Assembly: GCF_000012485.1 (NCBI RefSeq)
Contig: NC_007512.1
Coordinates: 1,055,001 to 1,119,000 of the forward strand
Direction of reading: 5' to 3'
DNA: 64,000 nt
From: Pelodictyon luteolum DSM 273
GTDB taxonomy: Bacteria > Bacteroidota > Chlorobiia > Chlorobiales > Chlorobiaceae
Shown piece by piece: positions 1 through 64,000 of this stretch. Both the position numbers and the translations under genes were made by a program. Below the pieces are notes generated by a model. The model made no database searches. It was not told the origin of the DNA and was given only the letters and a program-made list of their open reading frames with translations. Within the stretch, counting starts at the first letter, position 1; each line of letters opens with the position of its first letter.

Positions 1-446
1 TTGATTTCCTCTGCGTTGTGGAGTTTGTCTTTCGGTCCGCTCTTTTCCGACAGGAGGCCGAGAGCCGCTGCAAGCCAGGCATGGCCCGGTGCACTGGTGC
101 TGTCAAGGGCAATGCTTTGCCGGCCGTAGTCAACCGCTTTACGGTAATGCACGATGCGTTCCCGGCGGCGGTCCGGGCGCAGCGATTCAGCGAGGCTCAC
201 CTGGAGCCGGGCCATCTTCCAACGGGTTTCGGCGCTGGCCGGATCCTCTTTCAGCGCAATGCCGTAGAGCGAATCGGCGCTCTCATACTGCATTTTCCAG
301 AATGCCCGGTCGCCCTCGTTGATGGCATGCAGGGCCTGCGTTTCGCCCATTGCGCAAGGGGTTCCGCCAATGGCAGACAAAGAGGTCACAATGGCACCGA
401 GCGCTAAGGTGCGGAGGAGGCGGAGTGTCGGAGTGTAGTGCTTCAT
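1..446 (-). CDS. Exported helical (TPR-like) protein, 3' part cut by window edge
   Basis: The reading frame opens at an ATG 5 bp after the DoxX stop codon and stays open for about 148 codons to the window edge, so the C-terminus is missing. Residues 1 to about 37 look like a signal peptide: basic start, hydrophobic stretch LALGAIVTSLSAIGG, then Ala/Cys-rich. The mature part is helical, with repeated AINEGDRAFWKMQYESADSLY-like and HYRKAVDYGRQSIALDSTS-like segments that resemble TPR helices. The tight spacing suggests co-transcription with the upstream doxX-like gene. I cannot name a family with certainty, and the function is unknown. Confidence 0.6.
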   Translation of the reverse strand, partial: MKHYTPTLRLLRTLALGAIVTSLSAIGGTPCAMGETQALHAINEGDRAFWKMQYESADSLYGIALKEDPASAETRWKMARLQVSLAESLRPDRRRERIVHYRKAVDYGRQSIALDSTSAPGHAWLAAALGLLSEKSGPKDKLHNAEEI

Positions 447-451
447 GACCG

Positions 452-952
452 TTATTTGAACCAGAGTGAGTCCGGATGTTTCCTGAGCAGACTCCGCTCA
501 AGCCCGAGCCAGTGCCCTGAGGGAAGCACAATCATGAGAATGGAGTAGAGCATGAGGGGCGGCATCGACCAGTTGAAATACGCGCCGGCCGTGAAGTTCA
601 GGAAGAGAAAGAGCGCGAAGGCAGCATTGGCCCTTACGGCGATGCCGAGAATGAGTCCCGCGGCGATGATGAGTTCTCCGAGGGTGACGATCCAGGCGAT
701 CGGCATAGCCATCGGGATGGCGAAATACTCGAGGTAGAGCGCCTGCAGCGAGCCCGGCTCGAGTTCACTGAGCCGCAGGGTGAAGAATCCTTCCATCAGG
801 TCGCTCCATAGCCACCCTTTCACCAGCTTGTGCCAGAACCCGTAGACAAAGATGGCGGCAAACAGGTATCGCCCGATGAGAAAGAGGATGACTCCTATGC
901 TCTTCAGCGGATGCTGGCGCATCCAGCCGGCCTTCCATTCAAAATCGCTCAT
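452..952 (-). CDS. DoxX family integral membrane protein
   Basis: The product has 166 residues and four predicted membrane helices (about 19-39, 78-98, 104-122 and 128-146). The hydrophobic, Gly/Ala-rich pattern matches the DoxX/DoxD-like family, with the typical RYLFAAIFVYGFWHKL first helix and the GELIIAAGLILGIAVR motif. DoxX proteins are small inner-membrane proteins sometimes linked to thiol or quinone redox chemistry; nothing here shows the substrate. The ATG start is well placed, and the gene is followed after 5 bp by an exported-protein gene, so the two probably form an operon. Confidence 0.75.
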   Translation of the reverse strand: MSDFEWKAGWMRQHPLKSIGVILFLIGRYLFAAIFVYGFWHKLVKGWLWSDLMEGFFTLRLSELEPGSLQALYLEYFAIPMAMPIAWIVTLGELIIAAGLILGIAVRANAAFALFLFLNFTAGAYFNWSMPPLMLYSILMIVLPSGHWLGLERSLLRKHPDSLWFK

Positions 953-1338
953 GGTCCTTCACGAGAAAAAGTTGGAGGGTTGTTACGGGTCCTTCATTGA
1001 AAGTATACACAAATTCTGTCGCACATCCTGCAGTCTGCACTCTTTGGCCGGCTGGACATCCTCGCCGCATGACTCATGCGTGCGCTCAGCAGGGCATGTG
1101 CATTGGGGGAGTATGCGTCTTCAGGCGCGCAGTGCATCCTCTCTGATGATGGGTACGGCTTGTCAGGTATGAGGGGAAAGCAGCGTGTCTGATGACGTGT
1201 CGTCGTTCTCTGTGATTGATGCTGTTGATTTTCTCTGGACCAGGCTTGAACTATTGAGGGAAGCTTGAAAGATGTGGCGATTCTCGGGGCGTTGGGTGAA
1301 CGGCCCCCCGGCAGCATCGGCCGGGGGCTTCAGTTGAG
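953..1338. other. Intergenic region without a convincing gene
   Basis: About 390 bp between the doxX-like start and the DUF2156 stop. Short ORFs here have no coding-like composition or recognisable motif. The only structure I see is the GC-rich hairpin at 1303-1328 near the end of the minus-strand operon; the promoter for the doxX-like gene must also lie here. Confidence 0.5.
1303..1328 (-). terminator. GC-rich hairpin downstream of the DUF2156 gene
   Basis: An inverted repeat of about 9 bp (GCCCCCGGC paired with GCCGGGGGC) around a short loop, 11 bp past the stop of the minus-strand gene. There is no strong U-tract, so it may be a terminator or an mRNA-stabilising stem. Confidence 0.45.
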
Positions 1339-2322
1339 TCAGCAGCCGCTTGCCGAAGAAAAGGGCTTCCCTCCGTTTGCTGGTTCTTCCTCACCCTCAT
1401 CAAGGAGGTCGAGTTGCTGCAGGGTGGCCTCTGCCAGCAGTTCGACAAATCCTGTGCTATAGGCAAGCTCGAAGAGCAGGGACGGCTTTAGTGCTACGCC
1501 GGGGCCGGCACACAGCCGCATGGTGCGCCACAGGGGACGGAACTTGTTTTTGAAGGCGTAGAGGCCTTTATAATCATAAGCGTGCCGGCAGAGCGGCGCT
1601 GCGGTTAACAGTATCCGTTCAAGGAGTGCGAGCGGCTGAGGGTCCCCTTGATGTATCATGAAGGGAACCTCACCGAGGCTCAGTCGTTCAGCGCCTTCAG
1701 CCCGCAGCTGTTCTGCTGTTCCGGCAATAAGGCATTCCATGACGTCTCCGGGTGCGTTGGCGCTCCGGAGCATCAGCTCGGTATGGAATGCGTTCTTTCC
1801 CTGCCGGGAAAGGGTCAGGCAGGCATGCCAGACTCCCGAAAACGACCGGAACACGAAACACCGTGATGTTTCCAGGGGGTTGCTTCGGAACAGATTCCGG
1901 AGCATGGGCTTTCCGGCATGCACCGATTCTTTCTGCAGTGCCGCAAGGCGCCCGGTGGTGAGGGCTGCGGGGGGGATTTCCTCAACCATGCCGTGCCGCC
2001 ATCCCCGCTTAAGCGCTGCCCGGACTCTTTTCCCTTCAAAGTGCCGGTGTGAAGTGAGGTCCAGCACCGCATCCATTCCTGTCCTGAGGGTGTCGTCACC
2101 AAAAGAATGGAACAGGGCGCTGACTTCCGGCGGACAGCCCCTGATGACGAACCCTTCGGGATGCAGACGCTGCAGCTCCCTGTAGAGTGTTGTGAGGTCG
2201 AAAGACGGGGGTATGTCTGCAAACGGAATCCAGGTATGTCGGGATAATGGGAGCGTGACGGCATGGTACCTTGGAGCGCATTCTTCGCTCCTGTGCCAGC
2301 TTGAGGGCAGGGATGCGTACAT
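1339..2322 (-). CDS. DUF2156 / phosphatidylglycerol lysyltransferase C-terminal domain protein
   Basis: A soluble protein of 327 residues whose pattern matches the DUF2156 (LPG_synthase_C, GNAT-like) domain of MprF-type aminoacyl-lipid synthases. Supporting motifs are HTELMLRSANAPGDVMECLI, GAERLSLGEVPF and YDYKGLYAFKNKFRPLW. There is no membrane part, so this is a stand-alone catalytic-type domain. It could transfer an aminoacyl or acyl group, but the substrate is not evident. It is the last gene of a minus-strand operon beginning with chlorosome protein genes, 3 bp after the preceding ORF, which suggests a role in chlorosome or envelope lipid modification. That role is inference only. Confidence 0.65.
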   Translation of the reverse strand: MYASLPSSWHRSEECAPRYHAVTLPLSRHTWIPFADIPPSFDLTTLYRELQRLHPEGFVIRGCPPEVSALFHSFGDDTLRTGMDAVLDLTSHRHFEGKRVRAALKRGWRHGMVEEIPPAALTTGRLAALQKESVHAGKPMLRNLFRSNPLETSRCFVFRSFSGVWHACLTLSRQGKNAFHTELMLRSANAPGDVMECLIAGTAEQLRAEGAERLSLGEVPFMIHQGDPQPLALLERILLTAAPLCRHAYDYKGLYAFKNKFRPLWRTMRLCAGPGVALKPSLLFELAYSTGFVELLAEATLQQLDLLDEGEEEPANGGKPFSSASGC

Positions 2323-2325
2323 CGG

Positions 2326-2580
2326 TTACCGTTTCAGGGATCCCTCCCCGGGTGTGCGCCTGGGCTTTGATGCGGCACCCTCGCCAAACAGTCCTGTAGC
2401 TTTTTCGTTGATGAAGCCGGCTGTTTTGACAACGGCAGTTCCGGCGGCGAAAAGGCCGAGTCCAATGACGGCAATGCCTGCGATGCCGTGCAGTGCCGGT
2501 GCGGCGACCGGGGCAAGCAGCGCAGCGCCGCCGGCGGCTCCTGCCGCTGTTGCCGCGGCAGCTATCGGGTTCTGGTTCAT
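2326..2580 (-). CDS. Small hydrophobic protein, possible CsmC/CsmD-like chlorosome protein
   Basis: An 84-residue Ala/Gly-rich protein with a long apolar stretch (residues about 8-55) and a basic tail (SKPRRTPGEGSLKR). Its core LLAPVAAPALHGIAGIAVIG resembles MLAPLVGIPLCLHALGGILL in the neighbouring CsmC/D-like protein (2821-3195), so the two look like divergent paralogues. The ATG follows a good ribosome binding site (AGAGGAAAC). Position within a chlorosome operon and composition suggest a chlorosome envelope protein of the CsmC/D type, but the length and tail are unusual, so I give no symbol. Confidence 0.6.
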   Translation of the reverse strand: MNQNPIAAAATAAGAAGGAALLAPVAAPALHGIAGIAVIGLGLFAAGTAVVKTAGFINEKATGLFGEGAASKPRRTPGEGSLKR

Positions 2581-2606
2581 GGTATGTTTCCTCTGTGTTG
2601 CTGTTG

Positions 2607-2843
2607 TTAATTCATCCGGACCTTGTGGTGCCCTTTGGGTACCTGCAGCTTGCGCCCGTATTGTTCGCCGGCGGTGAAGCCTTCAATGAACACCATTTCG
2701 CCGAACTCTTCAAGCGTCATATCCAGATCGAGCTTCTGGCGGAGATGCTCTCTGAAGTTCTTCTCCGCAGAACACTGATCGATTTTGTGGATGTAGTTTT
2801 TCCATGCCGACTGGACGGCATTAAGCCATAATCGCCTGATCAT
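2607..2843 (-). CDS. Small conserved-looking hypothetical protein in the chlorosome operon
   Basis: A 78-residue charged, helical protein (MIRRLWLNAVQSAWKNYIHK, later LDMTLEEFGEMVFIEGFTAG). I chose the ATG at 2843 because it overlaps the end of the upstream CsmC/D-like gene by 23 bp, as expected for translational coupling; an upstream start at 2894 would add 17 polar residues and a longer overlap. Neither start has a clear Shine-Dalgarno sequence. I do not recognise the family. It is not a membrane protein, and its setting between two chlorosome-type genes points to assembly or regulation of that organelle at most. Confidence 0.55.
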   Translation of the reverse strand: MIRRLWLNAVQSAWKNYIHKIDQCSAEKNFREHLRQKLDLDMTLEEFGEMVFIEGFTAGEQYGRKLQVPKGHHKVRMN

Positions 2844-3195
2844 AAGGGGTGAACTTATTTTCTGGTTGGACGTTGCTTCCTGCTGCTGCCTCATCTATCA
2901 CGTTTTTGGCGGTGATCGGGACGGCAACGACAGTGTTCAGGGTTTTCGCTGATCCGCTCGACCCAGAGCGCTTTTTTGTGATTGCGCCGAAATCGACTGT
3001 TGAGGCAAGAGCTCCAAGGATGGGGACTGCGGCGGGGGTCATCGGTGCGAGGGTGGCGGCAATGCCGGCGCCGGCAAGGAGTATGCCTCCAAGAGCGTGC
3101 AAACAGAGTGGAATGCCAACGAGAGGTGCAAGCATTGCCAGACCCTGCATGCCCTGCTCTGCAGGTGTTGACGCGGTGCTGGAGGATGCGGGCAT
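2821..3195 (-). CDS. CsmC/CsmD-family chlorosome envelope protein
   Basis: A 124-residue protein with a polar N-terminus, a long hydrophobic Gly/Ala/Leu/Pro-rich core (about 15-65, with LAPLVGIPLCLHALGGILLA) and a polar, Lys/Ser-rich C-terminus. This fits CsmC/CsmD-type proteins of the chlorosome monolayer envelope in green sulfur bacteria. The gene follows the CsmB/F-type gene by about 80 bp on the same strand and overlaps the next small ORF. Envelope proteins of this class coat the baseplate and lipid surface and influence chlorosome shape. I cannot distinguish CsmC from CsmD by sequence alone. Confidence 0.65.
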   Translation of the reverse strand: MPASSSTASTPAEQGMQGLAMLAPLVGIPLCLHALGGILLAGAGIAATLAPMTPAAVPILGALASTVDFGAITKKRSGSSGSAKTLNTVVAVPITAKNVIDEAAAGSNVQPENKFTPYDQAIMA

Positions 3196-3277
3196 GGCTG
3201 GTGCTTTTGGAATTATGAACCAGGGCGCTTCACGTGACAGAGGGGGTAGTCAAGCGTCCTGGATAAGAGCGCTTACG

Positions 3278-3505
3278 TTACTTCTGGGGGTTGAATGAAG
3301 CGGTAACGTTCTGCAGGGTGGAGGTGACGGTGTTGGTGAGATTGCCGACCAGATCGCTGGCAGTTTTCCCGAGCGGCTCAACTGCTGAAGCAGCGGAGTT
3401 CAGGATCTGTGTGACGATGTCAACCTGCATCTGGCCGATCTTTCCGACTGCGCCCATGAGTTCATTGACCGTGCTGGTGATGTCGATGTTGGTTTCGTTT
3501 GCCAT
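3278..3505 (-). CDS. CsmB/CsmF-family chlorosome envelope protein
   Basis: A 75-residue small protein starting MANETNIDITSTVNELMGAV, with KIGQMQVDIVTQILNSAASA and EPLGKTASDLVGNLTNTV following. This closely matches the CsmB/CsmF pair of abundant chlorosome envelope proteins in both length and sequence pattern. The ATG at 3505 gives the family's usual N-terminus; the frame extends upstream to 3619, but that extension is basic and unlike the family. It is probably the first gene of the minus-strand chlorosome operon, diverging from csmE. The choice between CsmB and CsmF is open. Confidence 0.8.
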   Translation of the reverse strand: MANETNIDITSTVNELMGAVGKIGQMQVDIVTQILNSAASAVEPLGKTASDLVGNLTNTVTSTLQNVTASFNPQK

Positions 3506-3928
3506 GGTGGGTATGGTTTTTTTGTTTGGGACTGATCTGAATCTTCTGATTCTTATCGGAATTATAAGTTTTATTTGTAATATTTGAAAGAGTGCTTGAG
3601 AAATTCCCCTCTCCCCCATGGCAATGAAAAGTCATAACTACTTCTCTTTTCTTGTGGCAGCACGGCTGGCCACTACGGTCGAAGCTTTTTTCAATCGCCT
3701 GCATCCTTCGGCCTCTGAGGTGGTCGAGAGACCTGCACCGGTAAAGAGGCGGGTCCGTGTTTCCGCCGAGGGGGAGTGTGCCGAGATGCCGTCCCCGCAG
3801 CTCGAGACCCCGAATTCCCGCTGCGGGTTCGCTACCGGCGAGTCGCCCCGGCTTTAGGAATTCAGAGGTGCTTTCATTACATTTATTGCGTTTATTATCT
3901 CTGCTCAGTCAATACGAAATAATCAGTT
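3506..3928. other. Divergent intergenic region between two chlorosome operons
   Basis: About 420 bp separating the CsmB/F-type operon (minus) from csmE (plus). It must carry both promoters. The parts next to each gene are AT-rich (for example the TTTATT-rich stretch at 3880-3920), while the middle is GC-rich. A plus-strand ORF at 3618-3857 lacks family resemblance and I do not call it. I see no clear operator palindrome. Confidence 0.5.
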
Positions 3929-4186
3929 ATGAAAGATTTCAACGGCGCGTTTGTTAAGGGTGCGGAGGCTTATGGCCGTCTGCTTGAGGTGTTCATCGAC
4001 GGACACTGGTGGGTAGTCGGCGATTATCTCGAGAATGTCGGCAAGTGCACCAAGCGTCTGGGCGCCAATGCCTATCCCCAGCTCTACGGCGGTGCGTCCG
4101 GCATGGGAAGCCTTCGCGGCAGTTCACCCGGCGTTTCCGGATATGCCACCCCCACCAAGGAAGTTTCCAGCCGGTTTGATTCGTGA
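3929..4186 (+). CDS. csmE: Chlorosome envelope protein CsmE (CsmA paralogue)
   Basis: An 85-residue protein of the CsmA/CsmE family. It keeps the central motif LLEVFIDGHWWVVGDYLENV, equivalent to the CsmA segment whose histidine is thought to ligate baseplate BChl a. It also keeps the conserved C-terminal SLRGSSPGVSGYATPTKEV, which in CsmA/E precursors is proteolytically removed. It is more divergent from canonical CsmA (extra WW, YPQLYGGASGMG insertion), hence CsmE. It is the first gene of a plus-strand operon with a radical SAM gene and a (bacterio)chlorophyll synthase gene. The product should sit in the chlorosome envelope or baseplate. Confidence 0.8.
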   Translation: MKDFNGAFVKGAEAYGRLLEVFIDGHWWVVGDYLENVGKCTKRLGANAYPQLYGGASGMGSLRGSSPGVSGYATPTKEVSSRFDS

Positions 4187-4251
4187 ACAGCCTGATTCCT
4201 TTTCTCTCTGCCCGCTTGTAATTCGAATCATCACTGTGCCCCGGCTGACCT

Positions 4252-5637
4252 ATGACCTCTCCATTCACTCCGAGTTCCCGGCCGGCTGCTGAGGGCGCCG
4301 GCAGGGTGCCTTCCAGAGGGAGCGGACGCAAGAAATGGCTACTCATCCAGCCCCGCAGCAATACCTCTATGATGGTTGACTCCCGGAGAGTCAGCATGCC
4401 CCTGAACCTCGTCATGGTTGCGACCCTCGCCGGCGAGGTTTTCGATGTTGATTTCATCGATGAGCGCCTCGGTGACTCTGTTCCGGAAGACTTTTCCCGA
4501 TATGATGTCGTTGCCATCACCTCCCGGACCCTGAATGCCACGAAGGCTTACGCCATTGCCGATACAGCAAAATCGCAGGGCCGGACGGTACTGCTCGGCG
4601 GCGTGCATCCCACCATGTCTCTTGATGAGGCATGCCGGCATGCCACCTCTGTCATCTACGGGGAGATCGAGTCCGTATGGCCGGAACTCTGCCGTGACAT
4701 CATGGCGGGGCGGATGCAGCCGGTCTACCGTGCTGAGGCCCTGCGCCCGATGAATGCGATGGCACGGCCGGACTTTTCCTATGCGCTCCAAAGCAGGAAC
4801 AGCCGCAGATACAGTAACAGGATCCCCGTGCTGGCGACAAAAGGCTGCCCTGTGGGCTGCAGTTTCTGCACGACGCCGACCATCTACGGGAAGAACTACC
4901 GGTACCGGGATATCGAACTCGTTCTCGACGAAATGCGCTACCACCAGGACCGCCTGGGGAGGGAGTCGGTTCATTTCTCCTTCATGGACGACAACATCAG
5001 TTTCCGCCCTGCTTATTTCAAGGAACTCCTCAGCCACATGGGTCGGCTCGGTATCAGGTGGAACGCCAACATTTCCATGAATTTCCTCCACGATCCGGAG
5101 ATTGCAGAGCTTGCGGCATGGTCCGGCTGCGATCTGATGAGCATCGGGTTCGAGTCGCTCAATCCCGAAACCCTGAAAAGTGTGCACAAAGGCTCGAACC
5201 GGCTGGAGAACTACTCCTGCGTTGTCGACAACCTCCATATGCATGGCATCGCCATCCAGGGCTATTTCATGTTCGGGTTCGACAACGACAGTGCGGAGAG
5301 CTTTCAGTTGACCTATGACTTCATCATGGATAACCGGATCGATTTCCCGGTATTCTCTCTTGTCACCCCGTTTCCCGGCACCCCGTACTTCGAGGAAATG
5401 AAGCCCCGGCTCCGCCATATGGACTGGGACAAATATGATACCTATCACTACATGTTCGAGCCTAAGGGCCTCGGCACCGGGCAGTTCCTCGATCACTTCG
5501 TCAAGGTGCAGAAGGAGGTGTACAAGGGGCGGGCGATAGCGCGGCGGATGAAAGGCAAGCCGCTGAACTGGGTCTGGCTTGCGAACCTGCAGATGAACCG
5601 CTTCACCCGCAGCCTCAAGCCCTCCATCTATCTCTGA
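4252..5637 (+). CDS. Cobalamin-binding-type radical SAM protein (BchE/BchQ/BchR-like)
   Basis: A 461-residue protein. Residues about 28-165 form an N-terminal B12-binding-like Rossmann domain (ITSRTLNATKAYAIAD, VLLGGVHPTM). A radical SAM core follows, with the CxxxCxxC cluster motif KGCPVGCSFC at about residue 200, then GFESLNPETL and GYFMFGF further on. This is the architecture of the anaerobic cyclase BchE and the C-8/C-12 methyltransferases BchQ and BchR of bacteriochlorophyll c/d/e synthesis. Its position between csmE and a (bacterio)chlorophyll synthase gene strongly suggests work on chlorosome BChl or another pigment. Which reaction cannot be told from sequence; I would first test a BChl ring or side-chain modification. 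Confidence 0.75.
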   Translation: MTSPFTPSSRPAAEGAGRVPSRGSGRKKWLLIQPRSNTSMMVDSRRVSMPLNLVMVATLAGEVFDVDFIDERLGDSVPEDFSRYDVVAITSRTLNATKAYAIADTAKSQGRTVLLGGVHPTMSLDEACRHATSVIYGEIESVWPELCRDIMAGRMQPVYRAEALRPMNAMARPDFSYALQSRNSRRYSNRIPVLATKGCPVGCSFCTTPTIYGKNYRYRDIELVLDEMRYHQDRLGRESVHFSFMDDNISFRPAYFKELLSHMGRLGIRWNANISMNFLHDPEIAELAAWSGCDLMSIGFESLNPETLKSVHKGSNRLENYSCVVDNLHMHGIAIQGYFMFGFDNDSAESFQLTYDFIMDNRIDFPVFSLVTPFPGTPYFEEMKPRLRHMDWDKYDTYHYMFEPKGLGTGQFLDHFVKVQKEVYKGRAIARRMKGKPLNWVWLANLQMNRFTRSLKPSIYL

Positions 5638-5693
5638 ATGACTTCCGGACACATGTCAGTCCTTTCGGCTTACAACCCCTTACCGCTCTAACC

Positions 5694-6707
5694 ATGCATG
5701 ACACCGCCCTCTCCCCGCGGCAGCCTTTAGGCCTGATGGATAAAATCAAGACCCACATCGAGCTTCTTGATCCGGTAACCTGGATCAGCGTTTCTCCCTG
5801 CCTGGCCTGCGGGGTGATCGGAACCGGAGCCATGCAGCCGACCTGGCATGACTATCTGCTCCTCCTGCTCCTTTTCATCATTTACGGTCCGCTCGGAACC
5901 GGTTTCAGCCAGTCGGTCAACGACTATTTCGATCTCGAGCTCGACCGCATGAACGAGCCGACGAGGCCGATTCCTTCAGGACGGATTACCAAGCGTGAGG
6001 CTGCCTGGAACTGGGGGATTGTTCTTCTTCTGGCACTTTTGATCTGCGCAGGCATTTCACTCCATATCGGTGGCCAGAGGGGGGTTGTGTTTGCCATATG
6101 CATGCTGACTGGTCTTTTTCTCGGATTTGTCTATTCGGCGCCGCCATTCAAGCTGAAAAAGAACATTTTCCTATCCGCGCCGGCCGTCGGCATGTCCTAC
6201 GGTTTCATCACCTATCTTTCGGCCAATGCGCTCTTCAGCGACATACGCCCCGAAATCGTCTGGCTTGCCGTGCTGAACTTCTTCATGGCCATGTCGCTCA
6301 TCATCATGAATGACTTCAAATCACAGAAGGGCGATGCCGAGAGCGGCATGAAATCCCTGACCGTGCTCATCGGCTCACGCTACACTTTTCTCGTGGCATT
6401 CCTCATCATCGATCTGACCTTTGCCGGGTTTGCCTTTCTTGCATGGCAGTGGGGCTTTCCGGTGCTGATGGTGATGATCCTTGTCTCCCTCGGGATCAAC
6501 ATTTCCGTACAGATTCCCATATACCGAGATCCGAGCACCGGAGCGTCATTCATGCAGGGAGCCGTCGACGACGGGTTCGGCAATGCGATTGGTAAAAGTG
6601 AAGTGAATGAGCACAACGCCTTCCTCCGCTTCCAGCTGGTCAACAACATCCTTTTCCTTCTCAACCAGTTCGTTGCGGCCGCACTCATCGGCATGAAGTA
6701 CATGTGA
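5694..6707 (+). CDS. (Bacterio)chlorophyll synthase, UbiA prenyltransferase family
   Basis: A 337-residue membrane prenyltransferase with about eight to nine hydrophobic helices. The first Asp-rich motif is NDYFDLELDRMNEPTRPIPS, diagnostic for ChlG/BchG/BchK-type (bacterio)chlorophyll synthases; the second is the NDFKSQKGDAESGM region. These enzymes esterify the C-17 propionate of (bacterio)chlorophyllide with farnesyl, geranylgeranyl or phytyl diphosphate in the cytoplasmic membrane. Green sulfur bacteria have three paralogues (BchG, BchK, ChlG). Linkage to csmE favours the BChl c-type synthase BchK, but I could not separate them by sequence, so no symbol is given. Confidence 0.85.
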   Translation: MHDTALSPRQPLGLMDKIKTHIELLDPVTWISVSPCLACGVIGTGAMQPTWHDYLLLLLLFIIYGPLGTGFSQSVNDYFDLELDRMNEPTRPIPSGRITKREAAWNWGIVLLLALLICAGISLHIGGQRGVVFAICMLTGLFLGFVYSAPPFKLKKNIFLSAPAVGMSYGFITYLSANALFSDIRPEIVWLAVLNFFMAMSLIIMNDFKSQKGDAESGMKSLTVLIGSRYTFLVAFLIIDLTFAGFAFLAWQWGFPVLMVMILVSLGINISVQIPIYRDPSTGASFMQGAVDDGFGNAIGKSEVNEHNAFLRFQLVNNILFLLNQFVAAALIGMKYM

Positions 6708-6806
6708 GCCCGGTTTCCCGGTCTGCGGCAGCTCAGCGCTTTGCTATCTTTAAAAACTTTCATTTATTGAAGTTATTTCCCATTCGGAACGGAGCAGCAG
6801 CAATCC

Positions 6807-9800
6807 ATGGCCAAAAAGACGTTCATCCCTGATGCATCGGCAATCGACACCATCATCGATCTCGTTCCGCACGAAGCTGCCGTCATAGACCCTCACGGCT
6901 GCATTCTCCATTCCAATGGCCTCTTTCAGAGAGGGCTTGGCTCGGGAAGCCCTCTGTCTTTCGGCCGGAACCTTTTTGATATTATCTCTTCCAGCCCGCT
7001 CCGCACCATCAATACTGAAGAGCTTTCCGTGCTCTGCCGGAACGTTCTGGAAACGGGGCTTCCTTCGGGCAACATCCGTCCGCTCAGCTCTCCGGACGGC
7101 GCCGTTCAGGCACTGGTCCTCACCTTTCCCGACGATGGTGCCGGAGGCAGAACGCCGGCCGATGCCAACCAGAACATCTCCCGGGCACTGAACGCAGCCG
7201 ATGCCGGCACCTGGCAGTGGAATCTGAAGTCGGGAGCCATTCAATGGTCGGAAGGGCTGTGGCGTCTTTTTGAAATGCAGAACACGGGCGAGCCGCCCTC
7301 GCTGGCGATATGGGAGGAGCGGCTCGACCCGACGAACCGCGACTCGACCTTGCAGGCCTTTGCAGCCTGCAGCTCCTCCGCCATGCTCATGCATGTCGAG
7401 TATTGCATCATTCTCGACGACGGGAGCCGGCGGTGGGTCATGAGCCGCGGCAGGCCCTATCACGACAGCCGGGGAGCGATGGAGGGCTACATCGGCATCA
7501 CGATTGACATAACCGAACAGAAAAAGCTTGAAGCAGAGCTGCGTGACAACAAGGCACGGTTTTCCTTTGCGCTCGGGGCTGCCTGTTCGGGCATCTGGGA
7601 GTGGAATATTGAAACCGATGAACTGCTGTGGTCCGAAGAGGTATGGCGGCTGTACGGACTTTCTCCCGGCTCCGAGACTTTGAACCATCAGCTTTGTGTG
7701 TCGACGGTGCATGAAGAGGACCGCGCGATAGTCAGCCATGTGATCAAGGATGCGGTGACGGGCGGCAGGGATGCTTCGGTGGAGTTCCGGGTGAAATATC
7801 CGGGCGATGGTTCCCTGCACTGGCTCCAGTCCAAGGGTTCGCCGAAACGAGATGCTGACGGAACTGTGGTGAAGTACATCGGACTCATTACCGACATCAC
7901 CGAGCGCAAGCTTGCGGAAATAGAACTGATCGAAAACCGGAGCCGGCTCGAGCAGGCTCTGGCTGCGGCGAAGGCCGGCATCTGGGAGTGGGATCTCCTT
8001 ACTGGACGCAATACCTGGTCGGATGAGGTATGGGCCCTTTACGGACTTGAGCCGCACTCCCGTGAGCCGTCTTTTGCCGTATGGGCGGAAACGCTCCATC
8101 CCGAGGACAGGGATGCAGCCTGCCTCTCGGTGCAGTCCGCTTCGGCTGAAGGGAGGGAGATTTCCTTCGAATACCGGGTTCCGAGGGCGGACGGCTCGAT
8201 GCTCTGGCTGCTTTCGAGGGGGCAGCCCCGCAGGGATGCCTCCGGAGCCATCGTCAAATACCTCGGGACGGTCATCGACGTCACCGAACAGAAATCGCTT
8301 GAGGAGCAGCTGCTCAAAAGCAAGGCCCGCATGGCTTTTGCCCTTGAGGCCACGAAAGCGGGCGTATGGGAGTGGGATCTGAAGCATGATCAGGTGTTCT
8401 GGTCTGACCGGATCTGGCAGCTCTACGGCCTTGAGTCCGGCAGCAAACCCAACAATCACAAGCTCTGCGAAAGCAATGTCCTGCCGGAGGACAGGGAGCA
8501 GACGTTCGGTATCGTCATGCAGGCGGCCAATCGTGAAATCGAGATCGATATCGAGTTCCGGGTATGCCACCCTGAGGACGGTACCATCCACTGGCTGGCC
8601 TGCAGGGGCAAACCACAGCTTGATGCCCAGGGCGCTTTAGACCGGTATGTCGGCACCATCATGGACATCACCGACCGCAAACGGCTCGATGACGAGCTGC
8701 GGGAAAATGAACGGAAATTCAGGGGCATTTTCGACAATGCTCCGATAGCCATCAGCATCAAGGAGATCGATACGGGCAAGATCATTGATGTCAATGATGC
8801 CTGGCTCAACCTGCTCGGCTACACTCTTGTTGAGGTACTCGGCCGCACAGGACCCGATATCGGCATCCATGCCTGCAGGGAGGACTATCAGGCCATTGAG
8901 ATGGCCTCCCTGAAGCGCGAACGGATATGCAACCGCCAGGTCCTTCTGCACGAAAAGAACGGTGACCTGGTCGATGTGCTCTACTCCACGGAATTCATCG
9001 AGTTCGAGGGCATGGCGGTCATGCTGGTCATGATGGTCGATGTCACGCTTGAGAAAATGCAGCAGCAGAACATCAGCCGCCTTGAGCAGTCGATTGCCGA
9101 CCGCAATATCCAGCTCCAGAAAGAGGTGGAGCGGCTGCACCGGTTCCTGAGCATGATCTCCCATGAATACCGGACGCCCCTGGCCATCATGAGGACCAAT
9201 CTCGACCTCGTCAAGATGAAGAACAAGATGGGGAATTTCCAGAACCGTCAGGAGTTTGCAAAGATTGACCGGAGCATTGCCCGCCTGGTCGAGGTGCTTG
9301 AGGTCTCCATCCAGGAAAGCCGGATGGCCGACCGTCATAAATCGGTGACGGGCAGGCACGAACTCCCGCTTGCCGGCATCATCAAATCCCAGGTCGAAGC
9401 GTTTTCCGGGATATGGAAAGAAAGAAGCGTCTTGTTTGAGAACTGCCTGGAGGATGTGCGGGTATACGGGGAGGAGTCCGGGGTCAAATTTGCCATTTTC
9501 AACCTGCTTGACAATGCCCGGAAGTATTCACCCGATGAGTCGCCAATCAGCATCACCTGCCGGAAGGCCGGGCCGGGTCATATCATGATTGATGTCGGCA
9601 ACGAGCTGCGCGAACCCCTTGAAGACGTGGACATGGACCTGTTCTTCGAGAAATATCATCGGGGAGGGAACTCCAGCAATACGGCAGGGGCGGGTCTGGG
9701 GCTCTGGCTCGTGAAGAACATCGTCACCCAGCACGAGGGACATATTGCGCTTTCCAAACAGGCCTCAGGGATTGTCGTGACGATCACGCTTCCCGTCATT

Positions 9801-9836
9801 GCATCCTTAGGCGGAGACAGACAGGCGAAACCATGA
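6807..9836 (+). CDS. Multi-PAS sensor histidine kinase
   Basis: 1009 residues with no membrane helices. An N-terminal PAS-like unit (about 10-120) precedes four near-repeat PAS/PAC units (about 121-240, 250-370, 377-497 and 505-628), each starting with a GxWxWxL/I...WSxxxWxLxG pattern and ending near D(I/V)TE/DxK. A more standard PAS follows (about 633-750). The transmitter has the HisKA box SMISHEYRTPL (His about 787), the N box LLDNARKYSP (about 897) and the G box GAGLGLWLVK (about 964). It is a cytoplasmic kinase that overlaps its response regulator gene by 4 bp. PAS ligands are not evident; flavin or haem binding would need testing. Confidence 0.9.
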   Translation: MAKKTFIPDASAIDTIIDLVPHEAAVIDPHGCILHSNGLFQRGLGSGSPLSFGRNLFDIISSSPLRTINTEELSVLCRNVLETGLPSGNIRPLSSPDGAVQALVLTFPDDGAGGRTPADANQNISRALNAADAGTWQWNLKSGAIQWSEGLWRLFEMQNTGEPPSLAIWEERLDPTNRDSTLQAFAACSSSAMLMHVEYCIILDDGSRRWVMSRGRPYHDSRGAMEGYIGITIDITEQKKLEAELRDNKARFSFALGAACSGIWEWNIETDELLWSEEVWRLYGLSPGSETLNHQLCVSTVHEEDRAIVSHVIKDAVTGGRDASVEFRVKYPGDGSLHWLQSKGSPKRDADGTVVKYIGLITDITERKLAEIELIENRSRLEQALAAAKAGIWEWDLLTGRNTWSDEVWALYGLEPHSREPSFAVWAETLHPEDRDAACLSVQSASAEGREISFEYRVPRADGSMLWLLSRGQPRRDASGAIVKYLGTVIDVTEQKSLEEQLLKSKARMAFALEATKAGVWEWDLKHDQVFWSDRIWQLYGLESGSKPNNHKLCESNVLPEDREQTFGIVMQAANREIEIDIEFRVCHPEDGTIHWLACRGKPQLDAQGALDRYVGTIMDITDRKRLDDELRENERKFRGIFDNAPIAISIKEIDTGKIIDVNDAWLNLLGYTLVEVLGRTGPDIGIHACREDYQAIEMASLKRERICNRQVLLHEKNGDLVDVLYSTEFIEFEGMAVMLVMMVDVTLEKMQQQNISRLEQSIADRNIQLQKEVERLHRFLSMISHEYRTPLAIMRTNLDLVKMKNKMGNFQNRQEFAKIDRSIARLVEVLEVSIQESRMADRHKSVTGRHELPLAGIIKSQVEAFSGIWKERSVLFENCLEDVRVYGEESGVKFAIFNLLDNARKYSPDESPISITCRKAGPGHIMIDVGNELREPLEDVDMDLFFEKYHRGGNSSNTAGAGLGLWLVKNIVTQHEGHIALSKQASGIVVTITLPVIASLGGDRQAKP

Positions 9837-10606
9837 ATACAGCGTCAGCAGCAATGCAAGAACATGCGGTTGCCCTAAAGGCATTTCACCCCCACAGGAT
9901 CATCGTGGTTGAAGATGACCTCGATTTCCGTGAAAGCCTCATTGAAACGCTCTCGCTCTGCGGCTATGAAGTGGTCGGGGCCAGAAGCGCCCTGGAGTTC
10001 TACCAGAAGGTCGCCGAGACTCCCTGCGAGCTCGTCATCCTTGACCTCGGCCTGCCCGACCAGAACGGGGTGGTGCTTGCCGAGTACATCAGGAACAATA
10101 CCGACATGCGCATTGTCGTTCTGACCGCCCGCGGAGCCCTCGAAAGCCGTATTGCGGCTTACCGTGCCGGGGCCGATACCTACCTGCTCAAACCGGTCGA
10201 TACCGATGAGCTTGTCGCAACGATCGAAAGCAATCTCGGCAGGGTTGGCCTGCATGAGGGTGACTGCGGCCCAGGATCCGGGCTTCAGGCGCTCCAGCCC
10301 CGTGCTGCCGCATGGCGGCTTCTTCGCAGTGATGCAGTACTCATTACTCCTGCAGGGGAACGGATCAGGCTCTCTTCAAGGGAGGTCGACTTGCTGGAGA
10401 TCCTTGCTTCCTCCACCGGGACCACTATTTCCCGTCACAGCCTCATCGAAACCCTTGGCTATGATCCTGCCGGTTCCGGCAGCCAGGCGCTCGACGTGCT
10501 CATTCACCGTCTGCGCCAGAAAGCATCGGAAAGCGGGTCACGGCTTCCCGTCAAAACCATTCGCGCCAAAGGCTACATCGTCTCGGAGCCGTTATATATC
10601 GAGTGA
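9833..10606 (+). CDS. OmpR/PhoB-type response regulator
   Basis: A 257-residue protein. The receiver domain (about 20-135) has the acidic pair VVEDD, phospho-acceptor Asp71 in ILDLGLPD, the Thr of VVLTARG and the Lys of LLKPVD. The C-terminal domain (about 160-255) is a winged helix of the Trans_reg_C type (SSREVDLLEILASS, then ALDVLIHRLRQKA and IRAKGYI). The start codon overlaps the kinase stop (ATGA), so the two are translationally coupled and almost certainly cognate partners. The targets are unknown. Confidence 0.9.
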   Translation: MNTASAAMQEHAVALKAFHPHRIIVVEDDLDFRESLIETLSLCGYEVVGARSALEFYQKVAETPCELVILDLGLPDQNGVVLAEYIRNNTDMRIVVLTARGALESRIAAYRAGADTYLLKPVDTDELVATIESNLGRVGLHEGDCGPGSGLQALQPRAAAWRLLRSDAVLITPAGERIRLSSREVDLLEILASSTGTTISRHSLIETLGYDPAGSGSQALDVLIHRLRQKASESGSRLPVKTIRAKGYIVSEPLYIE

Positions 10607-10660
10607 CGGGGCGCCCTGTATGCCGAGACCCTGACATTCTATCCATTTCTCCACGTCATC

Positions 10661-11512
10661 TTACCGCAGGATAAGCAGCGGTACCTCGCAGGAGGCGAGC
10701 ATTTTCGTCGTCGTGCTGCCGATGAGGAACTGCCGGATGCGGGAGTGTCCGTATGCACCCATGACCATGAGGTCGATGTCGTGCTCCCGGCGGTAGCCGA
10801 GGAGTGCGTCGTGTGCGTTGCCGTCCAGTGATGCGTCCGTTACTTCGAACCCGTGCTCCCCGAGCTTATGACAGGCTTCAGTCAGCTCGTTCTGCCGGGT
10901 GTCGGCCGCTTTGCCTGCCATGACCACATGGCAGGGGATGGACTCGAGGAGCGGACTTCCGGCGACCATGTCGATTGCTTTCCAAGCCGTCGGGCTGCCG
11001 TCGAAGGAGATCATGAACGAACGGGGTTTCCGGAAGCCGGGCAGTACTATCAGGACAGGGCGTGAGAGGGTGCGGATGACGTTTTCGAGGTTGCTGCCGA
11101 TGGCCCGGTGCGCCCTTGTGTTTGATTCGCCCTCTCGGCCCATGATACAGAGCCGGGTTTCACCGGCAAGGTCTTCGAGGATGTCGACGAGGGGGCCGTG
11201 CAGCTGGCGCGAAGTGACAGGTTCTCTTCCGGAGGCTTCCACCCGCTCTCGTGCGGCCTGAAGCATGGCTTTTCCCTGCTCCAGCAGCAGCCGGCTTTTC
11301 TTCTCCTCAAGGGCCACGAGTTCAAGAAGCAGATGTTCCCGGGCGCCGAAGCCGATCGAGCCTGACAGGTCTCCTCCGGCCGGCTTGTCGGGCTTTTCAA
11401 GCACATGAAGCAGTTCAAGCGGTGCATGCAGCCGCCGGCTTGCCCATGCTGCTGCGTCACAGACGGCAGTTGCGGCCATGGAGCCGTCGATACAGGCCAG
11501 TACGTGTGTCAT
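10661..11512 (-). CDS. Tandem universal stress protein (UspA family)
   Basis: A 283-residue protein with two Usp domains (about 1-148 and 155-283). The second domain keeps the ATP-binding signature MGAYGHSRIRQFLIGSTT (G-2x-G-9x-G-S/T). The first ends in CIMGREGESNTRAHRAIGSN, a more degenerate version. A strong Shine-Dalgarno sequence (GAGAGGAGAA) precedes the ATG. It lies 20 bp after the SulP transporter gene on the same strand, so the two are probably co-transcribed; Usp proteins next to SulP or other transporters often act as regulatory partners, which is inference here. Confidence 0.85.
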   Translation of the reverse strand: MTHVLACIDGSMAATAVCDAAAWASRRLHAPLELLHVLEKPDKPAGGDLSGSIGFGAREHLLLELVALEEKKSRLLLEQGKAMLQAARERVEASGREPVTSRQLHGPLVDILEDLAGETRLCIMGREGESNTRAHRAIGSNLENVIRTLSRPVLIVLPGFRKPRSFMISFDGSPTAWKAIDMVAGSPLLESIPCHVVMAGKAADTRQNELTEACHKLGEHGFEVTDASLDGNAHDALLGYRREHDIDLMVMGAYGHSRIRQFLIGSTTTKMLASCEVPLLILR

Positions 11513-11532
11513 AGGTGTTCTCCTCTCTTTCG

Positions 11533-13020
11533 TTAATGACCGGCCAGGATCTTTTCGATCTCTGCCTGCTTGTCATGCAGTCCGAACCGGTCCACGATGG
11601 TGGCGCTGGCTTCATTCATGCCGACGAGTTTCACTTCGGTGCCTTCACGCCGGAACTTCAGGACCACCTTGTCGAGTGCCGTGACGGCGCTGATATCCCA
11701 GAAATGGGCATCGGAAAGGTCGATGGTGACCCGCTCGATTGCCTCCCGGAAGTTGAACGATGCCGTGAACTTCTCCGTCGATGCGAAGAAGACCTGACCG
11801 ATGACCTTGTAGGTGCGCTCCGCCTCCAGGGTGTCGTCGCACCTGATCACCATGAAGTGGCCCACCTTGTTGGCGAAGAACAGGGTTGCAAGCAGTACGC
11901 CGACGAGGACACCGATGGCGAGGTTGTGGGTTGCAACGACCATGACGACGGTGGAGAGCATCACGATGTTGGTGGAAAGCGGGTAGCTTTTCAGTTTTCG
12001 GAGCGAGTCCCAGGAGAATGTTCCGATGGAGACCATGATCATGACGGCCACCAGGGCTGCCATGGGGATCTGCTTCAGCCAGTCGCCGAGGAAGACGATG
12101 AAGACAAGCAGGAACACGCCGGCAGAGAGTGTGGAGAGCCTGCCGCGCCCTCCCGACTTCACATTGATGACCGACTGGCCTATCATGGCGCAGCCAGCCA
12201 TGCCGCCAACCAGGCCAGCGCCGATGTTGGCGAGGCCCTGGCCGCGGCATTCGCGGTTGCGGTCGCTTCCGGTGTCGGTGAGGTCGTCGACAATGGTCGA
12301 GGTCAGCATCGTTTCCAGAAGCCCGACAATGGCGAGGCCGATGGAGTAGGGGAGGATGATGCGGAGGGTTTCAAGGCTCAGCGGCACTTCCGGCAGGAGG
12401 AAGACCGGCAGCGTGTCGGGCAGTGTTCCCATGTCGCCGACCTTGTGGATGTCGAGACCGAGCGCCATTGAGAACGCCGTCAGGGAGACGATGGTGACGA
12501 GCGGAGAGGGAATATGCTTTCCTACGACCGGAATCAGCGGAAAAAGGTAGATGATGGCCAGTCCCGCCGCCGTCATAACATACACGGCCGAGGGGGCGGC
12601 GGTGAGCTCGGGAAGCTGCGCCATGAAGATGAGGATCGCAAGGGCGTTGACGAAGCCGGTGACAACCGCCCGTGAGATGAAGCGCATGAGGTTGCCGAGC
12701 TTGAGGTAGCCGGCAATGATCTGCAGGACCCCGGTGAGGATGGTTGCGGCAAGAAGGTACTGGAGGCCGTGCTCTTTGACGAGAGTAACCATGAGCAGGG
12801 CCATGGCACCGGTGGCGGCTGAGATCATGCCGGGCCGGCCGCCGGTGAAGGCGATGGTGACGGCGATGCTGAAGGAGGCGTAGAGGCCGACTTTCGGGTC
12901 GACTCCTGCTATGATGGAGAATGCTATGGCTTCGGGTATGAGCGCAAGGGCGACGACAAGGCCGGCCAGAAGGTCGCTCTTGGGGGTGGAGAACCACTCT
13001 TTTTTTATGGACTGTCGCAT
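11533..13020 (-). CDS. SulP family anion transporter with STAS domain
   Basis: About 495 residues with 10-12 predicted membrane helices and a C-terminal STAS domain (about 395-495, with [20 protein letters not shown]). Family features include [20 protein letters not shown] near the N-terminus and [20 protein letters not shown]. SulP proteins carry sulfate, bicarbonate or related anions in the cytoplasmic membrane. I chose the ATG at 13020 rather than the GTG at 13065. For a photoautotrophic sulfide oxidiser, sulfate export or bicarbonate uptake are both plausible; the sequence alone does not decide. Confidence 0.85.
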
Positions 13021-13091
13021 AGGGTCGGGGGGAGGTGCGGGCTGCTTCCGCGGGGGAAAGCGCACCTAAGGTGAAGGGTTGTGCTGCAGGC

Positions 13092-13121
13092 CTGTTCCCA
13101 CGTTACGGGAGCAGGGAACAG
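13092..13121. promoter_or_regulatory. Inverted repeat upstream of sulP
   Basis: CTGTTCCC and GGGAACAG, 8 bp perfect, separated by 14 bp, about 75 bp before the SulP start. It could be an operator or a leader hairpin. No family of regulator is indicated. Confidence 0.35.
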
Positions 13122-13188
13122 ATGCCGGGATTGAAAAATGTACTGCTGAATGTACGATTTCCCGATGAGTTTTAAAAACCCCCTGCTC

Positions 13189-13213
13189 CCCGCAGTGCCT
13201 CTGCCACTGCGGT
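13189..13213 (-). terminator. Terminator after the iron alcohol dehydrogenase gene
   Basis: An 8-bp perfect stem (CCGCAGTG with CACTGCGG) with a 7-nt loop, 25 bp past the minus-strand stop codon. Read on the minus strand it is followed, after a short G-rich stretch, by TTTTT. Confidence 0.55.
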
Positions 13214-13237
13214 GCTCCCTAGAGCGTGCGCTTCCTT

Positions 13238-14425
13238 TCAGCGAGCGCTTTTGAGCACTTCGACGATATCGGCTTCACTCATCGCCGGCCGTCCGGGAAG
13301 GCGGCCTTCAAGGTCGTGAACGACCAGAAGGGTGTCTGCGGCATAGCGCTCTATGAGACCTTCGCCGATGCCCAGCTCCCCGAGGCTGGTCGGGCAGCCG
13401 ATGCTTTTCATGAACGCATCGAGGCGCTCGATCCCTTCCATGGCAGCATCCATGTCTTTCGGCCCGTTCAGCGGGACGCCGAAGATGCGGTTAGCGAACA
13501 GGGCAAACCGCTCCGGGCGCCTCTTGGCGGCAAAGCGCATCCAGGATGCGTTGATGGCCGAGAGGCCGGCGCCGTGTGCCACGTCGTGGTGGGCCGAGAT
13601 GGAGTGCTCGATCATGTGCACGGGGAACGGGGACTGGGTACCGGCCTGCACCCAACCGTTGAGTGCGACGAGCGAGGCCCACTGAACAAGCTCGCGTGCC
13701 ATGATGTCCGTGCCGTCGCTGACGGCCTTCGGGCCCCACTCCAGGGCTGTGAGGATGACCCCTTCTGCAAAGCGGTCCTGGACCGGCGTGCCGTCGATGC
13801 CGTTGAAGTAGGATTCCGTGACATGGGTGATGAGGTCCGAGACGCCATAGGCGGTCTCAGCCCGGGGGACGCCGATGCTCAGCTCAGGATCGACCAGTGC
13901 GACTTTCGGATAGAGGCATTTTGCCGACACGACGGCTTTCAGGGTACTCTCTTCGTCTGAAATGACGGCGCCCGCATTCATTTCAGAACCGGTTGCCGCA
14001 AGTGTCGGTACGGTAATGACGGGCAGCGCCCGCTCCGGCAGCCGCCGCTCCGACTGGCCGTGTGCCATCATGTTCCACGGATCCCCTTCATAATGGAAAG
14101 CCGCGGCCATGACTTTTGCGGCATCCATGACGCTGCCGCCGCCAAGGGCGATGACGAGGTCGCAGCCTTCTTTCCGGGCCAGAGCTGCTCCGCGACGGAC
14201 GCTGGTAATCCGCGGGTTTGGTTCCACTCCCTCGCATTCAACGACACTGAGGCCTGCGGCCTTGAGGCTTGCTATTGCCCTCTCGAGCGATCCGTTCCGC
14301 CGGGCGCTCCCGCCTCCGGTGACGAGGAGCGCCCTTGTGCCGTATTGCCGGGCCGCTTCGCCGAGCCGTGAAAGGGTTCCTGTTCCGAAGATGATGCGTG
14401 TGGGGTTCTGGTATTCGAATTGCAT
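13238..14425 (-). CDS. Iron-containing (group III) alcohol dehydrogenase, butanol dehydrogenase-like
   Basis: A 395-residue protein. The ATG at 14425 is preceded by AAGGAG and begins MQFEYQNPTRIIFGTGTLSR, the normal N-terminus for BdhA/YqhD-like enzymes. The NAD(P) domain has VIALGGGSVMDAAKVMAAA. The metal domain supplies His/Asp ligands in SDLITHVTESYF, PVHMIEHSISAHHDVAHG and similar segments. It is a cytosolic NAD(P)H-dependent aldehyde/alcohol oxidoreductase. It is unlikely to be in an operon, with a terminator after it and a divergent ATPase gene on the other side. Confidence 0.85.
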   Translation of the reverse strand: MQFEYQNPTRIIFGTGTLSRLGEAARQYGTRALLVTGGGSARRNGSLERAIASLKAAGLSVVECEGVEPNPRITSVRRGAALARKEGCDLVIALGGGSVMDAAKVMAAAFHYEGDPWNMMAHGQSERRLPERALPVITVPTLAATGSEMNAGAVISDEESTLKAVVSAKCLYPKVALVDPELSIGVPRAETAYGVSDLITHVTESYFNGIDGTPVQDRFAEGVILTALEWGPKAVSDGTDIMARELVQWASLVALNGWVQAGTQSPFPVHMIEHSISAHHDVAHGAGLSAINASWMRFAAKRRPERFALFANRIFGVPLNGPKDMDAAMEGIERLDAFMKSIGCPTSLGELGIGEGLIERYAADTLLVVHDLEGRLPGRPAMSEADIVEVLKSAR

Positions 14426-14628
14426 GCTGTGCTCCTTGAGCTGATGGTTTGGGGGTATTGCAGTCAATGTAGCAGTCAAAGTGCCAATAGGGCAAGGACT
14501 TTCTTCCACCGGGTGGCAATGGCGGTGGGGGAGAAGTGAATTTTCATGCAGCTCTCGTTGTTAATGATTGCATACCCCCAGCGTAGCAGTACCCTATGCG
14601 TTCCTGAACAACAAAACTCCAGAGCCTC

Positions 14629-17325
14629 ATGCAGCTTGAATGGCATACGGCAGGAACAGGGGAGGTGCTTGAAGCACTTGATTCCTCCGAAGGCGGCCTC
14701 AGCCGGGAGGAAGCCCTGAGTAGACTGAGGGCGAAGGGTCCGAACCGGCTTACACCTCCTGAGAGTGTAAGCCCGGTCAAGAGGTTCCTCCGGCAGTTCA
14801 ACAATCTTTTGATCTATGTGCTCATCGCGGCCGGCATCCTTACGGCGGCGCTCGGCCACATGGTCGATGCCCTGGTGATCTTCGGCGTGGTTGTGCTCAA
14901 TGCGATATTCGGCTTTGTTCAGGAGGGAAAAGCCGAGAAAGCCATGGATGCCCTCAAGCAAATGCTCTCCCTGCAGGCGTTGGTGCGCCGGAACGGCAGG
15001 ACGCATCAGCTCAATGCCGAGGAGCTGGTGGCGGGAGACATTGTGCTGCTGCAGTCGGGCGATAAGGTGCCGGCTGATATGCGCCTCCTGAAGGTCAGGG
15101 AGCTGAGGGCGGATGAGTCGATTCTGACGGGGGAGTCGCTCCCGGTTGAAAAAAACACGGATGCGGTTCGCTCCGAAACAGCACTCGGCGACCGTTTCTG
15201 TATGGCTTTTTCGGGTACACTCGTCACGTACGGCAAGGCGGAAGGGGTGGTCACTGCTACGGGAGACCGGACGGAAATCGGCCGGATCAGTTCGATGCTG
15301 GCGCATGTCGAAACCCTCCAGACACCCTTGCTCAGGCGGGTTGAGGCGTTCGGCCGGACCCTCACCATCTCCATTGTTGCCCTTTCAATCTTTATGTTCG
15401 TTTTCGGTGTGTTCGTAAGGGGGTACCGGCCGGAGGAAATGTTCAATGCCGCCGTCGGGCTTGCCGTGGCGGCAATTCCTGAGGGCCTGCCGGCGATCAT
15501 GACGATCACGCTCGCCATCGGCGTGCAGTCCATGGCCCGGAGGCGTACCATCATCAGGAGGCTTCCGGCTGTCGAAACCCTCGGATCCGTGTCGGTCATC
15601 TGCACCGACAAGACCGGGACGCTTACCTGCAACGAAATGACCGTGCGTTCGATCTCGCTCGGCGATAAAGGCTTCCAGGTGACAGGCGTTGGATACGACC
15701 CGCACGGGGCATTTCTGCTTGATGGCGGAGAGGTCGATCTTGCCCTTCATCCTGACCTCAGGATGCTGGCTCATGTCTCACTGCTCTGCAACGATGCGGT
15801 GCTTGAGCAGGAGGAGGGCCGGTGGGTGCTTTCCGGGGATCCGACCGAGGGAGCGCTGCTCTCTTTTGGCATGAAGGCCGGGTATTCGGCCGATGCCGAG
15901 CGGGAGGAGTGGCCGCGCATCGATCTCATTCCATTCGAATCGGAGCACCGGTTCATGGCGACATTGCACCACAATCATGACGGCATGGCCTACGTGTACC
16001 TGAAAGGGGCTCCTGAGGTGGTTTTTGAGCGCTGCATGTCAGTCTGGAGCATAGACGGAGATCTTCCCTTCAGGCCTGAGTTCTGGCAGAAAAAGGCTGA
16101 GGATATGGCTTCCGGGGGGGAGCGGCTGCTGGCGATTGCATGCAAGCCGGTGACGACCCGGCTGAGCACACTCGGGTTCGGGGATGTGGCGGAGGGGTTC
16201 GGCCTCGTAGGGCTCATCGGCATGATCGATCCACCCCGAGATGAGGCGGCGCTGGCGGTTTCCCGCTGCCGGGATGCCGGCATACGGGTCAAGATGATTA
16301 CCGGCGACCATGCCGATACGGCCAGGGCAATCGGCAGAATAACCGGCATAGGGGACGGCCTTAAGGTCCTTCGGGGAAGTGAAATCGAATCCATGGATGA
16401 CCTCGAGCTGATCGGGAAAGCGGCGGAGATCGATGTGTTCGCCCGCAGCAGCCCGCTGCATAAACTGCGCCTCGTGACGGCCCTGCAGGCGGGCGGCAAC
16501 GTGGTCGCCATGACCGGCGACGGGGTCAACGATGCACCGGCCCTCAAGCGTGCGGACGTCGGCATTGCGATGGGTGGAAAGGGAACGGAGGTGTCGAAGG
16601 AGGCCGCTGAAATGGTGCTGACGGATGATAATTTCGCCACGATAGCCAATGCGGTCGAAGAGGGACGAACCGTCTACGACAACCTGACCAAGTCCATACT
16701 CTTCGTGCTGCCGACCAACGGAGGGGAGGCATTGAGCATCCTGTTTGCCGTACTGCTCGGCTACACGCTGCCGATTACGGCGGTGCAGATCCTCTGGGTG
16801 AACATGGTCACGGCCGTCACCCTGGCCCTCGCGCTGGCTTTTGAGAAGCCGGAAGAAAACGTGATGCGGCGCAGTCCCCGAAATCAGGACGAACCGCTGC
16901 TGTCGCGCTTTGTTGCCTGGCGCATAGTCTACGTGTCCTGCATCCTTGTCCTGGGTACCTTCGGTTTGTTCCTCTGGTATGAACGGGCGGGGTGCACAGA
17001 TGCATGTGCCCGTACGGTGGCGGTGAACACCCTGGTGTTTTTTGAGATATTCTACCTGTTCAGTGCACGGTTTTTCACCCGGAGCGTGTTTTCACCCGGG
17101 GGGCTGTTCGGGAACCGATACGTACTGTATGCCAGCGGGGCGCTTGTGCTTCTGCAGGTGGTGTTCACCTATATGCCCTTCATGCAGCAGGTGTTTGCCA
17201 CGGTCCCGCTTGACCTTCAGCAGTGGCTGGTCATTCTTGCAGTCAGTTCGAGCGTGCTGTTTTTCGTGGAGATTGAAAAGGCCGTTCGCCGGAGGTTCCG
17301 GCTTGGTGAGGGTGACGTGCCCTGA
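14629..17325 (+). CDS. P-type cation-transporting ATPase (P2 class)
   Basis: An 898-residue ion pump. It has the N-terminal cation-ATPase domain (about 1-70), TGES actuator loop (LTGESLPVEK), PEGLP in M4, phosphorylation motif SVICTDKTGTLT, MTGDGVNDAPALK hinge and a six-helix C-terminal block. The overall form is that of PacL/SERCA-like P2 ATPases. However, the M6 motif reads ILWVNMVTAVTLALALAFE, without the Asp of the NxxTD site used by calcium pumps, so the transported ion may not be calcium. It is a single gene diverging from the alcohol dehydrogenase, and faces priA tail to tail with a 26-bp gap. Confidence 0.85.
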   Translation: MQLEWHTAGTGEVLEALDSSEGGLSREEALSRLRAKGPNRLTPPESVSPVKRFLRQFNNLLIYVLIAAGILTAALGHMVDALVIFGVVVLNAIFGFVQEGKAEKAMDALKQMLSLQALVRRNGRTHQLNAEELVAGDIVLLQSGDKVPADMRLLKVRELRADESILTGESLPVEKNTDAVRSETALGDRFCMAFSGTLVTYGKAEGVVTATGDRTEIGRISSMLAHVETLQTPLLRRVEAFGRTLTISIVALSIFMFVFGVFVRGYRPEEMFNAAVGLAVAAIPEGLPAIMTITLAIGVQSMARRRTIIRRLPAVETLGSVSVICTDKTGTLTCNEMTVRSISLGDKGFQVTGVGYDPHGAFLLDGGEVDLALHPDLRMLAHVSLLCNDAVLEQEEGRWVLSGDPTEGALLSFGMKAGYSADAEREEWPRIDLIPFESEHRFMATLHHNHDGMAYVYLKGAPEVVFERCMSVWSIDGDLPFRPEFWQKKAEDMASGGERLLAIACKPVTTRLSTLGFGDVAEGFGLVGLIGMIDPPRDEAALAVSRCRDAGIRVKMITGDHADTARAIGRITGIGDGLKVLRGSEIESMDDLELIGKAAEIDVFARSSPLHKLRLVTALQAGGNVVAMTGDGVNDAPALKRADVGIAMGGKGTEVSKEAAEMVLTDDNFATIANAVEEGRTVYDNLTKSILFVLPTNGGEALSILFAVLLGYTLPITAVQILWVNMVTAVTLALALAFEKPEENVMRRSPRNQDEPLLSRFVAWRIVYVSCILVLGTFGLFLWYERAGCTDACARTVAVNTLVFFEIFYLFSARFFTRSVFSPGGLFGNRYVLYASGALVLLQVVFTYMPFMQQVFATVPLDLQQWLVILAVSSSVLFFVEIEKAVRRRFRLGEGDVP

Positions 17326-17351
17326 AGCCCCGGCGGGCGCCCCCCCTTGCC

Positions 17352-19784
17352 TCACATCAGGCTGCCGGGATCGACGTCGATGGAGAGGATGGCAGAAGGA
17401 GTGCGGAACCGCCGGGCGATCTCGTCCTGAAGGCCGAGGGCGAAGGCCTCTGTGAGGCGACCTCCGGTGAGTTTCAACAGCACATGATAGCGGTAGCTGC
17501 CGCGGATTCTGGCGATGCCTGCCGGTGCGGGCCCGAGCACCACTCCCTGGCCTTCGGCCACGGCTTCAAGCAGCATCGTCCTGCATGTCATGGCCGCCTC
17601 TTCTGCGGTCTCTTCATCCGGAGAGCTGCATTCGAACTTCACCAGCCTTGCGTGGGGCGGATAGCAGAGTTCCCTTCGGGAGTCCGTCTCATGCTTGAAG
17701 AATGCACTGTAACTGCCGCGGAGCAGGGCGTTGAAGACTTCGCTTTCCGGATTGTATACCTGCAGATAGACCTCTCCCGGGCTTGACGAGCGGCCTGCGC
17801 GGCCGGCGACCTGGGTGAGGAGGGAGTAGGTGCGCTCCGAGGCGCGGAAGTCGGGGAGGTTGAGGCCGATGTCGGCCATAAGGACGCCGACGAGAGTGAC
17901 GCGGGGGAAATCAAGCCCCTTGGCGACCATCTGGGTGCCGAGAAGGATGCGGGCCTTTCCACGGCGGAACTCGTCGAGGATGCGCCCGTGCGAGCCTTTT
18001 GTTGTTGTGGTGTCCACGTCCATGCGCAGAATCCGCTCCTCGGGAAAGAGCGACTGGAGCTCCTCTTCAATGCGTTCCGTCCCGCTTCCCTTGTAGAAGA
18101 GGTCAGGGGAAGCGCATGCGGGACAGACCTTGCTGAAGGGCTCGGTATGGCCGCAGTAGTGGCAGCGCAGCTGGCGGTGGCCGGCGTGGTAGACAAGCGG
18201 AATGCCGCAGTGGGGGCATAGGGGGACATGGCCGCAGGCGAAACAGAGTACGCTGCCGGAAAACCCCCTCCGGTTCTGCAGAAGGATGACCTGCTCGTCT
18301 CGTTCCATGCGTCTGGAGATTTCGTGGCGGAGCTTTTCGGATATGGAGGGGGTCGCCTTCGGGCTGTCCTTCATCACGATGAGGCAGAGCTTCGGCATGG
18401 TGGCGCCGTCTATGCGATCCCGGAGCTCGAGGAGGCGGTACTTTTCCTGAAGGGCATTCTCGTAGGATTCGAAGGATGGGGTGGCGGAGCCGAGGATGCA
18501 TACGGCCCCTTCGGTGCGGGCGCGCATGACGGCGAGGTCACGGGCGCTGTAGCGGGGGTTCCGGTCCTGTTTGTAGGCACCGTCGTGTTCTTCATCGACA
18601 ATCACGGCACCGAGGTTCGAGAGCGGGGCGAAGATGGTGGAACGGGCGCCGAGGGCGATCGTTGCCCTTCCGCTCCGGAGGCGGTGCCATGCGTCGTATT
18701 TCTCCTGATTGCTCATGGCGCTGTGCATGATGGCGACCGTGTCTCCGAAATGCTGCCGGAACCGGCCTGCGGTCTGGGGGGTGAGGGCGATTTCAGGGAC
18801 GAGGACGATGGCGGTCCTGCCTTCCTTGAGCACCTCTTTGAGGAATTCGATGTAGACGAGGGTCTTGCCGCTGCCGGTGACGCCGTGCAGGAGGAATGTT
18901 TTGTACCCGCCCTTCCGGCTGGCGCTCCTGAGCTCCCCGAGGACAGCCTCCTGCTGCGCGGTCGGCTGTTTTGGTTCTTCCTGCTCTGTCGGCATGCCGG
19001 TATCGAACCGGCCCTCCACGGCAACCGCTATTTTTTCCAGGTAACCGGAGGCCGTGAGGGTGTTGAGGATCCTGCGGGATGCGGCGGTGGCTTCCAGCGA
19101 CGCTCCGCCGGGACCGAAGGCTGAGACGCGGCGGAACGTTTCGAGCTGTTTCGGGGTGTTTTTCAGCTCCTCTTCAGCTTCACCCGGCAGAACCGGGGCC
19201 CGGCGCCATGCCGGGACCGTCCTTTGGGCCGTGCTGGTGAACTTCCGGCGGAGCTTCAAGTGCCCGCTCCGTTCGAGTTCGGAAAGGGTGCCGTAGATGT
19301 GTTTTTTGCCGAGCCGTCGCTGGAGCTGCTTGACCGTAATGCGTGTTTCTTTGGCGAGCAGCTGCATGATGCTGCGGCGGAGCGCCGTGCTGCGGACCCG
19401 GCGGGTGTCGGTTTCGAGGCTGAAGCCGGCCGCTTCGACGATGTCGTCGACCCTCGTACGCACGGCAACCGGTACTGCGGCGGTGACGCAGTCGATGTGG
19501 CGGGTAAGGTAGTATCCGGCCATCCACCGGGTGAGGATGATCAGCGGGGGCGTCAGGACAGGCTCTCCGCCGTGTAGGATGTCGGCGAGCTCAGCCGGAG
19601 GCTCCTTCAAAGGCGGCTCGATGCCGGTTTCGATGATATAGGCTGTGGAGGGGGCGGCTTTGCCGCCTCTTGGTACAACCAGCACCATGCTGCCCGGCAG
19701 GAGGCCCTCTTCAGGAGGGCCCGGGACCATCAGCGGAAAGGGTTCGCCCCTGAAGAGTTTTTCTGCTATGGCCAGTGCGTACAT
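17352..19784 (-). CDS. priA: Primosomal protein N' (replication restart helicase PriA)
   Basis: About 810 residues. The N-terminal 3'-end-binding domain is followed by a superfamily 2 helicase core with Walker A GVTGSGKT, DEEH box (VIVDEEHDGAYKQD), GSATPS and QVAGRAGRSS. The inserted zinc module has eight cysteines (CFACGHVPLCPHCG, then CHYCG and CPACASPD). I chose the ATG at 19784, which gives the familiar MYAL start; the frame runs on upstream into adk. The protein reloads the replisome at stalled forks. It lies 43 bp after adk in a four-gene minus-strand set. Confidence 0.93.
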   Translation of the reverse strand: MYALAIAEKLFRGEPFPLMVPGPPEEGLLPGSMVLVVPRGGKAAPSTAYIIETGIEPPLKEPPAELADILHGGEPVLTPPLIILTRWMAGYYLTRHIDCVTAAVPVAVRTRVDDIVEAAGFSLETDTRRVRSTALRRSIMQLLAKETRITVKQLQRRLGKKHIYGTLSELERSGHLKLRRKFTSTAQRTVPAWRRAPVLPGEAEEELKNTPKQLETFRRVSAFGPGGASLEATAASRRILNTLTASGYLEKIAVAVEGRFDTGMPTEQEEPKQPTAQQEAVLGELRSASRKGGYKTFLLHGVTGSGKTLVYIEFLKEVLKEGRTAIVLVPEIALTPQTAGRFRQHFGDTVAIMHSAMSNQEKYDAWHRLRSGRATIALGARSTIFAPLSNLGAVIVDEEHDGAYKQDRNPRYSARDLAVMRARTEGAVCILGSATPSFESYENALQEKYRLLELRDRIDGATMPKLCLIVMKDSPKATPSISEKLRHEISRRMERDEQVILLQNRRGFSGSVLCFACGHVPLCPHCGIPLVYHAGHRQLRCHYCGHTEPFSKVCPACASPDLFYKGSGTERIEEELQSLFPEERILRMDVDTTTTKGSHGRILDEFRRGKARILLGTQMVAKGLDFPRVTLVGVLMADIGLNLPDFRASERTYSLLTQVAGRAGRSSSPGEVYLQVYNPESEVFNALLRGSYSAFFKHETDSRRELCYPPHARLVKFECSSPDEETAEEAAMTCRTMLLEAVAEGQGVVLGPAPAGIARIRGSYRYHVLLKLTGGRLTEAFALGLQDEIARRFRTPSAILSIDVDPGSLM

Positions 19785-19827
19785 GATGGCAAAAGAGGTT
19801 CCAGGGGGAGGCCCTGCGGTCGGGGCA

Positions 19828-20490
19828 TTACCCCCTGAGGGCTTCGAGTATCCGGTCGCGGATTTCCTCAACGCTGCCTGTGCCTTCAATTCTGGTGTAG
19901 CGGGGGGCAAAGGCTCCGGTGCCGGCACCCGCTGCCCTTCGGCTGTAGTATTCGATGAGGGGGGCTGTCTGGTCGTGGTAGATTTCGAGGCGCTTCTTTA
20001 CGGTTTCTTCGGTGTCGTCTGCGCGCTGGACGAGGGGCTCGCCGGTTTCGTCATCCATGCCGGCTGTTTGGGGAGGGTTGAAGCGGATGTGGTAGGTCCT
20101 GCCGGAAGCGGGATGGACCCTGCGGCCGCTCATCCTGTCGATGATTTCCCGGTCATCGACATGGATTTCAATGACATGGTCGATGTCGATACCCTGCCGG
20201 TCCAGTGATTCAGCCTGCGCTATCGTTCTCGGGAAGCCGTCGAACAGGCAGCCCTCCTTGCAGTCGTGTTCCAGCAGGCGTTCCTTGATGATGTCCATGA
20301 TGATGTCGTCGGAGACGAGATTGCCGCCGTCCATCACTTCCTTCGCCTTCAGTCCAAGCGGGGTTCCGGCCTTCACTGCGGCGCGGAGCATGTCGCCGGT
20401 CGAAATCTGCGGAATGGCGAGCGATTTCGAGATGTAATTGGATTGTGTGCCTTTTCCTGCACCCGGAGCCCCCAGTAGGATAATTCTCAT
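19828..20490 (-). CDS. adk: Adenylate kinase
   Basis: A 220-residue enzyme that interconverts ATP and AMP with two ADP. The P-loop is [10 protein letters not shown] at the N-terminus. The NMP-binding region has [10 protein letters not shown] and the [11 protein letters not shown] motif, and the LID region includes [16 protein letters not shown]. The LID lacks the four cysteines of zinc-type enzymes and is the normal long-form type. The ATG at 20490 is preferred over the adjacent TTG. It lies between an unknown gene and priA on the same strand. Confidence 0.95.
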
Positions 20491-20499
20491 CAAACTGCT

Positions 20500-21249
20500 T
20501 TAAAAGGATTTTTTCGTGGTAATGATGGTCACTTTCGGTTTTGAAGGAGCTGCTCCTTCGGTGCCGGCCGTTCCGTTCTGGCCGTTTGCGGGTGAGGAGG
20601 ACAGCGAGGGATCGGTCGGTTTCGGGGGCATCGTAAAGGAGATGGCCTGTTTTTTTGCCGGCGTCTTGTGGAATTCTATGGCCGTGGCTTTGGGGCTTCC
20701 CGAGGTCTTTTTCTTATGATGCAGTCTTGCTTCGTCGAACATCTGCTGGAAAGCCGATGCCGAGGTTTTTGCGTCCAGGGCGCGCAGGTAGTAGTCCTCT
20801 TCGTCGAGGATGTCGCGGCGGAACTCGAAATCCGTTGCGCCCAGCATCATGCGGATCATTCTGCGGCTTTCGCCCATGTCCCCTTTCGATTCGATCTGGG
20901 TTACCGCCTTGGCGTTGAGGGTCGTGAGGGTTTCGCCATTGACATCCTCTTCTTCAAGCAGGCCGAAGGTGACCTGGATTTTCATGCCGAGCAGGGCGAA
21001 GGAGGTGACTTCGGCACGGATGACGCTCATGCCGCCGACCGCTGTTTTTTCGCTCCGGAGATCCCATCCGAGCCAGTGATCGACCTTGGTGGTGATGAAT
21101 TCTGAGATGTCCGATGCCTTGCGGGTGTAGCGGCGGACCTTGAGTTCGCTGAATTCAGGGGTTTCCGATGTGTGGGTCGCGTTGCCGGTCAGGCCGTGGT
21201 AGGCTTTTGCGAACTCGGTTTTGAAGGGGATGAAATCAAGCAGATCCAT
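20500..21249 (-). CDS. Hypothetical protein between rlmN and adk
   Basis: A 249-residue protein starting MDLLDFIPFKTEFAKAYHGL at an ATG 13 bp after the rlmN stop codon. The first 180 residues are mixed alpha/beta with no signal peptide or membrane segment (SVIRAEVTSFALLGMKIQVT). The last 70 are low-complexity, rich in Lys, Pro, Ser and Thr (KKTSGSPKATAIEF, then TDPSLSSSPANGQNG), suggesting a disordered tail. I do not recognise the family; it may be specific to this phylum. Tight spacing with rlmN and adk implies co-transcription. Confidence 0.7.
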   Translation of the reverse strand: MDLLDFIPFKTEFAKAYHGLTGNATHTSETPEFSELKVRRYTRKASDISEFITTKVDHWLGWDLRSEKTAVGGMSVIRAEVTSFALLGMKIQVTFGLLEEEDVNGETLTTLNAKAVTQIESKGDMGESRRMIRMMLGATDFEFRRDILDEEDYYLRALDAKTSASAFQQMFDEARLHHKKKTSGSPKATAIEFHKTPAKKQAISFTMPPKPTDPSLSSSPANGQNGTAGTEGAAPSKPKVTIITTKKSF

Positions 21250-21262
21250 GGTGGTTGGCCGG

Positions 21263-22348
21263 TTAGAGATTGTCGCTGTTGCCCGTGCAGTCTGCCGCCA
21301 GCTGGCCGCATGCAGCATTGATGGGGGTTCCATAGCTTTTCCTGATGGTGACCTGCAGGCCTGCATCCTGAAGAATGTCACGGAACCGTTCCCTTGTGCC
21401 GTCGCAAACTGGCTCGAATTTTATATTAACGATTGGATTATAATCAATCAAATTAATTTTGCAGAAAAAGCCGGAGGCGTAGCGTATAAGCCGCTTTGCA
21501 TCCATTTCAGAGTCGTTTATGCCCTTGAGAAGCATGTAGGCGAGGGTTACGGGTTCTCCCGTTTTGGATGCGTAGCCAATGAGCGATTCGCGCAGCCTGT
21601 CCAGCGGGTACTGTCTGGCGGCCTGCGGCATCAGCGCTTCGCGTTTTTCCTGGATGGCCGAGTGAAGCGAGACGGCCAGCTTGGTTTTCAGGCCGGTATC
21701 GGCAAGCCGGTCGATTTCAGGAGTGATGCCGACCGTCGAGATGGTGATTTTGCGCTGTGAGGTGCTGAAGCGGTACTTGCGGGTGCTGAGGTTCAGGACC
21801 GCCTCGATGACGTTTGCAGTGTTCAGGAGTGGTTCTCCCATCCCCATGAAGACGATGTTCGAGATCGAGGCCTCCCGGTTCCGTTCCTGCAGCATGTCGG
21901 AGAGCGCCCAGACCTGTCCGGTGATTTCCCCGGAGGAGAGGTTCCGGCGGAACCCCATCTGCCCGGTTGCACAGAAGGAGCATCCCAAAAGGCAGCCCGC
22001 CTGTGCCGACACGCAGGCCGTCATCCGGTTGGGCCCCGGGATGAGGACGGTTTCGACCCGTTCTCCGTCGGGAAGCTGGATGAGCAGCTTTTCAGTCGCT
22101 CCTGCAGGGCTGCCCTCCATTGTTTCATCGTGCTTTTCTGTGACGGGCTGCTGGATATAGAAGGATTCGGCGAGCTTCCTGCGCAGGGGGAGGCTGAGGG
22201 TGGTCATGTCGTCGAACGATCCGGCACGGTGGCTGAAGAGCCACTGGTGCAGCTGCGCTGCGCGCCACTGAGGCTCATTGATGGCTGCAAGGGCTTCCTT
22301 GAGCTCATCCATGCGGAGGTTGAGGATGTTTGATCGTTCTCTCTTCAT
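21263..22348 (-). CDS. rlmN: Dual-specificity rRNA/tRNA methyltransferase RlmN
   Basis: A 361-residue radical SAM methylase that methylates A2503 of 23S rRNA and A37 of some tRNAs at C2. The iron-sulfur motif is AGCLLGCSFCATG (CxxxCxxC, about residues 117-124). GMGEPLLN is present, as is the C-terminal INAACGQL, whose Cys forms the methyl-carrier intermediate. The length is normal for the family. It is the first gene of the rlmN-unknown-adk-priA run. Confidence 0.93.
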   Translation of the reverse strand: MKRERSNILNLRMDELKEALAAINEPQWRAAQLHQWLFSHRAGSFDDMTTLSLPLRRKLAESFYIQQPVTEKHDETMEGSPAGATEKLLIQLPDGERVETVLIPGPNRMTACVSAQAGCLLGCSFCATGQMGFRRNLSSGEITGQVWALSDMLQERNREASISNIVFMGMGEPLLNTANVIEAVLNLSTRKYRFSTSQRKITISTVGITPEIDRLADTGLKTKLAVSLHSAIQEKREALMPQAARQYPLDRLRESLIGYASKTGEPVTLAYMLLKGINDSEMDAKRLIRYASGFFCKINLIDYNPIVNIKFEPVCDGTRERFRDILQDAGLQVTIRKSYGTPINAACGQLAADCTGNSDNL

Positions 22349-22516
22349 CGGGAATATCTGTGGTTGGGGCGGTGTGTGCAGGGGAATATAGGATTCCCCT
22401 GCGCCATGGCGAAATCTTCCTTTGTGCTGAGGGGTTTCTTCTTTTGTTTGTGTGGATCAAAAAAAGTACTTTATCGCGAAAAGTTTTAAGAACCAGACAG
22501 ATTTTGTAGCTGCCCG

Positions 22517-22864
22517 ATGAAAGAAACTGCCCCCGAAGAGCAGGCTGTAGCCGATTTCAACCACCAGCGCCTTGACAAGCATATTCATGCACGGATACGT
22601 TTTGCCGCCCTATCCTACCTCCTTGCCGTCGGAAAGGCTTCATTCGTGGAGATCCGCGACTGCATCAACGCAACGGACGGCAACCTCAGTGTCCATATGC
22701 GCAAACTCGAGTCGGCCGGCTACATCAGCTGCGACAAGGGGTTCCAGCTGCGCAAGCCGCATACCATCTACAGCATCACCGGTGAGGGTCGCGAAGCTTT
22801 TCTGAAGTACCGTCGGGACATCCGATCGTTTCTCGGCCCTGAACTCAGCCTGAAGTCGGCTTGA
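22517..22864 (+). CDS. Winged-helix transcriptional regulator (MarR/ArsR-like, HTH_27 type)
   Basis: A 115-residue single-domain DNA-binding protein. Residues about 25-95 form a winged helix: ARIRFAALSYLLAVGKASFV, the recognition helix region INATDGNLSVHMRKLESAGY, and a wing with HTIYSITGEGREAF. This is the small stand-alone regulator type (pfam HTH_27) common in many bacteria. No ligand domain is present. It stands alone, diverging from rlmN and followed by the DHH phosphoesterase gene, so its target may be local or unlinked. Confidence 0.8.
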   Translation: MKETAPEEQAVADFNHQRLDKHIHARIRFAALSYLLAVGKASFVEIRDCINATDGNLSVHMRKLESAGYISCDKGFQLRKPHTIYSITGEGREAFLKYRRDIRSFLGPELSLKSA

Positions 22865-22986
22865 GGGCGCAGGGTTGTATATGAATGAATGCTGATGGTA
22901 TTGAATACTGGACTGGAATGGAATGAGCTGGAGTGAGCTGGAATGAGCGACCGTATTTCTATTACTGCAAATGTTACCGCAAACCG

Positions 22987-24054
22987 ATGATATTACCTGA
23001 GTTTGGAAGAACACTTTCCGGATCCGACTGGTCGCTTCTGATCGACGTTCTGCTTGATGCCCGCCACGTCGTATTGACCACCCATGAGAATTCCGATGGC
23101 GACGGCCTTGGTTCGGAAGTCGCCCTTGCCCTTGTGCTCAGTGCACTCGGCAAGGAGGTCACCGTCTTCAACCCGACGCCGGTCCCCCCTAACTACCGCT
23201 TTCTCACCGAGAGCTTTCCAATCACCCATTTCGACCCAAAGGACGAGGAGTCCTTACAGGAGCTGTCGCTTGCCGACGTGACGGTACTGCTTGATGCCAA
23301 CCTCCGTGACCGGATGGGCTCGCTCTGGCCGCATGTCCAGTTCTCGAAGGAGCTGGGTTCCATGCGCCTGCTCTGCGTCGACCACCATCTCGAACCGGAT
23401 GATTTCGCGGACCTCATGGTCTGTGAAAGCTACGCCTCTTCAACGGGGGAACTGATCTACGACCTCATTTCGGCAATCGGGGAGCGGCAGTGCCGGGACC
23501 TTTTCACCAAAGAGATCTCGCAGGCCCTCTATGTCGCGGTGATGACCGATACCGGCTCCTTCCGGTTCCCGAAGACCAGCCCCTACGTGTATTCACTGGC
23601 AGGCGACCTGGTGGCGAAAGGGGCGGACGCCGCCCTCGTCTACGACAGGATCTACAATTCGCTGACGCCAGAGGCGCTCAAGCTGCTCGGCCTCGCCCTC
23701 ACCTCCATCACCATCCTCGATGACGGGGTGATCTCCTGGCTCTTCATCTCCCGCGACATGCTGAAAGCCACCGGCAGCAAGCTGTTTGATACCGATCTCA
23801 TCGTTCAATATCTTTTAAGTGTGCCGTCGGTCCAGATCGCCGTCCTCATGGTCGAGATGACAGATGGACGGACGAAAGCGAGTTTCCGCTCGCGCGGCAG
23901 GGTCTATGTGAACCAGCTGGCCAAAAAATACGGCGGCGGAGGGCACATGAACGCTGCGGGATGCCTGTTCCAGTTCTCTTCCGACAGAGCGCAGCAGGTC
24001 CTGCTCGAGGACGTCCGCGCATTCCTTAAAGACCCCGAATCTTTCACCTACTGA
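22987..24054 (+). CDS. DHH/DHHA1 phosphoesterase, NrnA-like
   Basis: A 355-residue protein. The DHH domain has [14 protein letters not shown] (DxDxxG), VTVLLDAN and the signature [11 protein letters not shown]. The C-terminal DHHA1 domain ends with [12 protein letters not shown]. NrnA-type enzymes degrade short oligoribonucleotides (nanoRNA) and/or pAp; related enzymes hydrolyse cyclic dinucleotide products. I chose the ATG at 22987; the frame begins upstream at a GTG in a repetitive GAGCTGGAATGAG stretch, which is unlikely to be coding. It is followed after 20 bp by pepA. Confidence 0.82.
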
Positions 24055-24074
24055 AACCAACAGCCGTACCGATC

Positions 24075-25601
24075 ATGAAAACAGCCGCAACATTCTCCGC
24101 GCTCCAGGATCTTGACGCCGACCTCCTCATCTTTCCCTTCAGCAGCGAAGGCCTCAAAAAAGCCGCTTCTCCGGTTCTGGAGGCGGCAGGGCTTTCTGAT
24201 GCCCCTCTGGATGATTTCAAGGCGGCGGCGGGCGATACGCTCGTTCTCTACCCTCGTCCGGGTAAGCTTCGTGCCCCTCGTGTGATGCTTGTCGGCACGG
24301 GCGAGGCCGGGAGCCTCGATGACTGGCATCGTGCAGCGACTGCTGCAGCGTCCAGGGCCGTCGACCTTGAAGCCCGCCGAATCGTTTTCGATCTTCCGGC
24401 TGCCGGCGGCAAGGCAAAGCCCGGCATTGAGGCGGTGGCTGAAACGCTGGTCGAGGGATGCCTGTTCGGCGCCTACCGGTTTGAACGTCTGAAAAGCGGC
24501 AAACTTGATAAAGGAGAGAAGAAAACGGCAGCGAAGGGAAAGGCAAAGAAGGCTGAAAAGGGCATCGACCTCCTGACCCTCCGGGTTCCGGCTTCGGCAC
24601 TCGCCGCTGCTGAAAAAGGCATGGCCTCAGGGCTTGTCATCGGTTCGGCGCAAGAGATGGCCCGCAATCTCGTCAACCTTCCCGGCAACCACCTGCAGGC
24701 AGAAGACATTGCGCGTGCTGCCGCTGCATCCGGCAAGCAGTACGGGTACGGGGTGACGGTACTTCGCAAAAAGGAGATAGAGTCGCTCCGGATGGGCGGC
24801 CTTGTTGCCGTCAACCAGGGGAGCCTCAACCCACCGACCTTCACCGTCATGGACTATGTGCCCAAAAAGAAGGCGAAGGCGACCATCGCCCTCGTCGGCA
24901 AGGGTGTAACGTTTGATTCCGGCGGCATTTCCATCAAGCCGTCCGAGGGTATGGGCGACATGAAGTCCGACATGGCCGGAGCTGCGGCCGTCATCGGGGC
25001 TGTTGAAGCGGCTGCGCGCCTCGCCCTTCCGGTCCGCATCATCGGCCTGATTCCCGCTACCGACAACATGCCGGATGGCAACGCGCAGAAACCCGGTGAC
25101 GTCATCACCACCTATTCGGGCATTACGGTCGAAGTCGGCAACACCGATGCCGAGGGGCGCCTCATCCTTGCCGATGCCCTGACCTATGCGGCTCAGAAGT
25201 ACAGCCCTGACGCCATCATCGACCTTGCAACCCTCACCGGCGCCTGCATCGTAGCTCTCGGCTACCAGGTCGCCGGCCTGTTCAGCAACGATGACGCTTT
25301 GGCCGGTGCGATCGAAGGTGCTGCCCGCGATACCGGCGAGAAGGTCTGGCGCCTTCCTCTCTGGGAGCTATACGACGAGCAGATAAAGTCCGACGTGGCC
25401 GATGTCAGCAACACCGGAAGCCGGGGGGCAGGGACCATCACGGCGGCGAAGTTCCTCGAGAAGTTCATCGACGGCCACAAGAAATGGGCACACATCGACA
25501 TTGCCGGTCCTTCGTTCCCTGCCAAAGGCGCAGCCAAGGTGAACGGCGGCTCGGGCTTCGGTGTCCGGCTGCTTGTCGAACTCCTCAGGAAATGGTCGTA
25601 A
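24075..25601 (+). CDS. pepA: Leucyl aminopeptidase (M17, PepA)
   Basis: 508 residues. The catalytic C-terminal half carries the two-zinc M17 signature [14 protein letters not shown] and the metal/substrate region [20 protein letters not shown] with SDMAGAAAV. The N-terminal macro-like domain contains a Lys/Ala-rich insertion ([17 protein letters not shown], about residues 147-163) not typical of the family. It is a cytosolic hexameric exopeptidase removing N-terminal residues. The next gene begins 2 bp after its stop codon. Confidence 0.92.
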
Positions 25602-25603
25602 CC

Positions 25604-26347
25604 ATGAGCGCCCAGGTTTCACAGCCGGTTCTCATCGTACCGGGGGTCCTGTTCTGGGACTCCCTGTACCAGGGCATGCGTCTTGCGCTCTCAGAACGGG
25701 TTCCCCTTGAGAGAATCGAGATTGCACCGGTCAGCCTTGGGGACTGGATCGGATTCCCGCCCTCTCCGGAGCGCTCGACGAACCGGGTGATGAAGGTTAT
25801 CGACCGCTCGCTGAAGAGGATGGCGGAGCGGTTCCCTGGAGAAAAGGTCACCATCGTCGCCCACAGCGGTGGCGGGACGGTCGCCATGGTCTACCTCCTT
25901 GAAAAGCCCTTCCAGGGTGACTGCTACCATCGTGGAGAGCAGGTATCGCGCCTCATTACCCTCGGCACGCCGTTCCGCACCCATGAGCAGTATGCGAAGC
26001 TCAAGACCGATTTCATCGACCGGCACCTCACGCCCGGTTTTTTTCGACGATGCCGGGTTGTTTCCGTCGTCAGCGACAAATACCGCGGTTCCCCCGCCGG
26101 CTCCCTCACTGAAAAGATGTGCCATCTGTTCTACCGCAGCACCTGGGGTGATGGGAATGCATCGGGAGACGGGATCGTACCGGCTGAAAGCTGCCGCCTC
26201 GAGGGGGCAAAGAACGTCATCATCCCGGATGCCGAGCATCTGCCGACCCCGCATACCCGTTGGTACGGCACGAATGAGGGGGTGCGGCAGTGGGCGGGGT
26301 GGCTTGATTCCGATGGGCCGGAAGAGCACCCCCCCGCGCTGAAATAG
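25604..26347 (+). CDS. Alpha/beta hydrolase, lipase-like
   Basis: A 247-residue cytosolic hydrolase. It starts with [12 protein letters not shown] (strand plus oxyanion region) and has the nucleophile elbow VAHSGGG (Ser about 93), with later GDGIVPAES (Asp) and [10 protein letters not shown] (His), completing a plausible Ser-Asp-His triad. [11 protein letters not shown] segment after the elbow is typical of PGAP1/lipase-class enzymes. The substrate is unknown; an esterase or acylglycerol lipase is likely. It begins 2 bp after pepA, so it is probably co-transcribed. Confidence 0.7.
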
Positions 26348-26359
26348 AGAATCTTTTCT

Positions 26360-26388
26360 TTGACAAAGCCGAAGGAAAGTGGTAAAAT
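26360..26388 (+). promoter_or_regulatory. Sigma-70-type promoter for ugd
   Basis: A perfect TTGACA, a 17-bp spacer and TAAAAT, ending 56 bp before the ugd ATG. Confidence 0.7.
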
Positions 26389-26444
26389 CAAAACCCTCCA
26401 TCCGAATGGAATGGCATGTTTTTTTATAACCAAACGCCTCTGTA

Positions 26445-27779
26445 ATGAAAATAACCATATTCGGATCAGGCTATGTAGGCCTTGTTACCGGTGCATGTTT
26501 CGCTGAAGTCGGCAACGACGTGCTCTGCGTCGATATCGACCAGGACAAGATCAAGCGCCTGCAGGAAGGACACATTCCGATTTACGAGCCGGGTCTTGAA
26601 GATATCGTCATTGAAAACAGTCGTGAAGGGCGTCTCCGTTTCACTTCCGACATTGCAGAGGGCGTCGGGTTCGGCCTCTACCAGTTCATAGCCGTCGGCA
26701 CTCCTCCCGACGAGGACGGCTCGGCCGACCTCCGCCATGTGCTCAGCGTCGCCGAGAGCATCGGCACCCACATGCAGGAGTACCGGATCGTCATCAACAA
26801 GTCGACCGTGCCGGTCGGCACTGCCGATCTCGTGCGTGAGAAAATCAGTTCGGTCCTCAGCGAGCGCGCCGCAGCTATAGATTTTGATGTCGTTTCCAAC
26901 CCCGAGTTTCTGAAAGAGGGGGACGCGGTGAACGACTTCATGAAGCCCGAGCGCATCGTCATAGGTGTCGACAACCCCCGCACGAAGGAACTGCTTCGTT
27001 TCCTCTACTCGCCCTTCAACCGCAGCCATGAGCGGTTCCTGGCCATGGATGTCCGCTCTGCCGAGCTGACGAAGTATGCGGCCAACGCCATGCTGGCCAC
27101 GAAGATCAGCTTCATGAACGAGATCGCCAACATCTCCGAGCGCGTCGGTGCGGACGTCGAGGCCGTGCGTCGCGGCATCGGTTCCGATTCCCGCATCGGT
27201 TTTCCCTTCATCTACCCCGGCGTCGGTTACGGCGGCTCCTGTTTCCCTAAAGACGTCCAGGCCCTTGAGCGCACTGCGCGCAAGTACGGCTACGACTCAC
27301 GCATTCTGCAGGCGGTCGAAGCAGTCAACCACGACCAGAAGCTGAGCATCGTCGAAAAGATCAAAGCGCACTTCGGTGGCAGCCTGAAGGGCCGCACTCT
27401 GGCCATATGGGGACTTGCCTTCAAGCCGAACACCGATGACATGCGTGAGGCCCCGAGCCGCGTGGTGATTGAGGCGCTCTGGAAAGAAGGTGCTGTGGTG
27501 AGGGTCTACGATCCTGTCGCCATGGAAGAGGCCGAGCGTATCTACGGGAAGAAGGACGATCTCTACTATGCAGCCAACCCCGAGGATGCGGTGAAAGGCT
27601 CCGATGCCCTTGTCATCCTGACCGAGTGGATGGTGTTCCGCAGCCCCGATTTCGAGATGATGAAGCGCGATCTTCTCTCTCCGGTCGTTTTTGACGGCAG
27701 GAACATCTACAACCCCGAGTTCATGGAGCAGTCAGGCTTTACCTACTACTCCATCGGCCGGCTCCCGAGAGGCGTATAA
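26445..27779 (+). CDS. ugd: UDP-glucose 6-dehydrogenase
   Basis: A 444-residue enzyme that oxidises UDP-glucose to UDP-glucuronate with two NAD. The N-terminal Rossmann motif is [19 protein letters not shown]. The catalytic cysteine lies in [14 protein letters not shown], and the C-terminal domain has [20 protein letters not shown]. It supplies uronic acids for LPS or capsule. It has its own near-consensus promoter and a hairpin terminator, so it looks monocistronic. Confidence 0.95.
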
Positions 27780-27834
27780 GCCCATCGGATTATTGCCGTC
27801 CGGATGTCGTCCGGAACATCATACGGACAACGTG

Positions 27835-27856
27835 CAGCCCTCCCTTGTGAGGGCTG
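27835..27856. terminator. Hairpin terminator between ugd and thiD
   Basis: An 8-bp perfect stem (CAGCCCTC with GAGGGCTG) and a 6-nt loop, 56 bp after the ugd stop and between convergent genes. There is no U-tract on the plus strand. Confidence 0.5.
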
Positions 27857-27867
27857 TTCGCCGTTAG

Positions 27868-27927
27868 GGCTGTTCCCGGACTCCGGCTGTTCCCGGACTC
27901 CGGCTGTTCCCGGACTCCGGCTGTTCC
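27868..27927. repeat. 17-bp tandem repeat, 3.5 copies
   Basis: The unit GGCTGTTCCCGGACTCC occurs three times back to back with identical sequence, plus a 9-bp partial fourth copy, just before the thiD stop codon. There are no spacers, so it is not a CRISPR array. It may be a simple variable-number repeat. Confidence 0.9.
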
Positions 27928-27932
27928 TACCT

Positions 27933-28742
27933 TTATAACCCTCCCGTGATGTGCAGCAGCGGGCCGCTGCCCTGGCCGAGCCTCCATCGGGCTCCGGCCC
28001 GTATGGCTTCGGTGGTGTAGTCTTTAGCCTTCCGGACCGCTTCCCTCATCGGCTCTCCCTTTGCCAGATATGAGGCCACAGCCGATGAGAGCGTACAGCC
28101 TGTGCCGTGGGTGTTGGGGCTTGCTACCCGTTCGGATGTGAGCCACGTGATGCTCCCTTCAAACAGGAGGCAGTCGCTGCAGGTATTTCCTGCAGCGTGT
28201 CCTCCCTTCAGCAGGACAGAGCCTGCGCCCCGGCCGGAGAGTGCCCTTGCCGCAGCTTCGGTTTCCTCGGGTGTGGAGGGTGCGTGCGGGAGACCGAGCA
28301 GGACGGCAGCTTCTGGGAGGTTCGGAGTGATGATGGAGGCAAGGGGGAAAAGCTTTTCGACGAACAAAGCCAGGTCGCGGGGCTCGAGGAGCGCGGTGCC
28401 GGAGGAGGAACGAAGCACCGTGTCAAGGACAACGGGCGTTGAGGGCGGAAGCATGGCGACAAGTTCTGCAACTGCAGAAACCATCCGTCCGCTGCCGAGC
28501 ATCCCTATTTTGACTGCGTCGATTGCAATATCGCTGTAGATGGCATAAAACTGCTCTCTGAGGCACGTTTCGCTCTGTTGATGGATCGACACCACTTCGC
28601 GGGTGTTCTGGGCTGTAATGGCCGTTATGACTGTCGTTGCATAGCATCCGAGCGCCGCAGCGGTTTTGATGTCTGCCTGGATGCCGGCGCCTCCGCTCCC
28701 GTCCGAACCGGCGATGGCGAGGATGGTTGCATAGCGCTTCAT
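27933..28742 (-). CDS. thiD: Hydroxymethylpyrimidine (phosphate) kinase ThiD
   Basis: A 269-residue ribokinase-fold enzyme. The N-terminus has ILAIAGSDGSGGAGIQADIK, the HMP-binding signature, and the C-terminal anion hole and catalytic Asp lie in NTHGTGCTLSSAVASYLAKG. It phosphorylates HMP and HMP-P to HMP-PP for thiamin synthesis. The start overlaps the thiE stop by 4 bp, so the two are coupled. Confidence 0.93.
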   Translation of the reverse strand: MKRYATILAIAGSDGSGGAGIQADIKTAAALGCYATTVITAITAQNTREVVSIHQQSETCLREQFYAIYSDIAIDAVKIGMLGSGRMVSAVAELVAMLPPSTPVVLDTVLRSSSGTALLEPRDLALFVEKLFPLASIITPNLPEAAVLLGLPHAPSTPEETEAAARALSGRGAGSVLLKGGHAAGNTCSDCLLFEGSITWLTSERVASPNTHGTGCTLSSAVASYLAKGEPMREAVRKAKDYTTEAIRAGARWRLGQGSGPLLHITGGL

Positions 28743-29377
28743 GTCCCCTCTCCCGCACGTGTGGTGTTCATGATGGCCATTAGGCTGCGGGCCGCCTCTT
28801 CCGGGCTTTCCGCCTTCGTCACTGCGGAGATGACGGCGATGCCTGCCGCACCACGGGAAATGAGGGGTCCGGCATTTTCGCGGGTGATGCCCCCGATGGC
28901 GATGAGCGGGATCCTGAGAGCAGCCGCCGCGAGGCTGATTGCTTCGGGTCCGAGAGGCTTGTATCCCTTCGCTTTGGAGCCGGTCGGAAAGATGTGCCCG
29001 AATCCGGCATAATCCGCTCCGTTCCGTTCTGCCTTGAGGGCTTCATCCACTGAAGATGTCGATGCTCCGATGATTTTTCCCGGTCCGAAGAGTTGGCGCG
29101 CAGCCGCTACCGGCAGGTCGTCCTGGCCGAGATGGACGCCGTCTGCATCTGTCGCAAGCGCTATGTCTGCCCTGTCGTTGATGATGAAGAGTGCACCGGC
29201 TTGGCGGCAGAAGGGAATGAGGGCTTCGGCGAGCCGGCAGAGTTCTCTTCCTGATGCTGTTTTCCGCCGCAGCTGGATCATGTTCGCGCCGCCCCTGAGG
29301 GCTCGGGGGACCATGTCCAGCGGACTGGTGTCCTCATCGGTGATGACGCAGAGGATGGGTGAGTGTGGACTGTTCAT
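28739..29377 (-). CDS. thiE: Thiamine-phosphate synthase ThiE
   Basis: A 212-residue TIM barrel. Family motifs are MIQLRRKTASGRELCRLA, INDRADIALATDADGVHLGQ with DDLPV, GASTSSVDEALKAERNGADY, GHIFPTGSK and the phosphate loop IAIGGITREN. It joins HMP-PP with thiazole phosphate. It overlaps the gene on each side by 4 bp, giving an order of paralogue, thiE, thiD. Confidence 0.92.
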   Translation of the reverse strand: MNSPHSPILCVITDEDTSPLDMVPRALRGGANMIQLRRKTASGRELCRLAEALIPFCRQAGALFIINDRADIALATDADGVHLGQDDLPVAAARQLFGPGKIIGASTSSVDEALKAERNGADYAGFGHIFPTGSKAKGYKPLGPEAISLAAAALRIPLIAIGGITRENAGPLISRGAAGIAVISAVTKAESPEEAARSLMAIMNTTRAGEGT

Positions 29378-30018
29378 CCTGTTATCCTGTAAAGGTTTTC
29401 AATGGTGGACGGAAGGTGTTCGCTGCCGGAGAAAAGGCTTATGGCGGCAATGCCCCATGCCCCGCACTCCATGCACTCTTTCGTGCGCTCCAGTGTGATG
29501 CCTCCGAGGGCATAGACCGGGATGGAGACGGCACGGCAGACCTCCCTGAGTTTTTCCGTCCCCTGAGGAGGACCGAAGGCAAGTTTGGAGGGCGTGCTGT
29601 AGACCGGGCTGAAGAACAGGTAGCCGGCACCAGCCTCCTCGGCCGCGACTGCGTCCCGGAGGGAGTGTACGCTGCGCCCGAAGATGAGCGAAGGCGCGGC
29701 TTTCCGGAGCAGGTGCAGGGGACAGGCCTCTTCGGGCAGATGGACCCCGTCGAGCCCTACCGTCAGCGCAATGTCGATGCGTTCCGATACCAGCAGCCTT
29801 GATCCTGCCGTAAGCGGCAGTTTCCGTGCATCACGGGCCAGAGCAAAGAGCTGCCTGCCGGAAAGATGTTTTTCGCGGATGAGGATCATGCACGGCGGAG
29901 CTCCGGCAAGCCTCAGGAGAAGCGATTCCGTCCCGCTGCCTACCTGAGTGGATGTCGCGGGGCTGCTGATCACCGTGATGCGGGGCAGGGGAGCTGATGA
30001 CGGGGTTCTTGCCTTCAT
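29374..30018 (-). CDS. ThiE/TenI-family paralogue
   Basis: A 214-residue TIM barrel related to ThiE. It has MILIREKHLSGRQLFALA, DIALTVGLDGVHLPEEACP, FGRSVHSLRDAVAAEEAGAG, FFSPVYSTPSK and ALGGITLERTKE. It differs from ThiE at the pyrimidine-binding loops (LPEEACP in place of LGQDDLP) and looks like TenI-type thiazole tautomerases, which aromatise the thiazole made by ThiG. It is the first gene of a coupled thiamin operon. I see no TPP riboswitch in the 105 bp upstream. Confidence 0.75.
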   Translation of the reverse strand: MKARTPSSAPLPRITVISSPATSTQVGSGTESLLLRLAGAPPCMILIREKHLSGRQLFALARDARKLPLTAGSRLLVSERIDIALTVGLDGVHLPEEACPLHLLRKAAPSLIFGRSVHSLRDAVAAEEAGAGYLFFSPVYSTPSKLAFGPPQGTEKLREVCRAVSIPVYALGGITLERTKECMECGAWGIAAISLFSGSEHLPSTIENLYRITG

Positions 30019-30123
30019 GGCGTTGCTGGCTTTGATATTTCTCGGACATTAAATAATTTAGAGGGTAAAAGCAACCGGAGCGAGTATCCAGTCACCCATT
30101 TGCATTGAGGAGAAGCCCAGCAT

Positions 30124-30612
30124 ATGGAAAGCATTGAACAGAATCTTGCGGATGCCGGCCTTGTGCTGCCTTCCCCCTCAACGGCCTCTCCGCTCTACGC
30201 TCCGGCCATTCTTTCCGGCAACCTGATTTATACCTCCGGCCAGCTCCCGATGGTAGATGGCGTGCTGGCTTCCCGGGGGGGCGTCGGCAGGGTCTCGGCG
30301 GCCCGTCTTGAGGATGCTTCCCTGGCATCGCGCATTGCCCTCATCAACGCCCTTGCCGCCATACGCACGGTAACGGGCTCGCTTGACGCCATCACCCAGG
30401 TGGTTCGTCTCACGCTGTATGTTTCAAGCGAGCCGGATTTCACCGGTCAGCATCTTGTCGCAAATGCGGCCTCAACCGTTCTTCTCGATATCTTCAAAGA
30501 GCGGGGGAGGCATGTCCGCAGTGCTGTCGGTGTCGCCTGTCTGCCCCTCGATGCCAGCCTTGAGCTTGAGCTCATCGTCGCATACAACCCCTCCTTCCCC
30601 CCTTCACACTGA
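30124..30612 (+). CDS. RidA/YjgF family protein
   Basis: A 162-residue protein of the longer RidA-like subfamily (about 155 residues). It has NLIYTSGQLPMVDG near the N-terminus, SLDAITQVVRLTLYVSSEPD and a C-terminal GVACLPLDASLELELIV. RidA proteins hydrolyse reactive enamines/imines from PLP enzymes; the catalytic Arg of classical RidA (usually in an ARxAV/A motif) is replaced here by SAVGVACL, so the activity may differ. It diverges from the thiamin operon. Confidence 0.8.
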   Translation: MESIEQNLADAGLVLPSPSTASPLYAPAILSGNLIYTSGQLPMVDGVLASRGGVGRVSAARLEDASLASRIALINALAAIRTVTGSLDAITQVVRLTLYVSSEPDFTGQHLVANAASTVLLDIFKERGRHVRSAVGVACLPLDASLELELIVAYNPSFPPSH

Positions 30613-31381
30613 CTGGAAAAACATATCTCCAGAGATTGATTGATGGCACAATCAATTCCCGATGATGTGCATCATTAAGCGCAGTTAAATCAAGTGTAAG
30701 GCGCGCAAAGCGTTGTTGATAAGTCTTGAGTATTTATGATTTATGTTTCAACGTAACAGTCGCCAACAACAACTGAACCATTGTTGGCAATAACTGCCTT
30801 GATGCTTCTTGTTTGTCGCAATAAGTGCTTTTGTCTCTCTGGTTATCCCGTCTCGCAAATAAGTCATAATTTTATCTTATAAAGTATGGTAAGATGTTTA
30901 AATAAAAGATTATAGATGTTTTTGGTGAATGTTTGCTTTATGTTGTTTGTGTTGCTGGTAATATTCTTCTGCTGTGTCGTTGTTGGTTGGCTTCACACTG
31001 TTCTTTGCGGTTGTTCATATGGCGCTTATTTTGTTTCATTATTCGGCTTTCAGTTGACTTATCTGGTATATCGTGTTGCTGTTGTCTTTTCTCTTAATGT
31101 TTTTTGTCATCTCTTTTGTTGGTTGCTTGTTCGGTTTTTTTGTATGCTGTTATTTGGGCGTTCATTTTACTTGCGGATAAGAGTTCTTTTTGCGCTCTAT
31201 GCTGCCCTTCCCTGCTGTAAGGCCGGGCGTGCATCCGTTTCCTGTGCACGTCACCTGTCCTGTTTTTGGGCGGCGACGGGTTAAGCTGTATCTTCATGAA
31301 AGCGGAGGCTGGTTGCGGGTTCCTGCTGTTGCCCGGGACTGCCTTCCTCTGTCATCACCATCGTATTAATTGTGTTCTGCC
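30613..31381. other. Long T-rich, gene-poor intergenic region
   Basis: About 770 bp with much lower GC than the surroundings and strong strand asymmetry: 30900-31180 is T/G-rich on the plus strand. Near the ridA end are two small palindromes, an 8-bp stem at 30635-30656 (ATTGATTG/CAATCAAT) and ATGATG-TG-CATCAT at about 30662, and CCAACAA/TTGTTGG pairs at about 30760-30786. The only longer ORF (30916-31284) would encode a highly hydrophobic 122-residue peptide but has no Shine-Dalgarno sequence. I treat it as non-coding or of foreign origin. Confidence 0.5.
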
Positions 31382-33031
31382 ATGTCCCGTATTCTGACCA
31401 TAGCGATGATGCTCGTCGTCCTGGCCTTCGGCGTTTTTCTCGGATCCAGGATGGCCGGTGACGGTACAGATCGCTACAGGGAGCAGAAAAAAATGAGTGA
31501 GGCCTATGAGCTCATCAAGGCCTTTTATGTCGATGATGTCCCTGGCGACAGTCTTGCGGGTGCGGGAGTGCAGGGGATGGCCGGCTATCTGGATCCGCAT
31601 ACCCTCTACCTTGCTCCTGAAAAAGCCGCGTATTCCCAGGCGGAGTTCGATGGCAATTTCGATGGCATCGGCATCGAGTACGATGTCCTCAACGATACAC
31701 TGCTTGTTGTCACTCCGCTGTCCGGCGGGCCGAGTGCCGCAGTCGGCATCGCTCCCGGCGACCGGATCCTTGCCATCGATTCCGTGTCCTGCATCGGCAT
31801 TTCCCGCCAGGACGTCATGCGCAAGCTCAGGGGGAAACGCGGGACCAGGGTATTGCTGAACGTCTATCGTCCCCTTTCCGGCAAGAGTTTCGACTTTCTG
31901 GTTACAAGGGGGAAGATTTCCACCTCCAGTGTCGACGCGGCCTTTATGCTCGAAGGCGGCAACGGTTACATCCGCATCAGCCGTTTCATGGCCACAACGG
32001 CCGATGAGTTCCGCCTTGCACTCACGAAGCTCCGCCATGCCGGCATGCGGCGTCTTATCGTTGACCTTCGGGGCAATCCGGGCGGGTTTCTTGAGCAGGC
32101 CGTGCAGGTGGCTGACGAGTTTCTGGGTGAAGGGCAGCTGATTGTCTATACGAAAAGCAGGAATTCGGCTGAGAATGTCCGCTATGTGGCACATTCGGGA
32201 GACGGATACGAAAAAGGAGCGCTTGTGGTGCTCGTCGACAAGGGGAGCGCCTCAGCATCCGAGATCCTGGCCGGTGCCCTGCAGGATAACCATCGTGCCG
32301 TCATTGTCGGTGAGCTGACGTTCGGAAAGGGGCTCGTGCAACGCCAGCTGCAGTTTTCCGACGGCTCTATGCTCCGTCTGACGGTTTCAAGGTACTACAC
32401 GCCTTCCGGCAGGCAGATCCAGCGGCAGTATGTGAAGGGGGAGGGCGGACGTGACCGCTATTATCATGAATCTCTGGCCAATATCATGCCGGGGAAACTC
32501 TTTAGTGACCCCGACAGTTTACTCTACCGGAAAACCAGCGAGGTATCCGTGTACAGAACCGGAGGTCTCTACGGGGTGCTTGATTCCCTGAAGGGTAAAG
32601 CAGCTTCGAAGAACCTTCAGCTGAATGCGCTGTCGGCAGCCGGGGGCATCATTCCCGATTTCTGGGTGACGGGGCGTCCCTATACGGAGTTCTATCAGGA
32701 GATGTACCGCTCAGGCCTGTTTGAGGACATTGCCCTTAAGATCCTTGATGACCCGAAGAGTTCCGTACAGGCCTACCGCGCGTCGCTTGATGGGTTCATT
32801 TCCGGCTATCTGGACGACGGGCGCCTGCTTTCTCTGGTCCGGAAGTCCTGCAGTGCCAGAGGGATTGCCTTTGATGCGGCATCCTTCCGCCGCGACAGGG
32901 CGTATGTAGCCCTTGCAGTCAAGTCGCGCATAGCCCATCAGCTGTTTGGTTTCGAGGGTCAGATCCGGGTGTTTGTTTCGGGTGCGGACCCTGTGGTCCG
33001 CATGGCCGGAGAACTTCCTGTAGTCCCTTGA
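31382..33031 (+). CDS. S41 C-terminal processing peptidase (CtpA-like)
   Basis: About 549 residues. An N-terminal signal anchor ([19 protein letters not shown]) precedes a PDZ domain (about 85-170, [20 protein letters not shown] then [12 protein letters not shown]) and the S41 catalytic domain. The serine lies in [18 protein letters not shown] (about 287-304), and the Lys of the Ser-Lys dyad in TFGKGLVQ. About 180 C-terminal residues follow, of a type common in Bacteroidetes/Chlorobi. It is a periplasmic protease trimming C-termini of envelope proteins. The ATG at 31382 is chosen over a GTG 12 bp earlier. Confidence 0.88.
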
Positions 33032-33086
33032 GTTCCGGACCTCGTTTCATCTTCACTCATTAATCATCTTTAATCAGTCAATCCAC

Positions 33087-33746
33087 ATGCCGTCACTGCT
33101 TGAAAAAATCAACAATGAGAGCTGCACGCTCCGCCTGAAAAACGACTGGCTCAAGATTTTCACCTGCCCGGTCCCGAGTTCGGATTTCCTCTCTTTTGTC
33201 GGCGTCGCCGAGCTTGATGCATCGCGGGACGCTGTTCTGGCATTGCTCTACGACATCGAGTCCGCGACCGAGTGGGTATGGAAGACCAGTGAGATGCGCC
33301 TCCTCCAGGAACTTTCCGGTGATGACGGCCGGGTGGTATACCAGGTGGTCAGCGCGCCGTGGCCTGTCACCGACCGTGAGATCATCAGCCGTTCGGAAGG
33401 GTTCATGGATCCCGAGACCGGCGAGGCGTTCATCAGCATCGAAGGCCTTCCCGACTTCCTTCCGCCCGACAGCCGCTATGTGCGGGTGCCGAGCCTGACG
33501 GGAGCGTGGAACATCACCCCTCTCGCCCTGGATCGATGCAGGGTGGTATTCAGGCTTCACATCGAGCCCGGTGGCGAAATCCCCTCATGGCTTGCCAACA
33601 TCGCCGTTATCGATACGCCCTACCACACCCTCTGCAACCTGAAAGAGATGGTGAAACGCGAGAAATACAGGACGCCGGTGAAGGCTCCCTTCAAAGAGTC
33701 TTCAAGGGACGTAATCCGCAATTATGAGGAATTTATTTCCGCCTGA
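33087..33746 (+). CDS. START-like lipid-binding domain protein (copy 1)
   Basis: A 219-residue soluble protein. The START/SRPBCC pattern appears as [20 protein letters not shown], then [34 protein letters not shown] and a C-terminal helix ([20 protein letters not shown]). This is the fold of START proteins that bind sterols, phospholipids or other hydrophobic ligands. It is followed by a second copy (33823-34440). The ligand is unknown. The two are co-oriented after the ctp gene. Confidence 0.7.
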
Positions 33747-33822
33747 TTGTTATTTTTCCCTTTTAACTCAGGCCGTCCCGTATAACAGCCGCTCCTTCCT
33801 CAGTCATCTAACCGCTTCAGGC

Positions 33823-34440
33823 ATGGACGTACATTCGATCCTCAATGGTAAATGGGATTTCAGGGTTGAGCACAGGGGCATCAGCATTTATTCCTCGAAG
33901 GTCGAGGGTTCGGATGTACTTGGCTTCAAGGGGGTGGCGGAGATTCCTGCCGGCTTCAGGAAGCTCATTTCGCTGTTCCATGACACCTCGAGTTACGGCC
34001 GCTGGGTTCACCATCTGACTGAGATGGAGGTGCTTGAGCGGAACGATTCGCTTGAATATGTGGTGCGGCAGGTCATCGACACCCCGTGGCCTCTCCAGAA
34101 ACGGGAGATGATCGTCAGGACGGGCCTTGAGCCGGCGGGAGAGAATGCTGTGGCGGTTACGATGACCGGCGTGCCGGAATTCATACCGCTGAACCCTGCC
34201 TACTCCAGGGTTAAAGAGGTGCAGGGTCTCTGGGTCTTTGCTCCCTCAGGCCCCGATGCCATCCATCTGACCTTTGTGATGCATGTCGATCCCGGCCCGG
34301 ACGTTCCTTCCGCCGTCAGCAACCAGGCGATGTTCGAAGTGCCGTTTTATTCGATGGACAACCTGCGAAAACTCGCTGGCGACCGTTCCTACAACCCGCC
34401 CTATCCCGAAGAGGTCGACCGGCACCTCTGCATCATCTGA
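33823..34440 (+). CDS. START-like lipid-binding domain protein (copy 2)
   Basis: A 205-residue paralogue of the preceding protein. Shared features are VLGFKGVAEIPAGFRKLISL, YVVRQVIDTPWPLQKREMIV, MTGVPEFIPLNPAYSRV and the C-terminal helix (SAVSNQAMFEVPFYSMDNLR). The frame opens at 33724 inside the upstream gene, but an ATG at 33823 (MDVHSILNGKWDFRVEHRG) matches the expected domain start better. It is probably co-transcribed with copy 1, since the gap is 76 bp. The tail-to-tail neighbour is a heptose kinase. Confidence 0.7.
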   Translation: MDVHSILNGKWDFRVEHRGISIYSSKVEGSDVLGFKGVAEIPAGFRKLISLFHDTSSYGRWVHHLTEMEVLERNDSLEYVVRQVIDTPWPLQKREMIVRTGLEPAGENAVAVTMTGVPEFIPLNPAYSRVKEVQGLWVFAPSGPDAIHLTFVMHVDPGPDVPSAVSNQAMFEVPFYSMDNLRKLAGDRSYNPPYPEEVDRHLCII

Positions 34441-34450
34441 GACGAACGGC

Positions 34451-35437
34451 TCAGTGTACCGGATGTTCCCTGCATACCCGCTTGAGCCGTTCCGGCTTGA
34501 CCGGCACGGCCCCGACCTCCTGGCAGACAGTTCCTGCAGCAAGGTTGGCGATTGAGGCATTCCGGATGATGTCGAGGCCCGCCGCGGCTCCGAGCGCGAG
34601 GGTGCCGATGACGGTATCGCCCGCTCCCGACACATCGGCAACGTCCAGCGAACTTACCTCGATGTGGGTAAAGGATCCGTCGTAGACCGTCATTCCTTTT
34701 TCACTCCGGGTCACCACCAGCGCTTCAGCCTGAATAAGGTCCTGCAGCCTCAGGCACGCCTCCTCGACCTCCCGGTCGCTGTTCGGCACCGGGGTGCCGA
34801 GCGAGGCCGCCATTTCCGACAGGTTCGGCTTGAACACCGTGCAGCCCCGGTATGCAAAGAAATTCTTCAGTTTCGGATCGACCAGAACCGGTACACCATG
34901 GCTTTTTGCAGCGGCGATGAGCGCAGTGATGAGCTCCAGTGACAGCACCCCCTTGTTGTAGTCTTCAAGCACGACGGCGTCAGTTTCCGGGATGATGGCG
35001 TTGAAGGCATCCATGATGGAGGCGGCTGTCTTTTCACTGATTTCATCCCTTTTTTCGAAGTCGACCCTCGTGATATGGTGGTTCTGTGAGAGGATGCGGG
35101 TTTTGCAGGTGGTGGGACGGGCGGGATCGCTGACGAGGCCCTCTCCTGACAGTCCCATGTTTCCGAAAAGTCCGAGCAGGAGCCCGCGGTCCTGATCCTC
35201 GCCGGTCACGCCGAAAAGGGTGGTCTCGGCGCCGAGCGAAAGGGTGTTGAGCGCCACGTTTGCAGCGCCCCCGAGCCTGATGTCCTGATGGGTCACGTCG
35301 ACGACGGGAACGGGATACTCCGGTGAAATCCTTGACACATGGCCGAAGATATACTTGTCGAGCATGATGTCGCCGACGACGGCGATCCGTTTTCCTTTGA
35401 AAGATTCGATGATGCTGTCGGTGGTCTGGGTGGCCAT
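34451..35437 (-). CDS. rfaE1: D-glycero-beta-D-manno-heptose-7-phosphate kinase (RfaE1/HldA type)
   Basis: A 328-residue PfkB-family sugar kinase. It has [20 protein letters not shown], the family signature [11 protein letters not shown], the KPNLSEM segment and the catalytic motif [18 protein letters not shown]. The length fits the kinase domain alone (RfaE domain 1), with no C-terminal nucleotidyltransferase. It makes heptose 1,7-bisphosphate for the LPS inner core. It stands alone and ends 10 bp from the END of the second START gene. Confidence 0.85.
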
Positions 35438-35628
35438 GTACCTGTATTGTGTGTTTTTCGGAGTGTCGGAGAGGGGGAGAGCCCTGTGTCCAAAAAGTAA
35501 ATAAAAAAAATACCGCCAAAAACCCCGATGGTGAATAATGATGCTGTTTGGTGGTTTTATTTTTTACTATTTTTTGTTATAATTAAAGCTAAGCATTTTT
35601 ACGCTTTATCAGAAGAAACCGGACACTG

Positions 35629-36978
35629 ATGTTTGAGAGTTTAAGCGACACGCTGGAAGGCGCTTTCAGGAAGCTAGCCGGCCAGGCGACCATCAATGAG
35701 ATCAACATCGGTATCGCCATGCGCGATATCAAACGCGCTCTCCTTGGCGCCGATGTCAACTACAAGGTTGTCAAGAAACTGGTCGAGGACATCCGCCTGA
35801 AGTCTCTCGGCGAAGATGTCGTCAAGAGCGTTTCGCCGGCACAGATGATCGTGAAGATCGTCAGCGACGAGTTGACCGAGCTCATGGGCGGGGAGCAGAA
35901 GCCGCTCAACCTTTCCACGAAGAACCTGCCCGCGGTCGTCATGGTTGCCGGTCTGCAGGGTTCGGGAAAGACCACGTTCTGCGCGAAGCTCGCCAAACGC
36001 CTGAAAAAGGGTGGAAAGAACCCGATGATGGTTGCCGCCGACGTCTATCGTCCTGCAGCCGTCGAGCAGCTGAAGACTCTCGGTCTGGAAGTCGGTGTTC
36101 CCGTGTTCTCCCTGGATGAACAGGATGCCATGAAAGTGGCCCGCGAGGGCCTGGAGGCCGCCAGAAGGGGAGCGCATGACGTGCTGATCCTCGATACTGC
36201 CGGCCGCCTGCAGATCGACGACAGGATGATGGCTGAGGCCGAGGCCCTGAAAAACCTGATGAAGCCCGAGGAACTCCTGTTCGTCGTCGACTCGATGATG
36301 GGCCAGGAGGCGGTCAATACCGCCAAGGCGTTCAATGACCGCCTTGACTTCGACGGTGTGGTGCTGACCAAGCTTGACGGCGATTCACGGGGCGGTGCGG
36401 CCCTGTCGATCCGGCAGGTTGTTGAAAAGCCCATCAAGTTCATGAGTGTCGGCGAGAAGATGGACGACCTCGACCAGTTCTATCCGGACCGCATGGCCCA
36501 GAGGATACTGGGAATGGGCGACATCGTCAGCTTCGTCGAAAAAGCGCAGGAGAATCTGGATCTGGAGAAAACGATCCAGATGCAGAAGAAGCTGATGAAG
36601 AACGAGTTCGATCTGAACGACTTCCTCGACCAGCTCCAGCAGCTCAAAAAAATGGGGTCCATACAGGGACTCATAGAGATGGTGCCGGGCCTGAACAAGA
36701 TGGTGCCGAAGCAGGATCTCGAAAACCTGGACTTCAAGCCGATCGAGGCCATCATCAACTCCATGACGAAAGCCGAGAAGGCTTCGCCGGAAATCATCAA
36801 CGGCAGTCGCCGCCAGCGTATTGCCCTTGGAAGCGGAACGCGCGTGCAGGAGGTGAACATGCTCCTCAAGCAGTTCGCGGAGATGAAGAAGATGATGCGC
36901 TCGGTGTCGAAAATGACGCAGTCGGGAAGGAAGATCACTTCCCAGAACCTGGCGCTTGACAAGTTTTTAAAACGATAG
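35629..36978 (+). CDS. ffh: Signal recognition particle protein Ffh
   Basis: 449 residues. The N domain (1-90) precedes a G domain with [15 protein letters not shown] (G1), [13 protein letters not shown] (G3) and [14 protein letters not shown] (G4/G5), and a C-terminal methionine-rich M domain ([19 protein letters not shown], later [16 protein letters not shown]). It binds 4.5S RNA and signal peptides of membrane proteins. It leads the rpsP-rimM-trmD-rplS run, the normal context. A TATAAT box at 35578-35583 is a reasonable -10 element. Confidence 0.96.
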
Positions 36979-37020
36979 ACAGCAGTACTTTCTTAACATA
37001 ACATTAAATCAATACTAGCT

Positions 37021-37608
37021 TTGGTAAAGATCAGACTGAGAAGAGCGGGAAGAAAAAAACTGCCGGTATACCAGATTGTAGCGGCTGATGCACGCGCACC
37101 GAGGGACGGCAAGTTTCTTGAGGTAGTCGGGCACTACCAGCCTACCGCCAAGCCCCATGTCGTTACCCTCGACCGTGAGCGTGTGGCCTACTGGATGCAG
37201 ACCGGCGCACAGCCGACATCAACCGTCCGCAGCCTTATCCAGAAGACCGGCCTTCTCTATGAGCTGAGGCTCAAGAAGCTCGGCCGCAGCGAGGCAGAGG
37301 TTGCTGAGGAAATGGAAAAGTGGCAGGAGAAGCAGGCTGAAAGGCGTCAGAAAAGGCTCAACGTCAAATCGCGACGCCGCCAGCTGAAGAAAGAGGCCGC
37401 TGCAAAGCCGGCCGTGGCTGAAGAGGTTGCAGCACCTGTTGCCGCCGCACCCGTGGCTGAAGCTCCAGTCGCTGAGGTTGAGGTCGTCATTGCTCCCGAG
37501 GTCCAGGTCGAGGCAGCCGTCGAAGCAGTTCCTGAAGCCCCTGTGGCTGCAGCTGAGCCGGCTCCCGAGGTAAAGGCAGAAGAGAAGGAAGAGGGCGGGG
37601 AAGCCTGA
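37021..37608 (+). CDS. rpsP: 30S ribosomal protein S16 with long acidic/Ala-rich tail
   Basis: 195 residues, against about 80-90 in most bacteria. Residues 1-80 are canonical S16 ([20 protein letters not shown], then [12 protein letters not shown]). Residues about 90-125 form a charged helix ([19 protein letters not shown]). Residues 128-195 are Ala/Val/Pro/Glu repeats such as [14 protein letters not shown]. Translation starts at TTG (37021); no ATG or GTG lies in frame in the AT-rich leader. The long tail is of the type seen in Chlorobi/Bacteroidetes, but its function is unknown. Confidence 0.93.
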
Positions 37609-37633
37609 TCGGCTCCCCCCTTCGCTGACCGTG

Positions 37634-38137
37634 ATGGAACTCTGGCTCACCGGTATCGTTCTCAAGCCGAGAGGGTTGAAGGGCGAAGTCAAGGTGAAGC
37701 CTGTGACCGACTATCCCGAGAAGTTTCTTTCCCGGAAATCGTATTGGGTGGGCGGCTCCCCCGGGGATGCCGTCCCCCTTGCGGTCAAGCACGCTTCGCT
37801 CGCCGGTGGTTTTGCCTGGCTGTTCCTTGAGGGAGTAGACAGTCGCGAAAAAGCCGAGGCTCTTGCCGGCCGGCAGCTGTTTATTGAAGCTTCGGAAGCG
37901 GAGCCCCGCAAGGATGACCGCGCCTGGCTGCATGAACTCGAGGGCATGAAGGTACTCGGAGCAGGCAGAAAGGAGGTCGGTGTCCTCAAAGAGGTGCTTT
38001 CGATGCCCGCCCATGAGGTTTACGAGATCATTTCAGGCGGACGATCGGTGCTGGTGCCGGCCATTGAAGAATTTGTTGAGGAAATCAGCCTTGAAGGTCG
38101 CTATATTCACGTGCCCCGATTTGATGAGTTTCTCTGA
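37634..38137 (+). CDS. rimM: Ribosome maturation factor RimM
   Basis: A 167-residue protein with the N-terminal RimM barrel (WLTGIVLKPRGLKGEVKVKP) and a C-terminal PRC-barrel (LEGMKVLGAGRKEVGVLKEV, ending LVPAIEEFVEEISLEGRYI). It binds S19 during 30S head assembly. I use the ATG at 37634 (the in-frame GTG just before it is an alternative). It stands between rpsP and trmD as usual. Confidence 0.93.
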   Translation: MELWLTGIVLKPRGLKGEVKVKPVTDYPEKFLSRKSYWVGGSPGDAVPLAVKHASLAGGFAWLFLEGVDSREKAEALAGRQLFIEASEAEPRKDDRAWLHELEGMKVLGAGRKEVGVLKEVLSMPAHEVYEIISGGRSVLVPAIEEFVEEISLEGRYIHVPRFDEFL

Positions 38138-38207
38138 ACCGGTTTGATCCGGGCAATGAACGGCAATGAACGGGAGTAAACGTCATTGATCGAGAGATGA
38201 TGGAAAG

Positions 38208-38906
38208 ATGATGGATGGAATCAGGATCGATGTGCTATCCGTCATACCGGGTTTTTTTGACTCAGTGCTCGACAACGGGCTGCTGGCCATTGCCCGGAAA
38301 AAAGGATATGCCGATATTGTCGTGCACAACCTGCACGATTACGGTCTCGGCCGGTACCGCCAGGTTGATGACTCGCCCTTCGGCGGCGGCGCCGGAATGG
38401 TGCTCAGGCCGGAACCGGTTTTTGCCTGTGTGGAAAAGCTCCAGAGTGAACGATGCTACGACGCGGTGATCTTTCCGACCCCCGACGCCCGGCCGTTCCT
38501 TCAGGGTGATGCCAACCGGCTCTCGAGGATGAAGAACCTGATGTTCCTCTGCGGCCACTACAAGGCCCTTGACGAACGGGTTCGTCAGTCGCTGGTCACC
38601 ATGGAGTACTCCATCGGAGACGTGGTTCTTTCAGGCGGGGAGATTCCCTCCCTCCTCATGATGGATGCCCTGTTGCGCGTGGTTCCCGGGGTACTTGGAG
38701 ACAGCGAATCGGCACTGACTGATTCCTTCCAGACCGGGATGCTTGACTGTGCGTATTATACCAGGCCCCCGGAATTCAGGGGGATGAAGGTTCCGGAAGT
38801 ACTGCTTTCGGGCCATCATGCCAAGATAGAGCAGTGGAGGCAGGAAAATGCGCTGGAGAGGACGCGCCGTCTGCGGCCCGACCTTCTCGGCGAGGATGTT
38901 GAATGA
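38208..38906 (+). CDS. trmD: tRNA (guanine-N1)-methyltransferase TrmD
   Basis: A 232-residue SPOUT methylase that methylates G37 of tRNAs. Signatures are [32 protein letters not shown] and the trefoil-knot motif [20 protein letters not shown]. The C-terminal half keeps [20 protein letters not shown]. It sits in the ffh-rplS block, 70 bp after rimM. Confidence 0.96.
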
Positions 38907-38943
38907 TTTTACAGTGCAACTTAAATAACAAACAGTAGTCGAA

Positions 38944-39306
38944 ATGGACCAGTTAATTCAGTTAGTCGAAGCAACCCAGCCCGGCGTCGAATGCCCCGCC
39001 CTCAATCCCGGTGATACCGTCAGGATCCAGCTGCGTGTCATCGAAGGCGAAAAAGAGCGTCTTCAGGCGTTCGAAGGCGTCGTCATCAGCGACAGGGGTG
39101 CCGGTGCGTCCAAGACCATCACCGTCCGCAAGATTTCGCACGGCGTCGGTGTCGAGAGGATCATCCCGGTCAACTCGCCCAATATTGAAAGCGTGACCGT
39201 TCTCAAGCACGGCAAGGCCCGTCGTTCCAAGCTGTTCTACCTCCGCAAGCGTACCGGCAAGGCCGCGCTGAAGGTCAAGGAGCGCAAGGTCTCCGAACAG
39301 GCCTGA
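38944..39306 (+). CDS. rplS: 50S ribosomal protein L19
   Basis: 120 residues. L19 motifs are [13 protein letters not shown]-like ([20 protein letters not shown]), [14 protein letters not shown] and [20 protein letters not shown], followed by the [20 protein letters not shown] tail. The length and order in the operon are normal. It is followed by a hairpin. Confidence 0.96.
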
Positions 39307-39318
39307 TTCTGTTGACGT

Positions 39319-39345
39319 TCCGGCAGGGCACTCTGTCCTGCCGGA
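39319..39345 (+). terminator. Hairpin after rplS
   Basis: A 9-bp perfect stem (TCCGGCAGG with CCTGCCGGA) and a 9-nt loop, 12 bp after the rplS stop. The U-tract is weak. Confidence 0.6.
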
Positions 39346-39409
39346 CTTCGATGCCCCATTTCTATTGATGCCAGTGATCTGACGTCTACTCCCACTGAGC
39401 CGTTTTTTC

Positions 39410-40246
39410 ATGAAGATCGGTCCCTACACGCTTACAGCCCTCCGTGTCCAGCAGTTTTCTCTTGACGGGGGAGCTATGTTCGGCGTTGTCCCGAAGTCAT
39501 TCTGGGAACAGGCTGCACCGGCCGATGCATTGAACCGCGTCCGGCTGTCCGCTGCACTGCTCCTCATTTCCGGACCCGGCCGCAACATCCTTGTCGATAC
39601 CGGCATGGGCAGCGCCTGGCCTGAAAAGCTTCGCTCCATCTATGCTGTTTCGCCCTTCCTGCTTGATGAGGAGCTGGCTCGTACGGGGCTCTCCCGTACC
39701 GACATCACCGATGTCATTCTTACCCATCTGCATTTCGACCACATCGCCGGGGCTTTTCGTTCCTGTGGTGAGAATCTGGTTCCTCTCTTTCCAGATGCCC
39801 GGTTCCATATCCAGGAGGAAAACCTCCGCACCGCACGGAACCCGAACCGCAAGGAACGGGCCAGCTATGAGCCGCGTTTCGTCGATGCGTTCCAGCAGCA
39901 CTGCAGAATCAATCTCCTCGATGGTGCTCAGGAGCTTTTTGAGGGCATCAGCCTCATTCCCTCACATGGCCATACCCGGGGCCAGCAGCTTGTGAAGGTT
40001 TCTGGAAGTGAGGGCACGCTGGTGCACTGTGCAGACCTTGTACCCTCTGCCGCACATATCCCCCTTCCGTGGGTGACCGGCTACGATATCCATCCTCTTG
40101 TCGTTCTCGAGGAAAAGGAGGCACTGCTTGAAGAAGCCGTTGAGGGAGGATGGACGCTCTGTTTCGGGCACGACCCCTTTCATGATGCCGCAACCCTCTG
40201 CCGCACCGGGAAGGGGATTGCGGCGGAGTGCTTCGTCACACTGTGA
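39410..40246 (+). CDS. Metallo-beta-lactamase-fold hydrolase
   Basis: A 278-residue cytosolic protein. The metal-binding signature THLHFDHIAG (HxHxDH, about 106-115) is followed by a distant SHGHTRGQQL histidine and the HCADLVPSAAHIP segment with the bridging Asp. The N-terminus has ISGPGRNILVDTGMGSAWPE. It is close to the lactonase/quorum-quenching (AttM/AiiA) class or other MBL-fold esterases; the substrate cannot be told. It overlaps the next gene by 19 bp. Confidence 0.75.
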   Translation: MKIGPYTLTALRVQQFSLDGGAMFGVVPKSFWEQAAPADALNRVRLSAALLLISGPGRNILVDTGMGSAWPEKLRSIYAVSPFLLDEELARTGLSRTDITDVILTHLHFDHIAGAFRSCGENLVPLFPDARFHIQEENLRTARNPNRKERASYEPRFVDAFQQHCRINLLDGAQELFEGISLIPSHGHTRGQQLVKVSGSEGTLVHCADLVPSAAHIPLPWVTGYDIHPLVVLEEKEALLEEAVEGGWTLCFGHDPFHDAATLCRTGKGIAAECFVTL

Positions 40247-41100
40247 ACCTCACCATCTCCACTTCTGCACCATCATTGCCCTGTAAGGAGCAGGTCCGCC
40301 TCTTTCAGGAGCACATCTTTTCGTTCTACCAGCTCCATCGGCGCTCGTTTCCCTGGCGCAGCGCCCTGTCCAGGTACGCTGTGATGGTGAGTGAGGTGAT
40401 GCTGCAGCAGACCCAGGCGGAACGGGTGGTGCCGAAGTACCTGGAGTGGATGCGGCGTTTTCCTGACCCCGGGACCCTCGCTGTGGCTCCGCTCCGCGAT
40501 GTGCTTGAGCTCTGGAGCGGGTTAGGGTACAATTCCCGGGCGCTACGTCTCCAGGAGTGCGCCCGGCTGGTGGTCGCGATGTATCAGGGCGAGCTCCCCG
40601 CCACTCCCCGGGAGCTGAAAGCCCTTCCGGGAATCGGGGAGTACAGCTGCCGCTCCATTCCCGCCTTTGCCGATAATCTTAACGTTGCGGCTGTCGATAC
40701 CAATATCCGCAGGATCCTCATCCATGAGTTCTCCCTTCCCGAAGAGAGCCCGCAGCGGGTGCTGCAGGCGTTCGCCGATCTTGTACTGCCGGAAGGCCGG
40801 AGCCGCGACTGGCATAACGCGCTGATGGACTACGGTGCCCTTCAGCTTACCTCAAAGCGAACCGGCATCCGGGCCCGTTCACGCCAGTCAAAGTTCGAGG
40901 GGTCGCGGAGGTGGTACAGGGGCAGGGTGCTGCAGGAACTCCTGCGTGAGGAAGCGGTGCCGCTTGAGGTGCTGGAGTCGAAGTACCGGGAGTGCCCCGG
41001 GGGAATCAGCTCGGTTGTCGATGACCTTTTGCGGGATAATATGGTTGAATTCGTCGGGGGGGGTGCTGCAGGGGGAGTGCTGTTGCGGATACGTGAGTGA
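40228..41100 (+). CDS. MutY-like adenine DNA glycosylase lacking the 4Fe-4S module
   Basis: A 290-residue HhH-GPD protein. MutY-diagnostic VSEVMLQQTQAERVVPKYLE carries the catalytic-type Glu. The HhH motif is LKALPGIGEYSCRSIPAFAD and the catalytic Asp is in NVAAVDTNIRRIL. The usual C-terminal CxxxxxxCxxCxxxxxC cluster is absent; instead there is TSKRTGIRARSRQSKFEGSR and a winged-helix-like tail (LLREEAVPLEVLESKYRECP). The MutT-like C-terminal domain is also missing. The start is probably the GTG at 40228; a GTG at 40243 is possible. It overlaps the upstream MBL gene. Confidence 0.75.
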   Translation: MLRHTVNLTISTSAPSLPCKEQVRLFQEHIFSFYQLHRRSFPWRSALSRYAVMVSEVMLQQTQAERVVPKYLEWMRRFPDPGTLAVAPLRDVLELWSGLGYNSRALRLQECARLVVAMYQGELPATPRELKALPGIGEYSCRSIPAFADNLNVAAVDTNIRRILIHEFSLPEESPQRVLQAFADLVLPEGRSRDWHNALMDYGALQLTSKRTGIRARSRQSKFEGSRRWYRGRVLQELLREEAVPLEVLESKYRECPGGISSVVDDLLRDNMVEFVGGGAAGGVLLRIRE

Positions 41101-41102
41101 GT

Positions 41103-41130
41103 GCCGGGGGAAGGATATCTTTCCCCCGGC
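41103..41130. terminator. Bidirectional hairpin terminator
   Basis: A 10-bp perfect stem (GCCGGGGGAA with TTCCCCCGGC) around an 8-nt loop, between the convergent mutY-like and acyl-CoA ligase genes. Confidence 0.65.
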
Positions 41131-41142
41131 CCCAATGCCGGC

Positions 41143-42975
41143 CTACTCGGTGTTGTAGACCATGTTCAGTTCCTTGTAGATGGCGTCGATCTCTTTTTCA
41201 TACAGTTCGAGTATGGTTTTGCGCTTCACCTTCAGGGTCGGCGTCATCAGGCCGTTTTCTATGGTGAAGGGCTCTTTTGCCAGAATGAAGCGACGCACCT
41301 TTTCGTGGGTGGCGAGCTGGCGGGAGATGCTGCGCAGGAGTTTTTCATAGATCTGTACGATCTCCTTGTGTGCACAGAGCCCGGCATCGTCCGGAGCCGT
41401 GATGCCTGCCGATGCTGCGAATTCCCTGAGTTTCTGGAAATCGGGGACGATGAGGGCAATGAGGAACGGGCGTTTTTCGCCGACCACCATCACCTGGTCT
41501 ACATAAGGATTTTCGGCAATCAGGTTTTCGATCGGCATCGGGGCGATGTTCTTGCCTCCGGAGGTGACGATGATGTGCTTTTTCCGGTCGGTGATCTTGA
41601 GGTAGCCGTCACCGTCGATTTCTCCGATGTCACCGCTGTGGAACCATCCGTCCCGAATCACCTCCGCGGTCGCCTCACGGTCCTGCCAGTATCCCTTCAT
41701 GATGTTGGGCCCCCTGAACAGGACCTCTCCGTCTTCGGCGATCTTCATCTCGACGTTGGCCACTGTCGGCCCCACGGTGCCGAATTTCACCTTTTCGGGC
41801 CGGTTGACATTGGTGATGGGCGAGGTCTCGGTCAGGCCGAACCCTTCGAGGATCGTGATGCCGAGAGCCTGGAAGAACTCGCCGGTTTTCTGCGGCAGGG
41901 CAGCGCCGCCGGACACGAAGTAGCGCAGCCGGCCGCCGAATCGTTTCTTGACCTTCTGGTAGACCAGTTTTCCAGCCACCGCATGCTGCAGGGTGAGGAG
42001 GGGTGAGGCACTGCCTTTTTTCTCAATGCTGCGGTGGTAGTGTTCTCCCCTCGAGACCGCCCAGTTGAAGATTTTCTGCTTCAGGGGGCTTTCCGTTGAG
42101 ATCTGCTTCTGCATGTTCGTCCTGATCCGGTCGAACAGCCTCGGAACGGTGAATATGATCGTGGGGCGTGCCTCGGTGATGTTCAGCGACACGGTCTCGA
42201 TGCTTTCGGCGAGGTAGATCGATGCACCGCAGGCAAAGAGCAGGTAGTAGCCCCCGGTCCGTTCATAGGCATGGGAGAGCGGGAGGAAGGAGAGGCTGCA
42301 GTCGGTTTCGTCGATGCGGATGATTTCTGCGGCCGATTTGACGTTTTCGCAGAGGTTGCGGTGTGTGAGCATGACCCCCTTGGGCAGGCCGGTGGTTCCG
42401 GATGTGTAGATGATGGTGGCGACGTCGTCAGGGTCGACTTTCGTGCCATCAAGCATCCAGGGCTTGTCAAGCAGCAGCTGCGTACCGGCAGCCTTGGCAT
42501 TGTTGAGGTCGATGACGTCCTCGACCGGTTCTTCCAGCCGGTTCATGACGATGAGCTGCGTCAGGTCGGGGAGGTTCTGCCAGATGGAGAGGATCTTGCC
42601 GAGCTGTAGCATGTTGGAGACGATGACGGCCCGTACACCGGCATCCTTCAGGATGTATTCTATCTGGTTTGGCGGCAGTGAGGGGTAGAGGGGTACGTCG
42701 ATCGCACCGAGGCTGAGGACCGCCATGTCGGCGAGGTACCATCCGGGGCGGTTTTCCGACAGGATGGCCACCCGGTCTCCGGCGGCCGTGCCGTTTTCTT
42801 TCAGATATGCCGAAAAACGCCGGACATCTTCATGGAAGTCATCGTAGGAGATGGGCTCGTAGGCGCTCTGGAGCTTGTGGGCAAATGGAAACCTTGCAGG
42901 CTGGCCGCGGTAGTGACTGAATACCGAAGCAAAGAGTTCCGGCAGGGTCTGGAAGTCGGGATTGATGAGGCCCAT
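41143..42975 (-). CDS. Long-chain acyl-CoA ligase (AMP-binding)
   Basis: 610 residues. P-loop-like [20 protein letters not shown] (about 192-211), [34 protein letters not shown] and the hinge/Lys region [20 protein letters not shown]. The size and the A5-A8 motifs match long-chain fatty-acid ligases (FadD15/ACSL-like). It activates fatty acids to acyl-CoA in the cytoplasm or at the membrane; in this organism it may salvage fatty acids for lipid synthesis. It is a single gene, convergent with the mutY-like gene. Confidence 0.88.
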
Positions 42976-43287
42976 CAGCGTATGAGGTTAACTTACGGGG
43001 GTAGCCATAGGGGATAACAGCGGGCCGTCCAGCACTGCAGGAGCCCTTCCCGGCCGGGACAATAAACAAATATGTAACAATACCTCGCTTCAATTCAAAA
43101 TGGGCGGGGGACAATTGTGATCTGTGAAGGGTTCCTGCAGTGTTGCAGTGAACAGCCCGCTCTCAAAAAGAAATTCGGCAAAATCTTGCCGATCTGTCGT
43201 AATGCCGTTATTTTGCCCTGCATCTCCCTCTGCGCCGGGGGTCTGTTCCGCCGGCACCGGGGTTTCAACCCAAGTTCCCTGAATCCT

Positions 43288-44370
43288 ATGCAGAAAGGCA
43301 AGCGGTCTGTTTCCAAATGGACGGGATACGTTGGCCTCGGCGCCGGTCTCGCTCTCATTGTTCTTCTGTTCCGTACCATCGACCTGCAGCGTTCGATCGA
43401 ACTCATCAGCTCGATCGGTTTCAGCTCGGTCTTCATCCTCCTGCCTTTTTTTGCCCTTCATTTCTTTGAAACGCTTGCATGGGTGGACGTCTTTCCTCCC
43501 GGTACCAAAGGGATACGGTTCTGGCGGCTCATGAAGATCCAGGTGATTGCAGAAACGGTTTCCATGACCCTGCCTGCAGGTGTTGCGGTGGGCGAGCCCC
43601 TGAGGCCCTATCTCTGCCACCGCCAGATGGGTATCGACACGCCGGTTGCGGTCGCTGCGGTTGCCGTGCGCAAACTGCTGCTCGGCGCCATGCAGGGCGT
43701 CTATACGGTCATCGGGGCCCTTGCGGGGTTCATGCTTCTGCAGCAGGTATCACAGGACCTTACCGGGTTCGGGGGCCTCGGCTACCTTATGCTGGCCGTC
43801 GGCACCGGGGTGTTTCTCATGTTCATGATCTTTCTCCTGCTGATCCTCAACGGCAATTCCGCTACGGCACTGCACCGTATGCTGATGCTTGTGCCGTTCG
43901 AGCGGGCAAGGGCGTGGCTGCTTCTGCGGGAATCGGGTTTCCAGGATACCGACCTGCATCTGCGCAGCTTCAGCAGCTCCTCACCCCTCCGCCTCCTTAA
44001 GGCGACCTTCTGGTACCTTCTCGGCTGGGCAATGCTTGCCTTTGAAAGCTACATCATCCTTCGCCTGCTCGGCGTCGCAATTTCTTTTCCCCAGGTACTT
44101 GCCATCGACACGACGCTCGTCATGCTCCGGGCCGTGTTTTTTTTCATCCCTTCGGGACTCGGCGTCCAGGATCTCGGGTATCTGGCATTCTTTCAGGCAA
44201 TCGGCATTCCGGACGCCATGGCATATGGCGGGGCGTTCATCCTCCTCAGGCGATTCAAGGAGGTGATCTGGTACTCTTCAGGCTATCTCTTGATGTTTCT
44301 CTCGGGGGTGCATATCTCTGATGCAGGGCGTATCGAAGGTCCAGCGCGTGTGAAGGGGGAGCAGCCATGA
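43288..44370 (+). CDS. Flippase-like / lysylphosphatidylglycerol synthase TM-region protein
   Basis: About 360 residues with 8-9 membrane helices, matching the UPF0104 (LPG synthase transmembrane, AglD/YbhN-like) family. Conserved features are SMTLPAGVAVGEPLRPYLCH near the start and FFFIPSGLGVQDLGYLAFFQ near the end. I chose the ATG at 43288; the frame opens 57 codons earlier with an unlikely N-terminus. These proteins move or modify lipid-linked glycans or lipids. It overlaps the next gene by 4 bp (ATGA) at the head of an LPS-type gene set. Confidence 0.75.
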   Translation: MQKGKRSVSKWTGYVGLGAGLALIVLLFRTIDLQRSIELISSIGFSSVFILLPFFALHFFETLAWVDVFPPGTKGIRFWRLMKIQVIAETVSMTLPAGVAVGEPLRPYLCHRQMGIDTPVAVAAVAVRKLLLGAMQGVYTVIGALAGFMLLQQVSQDLTGFGGLGYLMLAVGTGVFLMFMIFLLLILNGNSATALHRMLMLVPFERARAWLLLRESGFQDTDLHLRSFSSSSPLRLLKATFWYLLGWAMLAFESYIILRLLGVAISFPQVLAIDTTLVMLRAVFFFIPSGLGVQDLGYLAFFQAIGIPDAMAYGGAFILLRRFKEVIWYSSGYLLMFLSGVHISDAGRIEGPARVKGEQP

Positions 44371-45335
44371 AGAAGCGTGCGCTTTTCATCTGCGGTTCGA
44401 TGAACCAGACCACCCAGATGCACCAGATAGCCGAGAAGCTGCCTGAGTTCGATCGCTGGTTCTCCCCGTTTTATTCCGACGGCATCCTCGGGGCCGCGGC
44501 AGATGCGGGGCTCCTCGAGTTCACCATCATGGGACACAGCCGCAGGGAACGGGCAGTGAACTACCTGTTGGCAAACGAACTGCAGATTGATGCCGGGGGC
44601 GTCCTTCACGACTATGATCTCGTCGTCACCTGTACGGATCTCATCGTTCCCCGCAACATCCGCACACGCCGCATCGTACTCGTGCAGGAAGGGATGACGG
44701 AGCCCGAGACCGTCCTGTTTCATCTCGCCCGGAATTTCCGGTGGATCCCGCGCTGGATCGCCGGTACGGCGACAACGGGTCTGTCGGGCGCCTACAGCAG
44801 GTTCTGCGTTGCCAGCGAGGGGTACCGGGACCTGTTCATCCGCAAAGGTGTCGATCCCGCAAAGATGGTGGTGACGAGCATGCCGAACTTCGACGACTGC
44901 CGTCGGTACCTCGAAAATGATTTCGAGCACCACGGCTACGTGCTCGCCTGCACCTCCGACAACCGCGAGACCTTCATCTACGAAAACCGGCGCCGGCATA
45001 TCGAGCGCTGCCTTGAACTGGCCGGTGGAGGACAGCTCATCTTCAAGCTGCACCCCAACGAATATGCCCGGCGCGCCACCGCTGAAATAGAGCGCTACGC
45101 TCCCGGGTGCCTCGTCTACAGCGAAGGGCGGACCGAAGAGATGATTGCCAATGCACGGATGTTGATTGCGCAGTTTTCATCCACTATCTTTGTGGGTTCA
45201 GCACTCAAGAAGGAGGTGCATTGCGGACTTTCTTCCGAAGAACTCAAACGGCTCACGCCGGAGCAGAACCGTTCTGCAGCCCGGAGGATAGCCGATGTCT
45301 GCCGTCTTGTAGCCGACGGAAATCCCGACCAGTAA
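44367..45335 (+). CDS. GT-B-like surface polysaccharide transferase (CDP-glycerol transferase/KpsC-like)
   Basis: A 322-residue soluble protein without signal peptide. The N-terminal half has ALFICGSMNQTTQMHQIAEK and LVVTCTDLIVPRNIRTRRIV. The C-terminal half has QLIFKLHPNEYARRATAEIE, a KxHP-type nucleotide-sugar loop as in CDP-glycerol glycerophosphotransferases and KpsC-type transferases, and LIAQFSSTIFVGSALKKEV. I infer a role in LPS or capsule assembly from the neighbours. The donor sugar is unknown. It is coupled to the upstream membrane protein gene. Confidence 0.6.
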   Translation: MKKRALFICGSMNQTTQMHQIAEKLPEFDRWFSPFYSDGILGAAADAGLLEFTIMGHSRRERAVNYLLANELQIDAGGVLHDYDLVVTCTDLIVPRNIRTRRIVLVQEGMTEPETVLFHLARNFRWIPRWIAGTATTGLSGAYSRFCVASEGYRDLFIRKGVDPAKMVVTSMPNFDDCRRYLENDFEHHGYVLACTSDNRETFIYENRRRHIERCLELAGGGQLIFKLHPNEYARRATAEIERYAPGCLVYSEGRTEEMIANARMLIAQFSSTIFVGSALKKEVHCGLSSEELKRLTPEQNRSAARRIADVCRLVADGNPDQ

Positions 45336-45352
45336 ACACCGGACCCTACACC

Positions 45353-46060
45353 ATGCACACTGTTGCCGTCATCCCGGCAAGGGGTGGCTCCAAAGGCCTG
45401 CCCGGTAAGAACATCCACCCTGTGGCGGGCCGCCCTCTCCTCGCCTGGAGCATCATGCAGGCCCGCTCTGCCCATTCTGTCGAGAGGGTCGTTGTGTCGA
45501 CCGATGACGGGGCTATCGCCGATGTTGCCCTTCGGTACGGGGCCGAAGTGGTCCGGCGCCCCCCCGAGCTGTCGGGCGATACCGCCACCTCTGAATCCGC
45601 CATCCTCCACACCCTCGACACCCTTGCCGCCGGCGGTGCCCCGGATCCCGACGCCGTGGTGTTTCTTCAGGCGACCTCTCCGCTCCGGAAGCCCGATGAT
45701 ATCGACCTGGCAGTGGAGCGCTTCATGACGGAGAAAGCCGATTCCCTCATTTCCCTCACGCGTGCAGACGACCTGACCATCTGGGAGGAGGCAGAAACCG
45801 GCTGGCAGAGCGTCAACTTCGACTGGCGGAACCGCGGCATGCGCCAGGACCGTCCGGCGCAGTACATCGAGAATGGCTCCATCTACATATTCAGCCCCCG
45901 TATTCTCAGGGAGACCGGCAATCGCATCGGCGGAAAGCTTGCGGCCTACCCGATGGAGTTCTGGCAGACCTGGGAGATCGACACCGTCGAAGAAATAGCC
46001 TTAATTGAATTCTTTCTGAAGAGCAAAGGGCTTGCGGCCCCACAGCCCGTCAACCCTTAA
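45353..46060 (+). CDS. CMP-sugar synthetase, NeuA family
   Basis: A 235-residue cytidylyltransferase. The CTP loop is VIPARGGSKGLPGKNIHPVA, then RVVVSTDDGAIADVALRYGA and VVFLQATSPLRKPDDIDLAV. C-terminal WEIDTVEEIALIEFFLKSK is typical of the acylneuraminate cytidylyltransferase family. The direct neighbours are KdnB- and KdnA-like genes, so its likely product is CMP-8-amino-3,8-dideoxy-Kdo or a related ulosonic acid. In Shewanella the equivalent step uses a KdsB-type enzyme, so use of a NeuA-type enzyme would be a variation. The ATG at 45353 is the family-like start. Confidence 0.78.
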   Translation: MHTVAVIPARGGSKGLPGKNIHPVAGRPLLAWSIMQARSAHSVERVVVSTDDGAIADVALRYGAEVVRRPPELSGDTATSESAILHTLDTLAAGGAPDPDAVVFLQATSPLRKPDDIDLAVERFMTEKADSLISLTRADDLTIWEEAETGWQSVNFDWRNRGMRQDRPAQYIENGSIYIFSPRILRETGNRIGGKLAAYPMEFWQTWEIDTVEEIALIEFFLKSKGLAAPQPVNP

Positions 46061-46079
46061 CCACCAACCCGAATAACCC

Positions 46080-47210
46080 ATGCAATTCTTTCTTTCCACG
46101 GACATCACCATCGGGGTGCATGAAGCGCTCTCGATCCATCCGCACCTGGCATCTTTGCGGGTTTCACGTCCAGGCATCATCCATGATGCCGCCATTGCCG
46201 ATTCCCCCTATTTCAGGGACGTATTGAAGAACCTCACGGCAGCCAGTCCCGGGGCCGTCGTCTACTGCAACGACTTCAAGGGTGAGCCGACCTACCGCCA
46301 TCTTGAGGATGTCGCCGGTTTTTTCCGCCCGAAAGCGATTGACTCCGTCATCGCCATCGGCGGCGGCAGCACCATGGACCTTGGCAAGGGCATCGCCCTT
46401 CTCATGACAAACGAGGTGCCGGCTCTTTCCCTGAAAGGGTTCCCGGCCGATGTCCTTGACCCGCTTCCGCTCATCACCGTGCCCTCCCTTCTCGGCAGCG
46501 GTGCGGAGGTCAGCTACAATGCCGTCTTCATCGACGAGGACGCCGGGCGCAAGCTCGGCATCAACAGCCGGAAGAACTTCCCGAAAAAGTGCGTCATCGA
46601 CCCCCAGCTCTCCATGACTGCGCCGACGGAGAGCGTCATCGCCTCGGCGATGGACAGCCTGGTGCACTGTGTCGACAGCTTCGGTTCCGTGAAGCATACC
46701 CCGCTGAGCAGGATTTTCTCCATAGAAGGGTTCCGCCGCACCTTCTATGCTCTGGTGCAGGACCAGCTCGACCGGGCAGAGTCGAGAATCGACCTTGCCA
46801 TCGGCAGCGTCTGCGGTACGGCTGCGCTCATGAACTCCGGAGACGGCCCGACCAACGGCTTTGCATACTACCTCGGTGTCCGGCACCGGGTGCCGCACGG
46901 CCTTGCCGGCGCAATCTTCCTCAAGGAGGTCATGCGCTACAACCATCTGCAGGGATATGATAAATACGCAATGCTGAACCCCACCGGAGCCTGCAGCACT
47001 CAGAGTGACGCCACCGCAGAGCTTCTTGCCGAGATGGACACCATCTATCGTCGTTACCGTATTGCGAACCTGGTGCCATACGGCTACGGCAGCGGCAACG
47101 CTGCTGAGTTTGCCCGCGAAGCTTCGGGTGCCCTGCAGGGGTCGTTTTCCGGCAACCCTGTTCCATTTGACGGCGCTGCTGCTGAGGCGGTGGTCCGCAA
47201 TCTGGTCTGA
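46080..47210 (+). CDS. kdnB: KdnB-like iron-containing dehydrogenase (3-deoxy-octulosonate 8-oxidase type)
   Basis: A 376-residue group III metal ADH. The nucleotide motif is VIAIGGGSTMDLGKGIALLM and the metal histidines lie in MDSLVHCVDSFGS and VRHRVPHGLAGAIFLKEV. The sequence is much diverged from the butanol dehydrogenase at 13238-14425. It is followed by a KdnA-like aminotransferase, the arrangement of the Shewanella oneidensis Kdo8N pathway, where KdnB oxidises C-8 of Kdo. I assign the name mainly by that pairing; the enzyme could act on another sugar acid. Confidence 0.68.
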   Translation: MQFFLSTDITIGVHEALSIHPHLASLRVSRPGIIHDAAIADSPYFRDVLKNLTAASPGAVVYCNDFKGEPTYRHLEDVAGFFRPKAIDSVIAIGGGSTMDLGKGIALLMTNEVPALSLKGFPADVLDPLPLITVPSLLGSGAEVSYNAVFIDEDAGRKLGINSRKNFPKKCVIDPQLSMTAPTESVIASAMDSLVHCVDSFGSVKHTPLSRIFSIEGFRRTFYALVQDQLDRAESRIDLAIGSVCGTAALMNSGDGPTNGFAYYLGVRHRVPHGLAGAIFLKEVMRYNHLQGYDKYAMLNPTGACSTQSDATAELLAEMDTIYRRYRIANLVPYGYGSGNAAEFAREASGALQGSFSGNPVPFDGAAAEAVVRNLV

Positions 47211-47249
47211 ATCGAACATCATCAACATAACAATCAACCACATACCATT

Positions 47250-48407
47250 ATGGCTGGCGCAGAACTGATCGGCCGCGAAGAACTCGCTGAAATACAGGAG
47301 CTGTTCAACAAAGAGAAGGTGAACCTCTACCGCTACGGCGGGGGCAATTACAAGGCACGGGAGTTTGAGGAGAAATTCGCGGCATGGATGGGGGTGAAAT
47401 ACGCCCACGCCGTGTCGTCGGGAACGGCGGCCATCCACTGCGCGCTTGCCGGTTCCGGCATCGGACCGGGAGACGAGGTGATCACGACAGCATGGACCTT
47501 CATCGCCCCCATCGAAGCAATCAGCGCCCTCGGTGCTGTTCCTGTCCCCGTTGAGCTTGATGAAACCTACCACCTCGATCCTCTTGAGGTTGAAAAGGCC
47601 ATAACCCCGAAAACAAAGGCGGTTGTTGCCGTTCCCATGTGGGCATCGCCGAAGATGGATGAGCTTGCCGAGATCTGCCGACGTCACAACCTGACGCTTG
47701 TCGAGGATGCCGCACAGGCGCTCGGGGCTACCTACAAAGGCAGGAAGCTCGGCACCATTGGCCGTGTCGGTTCGTTCTCGTTCGATGCAGGCAAGACGCT
47801 GCATACCGGAGAGGGCGGCATCATCATCACCAACGATCGTGACATCTACGACCGTGCAGCAGAGTTTTCCGACCACGGACACATGCACCTCGAGGGCCTG
47901 CCGCGCGGCAAGGATCCACGCCGGGCTAAAGGGCTCAACCTGCGCCTGAGTGAAGTGACCGCCGCCATCGGTCTCGGCCAGCTTTCCAAAATCGACTTCA
48001 TCCTCCGGAAAGCCAAAGAGAACAAGAAACAGATCAAGGACGCCATCCGGCACCTCCCGAACATCACCCTCCGTCCGTTTGCCGACGAGGATGGTTCTCA
48101 GGGCGATACCCTGATCTTCCGGGTCCGCGACCGTGAGGCGGCTCTCGGCTTCGAAGCGCATCTTATGGGGAAAGGATTCGGCACGAAAATCCTGCCCGAA
48201 GCCCTTGACTGGCACTTCGCCGGTGTCTGGGACCACCTTCTGAAGGCCTATGACCGTTACAGCGACAAAGACCTTGAGTCGCTCTGGCCGAAAACCGGCG
48301 CAATGCTCCGCAGCAGCATCTGCCTGAACATTCCGGTCCTCATGGATGATGACACGATAGCGCGGTTGAGCGCTGCCATCATTGCAGCGGCTGAAGAGAT
48401 GGGATAG
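47250..48407 (+). CDS. kdnA: KdnA-like aminotransferase (8-amino-3,8-dideoxy-octulosonate)
   Basis: A 385-residue DegT/DnrJ/EryC1-family PLP enzyme. The PLP lysine is in SFSFDAGKTLHTGEGGIIIT; other conserved segments are HAVSSGTAAIHCALAGSGIG, LVEDAAQALGATYKGRKLGT and FSDHGHMHLEG. The motif runs FSDHGH..., GLNLRLSEVTAAIGLGQLSKID resemble Shewanella KdnA closely by memory. Together with KdnB and the NeuA-like enzyme it would make CMP-8-amino-Kdo, an LPS core sugar that adds positive charge. The terminator lies 45 bp downstream. Confidence 0.72.
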   Translation: MAGAELIGREELAEIQELFNKEKVNLYRYGGGNYKAREFEEKFAAWMGVKYAHAVSSGTAAIHCALAGSGIGPGDEVITTAWTFIAPIEAISALGAVPVPVELDETYHLDPLEVEKAITPKTKAVVAVPMWASPKMDELAEICRRHNLTLVEDAAQALGATYKGRKLGTIGRVGSFSFDAGKTLHTGEGGIIITNDRDIYDRAAEFSDHGHMHLEGLPRGKDPRRAKGLNLRLSEVTAAIGLGQLSKIDFILRKAKENKKQIKDAIRHLPNITLRPFADEDGSQGDTLIFRVRDREAALGFEAHLMGKGFGTKILPEALDWHFAGVWDHLLKAYDRYSDKDLESLWPKTGAMLRSSICLNIPVLMDDDTIARLSAAIIAAAEEMG

Positions 48408-48452
48408 CAGGGGAGGGTATGCTGGATGGTCCGCATGAAAGCGGGTATAAAG

Positions 48453-48488
48453 AACAACAGCCTGTCGTTACGGACAGGCTGTTGTGTT
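48453..48488 (+). terminator. Hairpin terminator after kdnA
   Basis: A 13-bp perfect stem (ACAACAGCCTGTC with GACAGGCTGTTGT) and a 6-nt loop, followed by GTTGTTGG. It closes the Kdo8N-type operon. Confidence 0.75.
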
Positions 48489-48706
48489 GTTGGACACTGC
48501 CATTACCCATCCTCTGCCAGACACCCACCCCGGCAGAGGGGGGGGCGCTTCAGACCTGGCATCCGCTTCGTGAAGCACTGCTTATCCAGGGAACCATGAC
48601 CCTGGAGGCCGGCATCTGTGGTCACATTCATTTTCCGGGCTGTTCGATCGGCGGCTTTCTCTTCTGCCAGTGTACGTTCTGTCGGGCGAAAAACGTTGAA
48701 TGGTAC

Positions 48707-49333
48707 TCAATAGTACCATGCCACTCCGGCCACGATGGCTGAGGATTCGATGCCGGCGTTCGCCCGGTCGGCGATATTGCCGTGCGAGAGATGTCTGAAC
48801 CGGTAGCCGGTAAAGATTGCCATATCAGGTGATACGCGGTACTGGAGCCCTGCGCCTGCATGCGTGAGGAAGTTGAACCCCGAATGGCCCTGCTCCAGCG
48901 TGTCTATGCTGAGGTACATAGGCGCAATACCTGTTTCGGTATAGATCTCTATGGAGCGGTTCAGGGTATGCAGGTATCGCAGGCCGAGTCCGCAACCCGT
49001 TTCGACGCCGGTTTCCGGGTCCATGATGGTGTTGACGAATGGTTCTAGGGTAAACTGCAGCGAACTGCTGTTCCCCTTGATGCCGAAGAGCGGGTTCATG
49101 TTGAACCCGATTCTGACGAAAGCCGGGATAGCGGTGAGGCCATCGTGTGTTTCTTTCAGCGATCCCCACATGTAGCCGCTCCCGATGGCCAGTTCGGTGC
49201 GGTAGCTTCCGGGTGCTGTGTCCCTGTTTTCGTCTTGTTCGGATTCTGCGGCATTGCCTGTAACGGGAAGCAAGAGCCATACGGCCAGAAAGATGGCAAG
49301 AAGCCTGCTGCAGGGGTTAGTGTTCAGCTGCAT
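48707..49333 (-). CDS. pagL: PagL-like lipid A 3-O-deacylase (acyloxyacyl hydrolase family)
   Basis: A 208-residue outer-membrane enzyme. Signal peptide residues 1-28 (MQLNTNPCSRLLAIFLAVWL...) are followed by a beta-barrel pattern. The C-terminal segment RFRHLSHGNIADRANAGIES carries a His (about 181), Ser (about 183) and Glu (about 196) like the PagL catalytic triad. The ATG at 49333 is used, 18 codons inside the open frame, where the signal peptide begins. It removes the 3-O acyl chain of lipid A. It follows the Kdo8N genes but on the other strand, so it is a separate unit, though the theme is shared LPS modification. Confidence 0.82.
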   Translation of the reverse strand: MQLNTNPCSRLLAIFLAVWLLLPVTGNAAESEQDENRDTAPGSYRTELAIGSGYMWGSLKETHDGLTAIPAFVRIGFNMNPLFGIKGNSSSLQFTLEPFVNTIMDPETGVETGCGLGLRYLHTLNRSIEIYTETGIAPMYLSIDTLEQGHSGFNFLTHAGAGLQYRVSPDMAIFTGYRFRHLSHGNIADRANAGIESSAIVAGVAWYY

Positions 49334-49627
49334 GGTGAATGGTTGTTTTCGTGTGCAAATGGAGGCCTGTTGTGGTCGGTTCTCCAATTAATTGCTGCAA
49401 CTTCAGTGCCACAGTGAAAGGCGTGGCAGGCTGCATCGGGGTATCGGCACGTCGGAAATCAAGGATGTGCTGTTTCTTTGTGTCCCTTAGCCTCAATCTG
49501 GCGAAGGGCTTCGATGATATCGTGAGCAGTTGCTTCTGCAATGGGGCGAGATCCGGGGAGCGGGAGGATATATCGCTTCATGCGGGAATGAATCATACGG
49601 GCGTGGCCTTTGGAGCAGTCCGTAGCG

Positions 49628-50035
49628 ATGCCCGACTATGACTTGCGCGAACCAACGGCAGTCAAGATGACGGTATACGGAAGCGTCGTGGACCCTGCAT
49701 ACAGCAGAATGCTGATTCAGAAAACCGACTTGCCGCTCGATGAAATTCTTGCCTTGGACCGTGTCCGGAAAAAGTTGCCGCTTGCTGATGATGTGATTAA
49801 ACGCTTGCGACGCGATGGCCTCATTGAAGGGCGCAAACCAAATCTCTTTGTGTCCGCTTCTCTAGCAACCGTAACTGCCCGCAAAGCTGAATACATCAGG
49901 GCAAGAGCGCAGGATGACGACTATTATTGCAAACTCATTACCGATTATCTGAAGAAGTTCGGCGGAGCGTCACGGAAGGAAATCGACAGACCTCTTGTTG
50001 CCAAATTAAGTGAAGCTCTGGGTGGGCCAAAGTCA
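49628..50035 (+). pseudogene. Truncated COG2865-type ATP-binding regulator (AlbA/HATPase_c_4 protein)
   Basis: The protein fragment MPDYDLREPTAVKMTVYGSV, then SRMLIQKTDLPLDEILALDR, LRRDGLIEGRKPNLFVSA and YLKKFGGASRKEIDRPLV matches the C-terminal part of the long (about 450-570 residue) ATP-binding putative transcriptional regulators of COG2865. The N-terminal AlbA and ATPase domains are absent upstream. The C-terminal winged helix breaks off near 50035, where the frame continues into unrelated sequence before the antitoxin start. The remnant is therefore probably inactive. Its neighbours (TA pair, tRNA) suggest a decayed accessory element. Confidence 0.7.
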
Positions 50036-50128
50036 GGGGGAGTGAGTCGAGATGGCGGAGTTTTTCTTTGCGTGGGGTTGTTATGGGTTGCAATAAGTAT
50101 TACTTTTTGTCTAAAAGGAGAGTGGGTT

Positions 50129-50398
50129 ATGTCACAGACAAGAGGCGTCAAACTAGACGACACCATACAGCAACGGCTTACTGCGCTGGCTCGTATCCGC
50201 GACAGGTCGCCGCACTGGCTGATGTGCAAAGCAATCGAAACATTCCTTGAGCGCGAAGAAAAGTATGAGCGCGAAAAACGCGAGGATATGGAGCGTTGGG
50301 AGCGTTATCAATTAACCGGCGAGGCGGTGTCCCATGAGAAAGCTGCTGAATGGCTTGAAAATCTGGCGCAGGGGAAGGTGATCTCTTGCCCCAAATAA
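50129..50398 (+). CDS. CopG/ParD-like antitoxin
   Basis: 89 residues from an ATG preceded by AAAGGAGAG. The N-terminus MSQTRGVKLDDTIQQRLTAL resembles a ribbon-helix-helix strand-helix, followed by ARIRDRSPHWLMCKAIETFL, the RHH helix 2 region. The charged, flexible C-terminus (RWERYQLTGEAVSHEKAAEW) is typical of toxin-binding tails. The stop codon overlaps the start of a ParE/RelE-type toxin gene, the standard TA arrangement. RHH dimers normally autorepress their promoter, and the antitoxin neutralises the toxin. Confidence 0.85.
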   Translation: MSQTRGVKLDDTIQQRLTALARIRDRSPHWLMCKAIETFLEREEKYEREKREDMERWERYQLTGEAVSHEKAAEWLENLAQGKVISCPK

Positions 50399-50676
50399 AA
50401 TGGCTTCCAGAGGCATTAGCCGATGTTGAGCGGCTGTATGTATTCTTGTACGAGAAAAGCCCTCTTGCGGCAGCCCGAGCAGCAAAGTCCATTCTGGACG
50501 GAGCGGGAATATTGACCTCAATGCCAGACATTGGACGTCCGATGGAAGACGACACTGGCAGGCGGGAATGGGTCGTGTCCTTTGGCGCCGGGGCTTTTGT
50601 CCTTCGCTATATGCGGAGTGAAAACGATACGGTTGTCATTATTCGGGTCTGGCACAGCAAAGGAAATAGAACATAG
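50386..50676 (+). CDS. ParE/RelE-family toxin
   Basis: A 96-residue small basic protein of the RelE/ParE superfamily. It has PQIKWLPEALADVERLYVFL, ARAAKSILDGAGILTSMPDI, GRPMEDDTGRREWVV and FGAGAFVLRYMRSENDTVVI, ending HSKGNR. Helix 1 and the C-terminal strands match ParE. It starts at TTG (50386), 13 bp inside the antitoxin gene, with GGGGAAGG as ribosome binding site. ParE-type toxins act on DNA gyrase, RelE types on mRNA; this one looks more ParE-like. Confidence 0.85.
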   Translation: MPQIKWLPEALADVERLYVFLYEKSPLAAARAAKSILDGAGILTSMPDIGRPMEDDTGRREWVVSFGAGAFVLRYMRSENDTVVIIRVWHSKGNRT

Positions 50677-50790
50677 GGCACTGTGCGGATTTGAGAAAAG
50701 AGATGGCAGGCGGGCAAAGTTTTCGACATCACTGATTGCACCGAAAAGACGCGGCGGGCGGACAGTGGAGCGGTGTGTCCGGGCATCGTA

Positions 50791-50849
50791 GGTATATTTT
50801 GTGCGGCCGACTAAGGTGGTGAGCTTGAGATATACCATAAAAATATACC
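50791..50849. repeat. 10-bp inverted repeat after the TA operon
   Basis: GGTATATTTT and AAAATATACC, perfect, 39 bp apart. It lies between parE and tRNA-Cys in an otherwise uncoding 290 bp. Confidence 0.5.
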
Positions 50850-50905
50850 TATACGACAGACAATCCAAGCAAATCAGGGCAACCTTATGAGGACTCAGAA
50901 ACAGC

Positions 50906-50931
50906 AAAACCCCTGATTTTACAGGGGTTTT
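50906..50931. terminator. Bidirectional rho-independent terminator
   Basis: A 10-bp perfect stem (AAAACCCCTG with CAGGGGTTTT) and a 6-nt loop, with A- and T-runs on either side. It serves the TA pair on the plus strand and tRNA-Cys on the minus strand. Confidence 0.85.
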
Positions 50932-50964
50932 GAAGGCTTGAGGCTTCTCTATGTAAACCTCTCC

Positions 50965-51038
50965 TGGAGGCGAAGAGCGGACTCGAACCGCTGTACGAGG
51001 TTTTGCAGACCTCTGCCTAGCCACTCGGCCACTTCGCC
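50965..51038 (-). tRNA. tRNA-Cys (anticodon GCA)
   Basis: A 74-nt tRNA with encoded CCA on the minus strand. The acceptor GGCGAAG pairs with CTTCGCC. The D-arm is GGCCGAGTGGCTAGGC, the anticodon loop CTGCAAA holds GCA, and the T-loop is GGTTCGAGTCC. All four stems pair. It borders the accessory patch at 49.6-50.9 kb. Confidence 0.97.
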
Positions 51039-51420
51039 GGAAAAGGAGAGAATAGGTAACAAAAATTATGCTTTAATGCAAATTTATAAACGTTCATACC
51101 GCAAACAACGCCCCTCTTCTGCTCTGCATCTGATACTGCTGCATTTCTGACACTACTGCTCCTTTTTAGATCATTGACCGAAACAATCGGAATTTTCGAT
51201 TTCATGGCTTTTATGGGAGTATTTCCCGATATCCCTGAAATCCCGCCATTCCAATTTCAGATAACTGCAATATCTATAAGCGAATAGCACATCCGTTGCT
51301 GTTGAATTCTATTGCTGGCATGAATATTGCTTAAACAGAGGCGTAGGGTACTGGGCTGATTCTGGCGGTTTCACTGCCCGGAATTCTGCTCGCCTGTCAA
51401 AGAATTAAACGCAACGTCTT
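51039..51420. other. Intergenic region with tRNA-Cys and exopolysaccharide promoters
   Basis: About 380 bp, AT-rich near the tRNA (GGTAACAAAAATTATGCTTTAATGC), which should hold the tRNA promoter on the minus strand. The right half contains the sigma-54-type site at 51316-51331 for the plus-strand cluster. No ORF is convincing. Confidence 0.5.
51316..51331 (+). promoter_or_regulatory. Candidate sigma-54 promoter for the polysaccharide cluster
   Basis: TGGCAT-GAATA-TTGCT matches the -24/-12 consensus TGGCAC-N5-TTGC[AT] with invariant GG and GC separated by exactly 10 bp. It lies 90 bp before the ATG of the first gene of the cluster. Confidence 0.6.
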
Positions 51421-52362
51421 ATGCTACATCGCAAGCACATGAACGCTCTGGCTGCAGGATTGCTTTTTGCCGCTGGAACATCTTTCCAGTGTGATTCCGC
51501 TATCGGGGCCGACAGGTATCAGAAACCGGCTGACGAAATATGCGTCGAGGGCGGCATTGAGTCCTATTACACGCAATACAATTTCAACAGGACCCGTGAG
51601 GAGGGCACTATCCCGGATGGCAGCGGGTACTATCTCTTTTCGCTTCCTCTTACCCTCGAAGCGCGTCACTACCTCAGTGATGCCATCTACCTTGCTCCCT
51701 ACGCCAGGGCGAGCATAACCTATGATTTTGCTGACAAGCCGCTGAACAGGAGTTACTGGAACAATAATCAGGTCTTTGCCGGCAGCTTGAAGCTCACGAC
51801 CCAGCATTCATTCATGAACAGGTCGGATGAGTATGTCGGCGGCATCAGTGCCTCGCTGTTTTCGCAATACGAGGTGATGACTTCATCCTTCGACCGGTCG
51901 AAAGATCGGGTTCCCGCCGGTATAGAGCGCCAGAACGTCAAGAGCGGCCTCTCCTTCTGGTTTTCAACCCAGAAACCGCTTAACCCGAAATTCCGGGTCT
52001 GGACGGAAAGCTGGGGTGAGCTGGCATGGCATACTGCGGCCTTCAGTGATGAGGGAGAGGACGATTTTCTGATTGGATCCCTCTCATCGAAGATCGGCAC
52101 CGGCGTCAATATCGCCCATGCTTCCTTTGAACCCTATGTCACGGTCGACCTGGTAAATGATTTCCTGGACAGGGATTGGAACAGGGCTTCCTGGTTCAAC
52201 AACGTGCAGTACGGACCCGGTGCAAGGCTGGTGCTTGACCATTACCTGCCGGGAAATGTCTCGATCTATATGGAGTACCTGTTCGTCAGCTACTTTGACA
52301 CCCCGCAGGATCAGGACCATGACATCAAGGCCGGGATTTCCTGCTGGATTCCGATTTTCTGA
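51421..52362 (+). CDS. Outer-membrane beta-barrel protein of the exopolysaccharide cluster (NfrA/PgaA C-terminal-like)
   Basis: A 313-residue secreted protein. Signal peptide 1 to about 30 (HMNALAAGLLFAAGTSFQCD). The rest is built of alternating amphipathic strands (YYLFSLPLTLEARHYL, YLAPYARASITYDF, GLSFWFSTQKPLNPKFRVW) ending in the hydrophobic KAGISCWIPIF, typical for an outer-membrane barrel. It resembles the barrel part of PgaA/NfrA-type export proteins but lacks a TPR domain. It is the first gene of a cluster with a GT2 synthase and a deacetylase. Confidence 0.65.
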   Translation: MLHRKHMNALAAGLLFAAGTSFQCDSAIGADRYQKPADEICVEGGIESYYTQYNFNRTREEGTIPDGSGYYLFSLPLTLEARHYLSDAIYLAPYARASITYDFADKPLNRSYWNNNQVFAGSLKLTTQHSFMNRSDEYVGGISASLFSQYEVMTSSFDRSKDRVPAGIERQNVKSGLSFWFSTQKPLNPKFRVWTESWGELAWHTAAFSDEGEDDFLIGSLSSKIGTGVNIAHASFEPYVTVDLVNDFLDRDWNRASWFNNVQYGPGARLVLDHYLPGNVSIYMEYLFVSYFDTPQDQDHDIKAGISCWIPIF

Positions 52363-52394
52363 AAGCAATGAACAACCTGCTCTTAGGAGGCACA

Positions 52395-53753
52395 ATGATC
52401 GAGACTGCATCAATCCATCTTTCAGGGCCGCTCTCTGAAGCTTCGCCCTTCAGACTCAGGCATCCGGGAGCCGTCATTCTATCCGCGATCATCTCACTGC
52501 TGGTTTCCATGGGAATCTGGAGTTTCATGCCCGGGTGGGTCGACTCGCTCAATGTTCTCATCTGGGGTAATCCGACCCGGTCATTTCCCGTATGGATGCA
52601 TCAGGTGCTCGACATGTTCTTCCTGATCTATCTTGCGGGGTCGCTCTTTCCGTTCCTCTTTTTCATCGGCCTTACCATGCTGCCCGAAAGGAGGATTGCA
52701 GGCAATACCTCGCTTCCGTTCGTATCGGTCATCATTCCCTCCTTCAATGAGGAGGACAGCATTGCCCAGTGCATAGAGTCGGCTCTGGCTCTCGATTACC
52801 CGGCATACGAGATCATCATCGTTGATGACGGCTCGCGGGACCTCACCCTGCCAATCATCGAGCGATATGATGTTTCCGTTATACGGCTGCGCACCAACAG
52901 GGGAAAGGTTGAGGCGCTGAACCGGGGAATTGAAAAGGCAAAGGGTGAAATCATCTTTTTTACTGATTCCGATTCATCGCTTGATCCGAAGGTTCTCCGC
53001 TACCTTGTGGCAGGCTTCAGTGATGACACTGTCGGTGCGGTTGCCGGGATGGTGCTGCCGAAGCGGCACAACAGTTACCTCCTCAGGATGCAGACCATCG
53101 AGTATATCTATGGCCAGAGCATCATCAAGAAGGCGCAGCTGAAGTCGGGCGGCGCAGTGAGCATATGCCCGGGCCCTGCCACCGCTTTCCGGCGCAGCGT
53201 ACTGCTTGAGACTGGCGGGTACAGGAACAGGACTCTGGCTGAGGATTTCGACATAACGCTTGAAATGATGGAGTTGGGCTACCGTGCTGTCTACGAGCCG
53301 AGAGCCGTTTCATATACGTCGGCGATGACTGGCTGGAAGGGCCTCCGCAAGCAGCGCATACGCTGGTCAAGGGGCCATCTCCAGGTTTACCGTGAGCACC
53401 GGGGGATGATGTTTTCGGACATCGGCGGTCCCATCAGCCTGTTCTGGATGCCATGGTCGCTGTTCATCGGATATGGAAGTGCATTTCTGGAAATGGCTTT
53501 TCTCGGCGTCTATCCGCTGCTCGTCATCATTTCCTCGATGCCGCTCCTGTTCCTGAAGCTTGGGCTGTCATACATGGTGATCCTGGAGTGCATCAGCGCA
53601 ATGCAGGGCATCATACCCCTCATGCAGGCACGCAGGCTGACCCCGTCTCTCGCTCTTGCTTCATTTACAACGCAGCCCTATCGCATTGTCCTGAGCTATA
53701 TGCGCATTGTCGCCTATACCCACGAAATGCAGGAACGCAGCAATACCTGGTAA
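52395..53753 (+). CDS. Processive GT2 glycosyltransferase (PgaC/HasA-like)
   Basis: A 452-residue inner-membrane synthase. Two N-terminal membrane helices precede the GT2 domain, with VDDGSRD (Asp144/145), metal-binding TDSDSS (Asp191/193), acceptor motif LAEDFD (Asp about 284) and the processive QRIRWSRG (Q(Q/R)xRW, about 320-325). Several C-terminal helices follow. AGGAGG immediately upstream selects the ATG at 52395 over the ATG at 52368. This is the catalytic subunit expected for a beta-linked GlcNAc or hyaluronan-like polymer. The next gene, a deacetylase, favours GlcNAc. Confidence 0.85.
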   Translation: MIETASIHLSGPLSEASPFRLRHPGAVILSAIISLLVSMGIWSFMPGWVDSLNVLIWGNPTRSFPVWMHQVLDMFFLIYLAGSLFPFLFFIGLTMLPERRIAGNTSLPFVSVIIPSFNEEDSIAQCIESALALDYPAYEIIIVDDGSRDLTLPIIERYDVSVIRLRTNRGKVEALNRGIEKAKGEIIFFTDSDSSLDPKVLRYLVAGFSDDTVGAVAGMVLPKRHNSYLLRMQTIEYIYGQSIIKKAQLKSGGAVSICPGPATAFRRSVLLETGGYRNRTLAEDFDITLEMMELGYRAVYEPRAVSYTSAMTGWKGLRKQRIRWSRGHLQVYREHRGMMFSDIGGPISLFWMPWSLFIGYGSAFLEMAFLGVYPLLVIISSMPLLFLKLGLSYMVILECISAMQGIIPLMQARRLTPSLALASFTTQPYRIVLSYMRIVAYTHEMQERSNTW

Positions 53754-53786
53754 CAAACCGCAATCATTCAACCCTTGGAGCCTATC

Positions 53787-56279
53787 ATGAAGAGCCTCAT
53801 TCTGACGGCATGCATCCTTGTGTCACTGTTTGCATCATTGACAGCCTCTGCATCAAAGCCGGTGCCTGCTCCCGTGCTTCTCACGCTCGATACAGAGCTC
53901 GATGGTGATGTTCTGGCACTCAATACGCTTGGCATTGATGTGCCTGCAACATATTTCATAACAGGGAAATTTGCTGTGGCATATCCGGAACTTGTCGCCA
54001 AGCTTGCAGCGGCAGGCAACACCATCGGGTCACATTCCCATGCCCACCCGCATCTTCCGGCTCTTTCACAGGACTCTCTGGAGCATGAAATCCGCATATC
54101 AAAGACGATCCTGGAATCGGTGACCAAAAAGCCCGTTGTCTGGTTTCGTTCGCCCTATATGGAATACGACCTCCGCGCAATGAAAGCACTCAAGGCACAG
54201 GGATTCCTGTATGACAGCTCGGATTCAGAGCACTGGGAGGAACAGTCTGTGCTGGCTGAGCTGCCGATTTCCGACATACGCCGCGGAGCCATGCTTGCTT
54301 CTGATTACGACCTGATCATCGAGCAGCATATGAAGGAAAATGAGTTTGAGGATGCCTTAAAGGAGCTGTACCGGACGAAGAGCATCCTTGGCCAGCCGGC
54401 AGTCATTCTGCTGCATCCGAAAAATGCTGCCATCTATCCAAAAGCGCTTCAGAATTTCATCGGTTTCGTGAAAAATGAAGGCGGACGGTTCGTAACTGCC
54501 GATCAGTATGTCGCAGAAATGCAGGCTCATAAGCCAAGCCGTTACGCTCTTTGGGTTGATTTCAGCGAGGGCGGAATGCCCTCACCTGAATACATTGCCG
54601 CGAATCTGGCCAGGACATCGGTCACCGACGTGTTTCTTATGGCAAAGGATGCCGAGGGGACCTTTTACTATGGACCGAAAAGCGCCGACGACGTATTTGG
54701 CCGCACCCTTGCACTCCTGCGCAAGCAGGGACTGAAGATTAAGGTGCATGCATGGCTTCCCGCACTCTCTGATGGCCGGGCGCTCAAAAAGCACCATAGC
54801 TGGGCCATGACCGCCCAGAACGGGCGCCTTTCGGCACACTGGATGTCACCGGCCAACCCGGAAGTAGCTGCATACATGAAATCCACCGTTACAGATATCA
54901 TCAGGAACTACGGGGTGGAGGGCATCCATCTTGACCGCCTGTCCTATCCTGACCTTGATTACGACTACAGCAGGGAGAACATCAGGGCGTTTGCCGCGGC
55001 AAAGGGACTTGGTTCCGTTCCGGCTCTCAATGAGCTCCTGACCCTCCATTACAACTCCTGGGTCAACTGGCGGAGCATGCGGGTGAGTGAATATGCCGCG
55101 AAAGTCGGTGAAGCCGTCAGAAAGGCCGGAAACGAGGATGTTGAATATTCTGCAGAGATGCAGGGTAAGCGCGTCTTCAACTTCAATGATGTTGCGCTCT
55201 CAGGCCAGGAAGTGTCGCTGCTGGCACAGTCTTTTGATTTTATTGTGCCGATGCTCGAGGTTTCCGCTACTCTGGAAGATCGTGAGCTGATCGAGCGGAC
55301 CATTGCCTCATTCAGAATCAGGGCGGGAGAAAAGCCCCTCATCATGCGGGTTATGCTCCCCTCCAGCGGCAGAACTGTTTCGCCGGAGTACCTGTCAGGT
55401 GTTCTCGGCGCTCTTTCCAGAGGTGGTGAGGGCATGGGTTTCTCATCCTATCAGGCTGTTTTCGGGAGTCAGAGGGGCGGGAGGAGCATTGATGAGGGTA
55501 ACCTCGACGCCATCAACCGGGTGTTCGGGGGGGCGGGGCTGAAGCCGTTCGTCATGCCTCATCAGCCAGGTACCCTTACGTTCTTCAACATACCTGTTCT
55601 GCCCGGTGTCTTTACCCTGATGATGGCTGTGGTTCTCAATATGGTGGCAATGCCCGTATTCGGCAGGAAGACCCTTGAGAATGGTACCGACGGCATGATG
55701 TATGCGGAGCCGGAGGGTGATTCAGGCTGGCGGGAGATAGGGTCCAGAACCCATGCGGGGCTTCTGGACGGCCCTTCTGCAGAGCAGATCTGCAGCATGC
55801 TGCGCAGTTACGATGCCCGCGGGGTTCATCAGAACAGAATTATCCTCGTGCTCGATACCATCTCCCGGCCGGGTGCTCCGATGCCCCGCCTGTATGAGAT
55901 CGTGTCCGGTTCAATGGAGTGGAAGTCCCTTGCCCTCAAGTACTTCCATGAGGTATGCCTGCTTGGATATGCCGAGATCGACGACCGTAATGTCACGTTG
56001 ACGTCCGAGGGTTGGAGGATGCTTGAGGGTGCCCGCAAGGAGGGCTTCGATGCACCGTTCTGGTCATTCATGGAAGAGCGCCTCCATGAGACGGTTTTGG
56101 TCAGGTGCCCGCATTGCGGGGCTGAGAATGTTACCAGCTTCTACTGGCAGACCTTTGAGTGCAATGAGTGCGGGAAGGTTCAGCGTCTGGGTGAATCATC
56201 GGTGGTGGCGGTCCGCACTCCTGCAGGGAGCGTCTACAGCAGCGATACAGTCCAAACGCCTGAAGCCACTTCCCTGTGA
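53787..56279 (+). CDS. PgaB-like polysaccharide deacetylase/glycoside hydrolase with TM and zinc-ribbon tail
   Basis: 830 residues. Signal peptide 1-24. NodB domain (about 28-255) has TLDTE (Asp35), HSHAH (83-87) and FRSPY (120-124). A GHL10/GH153-like TIM-barrel follows (about 260-595, VEGIHLDRLSYPDLDYDYS). A transmembrane helix (about 602-625, PGVFTLMMAVVLNMVAMPVF) leads to a cytoplasmic tail of about 200 residues ending in a Cys4 zinc ribbon (CPHCG at 774-777, CNEC at 792-795). PgaB normally is an outer-membrane lipoprotein without such a tail. It should deacetylate the polymer in the periplasm. The tail is duplicated in 57477-58265. Confidence 0.75.
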   Translation: MKSLILTACILVSLFASLTASASKPVPAPVLLTLDTELDGDVLALNTLGIDVPATYFITGKFAVAYPELVAKLAAAGNTIGSHSHAHPHLPALSQDSLEHEIRISKTILESVTKKPVVWFRSPYMEYDLRAMKALKAQGFLYDSSDSEHWEEQSVLAELPISDIRRGAMLASDYDLIIEQHMKENEFEDALKELYRTKSILGQPAVILLHPKNAAIYPKALQNFIGFVKNEGGRFVTADQYVAEMQAHKPSRYALWVDFSEGGMPSPEYIAANLARTSVTDVFLMAKDAEGTFYYGPKSADDVFGRTLALLRKQGLKIKVHAWLPALSDGRALKKHHSWAMTAQNGRLSAHWMSPANPEVAAYMKSTVTDIIRNYGVEGIHLDRLSYPDLDYDYSRENIRAFAAAKGLGSVPALNELLTLHYNSWVNWRSMRVSEYAAKVGEAVRKAGNEDVEYSAEMQGKRVFNFNDVALSGQEVSLLAQSFDFIVPMLEVSATLEDRELIERTIASFRIRAGEKPLIMRVMLPSSGRTVSPEYLSGVLGALSRGGEGMGFSSYQAVFGSQRGGRSIDEGNLDAINRVFGGAGLKPFVMPHQPGTLTFFNIPVLPGVFTLMMAVVLNMVAMPVFGRKTLENGTDGMMYAEPEGDSGWREIGSRTHAGLLDGPSAEQICSMLRSYDARGVHQNRIILVLDTISRPGAPMPRLYEIVSGSMEWKSLALKYFHEVCLLGYAEIDDRNVTLTSEGWRMLEGARKEGFDAPFWSFMEERLHETVLVRCPHCGAENVTSFYWQTFECNECGKVQRLGESSVVAVRTPAGSVYSSDTVQTPEATSL

Positions 56280-56316
56280 ACACAGAAACCGCTGACAATC
56301 CTTATGCAACGTACAC

Positions 56317-57177
56317 ATGAGTAACAGCTCTCTACGCCACTTCACCTTCATGCTTGCCGTGCTTGGATTCGGGATCTCGCTCATCTCCACAGGAGTTCCC
56401 GAGCTCCAGGCCGGCGAATTCAGGGCGAAGGCATGGAAGAAGTATCGGGGAACGAGGATTTACATGCTGCAGGACCGGAGTGCCTACTCTTACGTCACCG
56501 GATTCATGACTATCGACGCCGATGGTGCACCGAACGCCTACCATCCGAATAATTCGGGCCTTGACGACCTTGCCAATGCGGGATATCCCCGTCATTCATG
56601 GTGGAATACGGTACTGGTCCCCGATCCGGCCGACGGCAGCAGGCCGTATATCATGAAATCCGGCCCCTATGCCGGGTATTACATTTCCATGACCACCCTT
56701 AAGGATCTGCGGTATGCTGAGACCGATTCTCGACGCTATGTTGACGCCTCGAGGATTCCCTACATTGTATTCCCTGAGACGTTTGCCGCTATGGACGGGG
56801 TAGGGCAGATTGGTGATTACGGCGTTGCCGTGAACCTCGACAACGGCAGTTCGTCAGGCTTTGTCGTCGCCGATATCGGGCCCAGAAGGCATCCTCTCGG
56901 GGAGATTTCCATCGCTCTTGCCACCAGGCTTGGCGGAAAGGATGTATCGGCCAGAACCGGACCGGCCAAGCCGCTGGGGCAGATTCTCTATATTGTCTTC
57001 CCCGGATCCGCCAGCCGCCATCCCTGGCCGCGCGACCTGCACGCCATCGAGTCGATCACGCAGAACATGCTGGTCAATGCGGGTGGTGCCGGCACCCTGT
57101 CAGCACTTGCAGGGTATCGGCTTCCTGCCGCTTCGGCCCGTGCTTTGCCGCCGGGTGAGGGACCACGAGGCCGCTGA
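56317..57177 (+). CDS. GH75 chitosanase-like secreted protein
   Basis: 286 residues. Signal peptide 1 to about 32. The GH75 (fungal-type chitosanase) pattern is seen as DGAPNAYHPNNSGLDDLANA near residue 68 and later VVADIGPRRHPLGEISIAL, where Asp186 and Glu196 are the likely catalytic acids. Chitosanases hydrolyse beta-1,4 GlcN-GlcN bonds. Its place just after a deacetylase implies a polymer containing glucosamine, which it would trim, cut or release. It starts 38 bp after the deacetylase gene on the same strand. Confidence 0.75.
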   Translation: MSNSSLRHFTFMLAVLGFGISLISTGVPELQAGEFRAKAWKKYRGTRIYMLQDRSAYSYVTGFMTIDADGAPNAYHPNNSGLDDLANAGYPRHSWWNTVLVPDPADGSRPYIMKSGPYAGYYISMTTLKDLRYAETDSRRYVDASRIPYIVFPETFAAMDGVGQIGDYGVAVNLDNGSSSGFVVADIGPRRHPLGEISIALATRLGGKDVSARTGPAKPLGQILYIVFPGSASRHPWPRDLHAIESITQNMLVNAGGAGTLSALAGYRLPAASARALPPGEGPRGR

Positions 57178-57395
57178 AGCCCTGCACTGCTTCTTTCTGG
57201 GGGGGGTACCCTCCAGCCCACCCGCCGGGCAGCGCACCGTAGCAGATGGGCTGTTCGGCTGATGAGATATCATGCTGATCGATGAGGGCTATAGAGTTGT
57301 GTCATCATGATGCAACTGTTGCGCATTGCTCCTTATCAGGCATTCTTATCCATTCATCCATATGAACTTAAGTCTCTATATAAAAAGGGCCTAGG

Positions 57396-57465
57396 GGATT
57401 AGTGGCTTATTGGCATGGTTCTTGTGATTAGATATTCTCACGGGTTCGACTCCTCTAAACCACCA
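57396..57465 (+). other. Degenerate tRNA-like sequence
   Basis: The outer parts GGATTAG and CTAAACC pair 6 of 7, followed by A and CCA; the T-arm-like CGGGTTCGACTCC is also present and GTG in TTGTGAT is placed like a His anticodon. The D and anticodon stems do not pair well and the T-arm spacing is off by two. It lies 12 bp before an ORF start. I judge it a remnant rather than a working tRNA. Confidence 0.3.
57411..57426 (+). promoter_or_regulatory. Weak sigma-54-like site before the zinc-ribbon protein gene
   Basis: TGGCAT-GGTTC-TTGTG keeps GG and the G of the -12 element with the correct 10-bp gap, but GC is replaced by GT. It is 51 bp before the ATG at 57477 and lies inside the tRNA-like sequence, so the two readings compete. 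Confidence 0.3.
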
Positions 57466-57476
57466 ACCCAGCAGCA

Positions 57477-58265
57477 ATGCAGTCCATATCTAGGCATTCT
57501 CTCATCGTGCTGTCACTTTTCCTGCTTGCGCCTGTTTTGCCGGCCACTGCAGGAGCCACCATGGTTCTTTCGGCAGTTCAGTCATCCGGCCCACAGACGT
57601 CGATTGATCCTGGCGCATTCATGATGCTCTTTGTTGTCATTGGGGGCGTTGTTGCTGCACCCTTACCTGGAAAAAAGACCGATGCAGGCAGCTCTCTATC
57701 AGCGGCGAGGCTCAGGGTGCATCGGGTTGACTGGCAGAGGATCGACCGGGCCGCTTGCCAGGGTGTGCTTGATGGTGCAGACGGCGGGCTGGTGAACGGG
57801 ATGATGCGTGAGAATGATGTCCGCAATGTCCATCAAAGCCGGATCGCCCTGGTGATGGACGCCCTCGGGCGCTCATCTTCCCCTATGCTTGAACTCTATG
57901 CGGTCGTCGAAAACAGCTATGAATGGAAAGGCTTGGTGCTGAAGTATTTCCATGAGGTCTGCCTTCTCGGGTATGCTGAAATCAACGAGCGGTTCGCAAG
58001 CCTCACCGAGAAGGGCTCAGCTGTCCTCGAAGGTGCCAGAGCGGAGGGTTTTGATCCCGCTTACTGGGGGTTCATGGAGCGCCGGATGCATGAATCCGTT
58101 TCGGCTGTCTGCCCGCATTGCGGCAATACGACCCATACGCACTTTTTCCGGGACGACTATGTCTGTTCGGGATGCAGTAAGAGGGTTCGGCTCCAGGAGT
58201 CCGAAGCGCTCATCCTCAGATGCAGCGATGCTCATCTACGGCCCCGGATGGCAGCATCACAATGA
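57477..58265 (+). CDS. Membrane protein with the same zinc-ribbon domain as the deacetylase tail
   Basis: 262 residues. Two hydrophobic stretches at about 8-27 and 45-63 are followed by a cytoplasmic-type domain (about 80-262). The domain matches the tail of the upstream deacetylase over about 150 residues: NVHQSRIALVMDALGR, LVLKYFHEVCLLGYAEINER, LEGARAEGFDPAYWGFMERR and the zinc ribbon CPHCG (212-215)...CSGC (230-233). Before the zinc ribbon it looks like a winged helix. Function is unknown. I infer a partner or regulator of the polysaccharide system. Confidence 0.7.
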   Translation: MQSISRHSLIVLSLFLLAPVLPATAGATMVLSAVQSSGPQTSIDPGAFMMLFVVIGGVVAAPLPGKKTDAGSSLSAARLRVHRVDWQRIDRAACQGVLDGADGGLVNGMMRENDVRNVHQSRIALVMDALGRSSSPMLELYAVVENSYEWKGLVLKYFHEVCLLGYAEINERFASLTEKGSAVLEGARAEGFDPAYWGFMERRMHESVSAVCPHCGNTTHTHFFRDDYVCSGCSKRVRLQESEALILRCSDAHLRPRMAASQ

Positions 58266-58501
58266 CTTGAAAAGGTATAACCCTGTTCACCCTTTTCCGG
58301 GAATACGGGCTACAGCATGTATGCATATCCCGCTTGACTTCATACGCCGCAACCCTCTCAGAGCGTGAGCAATACCCTGATGCCGCTGCCTGACGGGGCC
58401 TGCTCTTCAATCGATGGCCGGGTAGGGTTTTTTGGTGAATGGAGGCGTATATTTAGGTGAACGCATCCCATGAAACCCCCTGAGCCAACCCCTTTATCTC
58501 C

Positions 58502-59713
58502 ATGATATCCCTTCTTGCAGGCCTGTCCCTTCTGCTTCTTCTCTTTCTGCTTCTTGCTGTCCGCCGGATCATGTCCGATGCCGCAACCCTCAGCCAGCAG
58601 CAGGTCCGTTACGCAAAACTCGAGTCTGAACTCGAATTCGAGCGCAGCCGCTCCACCGGGCAGGCCGGTTACATTGAGGCCTCTGAAATGCGCCTTCAGG
58701 AAGCCTTCGAAAACCTGTCCCGCCGCATGCTTGATGAGCGGGGCAGAGCCCTTGGCGAGGATTCCCGTACACGTATGGATGCCCTGCTCCAGCCGCTCCG
58801 TGAGCAGCTTGAGGCGTTCCGCCGTAGGGTTGACGAGGTGCATATGAAGGATGTCGAGCTTTCCGGTCAGCTTCGTGAGCAGGTTCAGCAGCTCATGCAG
58901 CTCAACAGCAGGGTGAGTGACGAGGCCAACAATCTTGCCCGTGCAATCAAGGGCGAATCAAAAACCCAGGGAGATTGGGGTGAGCTCGTCGTTGAGCGGA
59001 TTTTTGAAGCATCAGGCCTTCTTGAGGGGCGGGAATATCTGGTCCAGGAGAGTTTCAGGGATGAAACCGGCCGTCTGCTGCGTCCCGATTTCATGGTTAA
59101 CATTCCCGGAGGCAAAAGTATCGTCGTTGACGCGAAGGTTTCCCTGACTGCCTATGACCGGTACTCTGCATTAGAAGATCCGGTGGATCGGAAGGAGGCA
59201 CTCAAAGAGCATGTGGCTTCAGTAAAACGACATATTTCGGAACTGGAGCAGAAGGACTATTCAGGGATCGGCGGCAACCGGACGCTTGATTTCATCATCA
59301 TGTGCATTCCTGTTGAGCCGGCCTGGCAGGCGGCGATGCAGGGTGACCCTGAACTGGTCTACGAGCTTTCAGGCCGTAATGTCGTGATATGCGGTCCCGC
59401 TACCCTCATGATCACCCTGAAGCTGATTGCGCAGATATGGCGCCGTGAAAACGAAAACCGGAACGCGGAGAAAATAGCCGAGAAAGCGGGCAGGATCCAT
59501 GACCAGGTTGTCCTTGTGGCTGAATCCCTTCTGGATGCCCGCAAAAAGCTGACCGGCGTGAACGATGCATTCGATCTTACTCTCCGCCGGCTGAGCGAAG
59601 GGAAGGGCAATCTGGTTGGAAGGGTGGATGACATCAGAAAGCTCGGCGCCAAGGTCAGCCGGAAGATTCCGGATGAACTCATGGTGAAGGAAGATGGTCC
59701 GGATGATGAGTGA
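58502..59713 (+). CDS. rmuC: DNA recombination protein RmuC
   Basis: 403 residues. An N-terminal membrane helix (LLAGLSLLLLLFLLLAV) is followed by a coiled coil (about 30-150) and the RmuC nuclease-like domain: TQGDWGELVVERIFEASGLL, RPDFMVNIPGGKSIVVDAKV (the PD-D/ExK-type DAKVSL), and EMKKLGAKVSRKI-type C-terminal residues. RmuC limits inversions at short repeats in E. coli. It is a single gene between the polysaccharide cluster and the helicase gene. Confidence 0.9.
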   Translation: MISLLAGLSLLLLLFLLLAVRRIMSDAATLSQQQVRYAKLESELEFERSRSTGQAGYIEASEMRLQEAFENLSRRMLDERGRALGEDSRTRMDALLQPLREQLEAFRRRVDEVHMKDVELSGQLREQVQQLMQLNSRVSDEANNLARAIKGESKTQGDWGELVVERIFEASGLLEGREYLVQESFRDETGRLLRPDFMVNIPGGKSIVVDAKVSLTAYDRYSALEDPVDRKEALKEHVASVKRHISELEQKDYSGIGGNRTLDFIIMCIPVEPAWQAAMQGDPELVYELSGRNVVICGPATLMITLKLIAQIWRRENENRNAEKIAEKAGRIHDQVVLVAESLLDARKKLTGVNDAFDLTLRRLSEGKGNLVGRVDDIRKLGAKVSRKIPDELMVKEDGPDDE

Positions 59714-60045
59714 GTGAGGATTTGCTTTCCCTGCTTTTTTTCTACTTGACGCAAAGAACTTTAATAAGCAAAGTTGGCGGCACAGGCGGAAAAAAAGCGG
59801 ACTGGGGGCGGTGGGCTTTGTCTGTTCAGGAATGTTGCGCTCATTGTCCGGCGCTGCACTGCTATGCGGGCCCGTTCGCATGTGCCGGAAGCTCATGCGG
59901 TGCCCTTAGTCGTTTTTTTCTGATGGGGGGATTTGTTCAGTGACGGCGTAACGTACGACTGCCCTCCCTCCCTGTTGCGGAGCTTCGGGGAGGGAGGGCA
60001 GTCGTGCGGATGGGATATGAATCTAAACTCTTCGGAACCGTTCGC
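59714..60045. other. Convergent intergenic region
   Basis: About 330 bp between the ends of rmuC and the RhlE-type gene. Apart from the long hairpin at 59955-60005 I see no structure; short ORFs here are not convincing. Confidence 0.5.
59955..60005. terminator. Very long GC-rich hairpin
   Basis: An almost perfect stem of about 18 bp (ACGACTGCCCTCCCTCCC with its reverse complement) around a 15-nt loop. It is the probable bidirectional terminator for rmuC and the helicase. Confidence 0.75.
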
Positions 60046-61302
60046 TTACCACCTTTTTCCGGCATTGGCGGGGCGTTGTTTCGGCCTGGCGTTTCCCTGC
60101 GGCCTCGGTGCCGGGTGACCACTGCGGCCGCGTCCCTGCTCCTTGATGATCTTTACCGGGTTGTGGTCCATGAGTGGAAAGGGGTGGCTGTCGACGACGG
60201 GAATGCTTTTGGCGATGAGCTTTTCAATGTCGCGCAGGTATTCTTTCTCCTCGGCATCGCAGAATGAAATCGCCGTACCGGCCGAGCCGGCCCTGCCGGT
60301 ACGTCCGATGCGGTGCACGTAGGTTTCAGCGATGTTCGACATTTCATAGTTGATGACCCATTCGAGATCGTCGACGTCGATTCCCCTGGCGGCAATGTCT
60401 GTTGCGACAAGCACCCTCGTTTTCTGCGACTTGAAGTTCGACAGGGCCCGCTGGCGGGCATTCTGGGCCTTGTTGCCGTGAATGGCCTCGGCCGTGATGT
60501 TGTGCTTCTCGAGGTGGCGCACCACTTTGTCGGCGCCATGCTTGGTGCGTGTGAACACCAGAACAGTCCTGATGTCGGGGTTCTGCAGGAGATGGACCAG
60601 AAGTCCGCTCTTGTTGCCTCGATCCACGAAGTAGATCTGCTGGTTGATGATGTCAACCGTAGAGGAGACCGGCGTGACCGACACCTTCGCGGGATGGCGA
60701 AGGATGGTTGAGGAAAGCCTCTGGATTTCCGGGGGCATGGTTGCCGAGAAGAAGAGCGACTGGCGTTCCTTCGGCACGGCGGCAAGGATTTTGCGGATGT
60801 CATGGATGAAGCCCATGTCGAGCATGCGGTCTGCTTCGTCGAGCACGAGGATTTCGATGTCGTGCAGGTGCAGGATGCCCTGATTCATGAGGTCGAGGAG
60901 CCGTCCGGGTGTCGCCACAAGGATGTCGACTCCGCGGCGAAGCGCATTGACCTGAGGGTTCTGGCCTACGCCGCCGAAGATGACCGTGTTGGTGAGGCCT
61001 GTATGGCGGCCGTATGCTGAAAAGCTTTCTCCGATCTGGATGGCAAGCTCACGGGTCGGCGTGACGATGAGGCTTCTGATCTTACGTTTGCCGTCAATCG
61101 CTTTGCGTTCACGGAGCAGCTGGAGGATCGGGATGGCGAATGCGGCGGTTTTGCCGGTCCCGGTCTGGGCGCATCCGAGAAGATCACTCCCTTTAAGGAT
61201 GAGCGGAATGGCTTCCGTCTGTATCGGAGTGGGGTGTGTGTATCCTTCCTCTTCGAGAGCGCGGAGGATGGGTTCGATGATATGGAGCGAGCTGAATTTC
61301 AT
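60046..61302 (-). CDS. rhlE: DEAD-box RNA helicase, RhlE type
   Basis: 418 residues. The full helicase core is present: Q motif ([18 protein letters not shown]), [44 protein letters not shown], and later [11 protein letters not shown] and [10 protein letters not shown]. The C-terminal extension is short and basic ([20 protein letters not shown]), as in RhlE. It unwinds RNA in ribosome assembly or mRNA decay. It faces rmuC with a strong terminator between. Confidence 0.9.
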
Positions 61303-61746
61303 GGGGGGGGATTGGTGTTGCCATGGAGCCCCCGGTAAGGATAACGGCAGGGGGGATTGCCGCCGGATAAGGTCCGGCTGGTCGGAATATATGATTTCCT
61401 TCCGGTAAATCTTCCTTTTCCTTTGATACTATGCTCGAATGCGGAGGATAGTCTGGTGCCTGTTGGGAATGCGCTATGAGCTTCGCGGTCCCAGGAAGGG
61501 CCTGCATATAAACGTATTGCAATTGTCAGCGTGATTCGATTGCCGGTTCGACCATTTCGTCGTTCTGGCGACGAAGCGGTCGGGGGGCGGCTTCGGTTCA
61601 ATGGCCGGAAATGAGCTGCTTCAAGATCGCAAGGTTTTGTAATGAAACACTATGCGTTGTTTTTGCCTTTTCTGGCACGCTTCTTGAACTACATGATGTG
61701 ACAGCGTCTGAACACTGAAATCCACAACACAACTAAAGGAGTTGCT
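61303..61746. other. Intergenic region with sigma-54-like site
   Basis: About 440 bp from the helicase start to the next plus-strand gene. It holds the helicase promoter on the minus strand and the TGGCAC-type site at 61673. Short ORFs here have no family match. Confidence 0.5.
61673..61688 (+). promoter_or_regulatory. Candidate sigma-54 promoter for the calcium-repeat protein
   Basis: TGGCAC-GCTTC-TTGAA has a perfect -24 element and GG-N10-GA in place of GG-N10-GC. It is 59 bp before the ATG at 61747. Confidence 0.5.
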
Positions 61747-62121
61747 ATGCATGCTTCGATGCGTCTTTTAATCATCACCGGCGTCCTCTTATCCCTTCCG
61801 CTTTCCTCACCGCTTTACGCCAGAGGCGGCGGCGGTGGTGGCGGGATGCGCTCCATGGGCATATCCGGCGGGGGTGGCAACGGTACGGGCAGCATGAACA
61901 TGTATCAGGGAAGCGGCGGGAAAGGGAAGGCCGATGCAGACGGCGACGGCATCAATGACCGCGCCCGTGATTCTGATGGCGACGGCATTTTCAACGGACA
62001 GGATGCCGATTACGTTCGCCCACAGGACGGGACAGGACGGGGCGCCACAGAGTTCCAGGGCTCCGGGACAGGTGTTCGCAAGCTTGACGGCACAGGGCCG
62101 GGTGCTGTTACAGCAGAATAA
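61747..62121 (+). CDS. Small secreted Gly-rich protein with calcium-binding repeats
   Basis: 124 residues from an ATG after AAAGGAG. Signal peptide residues 1-25 (MRLLIITGVLLSLPLSSPLYA). A Gly-rich linker follows (about 27-60, RGGGGGGG...GGGGNGTGS), then DADGDGINDRARDSDGDGIF, two DxDGDG thrombospondin type 3-like calcium motifs. The end is Gly/Thr-rich. It is likely a surface or secreted structural protein. It has its own sigma-54-like promoter and a strong terminator. Confidence 0.7.
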   Translation: MHASMRLLIITGVLLSLPLSSPLYARGGGGGGGMRSMGISGGGGNGTGSMNMYQGSGGKGKADADGDGINDRARDSDGDGIFNGQDADYVRPQDGTGRGATEFQGSGTGVRKLDGTGPGAVTAE

Positions 62122-62130
62122 GATGACTGC

Positions 62131-62159
62131 AGGGACCCCGGAGCGGGTCCCTTTTTTTT
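62131..62159 (+). terminator. Rho-independent terminator after the secreted protein gene
   Basis: A 7-bp stem GGGACCC with GGGTCCC, 6-nt loop, followed by TTTTTTTT. Textbook form. Confidence 0.92.
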
Positions 62160-62265
62160 CCTGCCTTCCCGTCTCACCTAAAAAAGAATTTCGCACTGGA
62201 TTTGTCATATATTATATGCAGATGCAGCGTGCCGATATTCCCCTTACCCCCTGATTCCGTGCTCC

Positions 62266-62529
62266 ATGTCCCTTTCCTCCATTACCAGTAAAGACCTTCT
62301 CGGCAGGCTTCAAAATGCCATCTACCTCGAGGAAACCGGGATAGCCCTCTATACGAAACATCTTGCCAACACGCTCTTTTTTTCTGGATTCAGCGCTTCC
62401 AAACGTTTACGGATGCAGGAAATACTTGCTCTGCTTGCCTCCGAGTCCAAAGGACATGAGGCCGCCCTCTATAACGTCATCGAATTCGTCAATTCATCCG
62501 GTCTAGATGTTTACCCAAGAGAGTTTTAA
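62266..62529 (+). CDS. Ferritin-like half-protein (helices A and B)
   Basis: An 87-residue helical protein. Helix A has NAIYLEETGIALYTKHL with the ligand-type Glu, and helix B has LLASESKGHEAALYNVIEF with an ExxGHE pattern. These are the first two helices expected for a ferritin-like/rubrerythrin-type di-iron bundle. The stop lies 23 bp inside the next ORF, which supplies the other two helices. No signal peptide is present. It may pair with the product of 62507-62704. Confidence 0.6.
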   Translation: MSLSSITSKDLLGRLQNAIYLEETGIALYTKHLANTLFFSGFSASKRLRMQEILALLASESKGHEAALYNVIEFVNSSGLDVYPREF

Positions 62530-62704
62530 CGAATACTTCCAGCAGCTGTTGGAACTTGAGCAGATGATGCACCGGGAGGCTTCTGAGCTTGCGGCATACC
62601 TGCCCGAAGGGAAATACTCACTGCTGATGCGTCATGTGGCAGAGGATGAAGCCCGCCATGTAGAACTTGTCGAAGAGCTGATCCGTCTTTCACGGGAAGC
62701 CTGA
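62507..62704 (+). CDS. Ferritin-like half-protein (helices C and D)
   Basis: A 65-residue protein in the +1-type frame relative to the preceding ORF and overlapping it by 23 bp. Helix C has LLELEQMMHREASELAAYL and helix D has RHVAEDEARHVELVEELIRL, an ExxRH pattern. There is no Shine-Dalgarno sequence, so translational coupling is likely. The two ORFs together reproduce a four-helix ferritin-like domain; it could be a natural split, or one gene broken by a frameshift. Its stop overlaps the next ATG (TGATG). Confidence 0.6.
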   Translation: MFTQESFNEYFQQLLELEQMMHREASELAAYLPEGKYSLLMRHVAEDEARHVELVEELIRLSREA

Positions 62705-64000
62705 TGCGCCGACGCATTTTTAAATCCGCCGCTCATCTCTGGATTGTTGCAGCCTCTGCTGCGGCTGTGGCAGGATCGACGGCAGCCATCTTCCTCAGCA
62801 CGCAGGATACTTCCCAGCCCTGGGGCCGGTTCGCGGCTATGTATACTCAGCCTCCGGTCGTTGGCATCCCGCATCGTCCGGGCGATATGGTCCTGGATGA
62901 GATGGACTTTGCTCCAGCTCCCTCAAGCATATCTGCCGGACCAGTGCCTTCTGTCGGGCTCTCACAGGAAGTTCCGGGAGTCATGGGTCCATATTCCGTC
63001 GAGCAGCATGCGGTGCCTGTTATGGCCCCAGCAGGAGATGATGCGCTGTGGCGTGCACGGCGGTTGAGCTGGCGTCGTCAGTTCCGCCCCGCCCTCGCCC
63101 TCTATGACAGCCTGCTTGCTGCCGGCGATGAACCCCTCGTTCTCTTGCGTGAAAAAGCCCGTGTGCTAGGCTGGATGGGTCGGTACGGGGAGGCCCTTGA
63201 ATGCTACGGCGAAACGGTCCGCCGCTACCCTGACAGCGCGGCTGCTGCCGCAGAGGCGGATGCAAAAGCAGCCCTGTATGACGGACGGTACCGGGACGGT
63301 GTCCGGGCTTACCGCCGGTGGCTGGATCTGGAGCCGGAGAGCCCCGAGGCGCTCTTCGATCTCTCACAGCTCCAGTATGGACAGCAGCGATGGGCTGATG
63401 CCATAGCCCTGACCGACCGTTTGCTCAAGGAGATTCCCGGTCATGATGCTGCCCGTCAGGTGAGGCGGAAGGCTCTCTTCCATGCCGAGGGTACGCCGCT
63501 TTATTCCGAGGCCGTGTTTTTCCATTCCGAAGGCGGTACGCGTCAGGCGGAGCTCGAATACCTCTCGATTGCCTCCTCGGTTGCACGTCCGCTCAATCCT
63601 GCACTGATGGCCGCCATCAAGGTCGATACCCGCTTTTACAGGTTTAGCGGAAGCAATCCGGATCCTATGGCCATCACGACATCTGCCGCATTAACCTACC
63701 GCCGGAGGCCGGATGCTGCAGTCGAAGGGTTCATCGGCAGCACCATGAAATCTAACGGCCCCGACAATACTGTTACCGGGGGACTCGGAGTTCAATCTTC
63801 GCCTCTCGATGACCTGCATCTCGCTTTCCGCTACCGTCACGGAGATGTTGTGGAAAATGCCGCCACATTCCTTGACGGCCTCAGCGAAAACTCCCTCACC
63901 GTCCAGACGCTATACCGGCCCTCCAGAAAATGGCAGGCGGGCCTTGAGGGATTTCGTTCATGGTATTCAGACGGCAATGTGCGCACCGATTACGGCGTTG
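62704..64000 (+). CDS. TPR plus outer-membrane barrel export protein (PgaA/BcsC-like), 3' end beyond window
   Basis: 432 codons open to the window edge. An N-terminal membrane/signal segment (residues about 12-31, WIVAASAAAVAGSTAAIFLS) is followed by a linker, TPR repeats (about 115-260, ARRLSWRRQFRPALALYDSL, ALEFYGETVRRYPDSAAAAA-like helices, DGVRAYRRWLDLEPESPEAL) and then beta strands (EGFIGSTMKSNGPDNTV, LHLAFRYRHGDVV). This is the order seen in PgaA/BcsC/NfrA-type polysaccharide exporters. It overlaps the ferritin-like ORF by 1 bp. A second export system, or the TPR partner of the barrel at 51421, is possible. Confidence 0.65.
   Translation, partial: MRRRIFKSAAHLWIVAASAAAVAGSTAAIFLSTQDTSQPWGRFAAMYTQPPVVGIPHRPGDMVLDEMDFAPAPSSISAGPVPSVGLSQEVPGVMGPYSVEQHAVPVMAPAGDDALWRARRLSWRRQFRPALALYDSLLAAGDEPLVLLREKARVLGWMGRYGEALECYGETVRRYPDSAAAAAEADAKAALYDGRYRDGVRAYRRWLDLEPESPEALFDLSQLQYGQQRWADAIALTDRLLKEIPGHDAARQVRRKALFHAEGTPLYSEAVFFHSEGGTRQAELEYLSIASSVARPLNPALMAAIKVDTRFYRFSGSNPDPMAITTSAALTYRRRPDAAVEGFIGSTMKSNGPDNTVTGGLGVQSSPLDDLHLAFRYRHGDVVENAATFLDGLSENSLTVQTLYRPSRKWQAGLEGFRSWYSDGNVRTDYGV

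Follow-up and report, generated by a model that had tools for sequence, protein, structure and literature searches.

Gene content of the locus

The window, a 64,000-nt stretch of DNA analysed as a whole, belongs to the genome of Pelodictyon luteolum DSM 273, a single contig of 2,364,842 bp. Three adjacent genes had been claimed at 45353-48407 in a sequence-only reading, and intact open reading frames lie exactly at 45353-46060, 46080-47210 and 47250-48407, all on the forward strand, with 19 and 39 bp between them. Upstream, the frame of a GT-B-fold protein stops 17 bp short of the first of them and is itself overlapped by 4 bp by the frame of a flippase-like protein. In view of this overlap and the short gap, the unit is taken to be a run of five genes, which read 5′ to 3′ as flippase-like, GT-B, NeuA, Fe-ADH and KdnA.

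41143-42975, reverse strand: long-chain acyl-CoA synthetase-like gene, divergent, a conserved neighbour (function named from sequence only)
43117-44370, forward strand: flippase-like membrane protein (LPG_synthase_TM / HpnL-like; Pfam PF03706, E 6.5e-28), first gene of the run
44367-45335, forward strand: GT-B-fold protein, probable CMP-sugar (nonulosonate) transferase (fold model; homology to the GT of SpsF-NeuB clusters)
45353-46060, forward strand: NeuA/PseF-type CMP-sugar synthetase (Pfam CTP_transf_3; NeuA among solved matches)
46080-47210, forward strand: iron-type alcohol dehydrogenase (Fe-ADH), not KdnB (Pfam PF00465)
47250-48407, forward strand: KdnA-like DegT-family PLP aminotransferase (DegT family scan; Shewanella KdnA, SoKdnA, as top solved match)

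Each of the five Chlorobiaceae loci with long flanks has the acyl-CoA synthetase-like gene next to the cassette, at 71-77% identity, and the gene may be regarded as a conserved neighbour and at most a putative member of the pathway. Just downstream of the cassette, on the opposite strand (48707-49387), lies a gene for a PagL-family (lipid A 3-O-deacylase) outer-membrane protein. Further along, at 51421-56279, open reading frames picked out by eye encode in succession a putative outer-membrane protein, a synthase resembling GT2 enzymes and a protein resembling polysaccharide deacetylases, an arrangement that recalls poly-GlcNAc (Pga) systems.

Conservation across Chlorobiaceae

The cassette is real and family-wide in Chlorobiaceae. 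Orthologues of NeuA were found in all 44 Chlorobiaceae genomes sampled (61-100% identity) and nowhere outside the family in this sample, while Fe-ADH was present in 43 of the 44 and the aminotransferase in 42. The missing downstream genes are explained by contig ends, since Fe-ADH in one genome (G110) and NeuA in another (G153) stop less than 50 bases from one. Outside the family, a comparable Fe-ADH was seen within this sample only in genome G131, at locus L041. Gene order from acyl-CoA synthetase through flippase, GT, NeuA and Fe-ADH to KdnA is constant in the five loci with long flanks, and the flippase-to-KdnA order recurs in the Chlorobiaceae loci among 80 GT loci fetched. Assignment of the DNA to a green sulfur bacterium proved right: the cassette proteins are 79-99% identical to those of Pelodictyon luteolum isolate CIII, the nearest named record found.

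A NeuA-type synthetase

The CMP-sugar synthetase had been called NeuA-like and not KdsB-like, and the comparisons agree. Its top solved matches are NeuA proteins (122 and 112 bits) versus 38 bits or less for KdsB, and it carries an ARGGSKG motif where KdsB of the same genome has ARLDSSRLP. The best NCBIfam match is PseF, at 114 bits, below the PseF cut-off. The genome has only three CTP_transf_3 genes, namely KdsB, the cassette NeuA-type gene and IspD, with no SpsF among them.

Fe-ADH and aminotransferase compared with the Kdo8N pathway

The label KdnB-like, previously attached to the second gene, has to be withdrawn. Its product is an Fe-ADH, but Shewanella KdnB (SoKdnB, 5k8c) ranks only 23rd of its 41 solved matches with 60 bits, versus 367 bits to the same chain for a yardstick KdnB from Bacteroidota (L046), whose gene adjoins kdsB, kdnA and waaA. 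The closest relative found outside Chlorobiaceae is the L041 protein, at 35% identity. In the cassette enzyme, this relative and KdnB alike, a Tyr replaces the His of the solved Fe-ADHs shown, a residue that we take to be a metal ligand. Assignment to Kdo8N by direct homology was rejected on the KdnB comparison.

Calling the third gene KdnA-like was correct as to nearest solved match, SoKdnA (5k8b) leading at 275 bits with the next at 170. Relative to the KdnA clade that occurs with kdsB and kdnB, it probably forms a sister group: a Bacteroidota KdnA encoded beside kdsB, kdnB and waaA reaches 470 bits to SoKdnA versus 275 for the cassette enzyme. In a tree of 23 sequences, where the long L041 branch makes the grouping a hint only, the Chlorobiaceae proteins group with the homologue from L041 (support 95/92), apart from SoKdnA and every kdnB-linked protein, which lie across the split (94/92). 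At L041 the nearest relatives of Fe-ADH and of the aminotransferase sit in a NeuB/NeuA cluster, which speaks for a nonulosonate pathway.

Elsewhere in Bacteroidota, KdnA occurs near a KdnB-type Fe-ADH at five loci (L042, L043, L046, L049 and L054), three of which (L042, L046 and L054) also hold kdsB; these genomes likely belong to Kdo8N producers outside Shewanella.

In a Kdo8N pathway, Fe-ADH would oxidise C8 of Kdo, the KdnA homologue would aminate it, and the NeuA-type enzyme would form CMP-Kdo8N for LPS or another glycan. Such a route fits the lead of 105 bits that SoKdnA holds among solved matches, the identical pairing of enzyme classes, the Tyr shared with KdnB in place of the metal-binding His, and the availability of Kdo, kdsA being in the genome. 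We nonetheless consider it unlikely. Fe-ADH lies outside the KdnB family, the cassette contains no KdsB-type synthetase gene, and GT and flippase belong with NeuB and ceramide clusters. Canonical kdsB, kdsA and waaA are present at places unlinked to the cassette, and a standard kdsB had been named beforehand as part of a result that would speak against Kdo8N. What survives of the proposed match to Shewanella is the chemistry: a sugar acid that is oxidised, transaminated and then activated with CMP by a NeuA-type enzyme is still the best account of these genes, but the route from Kdo through Kdo8N to LPS found no support. Nor did the suggested LPS destination with its resistance to cationic peptides. 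The GT-B and flippase neighbours point to NeuB-type nonulosonate and sphingolipid synthesis. The case for Kdo8N and LPS is weaker than that for an amino-nonulosonate pathway, probably lipid-linked, and KdnA homology alone should not be taken as a sign of Kdo8N.

NeuB, its phosphatase and related clusters

The P. luteolum genome also encodes a NeuB-type synthase (257 bits to PF03102), whose gene overlaps that of a KdsC-family HAD phosphatase. Both occur in all 44 Chlorobiaceae sampled, and NeuB is widespread in the phylum as well. The phosphatase matches the KDN-9-phosphate phosphatase BT1713 best, scoring 139 bits in the family KDN-9-PPhBT against a cut-off of 180, and a Glu and a Lys that presumably set the specificity of BT1713 are found at the aligned positions. 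Because of this resemblance and these two residues, KDN would be the simplest product of NeuB and HAD. Among the papers searched, none linked Chlorobium to nonulosonates.

A second KdsC-like HAD is encoded beside kdsA at about 2,282 kb (L006:868-1443) and has PxD instead of the DxD nucleophile motif. Because of this replacement it may have lost its activity, and dephosphorylation of Kdo-8-phosphate may likewise depend on the HAD beside NeuB.

Counting against an amino-nonulosonate pathway, NeuB and HAD lie 340 kb from the cassette, and across the phylum they occur without a cassette-type NeuA. The latter also ruled out NeuB and the cassette NeuA as a simple co-inherited pair.

Elsewhere in the phylum, the CTP_transf_3 gene linked to NeuB and HAD is SpsF-like. 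The cluster of these relatives runs flippase-like, GT, SpsF, (transketolase halves), class III aminotransferase, SDR, HAD, NeuB, fatty-acid hydroxylase. Its GT is homologous to the GT-B protein of the window (44-59% identical), and in several relatives it is preceded by a gene 29-44% identical to the flippase-like gene at 43117-44370. A complete SpsF-NeuB set lies on one contig in another family of the same order (L139), and a further mix, DegT with SDR, an SpsF-like protein and NeuB, is found in Syntrophobacteraceae (L164). Three genomes from elsewhere in the order have an orthologue of the class III aminotransferase, which was not found in the six Chlorobiaceae tested. Since these six lack it and P. 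luteolum itself lacks SpsF, the cassette looks like a remodelled cluster, in which NeuA would have replaced SpsF, and Fe-ADH with the KdnA-like enzyme would have replaced SDR and the class III aminotransferase. Retention of NeuB and HAD in a genome devoid of both SpsF and the class III aminotransferase leaves NeuA as the sole CMP-synthetase candidate besides KdsB. An amino-nonulosonate is proposed mainly because complete clusters pair one dehydrogenase with one PLP aminotransferase.

The GT-B protein

Family scans gave no Pfam or NCBIfam match for the GT-B protein. Its AlphaFold model (35 sequences, pLDDT 92) adopts a GT-B fold whose best matches are UDP-GlcNAc 2-epimerases including NeuC (Z 17-18, up to 17.9), followed by TagF (Z about 15) and a polysialyltransferase (Z 14.6). 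The model fits a nucleotide-sugar enzyme, with the reaction left unfixed by the fold. Assignment of a specific GT activity by sequence or fold was abandoned, as there is no family match and the fold search leads to the GT-B superfamily only. We regard the protein as a probable CMP-sugar (nonulosonate) transferase. The leading fold matches would also suit a role like that of NeuC, as an epimerase or hydrolase providing NeuB with its substrate, which we think very improbable given that the protein has no Pfam match at all, that conserved TSDxRET and KLHPNE motifs, identified by eye, bear an Asp at what we take to be the place of the epimerase catalytic His, and that the gene is found in ceramide clusters without NeuB.

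A probable connection to sphingolipids

A scan of 84,980 species genomes for relatives of the GT returned at least 515 stretches. Sorted by gene content, the best 80 comprise 34 of SpsF/aminotransferase type, 25 of Chlorobiaceae type, 13 of ceramide type and 8 unassigned. The ceramide-type loci, from other phyla, contain varying sets of FAAL–ACP–alpha-oxoamine-synthase fusions, epimerase-type reductases and GNAT proteins. Caulobacter builds ceramide with Spt, the reductase CerR and the acyltransferase bCerS (PMC11087976), and the genes of these loci are consistent with that set. No NeuB or CMP-synthetase match was seen beside the GT in the ceramide-type loci among the 80, which counts against an amino-nonulosonate.

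At seven loci (L153, L159, L163, L187, L196, L198 and L217), genes for FAAL-ACP-alpha-oxoamine synthase proteins occur together with the GT, a GNAT and ABC transporters. Such FAAL-ACP loci, from Planctomycetota, Verrucomicrobiota and Burkholderiales, apparently represent an ACP-dependent variant of ceramide-type synthesis.

By homology only, the genes for a ceramide backbone are present in P. luteolum. It encodes an SPT (379 bits to Sphingobacterium SPT, below the NCBIfam cut-off) with an adjoining gene for an epimerase-type, CerR-like reductase, as well as a bCerS-like GNAT homologous to that of the ceramide clusters (E 8e-82). At L172, the GT locus also encodes a protein that has 48% identity to this SPT. 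An aminoglycosphingolipid from Chlorobium limicola is on record (Jensen et al. 1991, as cited in PMC11762602). Among the papers searched, none assigned genes or a pathway to this lipid or named its sugar.

Proposed pathway

Taken together, the cassette is read as the part of a nonulosonate pathway that aminates, activates and transfers the sugar, a nine-carbon acid of the sialic-acid type, probably with ceramide or sphingolipid as its destination. We consider this proposal evenly poised. Gene content, order, conservation and homology are its observed basis, from which we infer what each enzyme catalyses, that C9 is the site of amination, that amination comes before CMP activation, and that ceramide is the acceptor. 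Outside the cassette, NeuB would condense a phosphosugar with PEP, and the KDN-9-phosphate-phosphatase-like HAD would remove the phosphate to give, most simply, KDN. Fe-ADH (46080-47210) would then oxidise a hydroxyl, most likely the terminal one at C9, and the KdnA-like enzyme (47250-48407) would transaminate the resulting aldehyde to an amino-nonulosonate such as 9-amino-9-deoxy-KDN. Conversion to the CMP-sugar would fall to the NeuA-type enzyme (45353-46060), transfer to a lipid, probably ceramide, to the GT-B protein (44367-45335), and movement of the product to the flippase-like protein (43117-44370). The nearest characterised relative of the KdnA homologue acts on Kdo, which counts against this scheme, as do the scores of HAD and SPT below their cut-offs, the long branches in the L041 grouping and a GT-B fold that does not settle the reaction.

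The site of amination may also differ. Substrates of DegT aminotransferases are usually ketosugars, and the sugar of the Chlorobium lipid is said to be neuraminic acid; both would suit enzymes that act on a nonulosonate but aminate another carbon (e.g., C5, C7 or C8), yielding neuraminic acid or a related sugar. Opposed to this are KdnA, the closest characterised relative of the aminotransferase, which aminates a terminal carbon, and the habit of Fe-ADHs, which mostly oxidise primary alcohols. We judge amination away from C9 to be improbable.

Returning to amination at C9, the product is perhaps the head group of the aminoglycosphingolipid of 1991. Neuraminic acid and 9-amino-9-deoxy-KDN are isomers (C9H17NO8). 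In its full form, namely that the cassette makes a terminal-amino nonulosonate such as 9-amino-9-deoxy-KDN as the head group of this lipid and that such amination evolved at least twice, the proposal is tentative and less likely than not. To our knowledge, terminal-amino nonulosonates are not an established class of natural sugars.

If the proposed pathway is correct, it would assign genes to a lipid known from green sulfur bacteria since 1991, predict a new amino sugar and place KdnA-type amination outside LPS Kdo. This type of amination would then have arisen on at least two occasions from enzyme pairs unrelated to each other, Fe-ADH with a KdnA-like enzyme and SDR with a class III aminotransferase. 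The GT family, whose relatives in the scanned genomes number at least 515, would be the marker of a so far unrecognised glycosphingolipid pathway that occurs in several phyla. Should the sugar indeed have been assigned as neuraminic acid, the reported structure would be an isomer of the true one.

Comparison with known systems

The Kdo8N pathway of Shewanella oneidensis (KdnB, KdnA, KdsB) shares with the cassette a single run of Fe-ADH, KdnA-like aminotransferase and CMP-sugar synthetase, and the two aminotransferases are homologous along most of their length. In the cassette, however, Fe-ADH is not KdnB, the synthetase is of NeuA and not KdsB type, the aminotransferase probably belongs to a sister clade of KdnA, and the neighbours come from nonulosonate and lipid pathways.

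The aminoglycosphingolipid of Chlorobium limicola is a sphingolipid bearing an amino sugar and comes from a member of the same family. It is known as a lipid, and no gene was found assigned to it.

The KDN pathway of Bacteroides thetaiotaomicron, presumably BT1713-BT1715, likewise combines a NeuB-type synthase, a BT1713-like HAD phosphatase and a NeuA-type synthetase. In P. luteolum, by contrast, NeuA is unlinked from NeuB and HAD, and HAD scores under the curated cut-off. We know of no amination genes in the Bacteroides pathway.

The SpsF-NeuB cluster of Ignavibacteria and other Chlorobiales has GT and flippase homologues arranged as in the cassette, the same NeuB and HAD, and likewise one dehydrogenase, one aminotransferase and one enzyme of the CMP-synthetase family. 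These last three belong to families different from those of the cassette. The cluster often includes transketolase halves and a fatty-acid hydroxylase, and its genes form a single cluster, whereas those of P. luteolum are split between sites.
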